This document shows positions 1 through 64,000 of a DNA stretch of 64,000 bases, piece by piece. This DNA is from Adineta ricciae. Its lineage: Eukaryota; Rotifera; Eurotatoria; Adinetida; Adinetidae. The position numbers were made by a program, and so were the translations under genes. Location: contig CAJNOJ010000431.1 of assembly GCA_905250025.1 (NCBI GenBank), positions 3,154 to 67,153 on the forward strand, in the 5' to 3' direction. The notes under the pieces are model-generated. The model searched no databases, had not been told where the DNA came from, and saw only the letters and a program-made list of their open reading frames with translations. How positions within the stretch are numbered: position 1 is the first letter of the stretch; each line of letters opens with the position of its first letter.

Positions 1-1324
1 TTTTTTTGTGTGTCACTGTTCATCGAAGACGTGAAGTTGTAATAAAGTGGCTTGTCAAATACTGGGGAGTATTGAATGTAATCACCAAAAAAGATAATAT
101 TTATACCACCCATCGTAGACATGGGATCGCAGTGTTTAGCTATTGCGACAAGTTTATTGAGACGAGCCAATAAGCTAAGACCGACCATTGACATTTCATC
201 CAGAATCATGTACTCAACGAAACGCCATGTATTCTCCAGTGCCATTTGTCCAGGACGATTCATCGCTTTTGATTTATTCTTTCGATTTCGTCCTTCGCCG
301 AGAAACGAATGTATGGTCATCCCTTCAATTTCTGCCGCAGCAACTGACGTTGGTGCAAGTTTTCTTAATTTATGTGCACGATTGGTTTCTGTGAAATAGG
401 CAGTTATAGCCCGGATCAACTGAGACTTCCCTGTACCTCCACAGCCAGGTACGCACATAATTAACTGATTTTGTTTGTCACCTACAAAGATGAGATACAT
501 TAATGATTAGTTTTTCGATTTTATCGTACTACCTTCGTTCAGTCTATCTAATCCATCCAAATGACCAGTGATAATCATGAATGCAGCCTTTTGGTTCTTA
601 TTTAATGTAAATTGTGTTGCTATATTCTCTCGTGTTATTTCACTAGGTACCACGATCTTCGTAACTGGCATAATATATCTTGAGCTTGTAGTCTCATTAT
701 TAGTACCGAGATCTGTAGATATTGCGCCTTCTGTGGTTAAAACTGGCTCATTTTCAGCATTGTCGTTGTTCTCGACGAGATCGTTTTGCAATCGTTCACC
801 GATACAGGCATTTCGTATTTGCTCTTTTTGTTCTTTGATCTTACGTTGCCATGTGTTATTCAATTGAATTAATTCACTAGTTGCAGGCACTAGATGTTCA
901 TGATCATATAAAATTTCTTTATCGACTTTGGATAAATATGTGAAACGATTTGTTGCATTGATGTGAGAATCTGCAAATGATCACTAGCCATGACAACTTC
1001 CGATAAAAGAAATCATCTTACTTTGAATATTGGCAAATCGATTCGCTCGATCGACCGCCTTCACTATTTTTTCGAAGTATGTATGCTCTGCTTTGTTTGC
1101 ATTGCCATTCACAACAGGAATGTCGGTTATGTCAATGGCTTCCAAAATGTCAAGAACTTCGGTATTTTCGTCTTCGCTATCACTTTCAACGTGATGGGAA
1201 TAGTATTCGTTGCCGCTCGTTTCAGTTTGTACAGCTTCAATTACCTGCTGTAGATGCTCATCCCGATCAGTTTTACATTCCTGAAGTAGTTGGATGTTAT
1301 TGATGATTTCCCATGATGACGGCG
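1..1324 (-). CDS. Helitron helicase region, second version, partial
   Basis: Minus-strand exons 1324-1022, 970-533 and 481-1 match exons 10, 11 and 12 of the neighbouring Helitron at about 95% identity by eye, with the same splice positions. Walker A, DEMSM and the GDxxQ motif are present. The frame runs off the window at base 1, past the point where the other copy is cut, so this version carries the helicase further towards its C-terminus. It begins abruptly at the contig join (n1325), which argues that it is the overlapping end of another contig (allele or close copy). It is not an independent truncated element. Confidence 0.75.
34..1324. repeat. Duplicated block (partner 1326 to about 2614) across a single-n join
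   Basis: The bases after n1325 restart at the sequence found at 34 and stay colinear for about 1.29 kb, with roughly 5% mismatches and a small net indel. The first block ends where its partner continues into unique sequence. That is the pattern of two overlapping contigs that were scaffolded but not merged. Confidence 0.85.
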
Positions 1325-1325
1325 N

Positions 1326-4300
1326 AAGTTGTAATAAAGTGGCTTGTCAAATACTGGGGAGTATTGAATGTAATCACCAAAAAAGATAATATTTATACCA
1401 CCCATCGTAGACATGGGATCGCAGTGTTTAGCTATTGCGACAAGTTTGTTGAGACGAGCCAATAAGCTAAGACCGACCATTGACATTTCATCAAGAATTA
1501 TGTACTCAACGAAACGCCATGTATTTTCTAATGCCATTTGTCCAGGACGATTCATCGCTTTTGATTTACTTTTTCGATTTCGTCCTTCGCCGAGAAACGA
1601 ATGTATGGTCATCCCTTCAATCTCTGCCGCAGCAACTGATGTTGGTGCAAGTTTTCTCAATTTATGTGTACGATTGGTTTCTGTAAAATAGGCAGTTATA
1701 GCCCGGATCAACTGAGACTTTCCTGTACCTCCACAACCAGGTACACACATAATTAGTTGATTTTGTTTGTCATCTACAAAAGTAAGATATATTAATGATT
1801 AATTTTCTATTTTATCATAGTACCTTCGTTCAGTCTGTCTAATCCATCCAAATGACCAGTGATAATCATGAATGCAGCTTTTTGGTTCTTGTTTAATGTG
1901 AATTGTGTTGCTATATTCTCTCGTGTTACTTCATTGGGTACCACGATTTTCGTAACTGGCATAATATATCTTGAGCTTGTAGTCTCATTATTAGTACTGG
2001 GATCTGTAGATATGGTATCTTCTGTGGTTAAAACTAGTTCATTGTCAGCATTGTCGTTGTTCTCGACGAGATCGTTTTGCAGCCGTTCGCCTATACAGGC
2101 ATTTCGTATTTGCTCTTTTTGTTCTTTAATCTTACGTTGCCATGTGTTGTTTAATTGAATTAGCTCACTAGTTGCAGGCACTAGATGTTCATGATCATAT
2201 AGCATTTCTTTATCGACTTTGGATGAATATGTGAAACGATTTGTTGAGTCTGTATGAGAATCTGCAAATGATAATTAGTCATGACGGCTTCTGAAAAATA
2301 AATCATCTTACTTTGAATATTGGCAAATCTATTCGCTCGATCGACTGCCTTCACTATTTTTTCAAAGTATGTATGCTCTGCTTTGTTTGCATTGCCATTC
2401 ACAACAGGAATGTCACTTATGTCAATGGCTTCCAAAATGTCAAGAACTTCGGTATTTTCGTCTTCATTATCACTTTCAATATGATGGGAATAGTATTCGT
2501 TGCCGCCCGTTTCAGTTTGTGCAGCTTCAATTATCTGCTGTAGATGTTCATCACGATCAGTTTTACATTCCTGAAGTAGTTGGATATTATTGATGATTTT
2601 CCATGATGGCGGCAAAATGTTTCCCTGGTGAGCATTAAATGCCTCTTCCCACGATTGATTAACATGACATAAATCTTGAAATGTTCGCCAAGGCAGAAAG
2701 AGTGTGAGGATGGATCGACAATAACGTTCTCTTGTATCTTCTCGATCTTTACGAGGTATTGGCGCACCAAGCAGAACTGGAACGACTGTTTTCATTCGTT
2801 TTATATTTAAATGTGAGGCAGATTGTGGATGGCCAACTTGAAAGGTTTCTCTTTCAGACGGTGGTCGACCGCGTTGTATTTTTTTTGCTTGAATACTTTC
2901 CGATTGTGATAGAGCTTCTAGTATTTTTCGATCCTTGACATCAATGAGCTTTTTTCGATATAAGCTGATATAATCATATAAACACATATTGTCGAGCGCT
3001 GTTGAACGATATTGATAGTCTACTCTAGTGTTCACATACGCATATTTGTTGGTTGTGCCAGTGGGTTGAAGTAAAAATTGTTCTTCGGTTTCAAGCCAGT
3101 TTTCATCATTGTCAATATCTGCAGTATCTATCAAACGAGATGACAAGAGCATATTATAAAATAGAAGTTAATCTACTAGTCAGTTGAGTTTTTTCATGAT
3201 TGTCTATCGGCGGTCTGATATATTCTGCCAGGAAGAAAAGCGTACTCTATTTCATCAGCTACTGATTTCTTAATATGTTATTGTTTTATACAATTATTCT
3301 CGTACATACGTTTATGTATCATATGGAAAACTCTAAAAATCCAGCTTTCGTTCTGATGTTTGCAACCATTTACGTAAATATGAAGTGTACTAGTCATAGC
3401 AGAAAGTGATAAATATTACTTGTTGTTTGCCGCTGTTCTTTGATTCTAGCTTCCAGTAGCGTCGATTGTAAATAGTTTTCAATGCCAATGAGAAATAGAT
3501 TGACAAAGTCATGCGTTGTATAATGATCAGGCCAGCCCATAAGATAAGAAGCCACTTGCACCCCAGATAATTCCTGCTGCGATGCAAGTGTGTTATAACA
3601 GCGTAGTACGAGTCGACGCGATTTTTCCTCTACACTAACATTGACATCTGTACTAATTTTCTGCTTTTCGAAAGACTGAACAGCTTTTAGTACTAATGAA
3701 AATGTGTCATGAAAGGAGAGACTGGATTTTGTAACATAATCTGTGATATAATACACTAATGCCTTCGCATCACTGCCACTGAAAATATACTTGATATCCA
3801 TGTTGGAACGACAAGCACTGATAATATATTCGTTAAAGTTATTAATTGTTTCGTGAAGCCTCTTTAATTTAATTTCACCAGATTCAACATTAATTGATGA
3901 TGCATCTTGGATCCGTCGTGGCATCCGCATACGACATACAGGATTATCGGATTTTTTCGAATATTTATAGCAGGTGGCGGTGTGGTGATGGATATTATGG
4001 GCCTTTACTAGCTGTACAATGTCATCTTTGAACTTGAAGACAAAATCTGGCATTGATGGTTTTGGTGTTGGCATGATTGATGACACAAGCTTTAGAGAAC
4101 CACTTTCATTCACACTGGATTCTGAAGCTGGTAGCTGCCGTTGTCCAAGAACTTAAAAATTAATTAATTGACAAATATTAGTGACTTATTGAAAAAGGGT
4201 ACTTCACCTTCATTTTCAGCCACATTTGCACCGAACTTGCTCAGATCTTGCTTGATGATATCTTCTAGGTAGTTAAGAAGGCCACGTCGAAAATCTTCGT

Positions 4301-7300
4301 TTTGAACGGATTTTTTTAACTGAGAAGGTGTTAGGTCGTGATCAAGCCACAGTAGAATATGTAAATGCAATGAGCCTCTTCCTTGGGTCTCGACTGTACC
4401 AAAGTAAGCTTTAATAGGACCTACTACGCCCTTTTCAATCATGCATTTGAGAATAGAAGACATGAGTACATTGAAAAAACGAGCCGTAGCTACCGGATGC
4501 GAAGCTACAATCTGAGCACGCTCGTATGTTGATGGAATTGTTTCTGGTATAACTTTATCAAGATCAAGATCAACGCCGGCAAAATAGAGAGCCACACGGC
4601 TGTGAATGTCGGCAGGGTTTATTGTCATAAATATGCTGGGTAAACCCTGGTTGAAGATTAGTGCATGAATCTGAGTTCGAAGAGCTGCTCGTGAATAGGC
4701 AGAACCCATAACATGTCCACCTACTGTCTTGATTTGTCTCATAATCATGTTAATTCGCGGATTTTCTACAGCAGAGAACGTGTTTTTGCTAATAGCCATC
4801 AAAGCGGCCTCGATTTCACCACTTGTCAGAGTTTGAAGATCGTTTGCAGCATTTTGAAAATAGGGACGAGAAGCCATAAGAGTTGCATTCCAACAGGCCT
4901 GTCGCCTTTGCATTACATTGAAAATAACAAACATGAATGAATGATGCTTTTCAAAACGCTGATCATCATATGCCAAAAAATAACGGATGTGTTGTTCCAA
5001 TGTGACTGCAATGGGCCTTGATGAATCTTGAGGTGCGCCACATCCGTAAGGAAAAAGAGTTGGGTACAAGCCGAGCAACAGTTCTGGATTGAAGCAGTCG
5101 TTGATTGGCATGTGGGATCTTGGGATCATATAGACATCATCTTCATCCTCATTAGATTTGTCGAGCAAATCAGACGATACGTTGGTTAAACCCTTGTGGA
5201 CTTTGCGTAGTAAATGTACACCAATATCTTCCGATGAGATCATTGTTCCATTAGCATCCAGTACAGCGCTGATATAAATGAACATATTAGAAATTTTCCT
5301 TATAATATAAATGAAATTTACCTAGGATTTATTGAACAAATATTTGCAGGATTCTTTTCATTTTGGTCTATAGCATGTGCCAGTGGATCGTCAGTAAATC
5401 CAGTTCGTTCTGCATTTCCATCATGAGTATTCTCTATTCTCTCTAAAGTAGCCCATATGCTTTCCGGGACGTCATCTTCGGGTAATTTTGCGATGTTTAT
5501 CTCATTTACTGAAATATAACATGACATATATTGTGGATCATTATTTTCAGAAACTTACTAGGAATAGCTCTGTACATATGGTTGTGATGTTTCAACCATA
5601 GAAGAGCTCTGCGAATCTTTTGTCGACTCACACCACAAATCTTGCGTAAGTAAACCCGGTCTGGTGTGTGCGCACCAATAAAAATAATTTTCAACGCATC
5701 AGACAGGTCTTCCACATCCAATGGTAAACTTGTAACAATATTTGGCATGTTATGCATGAAGGTAATCACATTCCCTTTGAGCGCTGTTTGAGCAGTAGTA
5801 TGATGATGAAACGGAGATTGCAGTTTTATAATACAACTGTTGTGTCGATATAGGGATATTCTTCAAAGAAAACAATTATGCTTTCATAACTTTATGATTT
5901 CAATACTAGTTCAGTACTCACAGTTTTTCTTCAGCAATTGTTAGTCCCTGAAGCTCAGTTGGTATATCACCAACCCACATGTTGTTTGCTACAGAGAACA
6001 TTGGAATCTTACCTTTAGTTAACGCTCTGTAGCATTGTTGACAAATAGTACCAGTTTTTGTCATTTTATTATACCCTCTCTTGTAAAGTACTATGTTCGA
6101 CACTGAGAACACGTCGGAATTCTCATAAACTTCTTTGAATAGAAATAAAATGCTACAATATATTTACTTGGTCAATATATATATACCTCGTGCATCGTCT
6201 TGTTTTTTAGAAATAATATCCACAAGATCTATATGCGTAGTTAGTTGCTTCAGGTTTAGAATATCCTGCAAAGCACATTCGTTCATTGTGTTAGCGGAGG
6301 CTCGAATATTACACAAGATACACGTAGATTGCCGCAATGCTCCCATGGACATATGATTAGAGAAGTCTTGCAAACAATAGTTTTTTAATTTCGTTGGAAT
6401 CGCCATTGGCCATATAAATTCACTTAGTAGAGTTTGGTGCTCCTTCTCTAATATTTGTTCTTCACGCTGTATGTTTCCAGCTTCCAATGATTGATTTCTG
6501 GATAGGCGGTTATCCGCAGTCCGTTCCACGTCGGTGTGTTGCTTGTTATCTGCTCGAGGCTTGCTCCTTTGTTGACTTCCACTTAATCTATTTTTTGCAG
6601 ATCGCTGTTGCTGAGCGGTGAGGCGCATCCGCTGCTGATTTTCAGTTTCATTTTCTCTGACAGTGTGTTTCGATAGTCGATCAGCAGAAAGACGTCCTAA
6701 TCGTTGTTCTTCGGTTTCATTTTCTCTGGCAGTGTGTTTTGATAGTCGATCAGCAGAAAGACGTGCCACTCGTTGTTCTTCGGTTTCATTTTCTCTAGCA
6801 GTGTGTTGCGATAAGCGATTACCAGAAATACGTGCCACTCGTTGTTCTTCGGTTTCATTTTCTTTGGCAGTGTGTTTCGATAGTCGATCAGCAGAAAGAC
6901 GTCCCAATCGTTGTTCTTCGGTTTCATTTTCTCTAACATCACGTTTGCGCAGTCGATCAGCGACAAGACGCTGTTTTCGCTGTTGTTCACTTTCGGTAGT
7001 TCTTTCTTCGCGTTTCCGTTGAGAGTCATAAGTCTCTAAATTCAAGTGTGGCCTCTCGGCCGATGATGACGACGGTCTATGCTTTCTGGCGTTGGGTGGT
7101 GGGGAAAATTCAGGACTTCGTATAGACGAAATCTGGTTATTTTTAATCGTTTGCTTTCGAGGAGTCTAAATGAAATCTCAAAACATAGCTTTTTTCATTG
7201 ATACTCCTTTATATGCTACCTCTATGATCGGACTACTTGGTTCATTACTTGCGCTGCGATCGCTTCGGCATGACCGCACAAGTGGTACGAAATGATTTGG

Positions 7301-8177
7301 ACTCCATACACCACCATTATTCGGACGCTCTCTGGTTGTAAGTTCGTCATCGGTGCTCGTCCAAAATATTACCAATCTTCCATTTTTCGTTACAGATGTG
7401 TCCAGCGGCTTGTACACTGCATTCATACATTTCATTTCAGCTCGATAATCGATATATGGATACACGCTTTGTATTTCGCAATGCAAAACATTACCCAATG
7501 CTACAAGCTCATAAAGTTCACAAAAACTATAATTATTACAAGCTCTTCGAAGTGCTTCGTTGAAAGGGCCAATGAGGTTACTAAATTGGGCACCATAATA
7601 GATTCTATTTTTAAGAAGTTCCATGACTGTTCGTACTACAACCAAATAAGTAAGTTGAATAAAGTCAATTATAACAGTTATCAGTAATAATAGGAGTGAT
7701 AAAAATAACAAACCTCTTAATTCAGTCGCACATATACCAGAGTCCGGTACAAGAGAAACAATCGAATTGAAAAGACAATTTCCGTCAGGAAGACTTTTTA
7801 CAGGAACCAAGTGTTGAACACTTTTACTTGCTTGTGTTAAGTAATGCAGAGCGATATCATCCATAATGTGTTTTCTTTCATCAAAATCCTTTGGAAAAAT
7901 CAATTGTAAAGGTGCAGCTAATGTTTCATCCTAAAAAAATTAGAAAGGTATAAAAAATTTATTATAAATCAATTTCCGCACGTACCGTAGAGATCGAGGA
8001 TGCAACAGCAGATATTTGATTCTCATAATCTACCGCTTTTGATGCTATTTCAAAGCTATTCAAAACTTGCAAAAACTTTTCGATGCGCTTGGTCTTAATG
8101 CAAATACATGGTTGATTTTGACATGTATACAAACCAGTAGAACAATGCTGGTTTCTATCGAGACTTAGAGTATTCAT
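1326..8177 (-). CDS. Helitron OTU-Rep-helicase protein, 12 exons, 3' incomplete
   Basis: Exons on the minus strand: 8177-7986, 7930-7714, 7635-7220, 7165-6187, 6132-5922, 5860-5559, 5508-5322, 5268-4208, 4151-3420, 3127-2312, 2261-1824, 1773-1326. All joins are GT..AG and keep phase. Introns are 50-78 nt, except 292 nt at 3419-3128. OTU protease: DGNCLFNS near residue 105 and the late His in SPNHFVPL. Next come about five 23-aa RENETEEQR-type units, then the DUF6570-like stretch (VANNMWVGDIPTELQGL). Rep: HLH at 4367-4359 followed by LLW, and YYITDY at 3753-3736, two Tyr three residues apart. Helicase: Walker A GCGGTGKS at 1738-1715, DEMSM at 1493-1479, then GDYIQYSPV. The protein cuts and rejoins single-stranded DNA and unwinds it during transposition. 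The frame is lost at n1325; the homologous frame continues at 481-1. Coupling OTU to Rep by in-phase introns is read from sequence, not from a transcript. Confidence 0.85.
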
Positions 8178-8425
8178 TCTTAATTAATCTAAAACATAAC
8201 TATCTAAAAGAAAGTTTTCATTAACGCTTAGCAAATAGCTCTGAAAAACTGCGACAAAAGAGTAAAAGTATGACAAGACATACTATTATACTTAACAGCT
8301 TCATGGAAAACATGTTTCAAACTGAATAAATTCAAATTGAAATTAAAAAACTGAACTTTCGCTCCAGTTTTTGACATGACAGAATAAAAAACATTACGCT
8401 TTGAAAAACCCTCAATTTTCGTTCA
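8178..8425. other. Intergenic, Helitron 5' side
   Basis: AT-rich spacer between the first Helitron exon and the stop of the F-box gene. A Helitron 5' end (TC, preceded by A at the insertion site) should lie here, but no single candidate stands out. No ORF is seen. Confidence 0.4.
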
Positions 8426-9490
8426 TTACAGTATCGAATTTTTTCCTTCAATGTATTTATCGTTTTTGATGATTATTCCTGATAAATTCCACCAACGACG
8501 TTGACAAGTTCCACCACAATAGTATTCATTGTCATCGTCAAGGCACTTTAATTCCAAATTAAATTCTTGTAGAGCTGCTTGAATTATATCATTGTAAAAA
8601 GAATTTGTGTCTTGTTCTAAAGAGAGGTTTACAGTAACTTTAATCAGTGAAGGACAGAATTGGAATAGGCTTCGCCATTTGTTATTGACGACATAACCTT
8701 GATCATTTGCGAGACCATTCAATCTGATCTTCACTAGGACCGGTGTTGTTGCTACGAATTGGATAATTGAATCAAATGGAACTTCGACGAGTGTGAGAGA
8801 AATGGAGCGAAGCTTTGGAAGATCGTATGACATAAAGGGATTTCTGTTGACGTCAAACAAAGTAATGTCGAGAAAGCGAACATTATGGAAATAGTGAGAC
8901 ATGTGTGCTAAATCATACCAGGTAATTGAAGAGCATGAATGCAACGTAAATTGTTCTATTTCAGTTTCTCTGAGTAATAATGAAGTAGCAGTTTTTACTC
9001 TTTCTTCCACGTCTTCTGCATGTATAGCCAACCGACGTAGTGATAGCAATGTCGAGGTAGATGCGAGTAAATCGTATAGCAAACCAACACCAGGTATAAT
9101 CAAAACTAATCGTTCGAGTTTTGAAACAGTGTTCGAGGCTTTTATCAGAACATTTATGATCCATTGAGCATCTCCGATAAGTTTTAATGAACGAACTTCT
9201 GAGTACGGCCGTATATCTTCGACATATTTGTTTTCATGCAGTTCGAGTGATATGATTCGACTTAAACATTTGTTTTCCGGAAGTCTTCGTGTGCAACGAT
9301 CGACAACTAGTCCTCGTAAATACAGCCGATGATGTTCATTAAATAATAGTGCATCAGCGGCATTAGTTAAATGCGTGAAACTGTACAATACCTCAAGTGC
9401 ATTAAAATATTGAAATATTTCTTGCCAAATATCTGTGCAGAGGTGATGAATCGTTGTCGGTGTTTCCATTAACTTATGCATAAATTTCAA
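8426..9490 (-). CDS. F-box/LRR-like protein, 354 aa
   Basis: A single-exon minus-strand frame. Residues about 12-50 (IHHLCTDIWQEIFQYFNA, then a leucine-rich helix) have the F-box shape used to bind Skp1 in SCF ubiquitin ligases. The rest shows irregular leucine-rich spacing such as LPKLRSISLTLVEVP and SLIKVTVNLS, as in F-box/LRR substrate receptors. A Cys-rich patch (YYCGGTCQRRWW) lies near the C-terminus. The first ATG at 9490 is used; a second Met four codons later (MKFMHK) is equally possible. The substrate is unknown. The F-box call is from pattern only; a plain LRR protein is the alternative. Confidence 0.6.
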   Translation of the reverse strand: MKFMHKLMETPTTIHHLCTDIWQEIFQYFNALEVLYSFTHLTNAADALLFNEHHRLYLRGLVVDRCTRRLPENKCLSRIISLELHENKYVEDIRPYSEVRSLKLIGDAQWIINVLIKASNTVSKLERLVLIIPGVGLLYDLLASTSTLLSLRRLAIHAEDVEERVKTATSLLLRETEIEQFTLHSCSSITWYDLAHMSHYFHNVRFLDITLFDVNRNPFMSYDLPKLRSISLTLVEVPFDSIIQFVATTPVLVKIRLNGLANDQGYVVNNKWRSLFQFCPSLIKVTVNLSLEQDTNSFYNDIIQAALQEFNLELKCLDDDNEYYCGGTCQRRWWNLSGIIIKNDKYIEGKNSIL

Positions 9491-10084
9491 AATAGAAACT
9501 CCTGCTAATCCATACTTTCAATATGCACTTTAATGAGTTGATGTTGAATATTTCATTTGCAAATAATACACTGCTGTTGTTTTACTGCATCGACTAAATC
9601 GTGTGAAAAATGATAGATAGAATACATACGCGGAACAATTGTAAATGTTTCTTCACAGATAACTTACATTTTTCCGTACAAATAGACGAGTCAAAGTGTT
9701 TCTTGTACTATAATTATACTGAAGACTGTATACCAAATAGAGAAAACGACCAACTGTTTAAGAAAACTTACAAACTGTGCTATAGAGTTTAGCGATCGGC
9801 CACCGTTGGAAATTGTCCTTTCGTCAATACCAGCTGTGTCTTACCAACCTATTCACGTGTGACCAGTGAATATTATAAATCTGAAATAAATTTCAATGAT
9901 AATAATAGCGTAAAAACAATAATGTTCATAGATAGATATTGCTAATGAAGATATTCGAAAGTTAAACACAAAAATGACAGAAAATCAGTTTAAATAAATG
10001 TAAATAAAGCACTACAATCACACAGCAAAAAAAGACGGATCGTCTCTAGTTCAGTTTTATTTCATAACAAATCATTGGAGTAGA
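9491..10084. other. Intergenic, no gene seen
   Basis: AT-rich spacer between two minus-strand genes. One 60-codon plus-strand frame (9610-9792) has no recognisable composition or motif. Nothing else can be supported. Confidence 0.5.
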
Positions 10085-10528
10085 CTAATTGGGATGCTTT
10101 TTCTCGAATCTGATTGCCATTTCAAGCAATTCTTCATCAGAAATTTCAACCATCACTTGAAGATTGGTACGAGCTACTTCAGCTGCACTAACGAATTTTG
10201 GTTGACCAGAAGACTTTAAAATGATACTTGGGGTTTTCTTGCTATTCGGCTTGTCATTATCATTGATCTCTTTCATCTGAACCGCAGGTGCCAAAGGTGC
10301 TGACCGTTTCTTTCCTTGTTGCGATTCAGTTGAGGTAGTCTATTGTAAAATCAATAGATGCATTAATCCATTACAACTTTATAAATTCTTACCGCGCCAC
10401 CAGCTGCAACTGCTGTTAATTCAGAGAAGATGTTTGTGCCTTGTGTAGAATCTATCGTTGAAAGAATATGATATAATATTCCTGTTGAAAATAAACTTCG
10501 CGTGTCACTCACTTGATGATTGAGACAT
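10085..10528 (-). CDS. Small three-exon protein, 109 aa, unknown function
   Basis: Minus-strand exons 10528-10513, 10451-10393 and 10339-10085 join in phase by GT..AG introns of 61 and 53 nt and end in TAG. The first exon is only 16 nt (MSQSS plus one base). The protein starts with a Ser/Thr/Gln-rich segment, then a basic stretch (KKRSAPLAP), and ends in an acidic helix (ISDEELLEMAIRFEKKH). There is no signal peptide or membrane segment. The composition suggests a small nuclear or adaptor protein, but no family was recognised. The spliced model fits better than the 69-aa single-exon frame, because the upstream sequence stays open and has matching splice sites. Confidence 0.6.
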
Positions 10529-10749
10529 ATCGGCAATACAATTAGTTCGGAGTAATTTAAGTATGCGTATTGTAAAAATCTAGAAACAATCGTTATTAGT
10601 ATTTAAATGAAGCAAACAGCTAAAAGTATTACAACATGTTATTTTTAAAAAAAGTAATAAATAGCAACAGAATTACAGATATTTTTATAGAGGGTGAGGT
10701 TAATGCATTAAAATTACAACGAATACTTCTTGTCGAGAGCTAAAGAATG
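10529..10749. other. Short intergenic spacer
   Basis: A stretch of 221 bases of AT-rich sequence between the 3' end of the nucleotidyltransferase-like gene and the 109-aa gene. It may hold the promoter of the latter, but no clear TATA box is seen. Confidence 0.3.
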
Positions 10750-12195
10750 TCATTTATACTGTAGTAGTTCAGGACAGATCATATTGATAAATTTCTCTTG
10801 AAGTTGAAATGTGTCTATATTGTCTAGAAATGGCCGGCGAAATTCTTTTTGAACAATTTGAATGTCACCATTATCATCTATATATTGATGTTGCTCAACT
10901 CGATATGGTGGAATTTCTTCTTGTGCCATCAATACATCAAAATTCCCGTCAAAATCAACGGGTTCCAGAAGTTTAAATCCTCTGTTACAATACTTTTGTA
11001 TACGACTACATAAATGTTTTGGACTTCGAGCATACAAAGTATAACTGATAAACGATTTCGTGGCGAGCGCTTGTAAGAATGCAAATGTTGACACGATGGT
11101 ATGTCCTAAAATTTTTAGATATGTTTGAGAAATCGTTCAAAAACATGGATATATTTACCGTTGAAAGCTACTTGACAAATGTCCATGTCGAAATTATGAA
11201 GAATGTGAGAAAGTGGACTCTTTGAATTTCTTATCGGCATCCAGGTAAAGTTCAACCGTACATTACAGGGTAGAAACACATTGTAGCTAGGTGTTCCCGG
11301 AATTTTTTCCGTTTTAATTCCGGCATTTAAATTTGTCATGATTGTTTGATTGAGACGGCTTATGGCGACGTTTACTGCGGTTGTAAAATCTAATATGTCG
11401 TCTATACAGTACACTAAATTGATATCTTGTTCACTAGTATCTGGAAATGGCGATTGACACAATGCATTTAGAACACATCCACCAGCAAGAGCCCATTTTG
11501 AGAAATCTATGGCTTCCATCCATAGGTTCGATGAAAAACGCACGAGTAGGTTCTGATTAAATTCTTCCATAGTCGATACAAACATTGGATGCAAATCAGA
11601 GGTTCGACCTAGTTGTACATCGAAATATGTATTTACTAAAATTAATGACATATGAACATTTTCTAATTCGTTTTACTTCAATTTTACCTTTGAACAACTT
11701 TTTCTCGTGATCATTTAATAGACGTTCTGATCCAATTGTGTGAATGTACAATTCATAATTAAGAAGTCCGAAATCTGCACTGTACCAAACGTTGTTCAAT
11801 GGTACAAGTCGAGAATAACATTCAAAGAGAGAAGTCTTATAGACTTCACATAATTTTGCAAATCCACCAGTACTGAAGGCTGGATAAATATATAGGCGCT
11901 CTGACGGCTCAATAACATCCGAATAGTGCTTCGGAACTAATCGGAGTCGAGCATCATCGATTTCATAGTCTTCTGTGAAACTTTCAAATAATGCACGGGG
12001 TAATAAAATTCTTTGATGGTCACAGAATCCTTTGATTAACTCAATAAAATGGTGGTCTAATGTTTTTGCAATTGACCAAAATTGATTAGTATTGTTTACA
12101 GCTTCAATAAAAGTAATCGCATCTAATCCGTCAATAAATCGTAGTAGATAACATCCTATATCTTGATTCAGTTCAACAATTGTATTTCGGCTCAT
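10750..12195 (-). CDS. Nucleotidyltransferase-like protein, 446 aa, three exons
   Basis: Exons 12195-11688, 11635-11159 and 11105-10750 are joined in phase by introns of 52 and 53 nt. Residues 1-60 resemble an F-box-like helix bundle. The centre has AGGCVLNALCQ followed about ten residues later by EQDINLVY. This is the layout of the Gly-Gly ... D-x-D core of minimal nucleotidyltransferases, with Asn in place of the second Asp. A later FDMDICQVAFNG could supply a further acidic residue. The C-terminal part (STFAFLQALATKSFISY, RIQKYCNRGFKLLEP) is helical. The fold assignment is inference from spacing. If the Asn is real the enzyme may be inactive or act as a binding protein. The start ATG is the first in the open frame. 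Confidence 0.55.
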
Positions 12196-15100
12196 AATCA
12201 GACAGTTCAGCTCTCAAAGATAGTATGAATAGATTGCTAGATATAAATTTGAAATGGTCTGAAAAAAGAAAAAGAAACAGAGCTAGTCGATATTCACACT
12301 TTCTAAATACGGAAGACTTATAGTATGTCTTATTGTATCCCCCTATTCGATTATACCTTACGCTGTCTGGTTCTGTGTGAATTTAGATTCGAATAAGTTT
12401 GCTCAAATAATAAACACAGAAGCAGAAATGAAAAGCTAAGAGGAAAGACCAAAAGGACAAAACTATACGAATCACCTCTCACATTAGGTCATGCATCTTT
12501 AGCATTGTAGAGACAAGATTTCTGAGTAGAATATGAAAGAAATTTTCACAATGAACATATAGCAACTGGGGTTAAAGAAGTCACGAGCTTTAGAATGTAA
12601 TTTTAAAAAAAGAATTAGATGGAAAGTGTTAAACAGACTCACTTTCTAGATGGAATCGATTTGTATGTTTGTGGGAAGTCTTGAAGTCGATATAGATAAA
12701 ATTGTTGAAAGTAATGTAATGCTTACTCTGAGAAAAGAAAAAAAACCTAGATCGAATGAACAACAGAATTTCTAAATGACGTTGATACCATTCTTTGCAT
12801 ATAGCTTTTATACTCAGCCTACTATGAGCTTATCATCATGATCAATTTTCTTCGTTTTCTATTGGCTAGCTACTGTTCTCTGACTTTTTTATTTCAGCCA
12901 ATAGGTTTTAGGTTCTGGTTTACGTTTCGCTTTCTTTGAAAATATGTGCCGAGGTGTTGAAAAGATTTTATCTTTGATTTAGTCTACTAAACTACAAAGA
13001 TGCCGCACTGTGTACTAGACTGTCTGCTGGTCCTTTGATCGTAGCGGCACTGCTCATTGAAATGACTCGATGTGTTTACACAAAGCCTGACATCCTTTGT
13101 ATTAATCTTGTCAATCCATGTCGAAAAAAATTTCAGACGACAGCAGATTTGGATCATTTGAATATTCTTCCTTATTTTAGATGATGTTTTAGTCTAAAAT
13201 CTATTTTTGCCTTGCACCTCAAGTTATATATAAGGTGAATATCACTCCGGCTGATACAGATTAGTAGGTGATGAAATTTCTAAGTCACTGATCAGTATCT
13301 TATTGAGAAAAGCCATACTGTTCATGGTAAATTATCGTGCTACGACTATTCGGCATTTTCCTTTTATCTTGAAAACGTGTTGGCAGGTAATGTAAACAAG
13401 ACTGATCTTCGAACCCAGACGTCCTTGTCATCACCTGTCTACCGTTAATGAATTTACAATAATACGTTTCTCCAGACTGTGATTGGTTTCAACATTACGA
13501 AACCACGTGTATTGTTCTGAATAAGAACCATTTCTTTACAAGATTAATTGTTTTCAGTTTTATTTATTATATTCCTGAAAAAAAAACAATGATATTTACG
13601 TTTCTGAGTACTGCAGAGTGATGATATTTGCGGCATGTAATAATGAAAAGACAGCTAGTAAGTCATACTTTTGAGTCACTTCAATAGTTGTAATTGACTT
13701 GTATATTCTCTATGTGAATAAGAAGGAACAAAAGCGTTTCTAACTGAAATAATCTATTTACGCAACAGAACTGAAAAATTCAACGTTTTCTTTCGCGCCG
13801 AAAAAATATGTTAATAGTTTTTTTACATTGAAATTCGAAGGCTTATGCATTTCCTGTTTAAGCTAGTTAAACTGTATTTCAATTGAGAAAATAAATAGAT
13901 CGGTTCTACTGTGAACGCTTGATCGAAAAAAGCAATCAGAACGATATTTCTAATTGTAGCAGTCTACATGAAGTGTATGCAAAACGAAAAATATCAAATA
14001 AAAAAGAATTCTCCTCTCCTAAACAAAGACGCTTCTTTTCTCATTGTACTGAAAATAGTTTATTCGGCTTTTCAAGTTGGTGTTGATAGAGCAATATTCA
14101 ACTGCAACATGTATGTATATCATAGTTATTATGGATGAATCGATGACGAACGAACAAAACTACTTTCAGTTCCAAGAACTTCCTCGTTTTCTTAAAATTT
14201 TCCTCAATGATGTCAAGCTTTCATACAACGCCATTGTTGACTGAATATATAGCGAGAGTATTCGTTGATAGTTCAATCATGATTATAAAAATTAATTCAT
14301 CAACCTCAGGATCACTCCTTTTAACATCATTCCGTGATGTGGTGACGTAGTGTTTACCTCTCTTGTTCGAGAACGCCGTCGTAAACAGTTAGAAATATCA
14401 TATGCTAATTAAAAAAATTGTAAAATCGTTTTTATTTGTGTTCTGAATTCAACCATGATCAGATACATAGGCGAATACAGGATCATGATGATACAATATT
14501 GACATCAAAGCTCGTGTTCCTAGACGAATTGATGAATCTCTCATGCTGACTTACACATCAATATTTAACTGTTTCGAAGGAAGAAAATTTGAGTCTTTGA
14601 ATTTCAATGTATCTATTAGTAAACGATATGTTCGACGAGACAAAAATATCCAATACTATGTATTTTCACATGCAAATAATTTATTTGCCAAAAAACGGTT
14701 TGGCATGTGTTGAGATAGTATGTTCTTATCAGAAATATCATTTAGAGTAAACGAAGTGGCTATTTCGATATTGATTTTTCGAAAATCAAACTCAATGTCA
14801 AGGTCATAGAGTATGAGCAATGAGATTAATACTTATCTACACACACAGACACCGAAGCCTGTGGAATCGTTAGGCATCTAGTGCCATCTTTTATATTGTT
14901 TATACTGGTTGGTGTGTAGATTGTATCAATCATAGAACCACGCGCTCGAAAAATAGTACAGCCAGCTAAAAATGACAATTTTCACTTCACCACATCAATA
15001 ATTCAGATAATAATCTGTTATTGATATAGAAATGATCCGCTGGATTGATTGTAGATTGTTTTTCGAGAAAAAAAATCAAAAGTTCCAGCATCATGACTCT

Positions 15101-15290
15101 CAACAGAAGATATACATTGAGTAGATAAAAGCCATGTTCCAACAAGTTCACAACATGAAAGTGTTAAAACATTGTCTACGGGCAAAGTTTTTAATCGTAT
15201 TAAAGCATCGAATGTATCCAATGATAACGTCGTAGAAAAAAATTGAACATGAAAATCAGGATGATATTTTTGATCATTCTAATGAATGAT
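12196..15290. other. Long gene-free stretch
   Basis: About 3 kb of AT-rich sequence without any frame of 60 codons before 15018, where one minus-strand frame (15221-15018) of uncertain status appears. I saw no tRNA, tandem repeat or transposon ends. The length is unusual for a window this gene-dense and may hold old, unrecognisable relics. Confidence 0.4.
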
Positions 15291-15339
15291 TGAATACGGA
15301 TAATCAAGTACTTTGTTGCAACAAAGGAATTTTTTTCAA

Positions 15340-16520
15340 AATGTGATTTGTCATGCTGTCATCCGTCAAATCCACATCAACTTGTTCGGGATGATAAATT
15401 TGTTTCGGCAGCTGTCGACCAACGATCATGTCAAATGAAATTGTTTGGCAAATTATTCATGGTTAACCTTTTTGAAGTAAAAATCCGATTAAATTGTCCC
15501 AATATGAATAAGGACTCAGTAAACAAATATCTCTTGTTTTGATGTTCTACATAAAGTATTTCGTTATTCATATCGTGCAGATTCCGAAAGTGCAGTACAT
15601 TCCAATGAAAGGAAGAAATTGCTTTATGATTCAATTTGTGGTATGAATCAAAAAGAAAAACTTGATATTAGGGAACAATTCACATCAGCAAAATGACAAC
15701 AACATGTGCAAAAGCATCAGGCACTTATCATTCAAATCTCATGCGTCGTGTTTTTGCTTCGTCAAGATCTTGCTCGTAGAGAACATTCAAATGAAACAGC
15801 AATTTGGTTCAACTACTTGGATATCTTTTCTGAAATATTCAACGATAGATTCTTTGAAACTCCTTCTTTCTATTCATAAAAAGTTCCTTATTCTTCTAAG
15901 ATAAATTTAATAAGGACAAGATTCTGTGCCAATGTAGTTCATTACATTGTCTCAGTTCAAGAATTTTTATTTTTATCCTCCATTAGTGATGGAAAAGGTA
16001 ATGGTCGAGTTAAAGCACACGATTTATTTGTACAAATCAATGGTTGAGTTTTTTAGAGTGAAATCAGCCTATTTGATACTTACAGACACGAAAAACTGTC
16101 AAAAGTTATTCAAAGTTTCAAGTTACCGCTTGCAAGATGTTCTTTGTGTAGCTAAAACTGCAAATAATTGTCTCATACCTATTCGACGGATAAGATTTCA
16201 GGAAATAAAGATGTGCGTTCAGTTCAATCGCTTTACAAAAGAGGAAGTGATGATAGTGATGCTTTAACAGAAAAATTTCTTCTATCTGAACAACAATGAC
16301 CGGAAAAATGTTACGATCTATTTTTTAAGACACTCTACTTTTATTATTTATGAAGAATTTCATTGCAAACAATCTGTTGAAGCACTAGATATGATGATTA
16401 GCACGCTGTGTTCTCGGTCTACTCAAAGTAACTTTGAATTGTGATGCAATGTTGAGAAATTTATCCTTTGTATGTATTCTTGGTGTATTCAATACTTCAG
16501 TTGATAATTCATATGATCTT
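15340..16520 (+). pseudogene. Decayed plus-strand gene of unknown family
   Basis: Protein-like reading continues through stops and frame changes. A frame at 15348-15539 gives way to another at 15541, which reads well through LLYDSICGMNQKEKLDI and REHSNETAIWFNYLDIF with a single TGA at 15694-15696. Further pieces at 15980-16200 and from 16230 (LYKRGSDDSDALTEKF) are again frame-shifted. The composition is that of a soluble helical protein. No family was recognised. The second version from 19620 reads a little further (EEFHCKQSAEALDMMI), so both copies are broken. This suggests real decay rather than a sequencing slip. Confidence 0.45.
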
Positions 16521-17686
16521 GTTCAGGAGAAAATGAGTTTTTGTGATTGGTGATAGTTGTATTCAAAGATTGACAGCTGAAGTACACGCACACACGTATG
16601 ACCTGTGATTTCTTTAATCTATAATCGACATGAATTAGATGGAAAAAAACAGATCACAAAGATTTTGACTATTTGTGACATCTTAAATTCGTGTGCTGTT
16701 CACAAACAGATGTTTTGACAAGTGGAGCGACCTCTATTTAACTATACCGTTATTACAACAGTTGCTGAACCGACATTAAATCGTTCAAAAATTGTGCTTT
16801 GAAATTCTATGGCACAGCCACGATTGGATCGTTGTTTGATAGAACATATTTAGGAACGAAAGCTGGGTGAAACGAATTCACATCGAATGATAAAAGACGA
16901 GTTTTTTCTGTTAAATAGTTCAAACTGTAAAAGAAATTATCATGATAAAAAGTAAGCCAAGCTAAAAGAGCATTTTGTACATATTAGGACAACTTAACAA
17001 TGTAAAGCGGCTTATTCATTGAATTTACTTTCGTCTGTGTGATAAGAATGTGGAAAAATTCTGCAGAGCATCTAATAATCTTACATAGAATATTATCCGA
17101 CTTTAAAACGGTTCGCCGTTCCTTATGTACATGAATTCACAATTTGACAAAGAAAATTCATCGATACGAATGACCTTTCGCATAGAGATGACACTTTAAC
17201 ACATTCCACAAACAAAGAGAGGTGATCATTGTTTCTGTTGCGTTCTATTCGTTCATTTATGAAATAATTCTTTCTTTCTTTCCTCCGGTCAGTATACATG
17301 TTCGTTAGCATGACAACGGCACGCAATATTTTTCTTTCTTTTCTGTTAACATAGAATTTCAAACAAAGAATTAAGAGAATAGCCAATATATGTTCTACCG
17401 AAAATGGCGAATTGCTTTAATTGGTGACTCAGCACAATTCAGTAGACAGTTGCTTAGGTTCTATTAATCAACATCTTCGTTCTATCTAGTGAATGAATTG
17501 TAAATTAGAAGAATCAAATTAAGAAATTACCATGTTTAGTTGGGCCAACCATGAATAGACATCTAGAACGAGTAATTTTATTTTCAATTCGCTTTTGAAA
17601 ATCATTGTCTAGCCATTCTTGTATTTGTTGTCGATGTTCATCAGGAATTCTATATGAAAACGACGATTATGTGAAATATTGAAAAT
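16230..17686. repeat. Block duplicated at 19620-21078
   Basis: 1457 bases, colinear with 19620-21078 (1459 bases) and a few percent different, with scattered SNPs and small indels. It contains the end of the decayed plus-strand gene and the last visible exon of the Rep-like gene. The second block is bounded by n19619 and n21079, so it is a small separate contig. It is most simply the other haplotype, or a close paralogue, placed in tandem by scaffolding. Confidence 0.8.
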
Positions 17687-19182
17687 GAATTCTTACATGA
17701 ATGATGAAACATCATGTGGTGGCGCGTATTCCATCGCTTGGCGCTTTTTAGCAGTTCGTAATTCATAGTCAATGTTTTCTCTTATTTGTTTACCTCGTAC
17801 GAGATATTCGAATTTCAAATTTTTTTTCACTATATCAACCGCTGAAAAAGAAACATCTTTTAAAGAATGCGTATGCATAGAAATGGAGAGTCAAACCGCT
17901 ATTAAACGATTCTTGTTCGAAGGCTGCGGTAGCAACATCTTCTTGCTTCTTTCGATAATCATCCGATGCAAAGTTTTCTTTTTTACAGGTATAAATCGAT
18001 GATTCAATATATTTCCCATTAGCTAATAGCTTCATTTCTTCATTGAATCGGTCCCCATTTGTTACATATAAATATTCACCCGAACCAACATCTATTTAAT
18101 AAAAAGGTTTTATTTAGATAGAAGATTAAAAATAACAATCTTACTTGGAAACAGATGGTTCAAAAATTTGTGCTTGAAGTTGACTTTTCTAGCAAATGAA
18201 ATATGAATCGAAATTAGCTTTTCACCAGCGGATTTCGACGTATCTAAACTCTATAGTATACTCATACAGTTTAAAACAACACGAATACTACCGGCAACAC
18301 ATAAATATCGTATCTTGGTCAAATCATTGGTCGGTGCGATTTGAATTAATGGAAACATTGTTGCAATAGAAGTAAATGCATCTAGATAAGTCATGTTTGT
18401 TTTGATGTTTTTCAAAAAGAAATGGACTCGATTTAATCTGTCGTTGTCGTCCTTAATATGACTTTTATTTTGAAAAGCTTTTTTCCGCTTTGTGTTCGTT
18501 GAATTATCTGTCAAAGTAGATTGCAATGTCAAAAGAAGATCGTTCGAGACCACTCCATTAGGTAAAACATCTATTGATTCATTTAGTGCTTCTGGAGAAA
18601 CGTTTAGCTGATTGTTTTCTCTTGAAGATAAAACATTGGCAACGAAATCAATTGAAGCAAGACTAACGCTCTCCTGCATATCCTGTGTAGCTGATAAATT
18701 AGAATTGTTATTAAGAATTGCTTGCGTGGATACGGCTATTGGATGAAAAATGATCACAGAATCGTCTATGAAAGCTTTTTCATTTTAAAACTATGAACTA
18801 AAAGAAGTATTCAAACAAACCTGAGACAAAAACCGACTTTGATGAAGATGAGCTTGTTGAGCAAGAACACGCACATGAACTATTGCAAGAAGAGCATGGT
18901 GACATAGGTACATCGAATGACGATTTCTGTGCGTCAGTCAACTGATTATCATTCAAACTTGACATCGAAGAAAACGCGCTCGATCTGTAAGAAGAGCAGC
19001 TCTAAATATATCACAAGTACTGAAATTGCTCACCTTCTGATTTCGGCTTCGTCTGTATGTTCATGTTCTATTGCATGGTCATAGCAAAATTTCTTCAAAC
19101 AGTCGCCACAAACGAAATCAATCGATGGATTATAACAATGAGAGCCATTGTAGTATATAAAACTACAGCGATCAATAAACAG
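17531..19182 (-). CDS. CRESS/geminivirus-type Rep-like gene with N-terminal zinc-binding exon, partial at both ends
   Basis: Minus-strand exons 19182-19034, 18984-18821, 18774-18292, 18243-18145, 18091-17897, 17841-17697 and 17649-17531. Introns are 46-55 nt, all GT..AG and in phase. Exon 1 has a Cys/His cluster (FVCGDCLKKFCYDHAIEHEH) like a B-box-type zinc site. Exon 2 is Ser/Cys-rich. From the end of exon 3 the order of elements matches a Rep initiator: a strand (IRYLCVAD), the region of the second endonuclease motif (ISIHISFARKVNF), a helical middle domain, then DVSSF, EWLDNDF and a P-loop-like LFMVGPTKHG at the end of exon 7. The paired histidines of the second motif are not kept (I-S-I-H) and no clear catalytic tyrosine motif follows. 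The nicking site therefore looks lost and the gene may be domesticated or dying. The exon that should complete the P-loop was not found. The family call is inference from pattern order. Confidence 0.5.
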
Positions 19183-19419
19183 CTAGAAGAGAATGAATGA
19201 AGCTATTTTAAACAATGAAAACATTCTCTAGATAGGTGACTTATTGAAAGATTGTAGGGAAGAGACTAAAAAAATGTCATTAACTCGACGCATTTCTTTC
19301 GTTATATCAAAAATTTTAGCGTTCTACTGCCATGCATAACGCTGTTACATCTATGAGAATGAAAAGTATTCAAAATGAATTCCGTCTACGTTAATTTTTT
19401 CTTGTTTTCTCACAGCGTC

Positions 19420-19618
19420 GGGTATTACTAATTTATGCTAACAGCACAAACAGCCAACTTTTCGAGATCGCATGTCGATCACTGCTACAAACACCCACAA
19501 CTCGAGGAGTTATGAACACAAACACCCGCAAACACCCACTTTTCTTAACTTTTAAGAAAGATAAACCCCTGACAAACTCGAAAAAACCACTTTCCTCAAC
19601 ACTAACACCCAATAGCTC
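19420..19618. repeat. Degenerate AACACCC-type array at a contig end
   Basis: Short strings such as ACAAACACCCACAA, CAAACACCCGCAAACACCCA and CTAACACCCAA recur within about 150 bases before n19619. The reverse strand reads GGGTGTTT-like units. This is G-rich on one strand and imperfect, reminiscent of degenerate telomeric or subtelomeric repeat, and the contig stops here. It could also be a simple C-rich low-complexity patch. Confidence 0.35.
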
Positions 19619-19619
19619 N

Positions 19620-21078
19620 GCTTTACGAAAGAGGAAGCGATGATAGTGATGATTTAACAGAAAGATTTTTTCTATCTCGACGATGACGATGGGGAAAACG
19701 TTACGATCTATTTTTAAGACACTCTACTTTTATTACTTCCGAAGAATTTCATTGCAAACAATCTGCTGAAGCACTTGATATGATGATTAGCACGCTGTGT
19801 TCTCGGTCTACTCAAAGTAACTTTGAATTGTGATGCAATGTTGAGAAATTTATCCATTATATGTATTCTTGGTGTATTCAATACTTCAGTTGATAATTCA
19901 TATGATCTTGTTCAGGAGAAAATGAGATTTTGTGATTGGTGATAATTATATTCAAAGATTGACGGCTGAAGTACACGCACACACGTATGACCTGTGATTT
20001 CTTTAATCTGTAATCGACATGAATTAGATGAAAATAAAACAGATCACAAAGATTTTGACTATTTGTGACATCTTAAATTCGTGCGCTGTTCGCAAACAGA
20101 TGTTTTGACAAGTGGAGCGAGTTCTATTTAACTATACCGTTATTACAACAGTTGCTGAATCGACATTAAATCGTTCAAAAATTGTGCTTTGAAATTCTAT
20201 GGCGCAGCCACGATTGGATCGTTGTTTGATAGAACATATTTTAGGAACGAAAGCTGGGTGAAACGAATTCACATCGAACCACAAAAGACGAGTTTTTTCT
20301 GTTAAATAGTTCAAACTGTAAAACAAATTATCATGATAAAAAGTAAGCCAAGCTAAAAGAGCATTTTTGTACATATTAGGACAACCTAACAATGTAAAGG
20401 GGCTTATTCATTGAATTTACTTTCGTCTGCGTGATAAGAATGTGGAAAAATTTTGCAGAGCATCTAATAATCTTACATAGAATATTATCCGACTTCAAAA
20501 CGGTTCGCCGTTCCTTATGTACATGAATTCACAATTTGACAAAGAAAATTCATCGATACGAATGATCTTTCGCATAGAGATGACACTTTAACACATTCCA
20601 CAAACAAAGAGAGGTGATCAGTGTTTCTGTTGCGTTCTATTCGTTCATTTATGAAACAAATCTTTCTTTCTTTCCTCCGATCAGTATACATGTTCGTTAG
20701 CATGACAACGGCGCGCAATTTTTTTCTTTCTTTTCTGTCAACATGCAATTTCAAACAAAGAATTAAGAGAATAGCCAATATACGTTCTACCGAAAATGGC
20801 GAATTGCTCTAATTGGTGACTCCGCACAATTCAATAGACAGTTGCTTAGATTCTATTAATCAACATCTTCGTTCTATCTAGTGAATGAATTGTAAATGAG
20901 AAGCACCAAATTAAGAAATTACCATGTTTAGTTGGGCCAACCATGAATAGACATCTAGAACGAGTAATTTTATTTTCAATTCGCTTTTGAAAATCATTGT
21001 CTAGCCATTCTTGTATTTGTTGTCGATGTTCATCAGGAATTCTATATGAAAACGACGATTATGTGAAATATTGAAAAT
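19620..21078. repeat. Second copy of 16230-17686 on its own contig
   Basis: Flanked by single n at 19619 and 21079. On the minus strand, positions 21041-20923 repeat exon 7 of the Rep-like gene with the same splice borders. The plus-strand remnant at its left end also repeats the decayed gene, with its own in-frame stop. Treat as an alternative haplotype or paralogue fragment. Confidence 0.75.
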
Positions 21079-21079
21079 N

Positions 21080-21196
21080 ACGATATCACGCAATTCTTCA
21101 ACGGATTGATTTAATAATTGAGAATCATTCGTTGCTATGACAAGATATGAAGCTTTGATTTTGCTTTCGTATTGACGAATGTAGAAAAGCCATGTG
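21080..21196 (-). CDS. Exon fragment of an unidentified gene, cut by contig join
   Basis: The minus-strand frame reads well as protein (WLFYIRQYESKIKASYLVIA, then a short helix ending in EELRDIV) right up to n21079. The composition is clearly coding-like, but no family was recognised. It is on a different contig from the Rep-like exon that follows in the scaffold, so joining the two is not justified. Confidence 0.35.
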
Positions 21197-23751
21197 TGTA
21201 TATTACATATGTTTTCTTTTAGTTGATGTCAATCGTAAAAATGTCATTTCTCCATCGTGCACGTTGAAGATCTATTCAATGTGTGACGCATTTTCTTTTT
21301 CAGTCATTCGAAGACGATCGGCGTTTTCTCACTCTCGAAATCATATTGTCTAGCTATGCATTTCAGCTCGAGATTTACTTTGTTTTCAACTTCTACATTA
21401 CAAGTCAATTCCAACAAATCGATTCCTCATGCATGTGTGTCTTGTGATCGTATTCAACTTTTCCAAGTCTGATCGAAGGGGATATAAAATCGTGAACGTC
21501 TATTCCTTTAGATTGCCATCGTTTATACCACACATGTATGTTCACCGTCGTTTTGTATTTTCACGTGTTTCACATATCATTTTGACATCGTTGCCTTTGT
21601 GCTTGATGTTCATTTATATGTACATGTAGTTAACCAAATTGATTTCTTTTTAGATGTGCAATATCTGTGTCGATTTAAATGAAGAAGAAGGCTTTGCCAT
21701 ACTTATCCATGTACGCGATGTTTCGCTCCTCATACGAGAGCAAGTTTCGTTGAAAAAGAGGAGACAAATTCTTCTACATGAGACAATATTTTTGCCGCGA
21801 AAATCGATCTTGACGATGTCGAAATTGTATAGGATGACAATGGAAAGTTTCATTCCTTTTGCCGAATCGGATTATAGTCGAATGAAGTAGCATTTGGTGT
21901 ATACAAGATCAGATGAAAATGACGTTGAAACATGATAGCTCGGTTTAATATCAAACATATATGGTTATTAGTTTGCCGCGTCATAGTCTATCAATATCGG
22001 TTGATTGAATCGAAAATGCTAGACTAACAAACATATACATACGTATATAAATCTATAGAATGAGGATTTGTAACTAATTTAGTATTGACTTGTTGTTCTT
22101 CTTGTTGTCATCACCACCATCATCATCTTTATCCCAAGCAGTAATCGCAGCGACAGCAGTAGTATAATGAGATCGAAATGAAAATGGGAAACATGCACTT
22201 GAACGGTCCAAAACAATGTATCGTATCTAAACGTGTGAGAATGCATGTGTTTAATTTGGTTGAAAGCTTCATTCGGTTCTCTTCTTCATCTAGATTCAAC
22301 GATTGATCTAATGCTGGCAACAGAGAATAGATTCGAATTGAATCAAAATAAACAAGCAAGTGAAGATTTGTAGTCAATTCAAGCCGATGAAGAACGACTA
22401 TCTTCATAGATTTATTCTATTATATGCATGGCATGCGTTTGTGTTGGTTTTTCAAATGCATATAATGTATCTTTAGAAGTTGTTTGTGTGGTTGTCGTGA
22501 CGTACAGTGCAATCGTTGTTACTGCGGCATTGCCAGATGTGTTACGATGACAACGCCAAGGAGTTTATGTTCATGTCAAGTTCAATGAAAATGAGACGTT
22601 GAAATCAAGTATTCTTGAGGGTGCGAGTGTATTTCAGTTGTGAAGCAAAGAGTAAGACTGGCGGCAACGTCATACTATTGCTTGGTTTATCTTGTGTATT
22701 TGTTCATTGAACTGGGTGTGATCAATGTATGAAAATCGAACGAAGATTAATTAATTTTGAAGGAATATGATATGTTGTTCATATTCGGTGACGAGATGAG
22801 CAATGAATTGGATTGCATTGGTGCTACTGTGTTTAATTTCTATATAACATGTCAGTGATGAATTTGTGAAATGTCGAATGCCAATGTCGTCTGTACGAAT
22901 GATAGAAAAAAGAAATAGAAGCAAACTCCACTTCTTACCTGTTGNNNNNNNNNNNNNNNNNNNNNNNNNNNNNNNNNNNNNNNNNNNNNNNNNNNNNNNN
23001 NNNNNNNNNNNNNNNNNNNNNNNNNNNNNNNNNNNNNNNNNNNNCGATGTGTTAGTTCAAGCATTACATCGAACGATATGTAATTCAATTGTCGAATATT
23101 ATCTTTTTTTTATTTCATCGTAAATCAACGATAGGAATAAAGAATGGAATAACGATTTAGTCGAAACACAGCGAATGATTCTTCGGATTTAATGTTGTTC
23201 ACTGAATTGAATATCGTGATATGAATGATATTCGAGACCTAACGAATATGTTATATTTGAAAATTCAAAAATAGAAGACGCTGAAAATTTCAGCACTCAA
23301 TCTTTAGCACAGCTCTCGCTCGCTGTATTGTAAAAACGTATGATAATAAGCTGTTGATGATACGTCGCTATGTAAACACTCCAAATGAACCTACATGTAG
23401 TCACTTTCCTATTCGGCTTCTATTTCACTTTGAACTCCTTTGATATATCAACATAAACAATATTCTCTATTGATCATTGTTTCCCGTTCCTCCTTATTCT
23501 TGATTGATCATCTCTTCCGCGCTAATTCCTTCTCAAGCACATATATATGTGACTGTGTATTCTATTTCATTGCAGTTACATTTTAAAGCTTGGATAAGCT
23601 TGACACACAGATTTAGCTTGCGTATACTTTGAATCCTCTTTGCTTATTTCTTGGTAGCTTCTGACTTCGATGTTAGTTTGAACTTGATTACTCATTCTAA
23701 GTATATTTTCCAGAATATTTACGATTACCCTCTTATCAATCTACGAACAAG
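21197..23751. other. Intergenic with a 100-n gap at 22945-23044
   Basis: Small frames in this stretch (for example 21429-21629 and 21654-21890, plus strand) lack splice support, family features or conserved composition. The frames at 22852-23123 are only open because they run through the n block. A pyrimidine-rich stretch precedes the gene at 23752. Nothing else is supported. Confidence 0.45.
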
Positions 23752-24558
23752 ATGGATTCGAGAAGATTTATCCTTCGAAATCTCACAAGCTTAACTAAAT
23801 TTGAACCAACGGCACCAAGAAAATTCTATTATGTCAATACTTTAACAAAAAATGAAACAATCACCGAATTGATCGACCTTGTCAAACAAAAAACCGAATT
23901 CGTTGTTGAAACAAAGTATGACAAAATCAATGGGTGTCCAAAGTTAATTCAAATCTTATTTGGTCATAAGTTTGTATTGCACACTATTCTTGTTGAAACT
24001 TTATATTTACCAGAGATTGATCATTGTTTACATCATCAATTAAAACGTTTGTTCTCCGTTATTTTATCACAGTCGAATGAAATACAATCGTGGGATGATA
24101 TAAAGTCAGATTTATATCATTTTTTGAAGTGTTCTTTATTCACTAAGCATCAAGTTGAGAAGCTCCAAGCGGTCAGCATAAAAGAAAAATTTGGACGTTG
24201 GTTTGAAGAAAAATGTATCAATATGAAAGTATATGGTGCACGGTCTGAAGAATGGTCAATAGAAGAAGCTTTTGCATTCTTGTTCCAACAATATTTCGAC
24301 ACATCAGTTTCTGATTGTCGTGATTGGAATGTAGGACTTTTTGCGTACTTGCATACGAATTGCGAACCACATCCGAATCGTCATAATCAAGATGTCATCA
24401 ATCTATTGAACGACAACAAGCGTCGATTGATTCTCCGTCAATATGCGATTCATGAATGTACAGCCGTTAGAAAGATTGCTAGCGTTCTTCAAAACAGCTG
24501 GACACGGAAAAACGCAGAGAACTATTTGATAAAATATTATGGAAAATTTTCTTGGTAA
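23752..24558 (+). CDS. 3'-5' exonuclease-like protein of uncertain activity, 268 aa
   Basis: A single-exon plus-strand frame. Residues 26-75 (FYYVNTLTKNETITELIDLV, then TEFVVETKYD and PKLIQILFGHK) have the strand-helix-strand start of DEDD/RNase H-fold 3'-5' exonucleases, followed by a VETLYLP strand. The first catalytic motif of that fold is D-x-E; here the matching place reads E-T-K, so the acidic pair is incomplete. The C-terminal 100 residues are helical, with NKRRLILRQYAIHECTAV near the end. An exonuclease-like fold without activity is my preferred reading; an unrelated rotifer-specific protein is possible. The last 60 nt are repeated after n24719, without their start. Confidence 0.4.
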   Translation: MDSRRFILRNLTSLTKFEPTAPRKFYYVNTLTKNETITELIDLVKQKTEFVVETKYDKINGCPKLIQILFGHKFVLHTILVETLYLPEIDHCLHHQLKRLFSVILSQSNEIQSWDDIKSDLYHFLKCSLFTKHQVEKLQAVSIKEKFGRWFEEKCINMKVYGARSEEWSIEEAFAFLFQQYFDTSVSDCRDWNVGLFAYLHTNCEPHPNRHNQDVINLLNDNKRRLILRQYAIHECTAVRKIASVLQNSWTRKNAENYLIKYYGKFSW

Positions 24559-24940
24559 ATATAAATTCTGCGTTTAGAATGAGAATTATAAATTGACTTT
24601 TCATATTCAGAGCTACCGGCAATATTCGGCTTGTATTATTTCAGTCGACGAATCGATTGAACAATGTTTTTTCAATGGACTGTTATGATTGGTGCTCATC
24701 TTTTTCTTTTCTTTTCTTNCTGGACACGGAAAAACGCAGAGAACTATTTGATAAAATATTATGGAAAATTTTCTTGGTAAATATAAATTCTGCGTTTAGA
24801 ATGAGAATTATAAATTGACTTTTCATATTCAGAGCTACCGGCAATATTCGGCTTGTATTATTTCAGTCGACGAATCGATTGAACAATGTTTTTTCAATGG
24901 ACTGTTATGATTGGTGCTCATCTTTTTCTTTTCTTTTCTT
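24498..24940. repeat. 221-bp identical repeat across n24719
   Basis: Bases 24498-24718 and 24720-24940 are identical by eye. An exact repeat broken by one n is an unmerged contig overlap. The true locus carries one copy. Confidence 0.9.
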
Positions 24941-25960
24941 TTCTTTTTGATTGGCTGGAAAAAAATCTTTATTTCGGTCTTTGATGCTTATGTATAAAAA
25001 CAATTGTAATTAAAGGATTATCACCTATGGTGCTTATAAAAAAATTGTAAATGCTTGCACGAAAATCATTATCTTCAAGACAGGCACTTCTAACAGAGTA
25101 AAGAACAGTAAAGAAAACAATTCTCTATGAATTTGGTTACGTGTTTGACGATCTGGATAGCCTTATTGTTAATGAAAATTTCAGGGTAATATCAAGTTCG
25201 AGCAAACTATTCCATCTTGAGGATGTGAGTGAGGGTGAGGGTATATCTGCAAGTAATCCAATATCATGTCAATGTTGTACATTATTTCAATCGCCCTTGT
25301 CACAATATAGCCTCTCTTTACAATCAAACCACCCGCTGACAAAGACAAATCAATTGTTTGTTCGCTTGTTTTTTGCCTTTCTTTCGTTTTGCGGCAGTGA
25401 AATGTTCATATTGTTCGTGTACATATATATCATAGCCTTGCGAGAATGTCATTGATTGAGAAACAACGATATCGTAAAACCATGAGACATGAGTATTGAT
25501 ATAACGATACCTCAGCAACCGATATCTACACACCAACAATTTAAGTCTACATCAATATTCCTTCATACGCTGCTTCTCTTATACGTAAAATATGGAATTT
25601 CAATCTATTTTTATTTAGTTTCCCATTCCTACAAGTTTCACCTTATCTTTTTTTGTCATCGCAGTGTGTTTACTACCTGTCATCACTTATATTGATAGTA
25701 AACATTTACTCATCGGCGGTTGAATTCTTTGATCGTCGATAAAATCTATTTTCCTCTTAATGTTTGAATTTTACCGTTTGATCTTTCAATATCACGAATG
25801 ATACTCACTGGCAGACATTGAACATACATTAGTAATTTTCGTATGGAATAATACCGCTAAAAAAAAGTTGAAAGAGGTGTTGACTACGAATATTCAACAT
25901 ACCTATTCTTTTTTTCAAACGAAAACACAGACTATCCTCTTATGAACGCTGCAACGAGAA
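24941..25960. other. Intergenic, nothing certain
   Basis: Two overlapping small frames (25141-25455 plus, 25539-25324 minus) show no family features, and both lack splice or promoter support. T-rich tracts are frequent. No gene is called. Confidence 0.4.
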
Positions 25961-25961
25961 G

Positions 25962-25968
25962 TATAAAT
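25962..25968 (+). promoter_or_regulatory. TATA box candidate (TATAAAT)
   Basis: Lies 66 bases upstream of the ATG at 26034, a spacing that allows a short 5' UTR. Confidence 0.45.
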
Positions 25969-26033
25969 ATTCGTCTCACCGCTAGCTTCTTTCACATTTC
26001 TCCACATTTTCTTCTAATCGCCACGAACGTCAT

Positions 26034-27218
26034 ATGCATTTCAGTCACATTCTACAATCAATAGTTTATTTGGCACTCAGTGAACGAACCAAACAAGATA
26101 CTTCCTATGTAAATCGCGTCAATAATATGTCTCATATTCGTTATGAGAGGAATATTGCTAACACAACTGTAGAATCGCGACAACCCAAAGCTGAAAATGT
26201 TGTGGATACATTTCGACAGAAAATAGTCAATACTGTCAAAGATGGCACTAATTTTATCACGGCACCCTTCTATCTCATCAATGACATACAAAAGAATTGG
26301 TAAGATTTATACGATAATGTATACAATTTTTGTCATCGTGAAAACTGAACTATAAAACGCCACGCGAGCACGTGACATATTCGACACTGCGACTCAACAT
26401 TCTGAGCATAAATTTTCGAGAGAAAGAGCGCGCCAGGACAATTTATTTCAGTTATCACCAACAGTCATATGAATAAATCTCACGCCTACAGCTAGATTGT
26501 TCTGAGTCCGTTTTTTTTGACAATAAGAGACATTTGGAATGCAATTTTTTCAATGTAAATATGATTAGAAAGACTTAGTATAGTTCCTGACCATTTTGAA
26601 GAAAAAGAACATGTTAAAGAGCACACATAGAGGGCCAATGACTTCCTTAAATGATATAGACGGAATGATGTGTACGCGGACAAAATGTGTGAACTAAAGA
26701 AAAAGAAAATAATTAGTGACAAATAGCCATCTTGTTTTANCATTTGGAATGCAATTTTTTCAATGTAAATATGATTAGAAAGACTTAGTATAGTTCCTGA
26801 CCATTTTGAAGAAAAAGAACATGTTAAAGAGCACACATAGAGGGCCAATGACTTCCTTAAACGATATAGACGGAATGATGTGTACGCGGACAAAATGTGT
26901 GAACTAAAGAAAAAGAAAATAATTAGTGACAAATAGCCATCTTGTTTTACATACAAATATGTTAAGCAATATGGTTACCATAGAGAAAGTAGCCTAACCG
27001 AATTTCTCTGACTGTTCATGTACTTTCATTTCAATTTTCGGATTTGAGTAAGTACTGATAATGTGCTTTCTTTGAAGAATATTCCATAACGTGCGTTCAA
27101 TATATCAGTCATGTCGCCGCCATAAATTTCTTTTTTTAACACTTTCGTTTGTTCTAGGAGCAATTATATATTGTATGCAATCATATGTGCGGCTGCAGCG
27201 ATCATCTTGATCGTGTGA
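26034..27218 (+). CDS. Small tail-anchored membrane protein, two exons
   Basis: Exon 1 is 26034-26299. A GTAAGA donor follows and an 858-nt intron ends in TTCTAG at 27157. Exon 2 starts at 27158 and completes a Trp codon. It reads YILYAIICAAAAIILIV, a clear C-terminal membrane span, before TGA at 27216-27218. The product is about 108 aa, with a basic/polar N-terminal part and one membrane anchor. The frame stays open beyond this TGA to a second TGA at 27297-27299. In the other version of exon 2 (27766-27907) the first TGA is TTA, so that version has a 27-codon longer basic tail. The intron holds one unmerged contig overlap (n26740). No family was recognised. Confidence 0.55.
26531..26949. repeat. 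209-bp near-identical repeat across n26740
   Basis: Bases 26531-26739 and 26741-26949 differ at one seen position (AAATGATATAG versus AAACGATATAG). This is an unmerged contig overlap inside an intron. Confidence 0.88.
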
Positions 27219-28300
27219 GGGTGTAATAAAACTTCATCAATTGTCATACTAAATGAATATAGACGTCGTCCGAGCGAAGAAAGAGAATCTTCTGCGTGAC
27301 ATTATGACGACGTTTGAGCATGTTTGATTCTCTTTAACAATTTTGCATAGATATCTAGCATATCTGTAGTTGTCTCCTTTGAATACTTATGTGTGTGCTG
27401 TGCATTTTTATTGAAAACAACCTTGAACTTTCGTTCAATTTGATTTAAGTTATTAATTCTTCTTTATTCAATTGTTTTTTCTGTTTTTGCACGGGAACGA
27501 TCGCTACGCGGATGAAAGAAAAATCAATCGTTCGACGTTTTTCACTGGCTATCTTCTTATTGTCACATAATTAGAAACATTATCAACTGAATTCGAATTC
27601 ATTACTATGTAAATTTTAATTAGTATCTTACAAAGATTTATTTCTTATGAACTTTATACAGAAACAAAATTAGTCGATGCAAGAAGATCCGTTAAAGNGT
27701 GCGTTCAATATATCAGTCATGTCGCCACCATAAATTTCTTTTTTTAACACTTTCGTTTGTTCTAGGAGCAATTATATATTGTATGCAATCATATGTGCGG
27801 CTGCAGCGATCATCTTGATCGCGTTACTGTGTAATAAAACTTCATCAATTGTCATACTAAATGAATATAGACGTCGTCCGAGCGAAGAAAGAGAATCTTC
27901 TGCGTGACATCATGACGCTGTTTGAGCACGTTTGATTCTCTTTAACAATTTTACATAGATATCTAGCATATTTGTAGTTGTCTCCTTTGAATACTTATGT
28001 GTGTGCTGTGCAGTTTTATTGAAAACAACCTCGAACTTTCGTTCAATTCGATTTAAGTTATTAATTCTTCTTTATTCAGTTATTTTTTCTGTTTTTGCAC
28101 GGGAACAATCGCTACGCGAATGAAAGAAAAATCAATCGTTCGACGTTTTTCACTGGCTATCTTCTTATTGTCATATAATTATAAACATTATCAACTGAAT
28201 TCGAATTCATTACTGTGTAAATTTCAATTGGTATCTTACAAAGATTTATTTTTTACGAACTTTATACAGAAACAAAATTAGTCGATGCAAGAAGATCCTT
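27091..28300. repeat. About 600-bp block present twice across n27698
   Basis: 27091 to about 27690 pairs with 27699 to about 28298, with a few percent mismatches. Both copies contain exon 2 of the tail-anchored gene (27158 on and 27766 on). They differ in coding consequence, which points to two haplotypes rather than one overlap. Confidence 0.8.
27766..27907 (+). CDS. Second version of exon 2 of the tail-anchored protein, longer tail
   Basis: Same TTCTAG acceptor and membrane span as 27158-27218. The stop of the first version is replaced by sense codons (GCG TTA CTG), so the frame goes on through NKTSSIVILNEYRRRPSEER to TGA at 27905-27907. No exon 1 accompanies it in this contig. Confidence 0.5.
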
Positions 28301-28450
28301 AACGTTTGAATTTTTCCGTGTGCTTCCAAGAAAGCAAAAGATCCAATAATAAATTCGGATTAGCGGAGCGACGCACTCTTAAATTTTCTTCCTTTCAACA
28401 ACTAATATTTTCGAACGAGGCAAAAATAATCATTTGTTGTACATTTCTAG

Positions 28451-28459
28451 ATATAAAAG
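28451..28459 (+). promoter_or_regulatory. TATA box candidate (ATATAAAAG)
   Basis: Lies 43 bases upstream of the ATG at 28502. The same string with the same spacing is present before the second version of the gene (29583-29591). Confidence 0.5.
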
Positions 28460-28501
28460 CTATCGCTAATTCGAATTAACTCCTGTTCCTTTCTTGAGAA
28501 A

Positions 28502-28829
28502 ATGAAAACTATTGCTGCCTCACAAACAAAATTATTTAGAATGGTTTGCAAACAAGCAGCATTATTGAGAGCACCCTATCGCAACTTATCATGTGTAACA
28601 AATCAACGGAAACAACATAATCAAAGGGAATCAAGTGAATCTAAAACCACCGAAGTGTCCCAATTTAATAATAAAATAAAAAGAATTGTGTGCCAAAAGC
28701 CAACACCAATTACAAAGGTATCTCCCATCAAACAGTACACTTTTTCGCATGTAAAGCACACAGTTACGAAATAGTATGTTTCAATATTCTTTTTCATAGA
28801 AAAAACCATTATCACACACAACCAGCTAA
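28502..28829 (+). CDS. Small basic protein, 81 aa, two exons
   Basis: Exon 1 is 28502-28717, the intron 28718-28799 (82 nt, GTATCT..CATAG), and exon 2 is 28800-28829 ending in TAA. The N-terminus (MKTIAASQTKLFRMVCKQAA, then LLRAPYR) is basic and amphipathic, lacking acidic residues, as in mitochondrial presequences. The rest is Lys/Gln/Ser-rich. A TATA box sits at a normal distance. The spliced form is favoured over the 90-codon frame because both versions keep the same donor and acceptor and end at the same place. Targeting is inference; no family was recognised. Confidence 0.5.
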
Positions 28830-29633
28830 TGTAACTGGAAGAATCATACTTCTATGGCTAAAAAACTGTAAAAATTTATCACAACGGAGTTGAATTTCTT
28901 TTCTACACTTGTAATTTTCATTTATGCAACTGTAGCAAGTTTCTGTCTATTTGCTTTAATCAACGCTTTCTATTAATATCTTATACGTGAAATTTTATGC
29001 ACTGTCACTACTTTTATTTCTATTAATATAAAAATATTTGCCAAAAACACATAGTATCCAATTCTACAGAGTTTCGAAGCAATGTACAAATAAGCCTTGT
29101 TTTATCAACCTATACTGGTGAACTCAAACGCGAAACCTATCTTACAAAGGAGACACGATACAAACCATGCGGACATTTAAAAAGACGAGTTTTTAATATA
29201 AATAGCAACACTCATCGGTATTCATGATAGTCTAAAAGCCTTTATGACCATAAGCATATGATATGTTCAGTTCCCAGACTATTTTCATCTCCCACCATCG
29301 TTGCATTTCCGTAAAAAAAATCTTTGTTTGTGACAGTGAATCAAACAGCAGGACTCCAATTCAACAATATTGAACCAATAATTTCGCTGTTGCCTAATAT
29401 CTTCTACCTATCAGTAGTGCTATACCTAAGAACTGACTTGTTCACTTATTCCACGGTAAAAAAAAAACTAATCTCAGATTCGAGATCCTCGACCACGANG
29501 CGACGCACTCTTAAATTTTCTTCCTTTCAACAACTAATATTTTCGAACGAGGCAAAAATAATCATTTGTTGTACATTTCTAGATATAAAAGCTATCGCTA
29601 ATTCGAATTAACTCCTGTTCCTTTCTTGAGAAA

Positions 29634-29961
29634 ATGAAAACTATTGCTGCCTCACAAACAAAATTATTTAGAATGGTTTGCAAACAAGCAGCATTGTTGA
29701 GAGCACCCTATCGCAACTCATCATGTGTAACAAATCAACTCAAACAACATAATCAAAAGGAGTCAAATGAATCTAAAACCACCGAAATGTCCCAATTTAA
29801 TAATAAAATTAAAAAAATTGTCCGCCAAAAGCCATCACCAATTACAAAGGTATATACCATCAAACAGTACACTTTTTCGCATGTAAAGCACACAGTAACG
29901 AAATAGTATGTATCGATTTTCTTTTTCATAGAAAAAACCATTATCATACACAACCAACTAA
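29634..29961 (+). CDS. Second version of the 81-aa basic protein
   Basis: Exons 29634-29849 and 29932-29961 share structure and intron length (82 nt) with 28502-28829 and differ by about ten residues, several of them conservative. The reading frame is intact in both, so both alleles (or paralogues) could be expressed. Confidence 0.5.
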
Positions 29962-30588
29962 TGCAACTGCAAAAAGCATACTTCTATGGCTAAAAAACTG
30001 TAAACGTTTTCACAACGGAGTTGAATTTGTTTTCTACGCTTGTAATTTTCATTTATGCAACTGTAGCAAGTTTCTGTCTATTTGCTTTAATCAACGCTTT
30101 CTATTAATACATTATAGTTAAAATTTTACGCATTGTCGCTATTTCTATTAATCTCAAAATATTTGCCAAAAATACAGTATCCAATTCTACAGAGTTTCGA
30201 AGCAATGTAGAAATATGCCTTGTTTTATCAAGCTATACTCGTGAACTCAAACGCGAAACCTATCTTAGAAAGGAGACACGATACAAACCATGACGAAATT
30301 TAAAAAAACGAGTTTTTAATATAAATAGCAACACTTATCGGTATTCATGATAGTCTAAAAGGCTTTATGACCATAAGAATATGATATGTTCAGTTCCACG
30401 ACTATTTTCATTTCCCACCATCCTTGCATTTTTGTAAAAAAATCCTTGTTTGTGACCGTGAATCAAACAGCAGGACTCCAATTCAACAATATTGAACCAA
30501 TAATTTCGCTGTTGCCTAATATCTTCTACCTATCAGTAGTGCTATACCTAAGAACTGACTTGTTCACTTATTCCACGATAAAAAAAAA

Positions 30589-30890
30589 CTAATCTCAGAT
30601 TCGAGATCCTCGACCCCGATTACCCTTCGGTCGACCCTTACTCAACAACGAAGAAAATTTTCATCGCTTGATTAGCTAATTAGCTAATGAGCTGATTGGA
30701 ATTTCGAGAAACTAACCTCGGATTCGAGATCCTCGACCCCGATTACCCTTCGGTCGACCCTTACTCGACAACGAAGAAAATTTTCATCGCTTAATTAGCT
30801 AATTAGCTAATGAGCTGATTGGAATTTCGAGAAACTAACCTCGGATTCGAGATCCTCGACCCCGATTACCCTTCGGTCGACCCTTACCCT
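30589..30890. repeat. Tandem repeat, 123-bp unit, about 2.5 copies
   Basis: Units start at 30589, 30712 and 30835 (CTAAYCTCRGATTCGAGATC). Each contains a GATTACCCTTCGGTCGACCC segment and an A+T part with GCTAATTAGCTAATGAGCT, which can fold on itself. The third unit is cut at about 30890, and a diverged piece recurs at 30950-31000. The start of one unit is also seen at 29470-29498, where a contig ends. Confidence 0.85.
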
Positions 30891-31061
30891 GTATATTAAT
30901 AATCTATGTCTAGTTGATAGATAGTTAATTAATAGTTAATAATTAGTTAAAACTTATCTCAGATTGGAGTTCCCCGACCTCGATTACCCTATAGGTAGTC
31001 ATTTTCTAACAACTATGGATCAATTTCATTGATTTTAGAAATGCTGATTTCTGATTGGATA

Positions 31062-31062
31062 G

Positions 31063-31096
<34 letters not shown>
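31062..31096. repeat. Microsatellite (GACA)n
   Basis: About seven uninterrupted GACA units just downstream of the 123-bp tandem array. Confidence 0.9.
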
Positions 31097-31097
<1 letters not shown>

Positions 31098-31369
31098 TTT
31101 AAGCTTTTTAACACAGCATTTAAACGCTGTATAACCCTTTCTTTCAGAAAAGGGAATAATTCTTTGAACTATCTCTCAGGCGTATTTCAGAGGCAAATAC
31201 CATGTTCGGGGTGATGGCGAGAGTGTACATCACAAGTAAGAGAACACTTACTCTTACTTATACCTCAGATGTGCGGTACCGATGTGTGAGGGTGTGCGAA
31301 AATTAGCGGCAGTACTTTGTAGACGATTCTATATATTCAACGTTATTTTGAAACATGGTGTCAATTTTC

Positions 31370-31640
31370 AACATAAAACGTCAACTATATCATTAGATTG
31401 TATTCTAGGTTATCAAATTCAAGCGACTATAATAATCAGTCAACAACCTTCTATTATCAAACTTTCAATTTCATCGACAATACTTGTAGTTATTATCCGC
31501 TGGATCAATAATTTCTCCTCATATTCAACTTTTCATCTGCTCACTCGCTCGATCACATCTTTAACCACTACTTGTGCACATATTCATAATCCTATAGTTA
31601 TCGAAATATAATTGACGACGAAGAAGAAAAACGCAAGTGA
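31370..31640 (+). pseudogene. Relic of an LDLa/EGF/7TM receptor
   Basis: The frame at 31383-31530 reads SLDCILGYQIQATII and QQPSIIKLSISSTI. This matches the stretch just before and in the first membrane helix of the receptor at 58320-63114 (SLDPILGYHIQPNVAI, QPSIIRITIATSI). At 31550-31635 the sequence resumes with HIHNPI and, after a one-base shift, YRNIIDDEEEKRK. That corresponds to the third cytoplasmic side of the same receptor (HIHDPIYRELIDD). The part between (helices 2-3) is missing. A truncated, deleted and frame-shifted copy. Confidence 0.6.
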
Positions 31641-31743
31641 TGCCTCACAAAGTATTCATCACATGTTTTTCATATCCATTTCTAAACAAGTGTACACTGA
31701 GAATTGCTGTTATGATCATCACCGCCTGTACCCGCTGAAAAGT

Positions 31744-31932
31744 TCAAAAATGAGCGTTTTCACAAATATCTTTTGATTTTGCTGTTGATTCTCGTTCTAC
31801 TCCTCGATTGACAATTTCATTTTTATCGTGACGCATGAGCTCAATCGCGTTACTGTTGGTGATGGATATGGACAGGTAAAGAAATAGCACGATATTAATA
31901 GTTGTGATGAATCGTAGTGATTGCATCGTCAA
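31744..31932 (-). CDS. Possible small secreted peptide, 62 aa
   Basis: The frame starts MTMQSLRFITTINIVLFLYL and goes on SISITNSNA, a plausible signal peptide with a cleavage site after SNA. It is followed by a 33-residue polar tail with a single Cys. It may be the first exon of a longer gene or chance. No family or promoter is seen. Confidence 0.25.
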   Translation of the reverse strand: MTMQSLRFITTINIVLFLYLSISITNSNAIELMRHDKNEIVNRGVERESTAKSKDICENAHF

Positions 31933-31934
31933 TT

Positions 31935-32780
31935 CTATGAATAATCAAAAAGTTGAGGTAAGCCGCACAAACACACTTTGGCAAAATAGTCACATGAGAA
32001 TGTCTCGTTTGAAAGAGAGCTATATTGATCCTTGCAGTGAGACTTGTCGGATCTTATCGGTTCATTTTTTCTACCTGATTCCGGTGGTTTTGTCGACCAA
32101 ACATCATCGATAATTACTTTGCACAAAATTCCATTTTTGCGCTCAGCAACCAGGTCAATACCAATTCGTGTAAAGTTATCATCGATGCTGTCTTGTTGGT
32201 ATTTGTATGGATACAACTAATGACCGTAATAAGAATCGACGAATCCTGTCTAAAGAACAAGCGAAGTTAAATGCATCTATTCATATTACATTTAAGCATC
32301 GAGTGTGGCTATTATTCTTCACGGTTTTTGTTACTTCGTACAGTCTCGTGTTGTGTTATCAAGTTACAGTCAAAATCAAGGATTTCTCGTGATATGATTT
32401 TTAAAACCTTTAACATTTATACAGACAAATTGAATTCGGCGAAGCTTATTTTTTTACGATTATGGCGAATACGAAATGCCTAATTTATATTCTCCTTTTT
32501 GATTTACGTATTAACATCTTTATCGAAGTCAAATAAAGATATTTTCAAACTGATATCTTTCTGTTTTCATTTGTAAAAAAGAATCTCTCGAGATGTTATG
32601 CTTATATTTTGATAAAGTTTTGTCTGAAGATAGCTATATCCATACAATACAATTACATTGTAGTGCTAAGAAGACTAATTGTCGAAGATGCTAATGTCTT
32701 TCATGCATTTCCATATCTTTCTCAGTCACATAATCTTCTTCGATGCAGTTTCACTCTCGATCTTGTTTCGTCTGTGCAAT
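31935..32780. other. Unassigned stretch
   Basis: A minus-strand frame at 32216-31935 (GIDLVAERKNGILCKVIIDD) has protein-like composition, but no splice-supported partner or recognisable family. Other short frames on the plus strand are not convincing. Confidence 0.3.
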
Positions 32781-32819
32781 TACAACCGGCTGCTTCTCAC
32801 TCTTCATTTGTATGCAGAC

Positions 32820-33000
32820 GACAGCGAACTGCCTGTGCCTTGGCGTTGGTGTAATAGAGTAGCCGTTTCCTTGCAGTAATTGGAACGAAATACGATCAAG
32901 GTGATGGTGTAGCCACATTTAATTTTCTTGAGTTCCGAGGTCAAACACTTATCGACAATACTTCGATTAACAGTTGCATAGTTGCCACCGCATTAACATG
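32820..33000 (+). pseudogene. Relic of a phage-tail-collar-like protein
   Basis: Plus-strand reading VPWRWCNRVAVS, then after a frame change LAVIGTKYDQGDGVATFNF and LEFRGQTLID. Trp-x-x-Cys-[ND], then AxIGTxYGxGDGxTTFNLPDxRG is the core pattern of tail-collar (microcystin-dependent-protein) domains. Here Gly, Leu and Pro of the pattern are substituted and the frame is broken, so it is a relic. Such genes are known from phages and bacteria; transfer into this genome would be inferred. Confidence 0.45.
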
Positions 33001-33677
33001 AAAAAGGAACAGTACATGTAGCGAACGCTGCACAACATACTATAGAAATCATTACTATCATTCCCGATCGATAACTGTTATAACACAAGACGCTCAAGCG
33101 AATGTAGAAATTAATAATGCTAGGAATCGTTAACAAACAATTTCTGACGGAATACTATCGATTGTAATAGGAGAATAGGCAAGTCTTCCGCGACTATTTC
33201 CGTCTATTGACTATAACATTGCTTCTCTTCTCTTTTCATGAGGTATATGCAGCAATTAAGTGAGAGCAAAACATATTTATCAGGTAATTACCAACAAAAA
33301 TGCCTACGTAATTCACTTTTAGGTTATTACCAGCACATGACGCAATAAGGAGAAAATAAAACGATAGCCCAATGCATATTAGACTGTACAAAAGGAAAAA
33401 AACGAAATATATTTATGCATTAATGTATATGATCGAATGTTAACATTTTTTGTAATTGACTTCATCATCAACGTTTAGAATACTTCTGGAGTAGACGTGT
33501 ACAATACCTGAGTTCGAAATATTACGCAGTACAGTTTCGTATATATCAAGTATTGAAATGACTTTACTAAACACTATTTATGGCTATTGTGTATATTCAT
33601 TGTTCGATATTTCTGTTTTTCAGCAAAATTCCGTGCAAGAGATTCATCTTTCTTACTTCAACTGAACGCTGAACGTT
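33001..33677. other. Upstream region of the plus-strand ART-TPR gene
   Basis: AT-rich with no frame above background. A GTATATATCAAGTATTG string near 33539 could be a weak TATA-like element, too far from the ATG to be assigned. Confidence 0.3.
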
Positions 33678-36600
33678 ATGGTATCGTGGTTGAAAAACAA
33701 ACTTGCCTATGGCATATTTCAATCAGACGATGATAACATTTCAACAGATCAACAACATAAAAACAAAGAAAACGTTGCTATAATATGGCTTAATCCGAAT
33801 GCTGACCGACATTCTAATGTATCAACAACTTTGGAACGTCTACGCCAAGTAAACGATTTCGTATACTTCTCTAGAAACATCACCGAATGTATTACACACG
33901 TTACTACAGTACCGCAAGAAATTATTATCTTGATCACGTCGAACATATACTCTTGTGATATATTGTCTCAAATAGGATCATCTGGAAAGGTTGATTCTAT
34001 TGTTATCTTCTGTCTTGAAGAAGATATATCTACTAATCGTCTTGATCAATATTCAAAGGTTATTGGTGTATATTCACAACTAGATGACTTGTTGGCATTA
34101 GTCCGCAAACGATTGATCTAGATAAAGAGACGCGAACAAATATTTAATTTCTACGCCGCCAATCAAAAAAACTTTCGTAATTTGTCTATCGAAACGGCTC
34201 GTTTTCTCTGGTTTCAAATACTTAAAAAGATCATTGAATATCTTCCAAACGATCGACGGGTCAAACAAGCAATGGTGAATCACTGCCGTCTATGCTATGA
34301 TGGCAACAAAACTGAATTAGCGGCAGTGAATAAGTTCGATGAAACATATACATCCGAAGAAGCGATCAAGTGGTACTCGAAAAGCTCATTTGTCTATCGA
34401 ATGGTAAACAAAGCACTTCGAACAGAGGACGTTGAACAACTTCATCTATTCCGTTTCTTTATAAAAGATCTTTCGCAGAACATCGAGCGACGCATGGCGT
34501 TATCAGTCAACGATACATTGCCAAAAATAGTTTATCGAGGGCTTCAGTTGTCTACGGATGATGTGAGCGAACTAAAACGAAACATTGGAAAATTAATATC
34601 ACCCAATGGTTTTATGTCAACAAGCCGCAGTCGTAGAGTGGCCAACGTTTTCGCTGGCGTTTCTGATAAGTCTGTAAAGCTGCATCCTGTCGTATATGAA
34701 ATAGAGTGCAATCATCAACTCGCTCGTAAATTTGCATTTGCTGACATTAGTGACGAATCGAATTTTCCCGAAGAGCAAGAAGTTCTATTTGATATCGGAT
34801 GTACCTTCAAAATCGTGTGGGTTAAACGTAGCAAAGCCAATGGCTATCTTGTTCGATTGCGTATGACCGATGAAGGTTCGCAAATGGCTGACAGCTACAT
34901 GGAAAGCAAACGCAGCTTGATAGATACACAAGACATTCAAATTACGTTTGGTTCTCTTCTCCGAAAAATAGGTCACTATGACGAATCATGCCGTTACTTC
35001 AAACAACTTCTTGCTGATTCAGTACAGTGCGATATAGCTTGGATTCATTGTCATTTGGCCTTGTCGTTGACGAAGACAGATGAGAACGAAGAAGCTTTGA
35101 AACATCTGGAAACTGCTGCAAATTATATGAAAACCGATACAAGATATTGTCCAGTCGATTTACTTTCTGTACTTTGTGCAATTGGTAATATCCAACGAAC
35201 ACAAGGACTGCGTGAACGCGCATTTGAAACATATATGATTGCTATGGCTCTGCACGACACGTGTACGATCATAGACAGCAACGGTTCGGACTTGAGTTAC
35301 ATCGCCGATATCTATTTCGACTCTGGTGATTATGACAGGGCACGTCAAATTTGCGAGAGTAGTCTCCAACTGATCACCCAATCCAAATATCCTGACTATT
35401 TGGCAATGGCCGACATATTGAACACTATGGGTAATATCTCTCTCTTAGAAGGTAACTCGATCAACAATGCCCTAGAGCATTTTCGTAAATGTCTCAGTAT
35501 ACGCGAGCCATGGTTACCCGGAAATCACCCGGCAATTGCGGACGTTTTGGAAGATTTGGCAACGGCTTATTCACGACAGTATGACACGAAACAGGAAATT
35601 GAATGTTTGTTACGAGCAGTAAAAGTGCGTCAACGGCATTTACCTTATGGTAAAATCAGTTTAGCTCACTGCTTGCACCGCGCAAGTGACGCCTATGAAA
35701 AGCAAGGCAAACTGAAATTAGCCGTTTCTTATATGCACGAAGTTTTGCAGATAACCGATTCATGTGCGCATATTAAACCCATAACGACTGCTCAATATTT
35801 GTTTAATCTAGCTGAACTCTATCGCAAACTTCACCACGAGAAAGAGAGTGTTGTATNAATAGTTTATCGAGGGCTTCAGTTGTCTACGGATGATGTGAGC
35901 GAACTAAAACGAAACATTGGAAAATTAATATCACCCAATGGTTTTATGTCAACAAGCCGCAGTCGTAGAGTGGCCAACTTTTTCGCTGGCGTTTCTGATA
36001 AGTATGTAAAGCCGCATCCTGTCGTATATGAAATAGAGTGCAATCATCAACTCGCTCGCAAATTTGCTTTTACTGACATTAGTGTCGAATCGAATTTTCC
36101 CGAAGAGCAAGAAGTTCTATTTGATATCGGATGTACCTTCAAAATCGTGTGGGTTAAACGTAGCAAACCCAAAGGCTATCTTGTTCGATTGCGTATGACC
36201 GATGAAGGTTCGCAAATGGCTGACAACTACATGGAAAGCAAACGCAGCTTGATAGACACACAAGACATTCAAATTACGTTCGGTTCTCTTCTCCGAAAAA
36301 TAGGTCACTATGACAAATCATGCCGTTACTTCAAACAACTTCTCGCTGATTCAGCACAGTGCGATATAGCTTGGATTCATTATCATTTGGCCTTGTCGTT
36401 GACGAAGACAGATGAGAACGAAGAAGCTTTGAAACATCTGGAAACTGCTGCGAATTATATGAAAACCGATGCAAAATATTGTCCAGTCGATTTACTTCCT
36501 GTACTTTGTGCAATTAGTAATATCCAACGAACACAAGGACTACGTGAACGCACATCTGAAACATATAGGATTGCTATGGCTCTGCACAACACGTGTACGA

Positions 36601-37898
36601 TCATAGACAGCAACGGTTCGGGCTTGAGTTACATCGCCGATATTTATTTCGATTCTGCTGATTATGACAGGGCACGTCAAATTTGCGAGAGTAGTCTTCA
36701 ATTGATCACCCAATCCAAATACCCTGACTATTTGGCAATGGCCGACATATTGAACACTCTGGGTAATATCTCTCTCTTAGAAGGTAACTCGACCAACAAT
36801 GCTCTAGAGCATTTTCGTAAATGTCTCAGTATACGCGAGTCATGGTTACCCGGCAATCACCCGGCAATTGCGGACGTTTTGGAAGATTTGGCAACGGCTT
36901 ATTCACGACAGTATGACACGAAACAGGAAATTAAATGTTTGTTACGAGCAGTAAAAGTGCGTCAACAGCATTTACCTTATGGTAAAATCAGTTTAGCTCA
37001 CTGCTTGCACCGCGCAAGTGACGCCTATGAAAAGCAAGGCAAACTGAAATTAGCCGTTTCTTATATGCACGAAGTTTTGCAGATAACCGATTCATGTGCG
37101 CACATTAAACCCATAACGACTGCTCAATATTTGTTTAGTCTAGCTGAACTCTATCGCAAACTTCACCACGAGGAAGAGAGTGTTGCATNGCATTTACCTT
37201 ATGGTAAAATCAGTTTAGCTCACTGCTTGCACCGCGCAAGTGACGCCTATGAAAAGCAAGGCAAACTGAAATTAGCCGTTTCTTATATGCACGAAGTTTT
37301 GCAGATAACCGATTCATGTGCGCATATTAAACCCATAACGACTGCTCAATATTTGTTTAATCTAGCTGAACTCTATCGCAAACTTCACCACGAGAAAGAG
37401 AGTGTTGTATATTATCACAAATCGGTAAAGATTAGTCAGCTTCAGACAGATCTATCGGGCGAACCAGACCGACAATCTCTAGTTTGCTTCTCACAGCTCA
37501 CAAACTATTATGCTAAAAGAAAGCAATATGATCAAGCTTACGAATACTGTATGGACCATAGAAGCTATCTTTTGAAATTTCCTTCACATAATCGTTGGCA
37601 GTTAATTAAAATAGAGTCTATATTGACCAAATTAAAATATCTCATTCAAAAACAAATAAAACATACTTCACCTCACTCAGATACGTACGAAATCAACCGA
37701 TCTATCCACCCTCTTACCTATTTCTCGACTGCAAAGAGCCGACGCTATCGATCACCACGAATTCCAGTTCCAGCTAATACAAATGCCTATACACCGATGG
37801 GTACATGGAAATCGTCTCAGTCACATCATAAATCTCCTCTAACCTATTTCGGCCCAGTACATAGTCAACGGTATAGTGGAATACCTAGACGGACATAG
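33678..37898 (+). CDS. ADP-ribosyltransferase-TPR protein, interrupted by one TAG and falsely duplicated by contig joins
   Basis: The frame opens at 33678 with an N-terminal domain (VAIIWLNPNAD..). It meets TAG at 34119-34121, then continues in the same frame to 37898. The ART domain has the R-S-E pattern: IVYRGLQLS, GFMSTSRSR and EEQEVLFDIG. This predicts arginine-type mono-ADP-ribosylation. A TPR array follows. n35857 and n37189 bracket a second version (35858-37188) of 34526-35856, colinear over 1331 bases and a few percent different. 37190-37410 exactly repeats 35636-35856. The real gene is therefore 33678-35856 continued at 37411-37898 (889 codons including the internal TAG). The second ART domain belongs to the other haplotype. 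The C-terminus is basic with SPLTYFGPV-type motifs. The substrate is unknown. Confidence 0.75.
34526..37410. repeat. Three overlapping versions of one ART-TPR gene segment
   Basis: 34526-35856 pairs with 35858-37188 without net indel (1331 bases each). 35636-35856 is identical to 37190-37410. The middle contig is the variant; the outer two join directly by their 221-bp exact overlap. Confidence 0.92.
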
Positions 37899-38215
37899 TT
37901 TCATGTCATAGAGAGTGAGAACGGGACGTGCATCGCGGATAAGACAGTAGTCACTTTGACATCCTCACATTTTAACTGATATTTACTAACCATCATATAG
38001 AAATTGTCATATCTAATTGATATTCATTAACGGCACTCTTTACATCAACAAATATTATATTAAATCATAATGTACGATATTGATTGAATTGATTTTATTG
38101 GTACGAAATATGAAGGCAAAGAAAAAATACTCATGTCATCATATAGATTGTGCATAAGTTAGATTAAGACATTAGACGCAAAGTAAAAAAGGTGTCAGTA
38201 CTAAGTCAGCGATCT
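37899..38215. other. Convergent 3' intergenic region
   Basis: 317 bases between the ends of the plus-strand ART-TPR gene and the minus-strand fasciclin gene. AT-rich; it must hold both polyadenylation sites, but no unique signal is assigned. Confidence 0.4.
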
Positions 38216-39166
38216 TTATGGCAAAAGAACTGTGTCGATCGCGTGAATGATACCATTGCTGGTGAAAACATCGGCGACGATAACAGTAGCATCATTGACT
38301 TTGATCTTGTCTCCATTCAGTGTTATCGTTGTCGGTATTCCATTGAGCATTTCCAGTTTGAATGGTGGATTCATAGCAATGATATCAGCAGCCGAAAGTG
38401 CTCTTTTACCCACAACATGGTAGGATAGGATTTTGATTAATTTTGGTTTATTTTCAGGTTTGAGCAAATCAGTGACGGTGCCCGGTGGTAATTTAGCGAA
38501 TGCGTCATCCGTAGGTGCAAACACTGTGAATGGGCCAGGTGTTTTGAGTAGTGAAACAAGATCCGCTGCTGTAAGTGCTGTCACTAATGTTTTGAAGCGG
38601 CCATCGTCGATTGCAGTCTGGACAATATCTGGAGGTAGAAGAACCGTGTCCAACGCGTGAATGATACCATTGCTAGCCATGACATTGGCCACGATAACGG
38701 TGGCACTATTCACCTTGACCTTACCAGCATCTAATGTTATTCTTGTGGAGATATTGTTCATCATTTCCAATTGAAAAGGTGGCTTCATGGCAATGATGTC
38801 TGCTGCTGTGAGAGCTTTTCCGACAAAAACATGATAGGTAAGAATTTTGATCAACTTAGGTTTATTCTCGGGCTTGAGCAAGTCGGTGACGGTGCCTGGT
38901 GGTAATTTGGCAAAGGCAGCATCGGTTGGTGCAAATACTGTAAATGGCCCGGGTCCTTCCAGTGGTGCAACAAGATCACCCGCTTTAAGTGCCGTCACCA
39001 ATATATTGAAGCGTCCATCATTGATAGCAGTTTGAACAATATCGACCAGTTGTGCTACATCAACAAATTCAATTCATTGAATACTACGACTGAAACACTT
39101 ACGTCTACCAAAAGAAGTTTGAAACAGTGCTAGAACAACAGTAAAGAACAGTGTTGTCGACGGCAT
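38216..39166 (-). CDS. Secreted fasciclin (FAS1) protein with two domains, 300 aa
   Basis: Exon 1 is 39166-39103: signal peptide MPSTTLFFTVVLALF, QTSFG. A 48-nt intron ends at 39055 and exon 2 is 39054-38216. Two FAS1 domains, residues about 25-160 and 165-300. Each has the TVFAPTDxAFAKLPPGTV H1 box and the later NGIIHAxDTVLLP H2 box. FAS1 domains mediate adhesion at the cell surface or in the extracellular matrix. There is no GPI-anchor or membrane signal at the C-terminus, so the protein should be secreted. The repeats are very alike (TVTDLLKPENKPKLIKIL is identical in both), pointing to recent internal duplication or conversion. The domain style is that of bacterial FAS1 proteins, while the signal exon and intron are eukaryotic; transfer is inference. 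Confidence 0.88.
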
Positions 39167-39220
39167 GATTGTACTATACGTTTTTCTCTATTGAATTGAA
39201 TAGTCAGTGAATTCGGATGC

Positions 39221-39232
39221 CTTTTATATATA
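39221..39232 (-). promoter_or_regulatory. TATA box of the fasciclin gene
   Basis: TATATATAAAAG on the minus strand, 55 bases before the ATG at 39166. Confidence 0.6.
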
Positions 39233-39239
39233 CATCAAA

Positions 39240-40441
39240 GATATTTCTCAAGTATCTTCAGCATGATAAATCAATGGGGTAAAAATAGCAACAAACCAGA
39301 GATACAAGTTTGTAATGATGACAAAAAAATATACAATTATGTAACACCATAGAACGCAGCTATCAAGTTAAATATAATATCGTCATCTCGTTTTACCTCT
39401 TTAAGATATTCTACAAATAGCCTAGACTACAGAAAATCAAACGAACTATTTATGATTTTTAATTGATCGTTCATATCAAATATTTCACGATCAATTTTTC
39501 TGTCAATCGGATGTTTACAAAGGGACTTGTTCATTCTTTTTGTCTTTGTCATTGCGCTTTCAGATCTAATGTATTACACAACCTGCCGAGATAAGGACAT
39601 GTATCACATCACGATGATAACGCCGCGCATGATTGTATAACCTCATAGTAGACGTTTTACTGTGTTGTGTAATCTTTATTTTTAGCTGGAGTCATCAAAG
39701 GTAGAGTCGTTACACAATCGACGCTAACGGCGTAGAATACCGAACTGTTCCAAATTCAAACTTATGACAAATGAAAAGAGTACCGAGTGATATTGGAAAC
39801 AAATCATTGTATTCTTTGTAGGCTTTGATGGGTTGTAGCACAGTGAATGATATATAAATAGGTTGTAAGTGTTTGATACTCGCATCATCAAAACTACGTT
39901 TAACACCATCCACTTTTTCTTCTATATTCACGCACGAGGCGAAGGCGATATTCAACGTTGCTCGTTACAATTTCCGGGACTAGATCAGAACTTTGAACTG
40001 ATCCATCCGATGTACCTCAGTTTTTTTACGACTTTAATACAACAGTCTTCACATGAATATCCATAACAATTAGGAAACGTTTTTATACCCTCATACCCTC
40101 AGGTGAATTTTAGTTTGGAATGAGTGTCGACGCTTCTTTAAACACCCCGCTTGTATCATATAAAGACTTTTGATGCCGTTGAATAGATAGAAGATAAATT
40201 ATTTATGTTGAAAAGTTTTCTGTAACACTGAAAGAGACATATATATATATACAAAATGTCAAAATCAATTATCGTTAGATTCTTTTTTTCCCAAAGATAA
40301 TTTCCAACATACATAAACTGATAAATGATGTGTTAGAGAAGATTTTTTCGCTGTATGAGCAAAAAAAATGACAAGGTAGTCTTGTAACTGTTCCGACAAG
40401 TTTGATAGCAATCGGACAAGAGACATGCCTCATCTACACCT
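39240..40441. other. Intergenic between fasciclin and ART-TPR genes
   Basis: 1.2 kb. A minus-strand frame at 39955-39710 and its overlaps have no family features and no clear splice partner. An (AT)n run lies near 40240. No gene is called. Confidence 0.4.
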
Positions 40442-43309
40442 TCAATGTTTGGTTTGAATAGCTTCGATATTTCTTCGCACACTCTGGATATCGGGGTGAT
40501 TGGGCGGCAGCGACTTTTCGAATATATCCAAGGCCTGTCCTAGATAGAGCATTGCTTCCGAAAAAGATTTGGTGTAGTAATAAGCGGTACCCATATTAGC
40601 ATAGGTTTTACCCAAGATGGGATGATTCTGTGGGAGACACCTCTTTCCAATTTCGAGTGCTTCTTTATAATATGAAAGTGTTTTCGTGTAGTCATTCATG
40701 TTTCTATACACTAAACCAGTATTATTATACGCGTTCACCAACTCTGGATAATTGGTTGGAACAGTTTTTTTCAAAATCTCAATTGCTTTTTCATGAAACA
40801 AGACTGCCTGCGAGTAGTTTTTCATTTGTTTAAGTACACCACCGATGTTCATATACGATTGAGCAAAATCTGGATGATTCACGGGAAGTATCTGTTCTCG
40901 AATTTCTAACGCCTTTTTGTAGTATTCATGCGCTTTCGAACAGTTTCCTAAGTTATAATACACGAGTCCTATATTATTGTAAGAAGTTGCCAGCGAAGGA
41001 TGATTTGACGGAAGAATCTTTTCTTCGAGTTTCAGTGCTTTTTCTTGATACAAAATTGCATTCCGATGTTGTCCGATCTCGCCAAGTACTCCGCAAATAT
41101 TGTTGTATAATGTAGCTAACTCGAGGCACTTTGATGGGTGGTTTTGCTCGAAGATTACAACTGCCTCGTCATAGTACGAAAGTGCCATCGAATATTGTCC
41201 ATTCCTGTCGTATGCTCCACCGATGTTGATATAAGATTGGCCAATATCGATATGGTTTGGAGGAAATATTTGTTGTCGAAGTTTCAAAGCTTTTTCATAA
41301 TTCGAAAGCGCTTGGGAGTATTGTCCTGCATGGTGATGTACTAGACCAATATTGTTGTACGATTGAGCAAAGTCTGGATGCTTTGAATGAAGAGATTTCT
41401 CCACTATTTCTAGTGCCTTTTGGTATGACAATAGCACTTGAGAATATTTTCCCAGGTTGTCGAGTACGTGGCCAAGGTTGTTATATAATGTCGCTAGATC
41501 TGGGTGATTTGCAGGAAGATTTTGTCGATAAATGTCCAATGCTTTTTCATAAAATTGCAACGCTTGCAAATACTCCCCTTTCTTGTCGTACAATGCGCCG
41601 ATATTATTGTGAGATTGGGCAATGTCGATCGAATTTGAGCACGATACTCTTTGTCGGATTTCTAATGCTTTTTCAAAGGCCGAAATTGCTTCAGCGCACT
41701 TTTCTTTGGCGAAATAAACTGCGCCGATATTATTATAAGAAGCCGCTAATATGGGATGATCCAACGACGGACTTTGCTCGAAACATTCGATGATTTGTTT
41801 ATAAATAGAAAGTGAACTATCCAAGTCACCCTCTCTTGTCTTCATGTATGCTAGATTGTTGTAATTAAGTATATTTTCCTTTTGATTACATGTTTGGCCA
41901 ATTAATACTTTACACAATTCTTCGGCTTTGTCGTATCGACCTACTTTTGTTAGTAGAAGAGCAAGTCGATGGAGGCCCGTTGTGCCAGCAGTTTCTTTTC
42001 TTAGATGATCAGTTAAGCTGCAAAGTTGTTCGTCATTATCGGCAGTCAATGTGAGACTCACCTAGTACATTTCACTGCACTCTTCGATCTTCTTCACTTC
42101 GTTTATACGAAATACAGCATGCATAGAAAACAGAACTTCCCTTTCTGCCCTAAAATTGCTCATTCTATCAATCATCGCAAACGGAGTCGATGAAACCGAT
42201 GGGTCAATAGCCATTTGAAATAGAATGCCTACCGTTTCAGGTTTTGATGCGTTGCTTTCAGCCATCATATAAGCAACTCCTCGACGTTTACTGGTAGATA
42301 AAAAACCATTGAAAGATATCAGTCCACCCGTTGTTTTCGTAAGTTTCTCGAAATCCAAGACCGATAGCCCTTGACCGCGATATAATGTAAACGACTTATT
42401 CTTAACACGACTGCTCTGTGTTTGATGTAATCGTTCAATCTCATGATGTAAGTCACGAAGAAAGAATCCCATATTGAGTATCACATCGCTTTCCAACATA
42501 CGAAGTGCTTGATTCAGACCTGCATATATAAAATATTCACGTGTGTACCACCATATGGTCTTTTGAGAACAATAGGCGGTTTCAAATGCGCGGATAGTTT
42601 TCAATTGTAACTCATTTTCGGAATAATGTTGTCGCCAGAACTCGACAAACTTATCGATAGCTTGCTGATCATATTCCATTTCAAGAAAGATTTCTTTAAA
42701 AATTTTAGTATACATAAACGATGGTTCTAATTGATCTAAGCTTTGATTGGTTGTCTGTTCATTGCCTTCGATGAAACTGATTGCAATACAATCTTGTTCA
42801 CACTGACTAATGACTCGACAAAAAGTTTCATAGACTGCTGTTGTCGATCTTGGTAGATATTTGACCTTTGACCAATCTGTATTCGTTTGCTGATGTTCTA
42901 ATGCATCGTCACAAATGACAAATATCGTGTCAAGGTGATGAATATTATGAATACTCGTTATTATATGTTTGTCCGAAGGATTTGCAATAAACATAAATAC
43001 TTTTTCAGTAGGGATATCAGTTAGAAAATCAATACATTCATCGGAATCACCATATGTGTGAACACTACTGACGATCGTTCGAAGTTGTGATAGAATATTT
43101 TGATAATCATCGTTCGAGTTGTCAGCATTGGTATCTAGCCAAACAACCACGATACTTTCAATCGTCGATGGTCTCAGCGGCAAAATATTGGATGATAATG
43201 TTTTCACTATGAAAGTGTCTCGTGAGAGAATAGATGATACTTTCAAATCTTCTTTGCTGTCAGACATCTCAACGTCCATTGACTTGCTTTTGTGTGTCAG
43301 AATATCCAA
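40442..43309 (-). CDS. ADP-ribosyltransferase-TPR protein, one in-frame TAG between the two halves
   Basis: Minus strand. 43309-42065 codes for an N-terminal domain (SIVVVWLDTNADN..) and an ART domain with LYRGQGLS, NGFLSTSKRR and RAEREVLFSM (R-S-ExE pattern, arginine-type). TAG at 42064-42062 is followed without any shift by 42061-40442. This second part encodes about eleven 42-residue TPR units of the kinesin-light-chain type (ALSYYKEALEIGKRCLP, HPxLAxxYNNIG). The other ART-TPR gene has Leu where this one has TAG (Y-L-V versus Y-stop-V), so a single TTG to TAG change explains it. Without readthrough, the product is an ART domain alone, and the TPR half, having no strong own ATG (it begins GTG), may be silent. 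Pseudogene, readthrough or a base-call error all remain possible. Confidence 0.82.
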
Positions 43310-43542
43310 TACAAACTTGAAGTAATCTATAGACGGGCAAGAAAAAAAAAGAACACTGGATTATGTATTTAGTATTATGTGAGTACTTCAAACGCTGTCT
43401 TTGATGCATGTATGTTAGAAAAAATACGAGAAAGAATGTCGTTATATTTGTTGATAAGGACTTCAAACAAACTAAATTGAAAAAGACGTGAATCACATTA
43501 CAAAACAACATCTACAACGCATAAAGAGTCTCGTCATATTTT
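43310..43542. other. Short spacer
   Basis: 233 bases between the start of the ART-TPR gene and the 3' end of the GPCR gene, both on the minus strand. A poly-A/T tract is present near 43345. Nothing else is seen. Confidence 0.3.
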
Positions 43543-44604
43543 TTAATTAATTTGTTGGATGTGTTGATGTTGGTTTCGACAACAAAAGCAAAACGAAGAT
43601 CTTAGCATCAGATACAATTCATTTCGAAATAAGCTTGATGTTAATGTATAAAGATAAAATGATACCGCAGGAAATACATAAGATAATCCGCCAGAGATAC
43701 CTGTGACAAAGTTTTCTATTGCCACACGATCAGAACTTTTATTTTGAATGTAAGGAGAGATAATGTTATTGATACTATAGACCATATATGGTGATGTGAT
43801 GACAAAAAATGCGATGACCTGCACGAATAGCATTCTGAGAACTTGTTGATCACGCTTGAATTGAATTTCTTTGTTTTGATTGACTCTCGCTACTTGCACA
43901 GAACCTCTTTGACGACGTTCTCGTCTTGTTGCAAGATTTTTTCGAATAAATATTGTAAAAATGACCATTAATGTTGTCGGTAAAAACGAATTGTTGGTTA
44001 AAGCAAAAATACTCACTAAAGTTATCCCAACTGCATCGAGAGAATTATAACAACTGTTAGATTTGATGTTATAAACGATCAACATGTAGATATGTACCAG
44101 GAAAGCAAGAATAACGATCGAAGCGATGATCCGATATACAAATTTGACATTGGCCAAGTTTCTTAAACGGACGTTCGATGATGATAATGCAAAACGGTCG
44201 AAAGACGCTGCACTCAATATCAAGCGAAAGATAACCGAAGTGATATGATTGAAATAAGAACGAAATTTGCAAAACGGAACGTTATATGTGAGTGGATTAG
44301 TATAGTAATAACCATAAATAGTTGGAATGGAGTAAATCAACAGATTACATAACATTCCGACCGATGATGCTAAGAAATATTTGCAGCACGACGTTGTTCG
44401 AAATTGCTTTCGAGAAAAAAGGAATATATTCAAAATACACCCAGTTACACCAAAGGAAACGTACAGCCATGATAAACCAAAAAGGATATTCTTTTGGATG
44501 AGTGGTAACGTACCTGCTAACGAAGACATTCTGTGTGGATGTGACCAGAAATAACTTTGTTTGGAGCAGTTTCTATAGAAATTGTTAATCTTCAATGCTT
44601 TCAA
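43543..44604 (-). CDS. Rhodopsin-type (class A) GPCR, 353 aa
   Basis: A single-exon minus-strand frame with seven hydrophobic segments: about residues 38-60 (LFGLSWLYVSFGVTGCILNI), 74-95, 114-138, 155-177, 197-220, 265-288 and 303-326. The end of helix 3 reads SFDRFALSS, matching the DRY-type motif as D-R-F. A basic third loop (RKNLATRRERRQRG) fits G-protein coupling. The C-terminus is Cys-rich (SSFCFCCRNQH), a likely palmitoylation site. N-glycosylation potential is weak. The second ATG (MSSLAG) could also be the start. The ligand is unknown; the general form is that of invertebrate peptide receptors. Confidence 0.8.
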   Translation of the reverse strand: MKALKINNFYRNCSKQSYFWSHPHRMSSLAGTLPLIQKNILFGLSWLYVSFGVTGCILNIFLFSRKQFRTTSCCKYFLASSVGMLCNLLIYSIPTIYGYYYTNPLTYNVPFCKFRSYFNHITSVIFRLILSAASFDRFALSSSNVRLRNLANVKFVYRIIASIVILAFLVHIYMLIVYNIKSNSCYNSLDAVGITLVSIFALTNNSFLPTTLMVIFTIFIRKNLATRRERRQRGSVQVARVNQNKEIQFKRDQQVLRMLFVQVIAFFVITSPYMVYSINNIISPYIQNKSSDRVAIENFVTGISGGLSYVFPAVSFYLYTLTSSLFRNELYLMLRSSFCFCCRNQHQHIQQIN

Positions 44605-44784
44605 ATTTGAATCCTAAGCTGAATGGATGCCTAATCAAAAGGTTATGTCAAAAGTTCGAGCTACGTTATAATTAGAAACTTTGGGAAAGTGTCGGCAAAT
44701 GTTTTCCAAATTATGTGTTTGCTCGATCAGTTTTACTCTCAAATTGCTTCGGATTGGTATTACAGTGACCTAATTTAATGATAA

Positions 44785-45144
44785 GTACGTTGAAAGGAAA
44801 TAAGTTTTCTAGTGGAGGTCGTTGTTGAAGTTTTCTTTTGACAAGAGGATTTTACTAATGAAAACAACTTGGGAGTGAACTAGAAAATAATTAACGGCAT
44901 GGTGACGTGAAGAAAATTTGTAANNNNNNNNNNNNNNNNNNNNNNNNNNNNNNNNNNNNNNNNNNNNNNNNNNNNNNNNNNNNNNNNNNNNNNNNNNNNN
45001 NNNNNGTACGTTGAAAGGAAATAAGTTTTCTAGTGGAGGTCGTTGTTGAAGTTTTCTTTTGACAAGAGGATTTTACTAATGAAAACAACTTGGGAGTGAA
45101 CTAGAAAATAATTAACGGCATGGTGACGTGAAGAAAATTTGTAA
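44785..45144. repeat. Identical 139-bp flanks around an 82-n gap
   Basis: 44785-44923 and 45006-45144 are identical, separated by n at 44924-45005. The gap probably has no real content, or a contig end was counted twice. Confidence 0.85.
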
Positions 45145-46122
45145 TTAAAAAGTAATGTTGCCGTGTTTGATTCTCTTGTTGCTGGTGAGAAAGGCTCAGA
45201 GAGATCGGATCACTGAGAAAAACGTTATTCACTGGTATCTGAAAGCATTTTGTTCTTCCCACTCCATTGATTATTTGTTCAATCTCCGCTTTGTATTACC
45301 TACTGTTTGATTGACAATCACGTTATTTTTAGTAATCGGCTTAGTTTGCGAACTGACAAATTATCCTTGGATATTTTATCTATTTTCTTTCATTCTATGA
45401 GATTGGAGTTTATATTTAATTTATTCGACAATCGTCGATTGGGTAACAATTGAAAGGCATGTTCTGTTTTTTTTTTCATTAGAAATGGTTATCGATAACA
45501 AAGAAACGTTTTCTTATTCACTATCTTCCCCTCTGACTTTTCCTTTATGTAACGTGTAGTTTTTCATGGTACTTTTTATTTCTTTTCACTATGTCAGAAT
45601 CGAATTGATTTCAGTCGTCTAACGTAGAAGAACAGTTGTTTCCATCGTTGTTTCATTTTTGACATGCTGGTTGTGGATAATTCAATTGGATTGAACTGAA
45701 ATATGTGATTCGTAAGAAATTTCTTATGCTCCATATATTCATTTCGAAATGTGTTGATTTGTTATTCGAATTAATCAGGTTACTGAATATATATGCCTCG
45801 ATCGATTTTTTTTTCAAAATCAATTTAAAATATAAAATATCATAAACTCATTTATTTAATATCACTTGTACTAAATCCATCGATTAGTGACCTATTGTTA
45901 TAGTACATATTGATCTTACATAATCTTATTCTTACATGACATCCATTATGTATACGTACGTTTATCGTCTATCTTGTCATTTGTCATTTATATAATCCAT
46001 CGTTTTATAAAATTTGAACACATATAGCTCATTTTGTAGTACAGTGAACATTACATTGTAAGCATAATAGTATTGATATATATACGCTGTTTAGAATATA
46101 ATTCATTGGGTACTTATGAAAA
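45145..46122. other. Intergenic, deoC upstream region
   Basis: About 1 kb of AT-rich sequence with no convincing frame. TTGATATATATACG at 46074-46087 is a TATA-like element about 40 bases before the deoC ATG. Confidence 0.45.
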
Positions 46123-46911
46123 ATGGCATCTAACAAGAAAACCATGTCAGTTACTTCTACACAATTAGGCAAAATGATTGATCATTCTCTTCTACATCCA
46201 ACAATGACCGATAATGACATTGTTGCTGGATTAGAAATTGCTAAAAAATATAATGTAGCTGCTGCATGTATCAAACCATATCTAATATCAATGGCTAAAG
46301 AAGTTCTGGCAGGATCCAACGTCCTTATTTGTCCTGTTATTGGCTTTCCACATGGTAATAGTGCAACTGAGATTAAAGTTATCGAAGCAGAAACCGCTGC
46401 TAAAGCAGGTGGTCAAGAAATCGATATGGTTATTAATATTGGTAAAGCACTAGGAGGAGACTGGGATTATGTTAGTAAGGAGATCGATCTGATCAACAAA
46501 GCTGTGACAAGACACGGTGCCATCTTGAAAGTCATTTTTGAGAACGATTATCTTCTTGATGAGCATATTATCAAACTATGTCAAATCTGTACATCACTCT
46601 CAGTTGCTTTCGTCAAAACATCAACTGGATATGGTTTTATTAAAAACGCTGATGGTTTGTATTATTACAAGGGTGCTACTATTCCACATCTTAAGTTAAT
46701 GAGAGAATATTCTGGACCAGATGTACAAATCAAAGCAGCTGGCGGAATTCGAACACTCGATGATTTACTTCTTGTAAGATCATTAGGTGTAACTCGTGTG
46801 GGCGCTACTGCTACCGTTACTATAATGGAAGAAGCTAAGGCACGTGGTATTACAGATATGCCAACTGAAGTCATTTTGAAATTAGCAGATCATCTTCAAA
46901 GCGGCTATTAA
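46123..46911 (+). CDS. deoC: Deoxyribose-phosphate aldolase
   Basis: 262 aa, intronless. A DERA-type TIM barrel that splits 2-deoxyribose-5-phosphate into glyceraldehyde-3-phosphate and acetaldehyde in deoxynucleoside breakdown, in the cytosol. Motifs: MIDHSLLHPTMTD near the start, CPVIGFPHG, EIDMVINIG with Asp101, AFVKTSTGYGF with the Schiff-base Lys165, and IKAAGGIRT with Lys204. All catalytic residues are in place and the length is normal. The absence of introns in a region where most genes have them, and the overall bacterial style of the motifs, are compatible with horizontal acquisition. Animals also have DERA, so this needs a tree. A polyadenylation signal AATAAA follows at 47012. Confidence 0.95.
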   Translation: MASNKKTMSVTSTQLGKMIDHSLLHPTMTDNDIVAGLEIAKKYNVAAACIKPYLISMAKEVLAGSNVLICPVIGFPHGNSATEIKVIEAETAAKAGGQEIDMVINIGKALGGDWDYVSKEIDLINKAVTRHGAILKVIFENDYLLDEHIIKLCQICTSLSVAFVKTSTGYGFIKNADGLYYYKGATIPHLKLMREYSGPDVQIKAAGGIRTLDDLLLVRSLGVTRVGATATVTIMEEAKARGITDMPTEVILKLADHLQSGY

Positions 46912-47011
46912 AATTTAAAAAAGATGACATTAACATTAAAGATTTTTTGGGTTGGCATTCTTTTATTTGAGAAAAAAAAAGAAAAATGAGTAAATATTGT
47001 GTTATTGTAGC

Positions 47012-47017
47012 AATAAA
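47012..47017 (+). terminator. Polyadenylation signal AATAAA for deoC
   Basis: Located 101 bases after the deoC stop codon, just before the 3' end of the convergent membrane-protein gene. Confidence 0.5.
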
Positions 47018-47020
47018 CCT

Positions 47021-48382
47021 TCAAGTAAATACTGCCATTGTTGTGTGCACTCTTGATTGAGTGCGTGGCATAAATCTTTGTGCTAATTTTTCAACAGATA
47101 GTAGGAGCCACGGAACGACTAGCTTAAAAAATGTTACTAGGCCTCCTTGAAGACCTAGTACTGTTGTAACAGCAAATAGAAAACTGTTTCGGTGTGTAAC
47201 GGTGATATAACATGCGACAGGTTTACATTGTTCAAAGAATTTTGCATATGAAATATTAGATAACCATCTTTCAATAAATATCTCTTCAACGATTGATTCA
47301 ATAGTATCATTCATACTAAATCGTGTTTCGTTTTTGTTTAATGTAACGATAGAAGAAGGTAAAGATATGTTTAAATAGGTAACTAGTAGATCGACGCATG
47401 ATTGATTATAAAAACATTCAAATGTGCTTTGAAGAAGTGATTCTAGCGGGGTACATCCAACAAAATAGCCAAGAATAAAAGGAGTTGACGATTGAGTACA
47501 TGTTGATGATGTAGCGCAATTGCAATTGTTATAAAATTGTGGATGAAAATAAACTGTTGCATATTGAACAACATCTTTCATTTGAAGATACCAATTAGTT
47601 GAATAGGATGATACCATTCCATTGCTTTGTATCATACCACGTAAAAGATGAAAAGTATTTAGAAAAACATTGGGCAATGTCGATTGAAATTTCATCAAAG
47701 ACGTATTTATTTGTGTGTTCAAAGCACTATTATCAATTATGTTAGCAGAAATAACTGATGATGCAAGAAATTGTTGACGGCCATCATTTATAATATCTTT
47801 TACGTGACTACACAACACGGCAAGTGTTTGAAACTGCGTGAAACATGTACCTTGAAGTGTAAACGCATTCCATTTTGCATGAAAATAGTTCAATTGATTG
47901 TATATTTGAAACAATTCTTTGATATACCAATCCGAAACAAATTCACTACCACATACTTGGTGTAAATCGAATTCAAGTTCAATGAATGATGAATAAGGAA
48001 TCGAGAAATGGAAACAAGGACAATTAATAGCATCAATACTATACTGTTGTTGTAATTGTTCGTATTCTTCAAGAGATGGATTATATATTACGGTGATAAA
48101 TGAAGAATAGATCAGTAAATTGTTAAGGCCAAATATTAATAACGTTATGCTCAAAAGAACTAAATAAACTCTGGTTCCTCGACGTTGCTCTTCGATTGTT
48201 TTATTATTCATCACCGTGTCAAATACGTTTAGTTTCTTGGCCCATACATAAATCTTTCGAGAGAATGTGACTAAAAAGTGATCGAGAAGAAAAATATTAT
48301 TTTTGATATGAGTAGCATGGATAAAGTAGAACAATAGGTGGCTACATCTTACATCTGCATCTTTAAAAGACATTTTTTCCAA
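47021..48382 (-). CDS. Two-pass membrane protein A of a three-gene family, 453 aa
   Basis: Minus strand, single exon. Membrane segments: about residues 75-98 (VYLVLLSITLLIFGLNNLLI) and 405-432 (FAVTTVLGLQGGLVTFFKLV). Between them lies a 300-residue outer domain with conserved Cys: CPC in INCPCFHFSIPYSSF, then LHQVCGSEFVSDWY, CNCATSSTC, and CKPVACYITV before the second span. Several N-glycosylation sequons are present. N-in, large Cys-rich ectodomain, then a span beginning in GLxGGL is the layout of DEG/ENaC-type channels. I see no diagnostic channel motif, so this is only a structural analogy. Paralogous to the two genes to its right on the same strand. The upstream start (MEKMSF) could be replaced by an internal Met. 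Confidence 0.65.
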   Translation of the reverse strand: MEKMSFKDADVRCSHLLFYFIHATHIKNNIFLLDHFLVTFSRKIYVWAKKLNVFDTVMNNKTIEEQRRGTRVYLVLLSITLLIFGLNNLLIYSSFITVIYNPSLEEYEQLQQQYSIDAINCPCFHFSIPYSSFIELEFDLHQVCGSEFVSDWYIKELFQIYNQLNYFHAKWNAFTLQGTCFTQFQTLAVLCSHVKDIINDGRQQFLASSVISANIIDNSALNTQINTSLMKFQSTLPNVFLNTFHLLRGMIQSNGMVSSYSTNWYLQMKDVVQYATVYFHPQFYNNCNCATSSTCTQSSTPFILGYFVGCTPLESLLQSTFECFYNQSCVDLLVTYLNISLPSSIVTLNKNETRFSMNDTIESIVEEIFIERWLSNISYAKFFEQCKPVACYITVTHRNSFLFAVTTVLGLQGGLVTFFKLVVPWLLLSVEKLAQRFMPRTQSRVHTTMAVFT

Positions 48383-48466
48383 TTGTTATTCACAATTTTA
48401 CATGAAAACACACGATTAAATGGTTTCTCAATCCTTTACAAACAAGTATGGGTCTTCTAAAGACTT

Positions 48467-49869
48467 TTATGAATATTTCTTAAATAGTATCTCACCTAAT
48501 TCGATAGATTGTTCAATCTGATGTCGCTGTAGGAGGTGTATCACTAGTGCAGCAATCACGAGAGCGATAATACGTAGAGATATTGTTAAACCACCAGTAA
48601 GAGCAACAATTCGCGTTATAGTTTCTGTTACACTATATGGCTGCGAAATTTGATAAGTACAATATGAGAGTTGACATTGAGTAAAATAAGATAGGTAAAT
48701 TGAAGTTGGGTTCCATGATTCAATAAATAGTTGTTCAAGTGAATTACTTATTGTACTGTTTATTGGAAAACGGCTAGCATTATAAGATGAATTTAATCGA
48801 GTAACATTAAGATTTGAATTATTATAAATTCTAATCATATCATTAAGACAATGTTGATTATCATAGAAACATTCAAGTGTTGACATACGAAGAGCTTGTA
48901 TAGGAAAACAAGCCGCATAAAAACCAACAACGTAATACAACACAGTTGCTATCGGACCATTAAGTCTATAGATAGCTGATGGTGTTTTACAGTATATATC
49001 ATTCGCACATAAGCATGTCGCATTGTTAGAATTTAGACTTCTTACTGTGATAACTGGAACAGGGATAGATGCATTGGAAACTTTAATTAGAAAGTTCTTG
49101 AATTCACCCGAAAGAAGTTGATTAACAAAAGTTATGTTCGAATAAAGTTGCAGAAAACGTAAAAATTTATTTGTCGTTTGCAGTATAAACTGATTAATTA
49201 TGGAAAGTACTTGAATATCAAACAGATCTTCTGTTAGAAGTTGTGCATTGACTAACTGTGTTTCTTGGAATTTTTTTAGTGAATTAACAACTGTGTTATT
49301 AGATAATTCACATAGTGAGCTCAATAATTGAAACAATGGTCCATTGTTTGCAAAATCCAGACCAAATATTCCATCATTACCTAAATTTATGTAGTGATTT
49401 TCAAAATCTATCGTATGTTTATCCAACAAAAGTAAGATATACTTTCAAATATTGATTTGTTTTGAAATAAATAAAATCACTTACCAGTAACAGAATTAGT
49501 AACGGCATCAATCCAGTTTGTGGAGATGAAATCACTTGAACATACTTGATGAAAAGACGGCTGGAATTGAATAAAATTACCATACGATATAGATACTTTG
49601 CTGCATGAACATTGTAAAGACGTGATTAGTCCGTTGATACTTTGTGATTGCAATTGTTTAACTGTTGTAAATGATGGATTGTTCACTTCGATAGATCTCA
49701 TTTCGGCAATAAACAGATTGTAAATTATAAGTATGGAAAAAGCCAAAACTAGAAGTAACAGATAACCACGTGTTGACCAACGTTGATATGTGATTTGTGT
49801 CTGCGCTTGTTCAGCTGAGGACTTGAATAAATTAAGATAAATCAATAAATGCCATATCGTGAGCGCCAT
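48467..49869 (-). CDS. Two-pass membrane protein B of the same family, 441 aa, two exons
   Basis: Exons 49869-49485 and 49407-48467 are joined in phase by a 77-nt intron (GTAAGT..GATAG). First span about residues 35-55 (YLLLLVLAFSILIIYNLFI). Outer domain with CSCSKVSISYGNF, FHQVCSSDFIS, CLCANDIYC and CQLSYCTYQI. Last span about 405-430 (RIVALTGGLTISLRIIALVI). Both halves align with the neighbours, which confirms that the intron is real and that the two frames are one gene. The last codons contain a GTGAGA string (TTAG|GTGAG) that could be a donor for a further small exon. Role unknown. Confidence 0.65.
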
Positions 49870-50418
49870 TGCTCGTACTCTTTGTTTTCGACTTCTGTTT
49901 TCTATCGTTCGCAGATCTATGTAAGATAGTTAGAGTGAGTGTATGAATATGATGCGGCTTTATCGTTTTAATTGAACAAAAAAGAGGTAAAAATAGAAAA
50001 CCAAGACCCTATAATACTATTTATGCCAGAACATTGCTAAAAGTCTTCAGCATATTTCGTATCTTAAAATGTTCCTATAGTCGATCCCGACTCAACTTCA
50101 TACGTGTAAAAATGTGCGCGTTTGACTCGATGAAAATAACTTTTTAGAAGAAAAATTATGAAGACATCTTTTGTTAGTATCAACCTAAGTTTCCTTCAAA
50201 AGAAAAAACTATTTTTCTTTGCTTGTTTGAACGGATAAAGTAAAAATTTCGAAGGACAGGAAGTTCAATGAGCAAGCCTCAAAATGAGCTGGGCAATTGT
50301 CTATTTACCCTCGCCCTGGTGATTTTCGGAAAGGAAGAAATGTCCTAATTAAAACTCAAATTTTATTTCAAATTTGGTGTATGCTCACTGTCTTTCTTGC
50401 AAATTGAAACGAATGTAA
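49870..50418. other. Intergenic between family members B and C
   Basis: About 550 bases with no frame or motif supported; presumably promoter of gene B. Confidence 0.4.
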
Positions 50419-51792
50419 CTAAATCAGCGCAATGATGTTTTTGTTTAACTTACTGCTAGTGGCCAAAGTATCGTGCAGCGATCTTTGATCTGAGCGCTGA
50501 AAGAAGAATGCGACTACATACGGAATAATCAGTCGAAGAACGACTGATAAACCACCAAAAAGTCCACAGAGAGTAGTGAACATGTAAAGAAAGGTAACAC
50601 GTCTATCAAGTGTATATAAGCATGATTTTGGTTGACATTGAGTAAAATATTGTGAGTAAGTAATGTTTGTTGATAACTTCTTAAGAAACATTGTACTTTG
50701 TGAAATATCTCTTAATGTATTGTTCTGATTGATATTCATCGATTCATTTAAAGATGCCAATAATGTTAAATTCAAAAACGATGATGTTTTATCTAAGTGC
50801 ATCGCAATAATGTTAAGTACACTTTGATTAGTTAAAAAATTTTGCTCAAGAGAAGAAGAGAGCAGAGATTCTAATGGCCAACAATTGACGAACCAATTTT
50901 GAAAAAGAAATGATGAATTTAACTGCTCTACAAAACCAAAGTCCGTATCAAGAAGTGCATCGTCATAATATCCTGTCGGTGCAGGACAGAGACTTGTAGA
51001 ATCACATATACACCCATTTGGATATGATGATTGTGGTGGATAGATAATTGTGCCTACACCTACTCTCCAATTGACTCCATCGAAAGTATAAGTTAAAAGT
51101 ATGAAATTTGTTTGAATTGCAGACCACATTTGATTTCCATATATAAGGGAACGAACAAAGGAAAAAGAGAAAAGAAAATCAGTTTTTATTTCCGCTTGAA
51201 GGTTATCAACAACTGCTTGAATTTGTTCATTGAAAATATCTTCGCTTAGTAAATAATTACAAATGAATTCTTCATCAAAAAAGTTTGATATCATGTTATT
51301 AATAGTTAATTGTGACAAGCTACATAGTTCTCGTAAGACTTGAAATTGTAAACTAGCTGTTGCTCGAAAATCCAAAATATAATGCATTGATGTTATATTA
51401 TCGAAGAGTACTTCTATCCATTGTTGAGATATGAAAATACTGGAGCAAATTTCATGATATGTTGGAATTAATTCAACGAATGAACCATATAAAGATGAAA
51501 TCTGAGCACATGGACACATTATATCACTTACACCGGTTTTATTCTGCAATTCAATATATGTATTCATGGATGGACTTTTTATCTCCACTTGCCGTCGCTC
51601 TGTATGTAAAGCATTGTACCAAGATAAGATTACAATGGAAACACTAAGAATAAGAACATAAAAACGTGTTGACCATTTCTCAATACGGACGACGTTTTCA
51701 TCGGTCGAATTTGACCTGAAAATGTTCAATTCCACTAAAAAGCTTTTGAGATACTGGATGCTACCAAGACATCCATTATTCCGTGTTTCCAT
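50419..51792 (-). CDS. Two-pass membrane protein C of the same family, 457 aa
   Basis: Minus strand, single exon. First span about residues 42-62 (RFYVLILSVSIVILSWYNAL). Outer domain with IMCPCAQISSLYGSF, YHEICSSIFISQQW, CICDSTSLC and CQPKSCLYTLDRR. Second span LYMFTTLCGLFGGLSVVLRL. The Cys pattern equals that of A and B. Three adjacent same-strand copies point to local duplication. Near the end, GTAAGT follows GCCACTAGCA, so the true C-terminus may be spliced to a short last exon rather than read to the stop at 50419. Function unknown; see A for the channel analogy. Confidence 0.65.
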   Translation of the reverse strand: METRNNGCLGSIQYLKSFLVELNIFRSNSTDENVVRIEKWSTRFYVLILSVSIVILSWYNALHTERRQVEIKSPSMNTYIELQNKTGVSDIMCPCAQISSLYGSFVELIPTYHEICSSIFISQQWIEVLFDNITSMHYILDFRATASLQFQVLRELCSLSQLTINNMISNFFDEEFICNYLLSEDIFNEQIQAVVDNLQAEIKTDFLFSFSFVRSLIYGNQMWSAIQTNFILLTYTFDGVNWRVGVGTIIYPPQSSYPNGCICDSTSLCPAPTGYYDDALLDTDFGFVEQLNSSFLFQNWFVNCWPLESLLSSSLEQNFLTNQSVLNIIAMHLDKTSSFLNLTLLASLNESMNINQNNTLRDISQSTMFLKKLSTNITYSQYFTQCQPKSCLYTLDRRVTFLYMFTTLCGLFGGLSVVLRLIIPYVVAFFFQRSDQRSLHDTLATSSKLNKNIIALI

Positions 51793-53065
51793 TTGTTTCT
51801 TTTTTCAGTGTAAAAGTAAAATAATTGCGCACAAAGACGATTCTTGTTGACGGAAAATGTTCTAATAGTTTGCTTCGCAGCGTGGATAATGCATTTTTTT
51901 AATTAACATAAAGTACAATAATAAAAAGATATTTTCCGTCTCAAAACCACAAAATAGTACATTTGAATTACACTTTCAGTAATAAAATATTCAACTCGGC
52001 GAATACATTCAAAAATGTTCTCAGTTTTTAACCGTCCAGCAAACGTCTCTCATAGAAAATCTTTTGTATATGTGAAGAGCGCGCCATTCATACCGTTGAA
52101 TTTTGAAAAATGTTATCGAGAATCCAAGAAGAGTGTGGGTGCGTATGAATTCATAAACAAAATAGTATAACGTATCAGTAACGATCGTCGAAAGTGACGC
52201 ACTTGATCCTCGACTGAATTACCACATAAAGATAAAATAATCTTTATGCTTGGCTTTAACGGCAAATATAGAAATATCTATTCAGACACAGCTTCTTAGA
52301 AATTGTTTCTATTCATTGCAGTTTCATACAAAACGAATTTAAGGATTTATTACTATACTTCAGTGACATAGTCAAGATTTTGAGGCTAATGTGTAAAGCT
52401 TTTAATTCAACAACCAATTAGAAAATATAAGAGAATGAAAAACTAGTAGTAAGTATCAAGTAAGATCAGTCCCCATTCAATACTTTGTTTCTGCCGTAAA
52501 ACATCACATCTTAATGAGACTTTTCGGGTAGATATGTTTGAGCTATTCACCTCGTGATAAATATTCCAGTTTACAATCTTAAGTTTTTCTAAGAGACAGT
52601 TTGAAACTAAGATTCAAAACACAGATTTGCCCGCATTCCAGATTTCTTCACCGTTATAAACGTTAGAAAGTCGAGCTTTTTATCAAAATGAAACGAAGAA
52701 ATCTGACCTGTTGAGTTGAAATGCTATATTTTAACTATGATTTAAATCAAACCTACACATTTGATAGCAGATGCGTTGCTCTATTGGATGCCTTTTTAAA
52801 AATGAAATTAGACATTGACAGAAATCAGCGCTTTGATAATCAACATACATGTAAAAAAGTATAATCCAATGCTAAAAATATCCTGGACGAACTTTTTTCA
52901 CGTATTATTAAGTCAGTCAAGTCTTAAAATGTGTCATTAGTCAAAGAAAGTGGACAATGGGCCATTCGCCCTCCCTCGGGTTACACAATTGACCGTTACT
53001 CACGTTTTTTTGGCAAATTGATTGAAGAAAGCATTGCTTTCATTTCTTACCAAATAAAAATATTG
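51793..53065. other. Intergenic, no gene seen
   Basis: 1.27 kb of AT-rich sequence. Short frames only, no splice-supported protein. Nothing is called. Confidence 0.45.
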
Positions 53066-53720
53066 TCAAAGTAAATCATAATTTCTCCATATCATACAGA
53101 ATTTTCCTATGATCACATTATCTTCATGATTTTTGGTAATCAATATTCCAGTCTTTTTTGCGCCAGCTTTCAAGTATAATGGTGTTCCTTCAGGCGAAGC
53201 TTCGGGAAACGTATCTACACCCAGTTTTTTAGCTTTTTTAACTACCTTGATCAATAATCGTAATCCACTTCCTTTCCCTTGTTGATATTTTGCAACATTC
53301 ATTCTACGAATGTAGACATACGGTGTACTATGTGGAAGGTATTGTTGTGCTTGTCTAGCCCGATCTGCATAACAAAAATCAAAATTATGAAGAAATGCCA
53401 TAATCATTATATCCAACTAAAATCTTCTGTTCATTATTTAATTCGTGATTTTCGGCATTTGATGGTACAAAGGAGGATGATCTATATGTTCCAATTGATA
53501 CACCTACAATAGCGTCATTGATTGTTGCTACATGGGCTATATCATTCATTGCTAATGCTTCTTTGTGCCAATATTCGAATATTACATTTCTATTTGATTC
53601 ACCTTTCGAAAGAAGATAATCATAGAATGGAAATGAATGTACTAGAAGCGAGTTTATGCCTTTTGTATCGTTTATTGTTGTACGTCTAATGATGAATTCT
53701 GAGTCAGTAGCAGTCGCCAT
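53066..53720 (-). CDS. GNAT-family N-acetyltransferase, frame-shifted or oddly spliced
   Basis: The first part (53720 to about 53411) starts MATATDSEFIIRRTTIND, the usual first strand of GNAT enzymes, and includes an AIVGVSIGTY strand. The second part (53416-53066) has YIRRMNVAKYQQGKGSGLRL, the acetyl-CoA loop in the form QxxGxGxxL, then a helix and LYLKAGAKKTG. The two parts are in different frames. Reading continues sensibly through MAFLHNFDFCYADRARQ, which suggests a one-base shift near 53405-53416. A 54-nt GT..AG intron ending TTATGCAG would not restore phase. Enzyme substrate unknown. Sequencing error or a dying gene are both possible. Confidence 0.65.
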
Positions 53721-54268
53721 TGTTATGTTATTAGACGCCGCATGGCTGATTTAACATTGTTTACGATGTGTGAATAAGAAAATGTGAAGAATAACGATGT
53801 TTATTTCATCTATCTTACCATGTGCTCTCGCTTCTAGTGACGTGTACAACAGTATTTTCAATTTCTTTCTATGTTTATTTGCTTGCCTACCAGGTTTTTT
53901 CTCTCTAAGCAAATGCGTACTACACATGAAGGGTTGATCTTGAGGATGAGGGTGATTTACAGATGATAAAATAAAAGTAACAATCTAGAATGGTTTAGTG
54001 GAAAATCGACAGTAGGAATTTCGACAATCTTGCAGATTTGAAAAACTGCGTATTGCTTTTCTAGGAGTATGTTACTACAAAGATTCATGTAGTATCCTAC
54101 TGCCCAGACTTACCCTCACCCACCCTTTTCGTTTTACCTCTAGAATATCCTCTGGTTTTTCGTCCTTCCATATGTATTTTAATCAAAAAATCCATTTAAA
54201 CTCATATTGAGTTCTTCAACTTTAAAATACATTTCCGGTCTGTTTATAAAATTTAAAAAAAGATTTAA
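53721..54268. other. Intergenic
   Basis: About 550 bases without a supported frame; it contains the GNAT promoter side and the 3' end of the next gene. Confidence 0.4.
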
Positions 54269-54868
54269 TTAGCAACACGGTCCGCATCCTAGATTACAAC
54301 AACTAATATCACAAGATGCTGGTGCGCTCGGAAATGACATATTACAGAATCCTGGTGTAATTTGAACTGGCATACGATGATCTGGTAATGAAACTGCATC
54401 ACTAACAGGTCTGCTCATTGGTTGGAGAATAGAATCGATTAATACAAGAAGTGCAAATATAAATGCTTGATATTCGTTATCAATATCAGCCATTTCAATG
54501 GTAAACTGATCATGCCAACTATGCTTATTTATTTTCACTTGCGCAACAATATTATCATTGATTTTTAAAACATAACTTCGATCCAAGATTTTTAAATCCG
54601 ACAGAGTAAAATTGCCAATAACTGTTTCGACAAGTTTTTTATCAATTTGCACATTAGCAAGAGTTTCTTTATCATCGACTGAATGAATTGCTTTGAATCC
54701 AATGTAAAATAATATTTTTTCATTTCCATCCTCAAACTGTCGATATTTACGAAAACCAGATCGACGAACTTGATAATAAGTTGCATTCCAAATATCATTA
54801 CTTTTGATTGTATAACGATACTTTTTCCATGGAGCATTTCGACTCTCTAATTGATACGATTGCTGCAT
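54269..54868 (-). CDS. Scramblase/LURP-like small protein, 199 aa
   Basis: Single-exon minus-strand frame. The pattern of short strands (YRYTIKSNDIWNATYYQVRR, then YVLKINDNIVAQVKINKHSW and FTIEMADIDNEYQAFIFALL) is like the tubby-type beta-barrel of LURP-one and phospholipid scramblase proteins. There the last helix (here AFIFALLVLIDSI) sits in the barrel core. The C-terminus is Cys-rich (SCDISCCNLGCGPCC), which could be palmitoylated or bind metal. The fold call rests on strand pattern only and is tentative. The ATG at 54868 is the first in frame. Confidence 0.4.
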   Translation of the reverse strand: MQQSYQLESRNAPWKKYRYTIKSNDIWNATYYQVRRSGFRKYRQFEDGNEKILFYIGFKAIHSVDDKETLANVQIDKKLVETVIGNFTLSDLKILDRSYVLKINDNIVAQVKINKHSWHDQFTIEMADIDNEYQAFIFALLVLIDSILQPMSRPVSDAVSLPDHRMPVQITPGFCNMSFPSAPASCDISCCNLGCGPCC

Positions 54869-55594
54869 TTTGATTGTTTGTAAAATTCATTTCACTCTGT
54901 AAGTATATATACATAAACCGATACGGAAATGATGATATTGGAAATTTTCTAATTGACTCATTTTTATGTCTATTGATGTTATTCATCGCAAGATCTTCTT
55001 GCCTGTGGCGAAACCTGTAAAGGAAGTCTGACATTTGTTGTCATTTCTCTGATAATTAATATGACGTGAATGGTCACACCTTTTCTTCGTTTTTCAAGAA
55101 TATTTTTCAAACGAGGATAAAACAATAACTTGAAATAGAAGATAACGAATGGATGAAAATTATTTGAACAAAATGTTGATAGCTTAAACATATGTGTAAC
55201 AACTATTCGAACAATTGATTTTGTATTGATTCTTATCTTATAGCATAGATATATTTCGAAATACTGTTCGAAATGACATCAATTACTTCTTCCCACCCGA
55301 TGAAGTCATGCTGAAGACAAATCGTTTTTTCGAATGTCTATTAACTAATGAATACTCGAGTTTTTGCTATAAGCAAGGAATGAGATAATAATTTCTCTTC
55401 CCTAGTTGACATTCAGCCGAAATGAAGAAAATATCATATTAAAATAATCTGTTGTTGAGGAGCACCTCAAATTATGATCAGTAACAGCAATAGTTGGGCA
55501 GAAATGTGCATAAGCGAAGAAAACTTAGTTCGAGTAATGAGAAATCTCAACAGTATATATACAAGAAACATTTATTAGTTTTTGTATTTCAAAT
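54869..55594. other. Intergenic
   Basis: About 725 bases, AT-rich. The small minus-strand frames at 54798-55191 have no supporting features. Confidence 0.4.
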
Positions 55595-56531
55595 ATGAGT
55601 AGTACAATTATCTCATTTTCTTTGTCAAATAATTCAATTGACTATCAATCATGGTTTATTCCATTGGATGTGATAAAAAATAGTTTTCTTTTCATGACTA
55701 TTCTAATGGCTTTACTCGTTTTATGTATTATTGTATTTAATAAAACATGCCATATAGTTCAATTATGCTTCTAGGAAATTCCTGTTTAACAGTGTTTTTC
55801 TTTTCGATTTTTTTGATTTGGATGACAATTTTTTCATTTCACAACGATTTTCAACAAATCCAATATAAAGATTTGTTATGTGAAATACGTTCTTATTTAG
55901 CTTATACTTGTTGTGCCGAACTACTTTATTCTTTTCTATTACAAAGAATCTATCGACATGTCATTGCGCTTTATCCAACTTGTCTATTTTGGCAATCAAT
56001 CAAATGTCAACTATTGCTCACTGTTATTACGTGGCCAACTTCCTTTCTATGTTCTTTACAATATTTACTAACCGATGAAATTCAATATCTCGTCGATGAT
56101 CAAATGCGTAATATGCCAAATCATCTTTCTAGTGTTTTAGTTTACAATGCATTGTATACTTATACAATACCCGTGGTTTGCATTTTTGTGATCTATTCTA
56201 AATTGGTCTTTTATATTAAAGAAATAAGTCGACGAACAGGTCAAGGATATACTTTATAGCTCGTGTTCGACGAGAGTTGCGAATGTTACACCGTATAGTG
56301 ATTATAGTGTCGAGTTTTCTAGTATTTGATATGCCATATTTAACTTATATGATCATGGAATTTATTGGAGAACATCTACTGAAATATGATCTTCGTATTG
56401 CTTTTGCATGCAGTGATCTGGCTTTGTTTTTCTTCATGATTATCATATTTCGGTTCACTGATCCGTTGAAGTCAATATCCATTAAAAGATTTACGGCTCC
56501 ACGAAGTACAGCAATTAGGCCAATAAAATAG
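55595..56531 (+). pseudogene. Class A GPCR pseudogene with two single-base deletions
   Basis: Starts ATG at 55595 (MSSTIISFSLSN, then a first hydrophobic helix LFMTILMALLVLCIIVF). The frame shifts by one base near 55747 and continues with further helices (SCLTVFFFSIFLIWMTIF, LLLTVITWPTSFLCSL, YTYTIPVVCIFVIYSKL). It shifts again by one base near 56257 and ends with RRELRMLHRIVIIVSSF and FRFTDPLKSI. All seven helices are recognisable once shifts are allowed. Both shifts fit loss of one C. The gene is unlikely to make a full receptor unless these are sequence errors. Confidence 0.7.
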
Positions 56532-57200
56532 CTGAACTAGTACACAGAAAATACGGCAATTTCCTACTCCTTACACAATAGGAGGTCATTTTTATTAGAA
56601 AGCTCCTTTAAATGTCATCTTTATTCGATGTATTCGAAGGCTCAGGCTTTATGATGCTTCTGTCTTTACTATTTACTAAAATATGAAAATCATTGTCTTT
56701 TCTTTGATAGTAATTCTATTTGTATTGTGATATCATCTTTATTCTCGTCCAATAAACAAACGTTCGTCAAATAAGAAAATGAATGAATCATCAAATAATG
56801 AATATATTCAGCGAGTTTTCATTCCTATACCCCTCACCCTCGATCAGTTGACACGAATAGGAACAACAACGGTAAACCAACGAAAAACTATCTGTTATCC
56901 CATGATAATGAAATTGATATCATATAATCATTTAAATATAAGCGTAAAGCTTGGTGCAATGGCATAGTACGAGAAGTTAAAGAGAGAAACATACGGGTGT
57001 TGAAAAAAAGTGAAAATATATTGATTTACATGACGGTTTAAAGCGTGAACATTCACACATGGGCGTGACCAGTCGATATGGTACTTCAACACGTATTTGT
57101 TTGGTTTAGCTTTAACTAATTGTCGGGAAAAGCTGATTCTTTTAGAAATTATAGTTCATGTGTAGCGCTGATGATCTATGACTACGCCAGATCAATGTTC
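56532..57200. other. Intergenic
   Basis: No supported gene. A 62-codon plus-strand frame at 56779-56967 has no recognisable features. Confidence 0.35.
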
Positions 57201-57390
57201 TAATAGCAACAACGTTGGTTTTCTTCTTGGCATAGGTAATGACACATTTTCTACACTAACAACTTACTCAACTGGTGCTAATTCATGAGATGTGAATGTA
57301 ACTGATCTTAATAACGATGACAAGCACAATTTTATCATTAAAAATCAAAATAATAGTATAGGCATCCTCTTGACTTGCTGATTTTATTTT
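57201..57390 (+). pseudogene. FG-GAP/VCBS repeat relic
   Basis: Reads NSNNVGFLLGIGNDTFST, then TTYSTGANS, TGA at 57287-57289, then DVNVTDLNNDDKHNFII and NNSIGILLT. The pattern (NVGxLLGxGxGTF .. DVNxDNKxDxxxxN) is that of FG-GAP/VCBS beta-propeller repeats. These are found in integrin-like and bacterial surface proteins. One internal stop and no flanking repeats make it a relic. Confidence 0.6.
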
Positions 57391-57589
57391 CAAACTTGAT
57401 CGTGAATTTTTTGTTATAAATTGTATCGGATGACTAAGTTGAATGTCGTAGACGCAAATCATTACAAAACGTTAAAATTTGAAATATTGATGACACATCA
57501 ACTAGTTTTGATAGAATATACTTTTCAGTTTCATTCTTAGCTGCGGCATTAGAATTCGAAAACCTTGGATTACTTCATTATCACTCAAA

Positions 57590-57753
57590 ATCTTTGCTTG
57601 TCCTCGTTATGGTGGTGCCATTGATCATGACTATAAAAGTTACATGCGCAGTAAGTCAGACGAAGTATTGAATGGGAAACGTTGGCATCGTCGCTCTAAT
57701 GGACCTGTAATAAAATGTACTTACGGTTATTTATATCAGTTTGGCAGTGTATA
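57590..57753 (+). pseudogene. Short coding relic of unknown origin
   Basis: A plus-strand frame reading ACPRYGGAIDHDYKSYMRS and GKRWHRRSNGPVIKCTYGYL up to TAG. Protein-like composition with two Cys, no family recognised, no start codon or splice context. It may belong to the same dead gene as the FG-GAP fragment or to another. Confidence 0.25.
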
Positions 57754-58319
57754 GATGCTTCATATGGTTTTGATACGTGTCGGTGTGCATGACATAGTTC
57801 GCATTAACAGATGACACCTTATGACTGTATGTTGTTTCCATAGTATTCATTTTTGATGATGTGGATGTACGATAGCAGGGAAGAAGGCGGTTGTAAATTC
57901 AATGAAAATAAATTGACTTGTACATCTAACGAGAGAAGGCCGCTAACTGTGTCCTCGCTGTTGGACTGAAACTCAGATTGACAATCAGTAATTGAACGTG
58001 CTGATTCCGAATATCACAATGACTTTTGCTCACTTTCGGTTTAAAGACCGGAATTTTCACTAAAAAATTCTCTTAAGCTGTTTAAATAAAAGAGCACACC
58101 GTTAAGCCTACCAAAAATAAGCTTTCAACGATCTGAGTGAGTTTTTGGCGTCTAAAGCTCAAAAAAGAGAGAAAAATCGTCATTCCCATCTACATATACA
58201 CGATCTGACAATAAATTCTTTTCCTTGACACATAGCAGCGGTTTTTTATTTGATCGAAAGCATTACGATTACAATATAAGCATAGAATGTTATGTCAAAA
58301 TTGAGTGTGCAATTGTATT
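57754..58319. other. Intergenic, 3' of the large receptor
   Basis: No supported gene on either strand; AT-rich. Confidence 0.4.
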
Positions 58320-61300
58320 TTAATTTTGTCGTAAAAATCTAGGAAATCTTTTAATAATATCTTGTATTGCGCCATGAAATTCATTTTTATAATTCTCTGA
58401 CGGTAATACAAAAACAATGAACGTTGACATCGACGGAATAAATGATATATAATAACCAATAAGATGTATCCATGGTTGACGTTCAGATCTCATACATCCA
58501 CTTACAAATGAAATAATTAAACGTGGCGAACTTAATAAAATTAATGAACATGGTGCAATTAAAAGATGTCGATGTTGTTCTAACAGTTGTTTTATATGTT
58601 CTTGATATTTTTTACTACGTTTAAGATTAGCACGAGTTCGAGCTAATGTTATAATTAGCCAAATACTAGAAATAAGATTAATTGAAAAAGGGGCAAGAAA
58701 ATGAAATAATGTAATAAATATGTTGTAAATATTAACGAAATAATTGTATTGAACTAAACACCAAATACGTTTTTGATCGATGTCCAAATCGTCAATTAAT
58801 TCGCGATAAATCGGATCATGAATATGTGTAATAATTATCAAAATAATCACCACTGTAATCACTCGTTTTGACATTTGTTTACTTTTATTTTTATTAAAAT
58901 TAGTACTTTGTTTAACACTAATTGCTCGTTCAATAGCTACACATGCATTTAACCATTCAGTTGTTGCCAGAAGAATTTTAAGTATTACATCTAAGATAAT
59001 GCAATTCAATGTGAGAAAACGTCGATTGTCTATTGTAAATATTTGATCAAACATTAATTGCCAAAATTTATATGTTAAAATAAAAAACATAAATATTGCG
59101 GCAATCGATGAAGATAAAAGATAATTTCCTGTTCCAACTTGTCTTGGCTTCTTTCTTACAAATATTAAAATTGATAAACACCCGTTAACTAATCCTCCAA
59201 TAAAAAATACTATACTAGTTGCAATTGTTATTCTAATAATTGATGGTTGTCGATTAATTGCAACATTTGGTTGAATATGATATCCAAGAATAGGATCTAA
59301 TGAAAACATAAAACTAGATGTGGACAATTGACATTTGACACCATAAAAACAATCTGGACAAATACACGTTAATCTTGTTGGACATCGATCATTGTTTTCG
59401 AAACATTGACCCCCATTTTGACATAGATTATGATCTGAACAAGAATCAATATTTGTATTATTGAATCGAAAACAATTAGAAAAACGATCCAGGTCACAAA
59501 TGCACATTAAATTATCATCATCATAAAAACATTTCAATTGAGAATTTTGCCGACATAAGAGTGGATAATATTTTACTCGTCGCAGATATTGATATTGCAC
59601 AAATGTACTATTGAAAAGTTCTTTAATATGACGACAATAATAATTCGATTGAATTTCGGTATAAATATCTTCGGAATGTGAATGCTGTTCTCGAAGAACT
59701 GTTAAATAATAACGTTGAGAATTTGGAATTTGAAGAATTAATACATTAAATGGTTGTGGTGCATAAAATGTTAAATTTTGGTGATCAAAAGGAACTTTTT
59801 TTATTATTGTTATTCGCATATGATGTTCACTATCATGCATGATTACGAAGTGTAAGAAAATCCGTGAGATTGTAAAGGAAAATATCTCATTTAAGTGAAT
59901 ACTAATTCGATTATTTCTATTTTCACAATGTTTACCGGAATAATCTGATGTACATAAACAGTTATACGTTGTTAAATCGATACGGTCATCATTGGGTATA
60001 CATAATCTGTTGTGATGGCTTGAATTGATTGTTAATTGAGAAATAGGATGATTAATATAACAATGAACGCCAAATTTATACAAAGGACATACACAAATGG
60101 ATGATGCGAGACAGATGGAGTCATTTGCACAGTTACATTTGTGCGAAATATTACAATACATACCGGAATATCCTTTGTCGCAATGGCAGAAAAATAACGA
60201 ATGTTTATTGATGTAACGCATACATTTACCGTGCTTACCACAATATAATGGACAAGGGGAATTATTTGGCACTTCAGGAATCAACAATTTAGTAGAGATT
60301 CGATTAACAGGTAAAAAGGCAAATGGTATTGATAAATACCAACTTCCCCAATACAGTAAATCAGATTTTCTATAGACATTAATATGAATTGAATAGTTTT
60401 TTGAGAGAGATTTTGGCCGCTGTGGATAAAGAAGATAGATATTGTACTTTTTAAAGCAATCATAGCTGGGACCATAGGTTAATCTCTCATAATATGGTGC
60501 AATATGTCCATCTCCATCGATGAGTAAAATTATGATCTGAAATGCAATGTTAAGCGATTCAAAAGTAAGCCATGAAAATTGAAGTGTTAAACTGATACGT
60601 TGATTTTGCCATTGACATCGATCTCCAAAATGAGTAGATGGGCAGAAACATTTTTTCGTTGCATTTCTACCATGTAATACTAAAATACCACGATGACAAT
60701 ATAAAATATCTTTATTATTAATGGTAAGTATATTCTGTTGTTTCTCATTTACGTCTAAGATATTTCGGACAGAAGAAGATGTTGATGATAAGGGCGGATA
60801 ATTGCCAAGTCGTTGAGCAATTACAAACATAACCTTTTTACTAGATGCCTCCTTTCTCATGTAACAAAGCTGTTTGTTATTTTGAAAATTTATAACATAT
60901 CCTCGAAAGTAAATACTTATATATGGATTAGTATATATAGGACAGACATCTTCTTTGTATAATGCTACTTCAAAGTCATAGCCCATAGGACATAACTTAT
61001 CCACAGTAAGACATGGAACATTTTTCCAAGAGAAATAATTATCACTAATATTTAAAGTTCCATCGTAAAAATACACTTTACGTGTCAAAGATTCCATTTG
61101 TCGTTGACAAGGATCGAGATATTTATCATATAGATTATTTCTCGACAAACAATAGACTGATCCAGTGGATTTATCGAAACATTCATATTGATTGAAAGGA
61201 CACACAGAATCAGGACAATTGAACTCATCGCTAATGTCAAGGCAATCGTAATTGTTATTGCAACGTGTGTATGGATTTGCGCAAGGCCATAAATCACAAT

Positions 61301-63114
61301 TGGTCTCGTCGGTTTCGTTATTTTTCTCTGATAGTGATACAGTCTGTAAAAAATCACATATCTTGTGAAATGGAGTTTCTATAGTTACATCTTGTATCTT
61401 CGGCCATGCTTCATCTTCTCCAGAAGGACAATCATCGTTAAAGTTATTGACTGCAACAAATGATAAACATTTAGATGAGTCCGATGAACATTGAAATCGA
61501 TTTGAATCATTCCATTGACATGTATTAAATAGTTCATCTTCTCTATAAAAACAATCAACTTTGCCATCTTGAACCCGATACTTTGAAATGCATTTCATCG
61601 ATTGATTACAATAAAAATAAGATGAATTTTTACATGATTTTTCATTACCCATTGTCAAGCATTGTTGACGTGCGTAAGAAAAAATTCTGGCAGCAGCATA
61701 GAAATCTTCTATTACCATCATTTTTGTTAGATTTGAAACGTGACAACACATTAGTTTCTTGATGATTTCAATAGGAACTACAGTCATTGCCAATATGGAA
61801 CATTTTTTAGGATTAAAACATACGAAATCAGGCGCTATATTGTTTTGAAATAAATCCATAGAACGATTAGTTAAATAGACGAATTGAAAGAAATCAAGAA
61901 AAATCGGACGTGCCGGTATGACTAACCATTCGGATGAACAATGCTTTGATAGTGATTCACAATCTTGGGTATTTTCATTAGACTGTACATTGACTGTTGA
62001 TTGGAATACATCTAAGATGTCACAGAGATTTGATATAATTGAGGTGAACATGATTTACAAGCTTCAAGTTTATCTTACTTATGTCAAATGTTTGTCGAAG
62101 ACGAAGAATACAATAAAATGCTCTTCGACAATTCTTATTAACAATATGATTCATTGAAGTAAGTATAGTTTGACCTAATAATTTATCTTTTTTATTGTAA
62201 CAATAACTTCTTTTATTTGGTATTATAACGCCGTTCAAATATTGACCATCGCCACATGGAATTGTTTCAGTATATCGACCAATATGTTCTTGACAATCAA
62301 AAGTAAATTCAGAACCACAAAAATCGTTCATTCTCGGTGGCAAACTCATCCAATCATCTTCATCACTCCCATCAAGACAATCAATATTCAGATGAGAATC
62401 TCTGTTAAATTCTAACGGAATACATTGACCACCATAGTGGCAACGATATTCATTTTTATTACATTTAGTTATTTCCAATTGATCACACCATTGTTCATCT
62501 TCACCATTATCACAATCAATTAATCCATTACAAATTTGACGCCAATCTAGACACATTGGCCATAATTCACTATTACAACCATTCACAAATCGATAACATG
62601 TGCCAATAGTTTCATTTTTATCAGTAGAACTTTGTTCCATAAGAGTATGCTGAACAATTTTTGTAAATGATAACGACGGATCACGAGGAAATTTATATTG
62701 ACAAAAAGAGCCAAACCATGGTGATGAGCAATTATAAAAAAAATTCGAAGTAATATCATTCTTTTCATATTTTTCCACAATATCGATAGGTGCAAACCAT
62801 GCCAATAATTGTTTACTAGTAACACCTTGCTCTTTTAAATCATAAAAAGAAATGATATTTTCTATGTTCTCATAAGTTTCATATGAAATTGTGTTTTCTT
62901 TTTCATAGTTTTCCGGTCGTCGACAATAAGCATCTAGCTGAGAACTTGGCCGATCACGCAACCAATCTATCACCGTGCTACTTATATCATAGTGTACATA
63001 CAAACAGTCAAATGCCGGATAAGAGAGTTTATGCTCATTCGAATAATAAAGCACATAATGAGTATTCACTAAAGAACACCATATTAGAATGAAAAGTATT
63101 TGTACGATAATCAT
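58320..63114 (-). CDS. Large LDLa/EGF/7TM receptor, 1575 aa, two exons
   Basis: Exons 63114-62079 and 62011-58320, joined by a 67-nt intron (GTAAGA..CTTAG) in phase. A signal peptide (MIIVQILFILIWCSLVNTHY) is followed by LDL-receptor class A repeats (CNGLIDCDNGEDEQWC, CLDGSDE, DCPSGEDE, DCLDISDEFNC) that bind calcium. Four or more EGF-like modules follow (CFCPSTHFGDRCQ, CHCDKGYSGMYC, CLCTSDYSGKHC, CICPDCFYGVKCQ). From about residue 1250 there are seven membrane helices, beginning TSIVFFIGGLVNGCLSILIF and ending near MSTFIVFVLP. The body is extracellular, the end cytoplasmic. The architecture suggests an adhesion- or peptide-sensing receptor. There is no GAIN/GPS motif that I can see, unlike true adhesion GPCRs. 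The ligand is unknown. A relic of a relative lies at 31.4 kb. Confidence 0.88.
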
Positions 63115-63450
63115 AGCCAGAAATTTTCCATAATTAACAAATAACTAGTGTTTTTAAAAAGAATCTGAAACAAAGTTAAATATCATAAAGTACTAAAGGC
63201 AAAATAAATCACGAAAAACCGCTACTATTTTGAATATCTTTGTAAGAGTGAAACACTTTCATACAAAAAACACAAATGAAGATAAAGACAAAAAGTAGAA
63301 ATATAAATATGTACAAAATCAGGCTAGTCGCAGATCAAACGACTATTCTTGGATATTATTTACTAATACATGTACAAAATACAAATAAAAACACAATCAG
63401 ACTCATTCTTGCTCTTCACCATTGTGCATGTCAATGCAATCTTCACAAAG
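63115..63450. other. Receptor promoter side
   Basis: 336 bases upstream of the large receptor, AT-rich, no clear TATA box. Confidence 0.3.
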
Positions 63451-63702
63451 CTATGTATTTGTTGTTGTTGAAATTCCCGATCTAATCCGACAAGTGTTAC
63501 ATAACCATATCGATCGATTATATTCGACGCAATTATAAAATTCATTCTGATGGCAGCAGTACATCGCATTTACTTCGTCTGGCTCCTCTCTAGTAATATA
63601 TTTGCCATAGCGGTTGGTAAAGTTCATGGCATTCGTTTTCCATTTTTTTGACTGAGTCGAACAATTATCTATTGTAATTGATAATACCTTTCGTCGTCTC
63701 AT
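63451..63702 (-). CDS. Possible gene fragment with Cys pairs, 83 aa
   Basis: Minus-strand frame with NAMYCCHQNEFYNCVEY and WLCNTCRIRSG, a Cys/His spacing that might bind zinc. No known family, no clear splice partner. Its closeness to a transposase relic leaves it open whether it is host or transposon sequence. Confidence 0.25.
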   Translation of the reverse strand: MRRRKVLSITIDNCSTQSKKWKTNAMNFTNRYGKYITREEPDEVNAMYCCHQNEFYNCVEYNRSIWLCNTCRIRSGISTTTNT

Positions 63703-63837
63703 TACAGTGTATTTGCTCGTGTATGGCTCGTAATTAATAGGTACATCAACGAGTAATTTTTCCGATTTTCATCTGATTTACTCTATGAGTTATATGCAAA
63801 CGACGGATTACCTTCGTATATCGTCTGGAAAAAGAAG

Positions 63838-64000
63838 AAACATTCATAAGTACATCAAGTGTTTCAATCATAATTCGTGAATGTCCGTTTGTTTATATTC
63901 GGTTTGCCATTGAATAACCACCACGTTCACATTCAACTGAGTTAAGAGGCGATACCAAATAAACTGATAATAAAATCAAAATATTCTTTGCGAATTCATC
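63838..64000 (-). pseudogene. hAT transposase C-terminal relic
   Basis: Minus strand, reading VYLVSPLNSVECERGGYSMA, NRI, TAA at 63895-63893, then RIMIETLDVLM. An ER-[GF]-[FY]-S-x-MNRIK motif followed by LxxLM is the hallmark of the hAT dimerisation region. One stop codon lies inside the motif and the frame is closed after it. The rest of the element would lie beyond the right edge. Confidence 0.6.

Follow-up and report, generated by a model that had tools for sequence, protein, structure and literature searches.

Are broken Rep proteins kept by their hosts as antagonists or as DNA-binding proteins? This testable question is raised by a gene in the window, a stretch of 64,000 nucleotides from the rotifer Adineta ricciae. 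The gene is a spliced Rep relative without catalytic residues, bears a zinc-like segment, and lies apart from any detected element. It occupies 19182-17531 on the minus strand as seven open exons, all in phase. The joined exons gave 1,345 nt in a single frame without a stop, while the remaining two frames contained 28 and 44 stops, and none of 20,000 base shuffles of the joined sequence was free of stops. Introns 1 to 6 measured 49, 55, 48, 53, 55 and 47 nt, with GT..AG borders in all six. The initial annotation was right about the seven in-phase exons and about the elements SSF, EWLDNDF and VGPTKHG, all of which were present; its intron range of 46-55 nt is corrected to 47-55 nt. The features of the gene and its surroundings are as follows.

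19420..19618, no strand assigned: dispersed repeat of about 199 bp just upstream of the gene, recognised by repeat matches in the genome
19328..19333, minus strand: candidate start exon (ATG GCA, then GT), conjecture only
19034..19182, minus strand: exon 1, AN1/B-box-like Cys/His segment that probably binds zinc (sub-cut-off Pfam scores, Cys/His pattern)
18821..18984, minus strand: exon 2, Ser/Cys-rich linker
18292..18765, minus strand: exon 3, Ser/Asn-rich linker, then the start of the Rep endonuclease-like region (IRYLCVA)
18145..18243, minus strand: exon 4, motif II region, LIS where intact Reps have HLH
17897..18091, minus strand: exon 5, motif III region with a substituted Tyr; the central domain begins here
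17697..17841, minus strand: exon 6, Rep central (Gemini_AL1_M) domain
17531..17649, minus strand: exon 7, end of the central domain and start of the P-loop (EWLDNDF...CLFMVGPTKH)
17454..17485, minus strand: conjectured last exon 8 (DRTKMLINRT, stop), based on a 45-nt GT-AG intron and the Walker A register
20923..21041, minus strand: second copy of exon 7, within a block between single-N joints

The Cys/His cluster was found in the first listed exon as annotated, but a splice acceptor precedes this exon and a Met is missing from it, so that a start exon is to be expected further upstream. The candidate ATG GCA at 19333 would lead in phase 0 into exon 1 across a 145-nt intron. At the other end, a 45-nt intron and a 32-nt exon 8 probably close the gene in a stop. 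The fragment 21080-21228, considered as a missing C-terminus, was set aside for lack of a Pfam match.

To assess Rep ancestry, the joined protein was compared with Pfam. The results showed a match to Gemini_AL1_M (E 1e-7, 32.5 bits, cut-off 24) that spans exons 5-7, the sole family matched at E <= 10. Among the four families named earlier for a profile search, Gemini_AL1_M was therefore found above its cut-off, and Gemini_AL1, Viral_Rep and RNA_helicase were absent from the matches of the whole protein at E <= 10. The central segment alone scored 36.3 bits against Gemini_AL1_M (E 6.4e-9). None of eight shuffled central segments matched this family; four of the eight weakly matched other Pfam families, with a best E of 0.044. 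The endonuclease segment alone had no Pfam match at E <= 0.1. A sequence search with the Rep part against solved structures returned only a ribosomal protein (E 1.2), and NCBIfam gave no match.

Alignment with intact rotifer Reps was collinear across the endonuclease, central and P-loop regions, with 24, 22 and 23% identity, respectively, to the first aligned Rep. The hhalign score of the P-loop start against the intact Reps was 27.22, clearly above the best of 200 shuffles (16.72), and that of the endonuclease region was 21.65, narrowly above the best of 200 shuffles (20.49); the corresponding probabilities were 68.5 for the P-loop and 6.6 for the endonuclease alignment by itself. At motif II, the HLH of three intact rotifer Reps stands opposite LIS, so the paired His (HUH) is absent, as the initial annotation had stated. 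At motif III, WNEY stands opposite FNEE, and the catalytic Tyr is absent. Without exon 8 the frame ends at VGPTKHGNFLI. If the conjectured exon 8 is right, Walker A is altered to GPTKHDRT where intact Reps have GPTGTGKT, with the register kept without a gap and the Gly and Lys altered. The helicase exons of an intact Rep detected no remainder of the helicase in the window at E <= 1, although they failed to recover the exons of the window gene itself as well. A PF08283 search of the own genome gave no match; its controls were equally silent, so this empty result shows nothing. The Gemini_AL1_M match, the in-phase exons and the alignment with rotifer Reps bear out the earlier proposal of a spliced gene of Rep ancestry, and the descent of the gene from a Rep and the loss of its catalytic residues are supported.

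Like a geminivirus Rep (PF00799, PF08283), the window protein has a central domain above cut-off and the order endonuclease-like region, central domain, P-loop. Unlike it, the window protein lacks a Gemini_AL1 match and the catalytic residues, has a shortened helicase, is encoded by a spliced gene and bears the zinc-like segment. The central domain of geminivirus Rep serves oligomerisation.

The own genome (130.46 Mb, 1,033 contigs) was searched for relatives of the gene. At E <= 1 the window protein gave 10 matches, seven on its own contig, two on contig C475 and one, weak (E 0.145), to a 447-aa open reading frame on C697. This frame encodes a Rep, carries HLHIQI and WNEY, and scored 35 bits against Gemini_AL1 (cut-off 24). 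Pieces of the C697 Rep gave seven endonuclease and five helicase matches in the genome at E <= 1. If C667 (E 0.09), the weakest of the endonuclease matches, is left out of the count, there are at least eight other Rep-like loci on four contigs (three on C697, two each on C976 and C820, one on C714), and the end of C976 carries an additional N-terminal Rep piece. HLH and Tyr are both retained at three loci (two on C697, one on C976), which scored 35, 19.7 and 24.2 bits against Gemini_AL1; the score of 19.7 fails the cut-off of 24. In two further Reps, located at C820:14 kb and at C976:2.6 kb, VYI replaces HLH and the Tyr is kept. Motif status was left unscored at three loci: an N cuts one C820 Rep ahead of the motif, and the C714 locus and the remaining C697 locus yielded only other parts. 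A second degenerate Rep group (L029 6994-7971 and L028 2522-2917, both on the minus strand, 94% alike) has REVYIQI for HLHIQI and keeps the Tyr.

A profile of three Reps matched the Rep nucleases 7vg8 (1.8e-8) and 1l2m (2.5e-6) among solved structures, both of which we take to be geminivirus proteins. The helicase profile of the intact Reps returned only an ATPase (E 0.04) and a G protein (E 0.07) from PDB, and their helicase pieces reached no Pfam cut-off, with one piece scoring 13.9 bits against RNA_helicase (cut-off 21.5). On three contigs, C697, C976 and C714, Reps have reverse-transcriptase (RT) sequence no more than 10 kb away. On C976, an open reading frame 1.3 kb from the Rep and on the same strand narrowly passed RVT_1 (29.8 bits, cut-off 29.6), and RT sequence homologous to it is present on C714 and C697. 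The larger RT frame of C714 is on the strand opposite the Rep, with a shorter RT-like piece on the Rep strand; C697 has its Reps, its RT and a frame shared with C714 all on one strand. The RT near these Reps is presumably Penelope-like. Neither the window nor seven loci contained an Rfam match at gathering score, and no hammerhead was found at E <= 1 in four of those seven. The RT-adjacent Rep loci are likely Terminons, an identity held at likely because no hammerhead was found at the loci examined.

In the available text of PMC6431247, Terminons are giant Athena/Penelope-like telomeric retroelements of bdelloids that carry Rep, GIY-YIG, coiled-coil and other open reading frames, have (ACACCC)n or (TCACCC)n ends, and may form circular intermediates, the role suggested there for Rep; Terminons are also mentioned in the available parts of PMC5408684 and PMC7943196. 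By that account, Rep frames in bdelloid retroelements are already known, and Terminon Reps, like the window protein, are Rep proteins in bdelloid genomes (PMC6431247). The Terminon-like Reps of the present genome are spread over several exons, are of geminivirus type by Pfam and align with the window gene over the endonuclease, central and P-loop regions. The window gene differs from Terminon Reps in its zinc-like segment and in lacking HxH, Tyr and the remaining helicase. It also differs from a Terminon in its surroundings, where no RT-bearing element was detected at E <= 1e-3: nine Terminon-like queries, RT included, gave no match in the window at that threshold. The window's own diverged Rep was likewise missed by the three Rep queries among them, so diverged remnants of an element could have been missed.

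Outside the genome, tblastn searches of plasmids gave no match for either the window Rep part or an intact Rep frame. In IMG/VR, the window Rep part gave five pattern hits and two intact-Rep alignments gave 103 and 47, with no relative confirmed; in GTDB genomes, the endonuclease alignment of intact Reps gave 322 pattern hits, likewise with none confirmed. Endogenous Rep sequences, some with open frames, are known from eukaryotic chromosomes, and the window gene resembles them as Rep-derived sequence within such a chromosome; the main text of that report contains no occurrence of 'rotifer', 'Adineta' or 'intron' (PMC3198968, available text). In the titles and abstract beginnings of the open-access papers listed, no account was found of a catalytically dead spliced Rep gene of rotifers.

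The zinc-like exon 1 scored below cut-off against zf-AN1 (E 0.025, 15.1 bits, cut-off 27.9) and likewise against DUF4428 (E 0.013). Similar sequence occurs at twelve other genomic places (E 0.03 to 0.6), and its Cys/His pattern was common to all ten of these that were inspected. The annotated zinc finger is plausible, although the Pfam scores stay under their cut-offs.

C475 holds the sole close relative of the window gene in the own genome, and this copy is a pseudogene. About half of its zinc exon is lost; it keeps ATGGCA but lacks the GT that follows the candidate ATG in the window. Part of its zinc exon adjoins the same linker as in the window gene, which makes the zinc-linker pairing older than the duplication. 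The homology stops before the Rep part, at a C-rich telomere-like repeat (L011 3719-3735), so this copy cannot date the join of zinc segment and linker to the Rep. The C-rich repeat at the break is the end of a dispersed repeat element with 26 matches in all; three co-oriented copies lie on C475, and the other two share the end point. Such an arrangement would be expected if a chromosome had broken here and a telomeric element had capped the end. The repeat just upstream of the window gene (19420-19618) had full or partial matches at 22 further places. On C29, C531 and C285 its copies form inverted pairs with a spacing of about 0.6-1 kb; it resembles the end of a DNA transposon and contains a C-rich telomere-like cluster at 19523-19535.

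To assess signs of constraint, we compared the gene with its copies. The block 19620-21078 is a second copy of 16230-17686, 1.46 kb long and about 95.5% alike. The two copies differ by 61 substitutions in 1,457 nt; exon 7 (119 nt) is free of them (P 0.004), and the conjectured exon 8 (32 nt) shows one difference. The adjoining 37 nt of intron 6 up to the block end are likewise identical, and since the identity runs through intron 6 to the contig or block end, it may be an assembly effect. The second block is bounded by single-N joints at 19619 and 21079; for this reason a true tandem duplication of the gene region was set aside, and the 1.46-kb duplicate is probably a scaffolding artefact. Against the C475 copy, dN/dS was 0.51 (86 codons of exon 3; a point estimate from a small sample). 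Judged from sequence, the exon 7 identity and dN/dS may be read as weak signs of constraint. The gene may have a host role: these weak signs would favour it, and the altered, shortened helicase and the decayed sister copy count against it.

How did a Rep come to be here, and is it still in use? The earlier annotation proposed the capture of a Rep from a circular-DNA virus or plasmid. The Rep ancestry stands; direct capture found no backing, as no plasmid or IMG/VR relative was confirmed, and the catalytic Reps of the same genome, with introns and near RT frames, make a retroelement Rep at least an equally good immediate source. An older capture from a geminivirus- or genomovirus-like circular single-stranded DNA virus, independent of the Terminon-like Reps, concerns origin only and is compatible with the other readings. 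It would agree with the 22-24% identity to intact Reps and with the match to Gemini_AL1_M and not to Gemini_AL1, which two of the three intact Reps pass; the scanned pieces of intact Reps matched no Gemini_AL1_M, an incomplete contrast because their exons were unjoined. The collinearity with rotifer Reps across all three regions and the lack of a confirmed viral relative in IMG/VR speak against such a capture, and we regard it as rather unlikely. That the zinc-segment gene and the Rep fragment are separate genes falsely joined is very unlikely: every intron joins in phase within one frame, and the Pfam match crosses three exons, even though the start exon is conjectural and the C475 relative, ending before the Rep part, offers no independent view of the join.

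The main rival concerns function. The gene may be a decaying relic, a Terminon-type Rep frame joined to a zinc-segment gene, with a residual frame and no function. The lost catalytic motifs and helicase, the sister copy decayed and broken at the telomere-like repeat, and the further Reps without HxH on C820 and C976 favour decay, whereas 1,345 nt open across seven exons with GT-AG introns, the dN/dS of 0.51 and, with the contig-end caveat, the identical exon 7 argue for retention. We hold the relic to be a serious possibility, though a tentative one; it would then exemplify how mobile-element genes attach to zinc-segment exons. We give about an even chance to a Rep from a Terminon-like lineage that has lost its catalytic residues and persists as a non-catalytic binder of DNA or of Reps. 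The protein comprises an AN1/B-box-like segment, then a linker rich in Ser and Asn, then the N-terminal two thirds of a Rep of geminivirus type, most likely of the same lineage as the Reps in the genome's Terminon-like retroelements. As read from the sequence, it lacks the residues for nicking (both His and the Tyr) and for unwinding (P-loop altered, then a stop), and the endonuclease-like region and the Rep central domain are left over. Retained in this form, it could bind DNA or Reps and perhaps join and poison oligomers of intact Reps. The more specific idea of a restriction factor, in which the dead Rep enters oligomers formed by intact Terminon Reps by way of the shared central domain and blocks their nicking or unwinding, is improbable; if true, the rotifer would have gained a protein brake on giant telomeric retroelements.

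Single-N joints occur in the window at 1325, 19619, 21079, 24719, 26740, 27698, 29499, 35857 and 37189, and copies 93-100% alike, 0.2-1.5 kb long, adjoin such joints. Scaffolding has probably placed allelic contig ends one after the other at these joints, which makes apparent tandem duplications in the window suspect. The joint at 1325 lies where an N-joined duplicate crosses a Helitron-like element (507-5321, minus strand; Helitron_like_N 4.8e-35, PIF1 8.7e-20). A 285-aa open frame at 23701-24558 (plus strand) had no Pfam match at E <= 0.01. A single open reading frame at 34122-37898 (plus strand) encodes TPR repeats and an ADP-ribosyltransferase domain, and a related unit at 40442-43360 (minus strand) consists of an ADP-ribosyltransferase frame adjoining a TPR frame.
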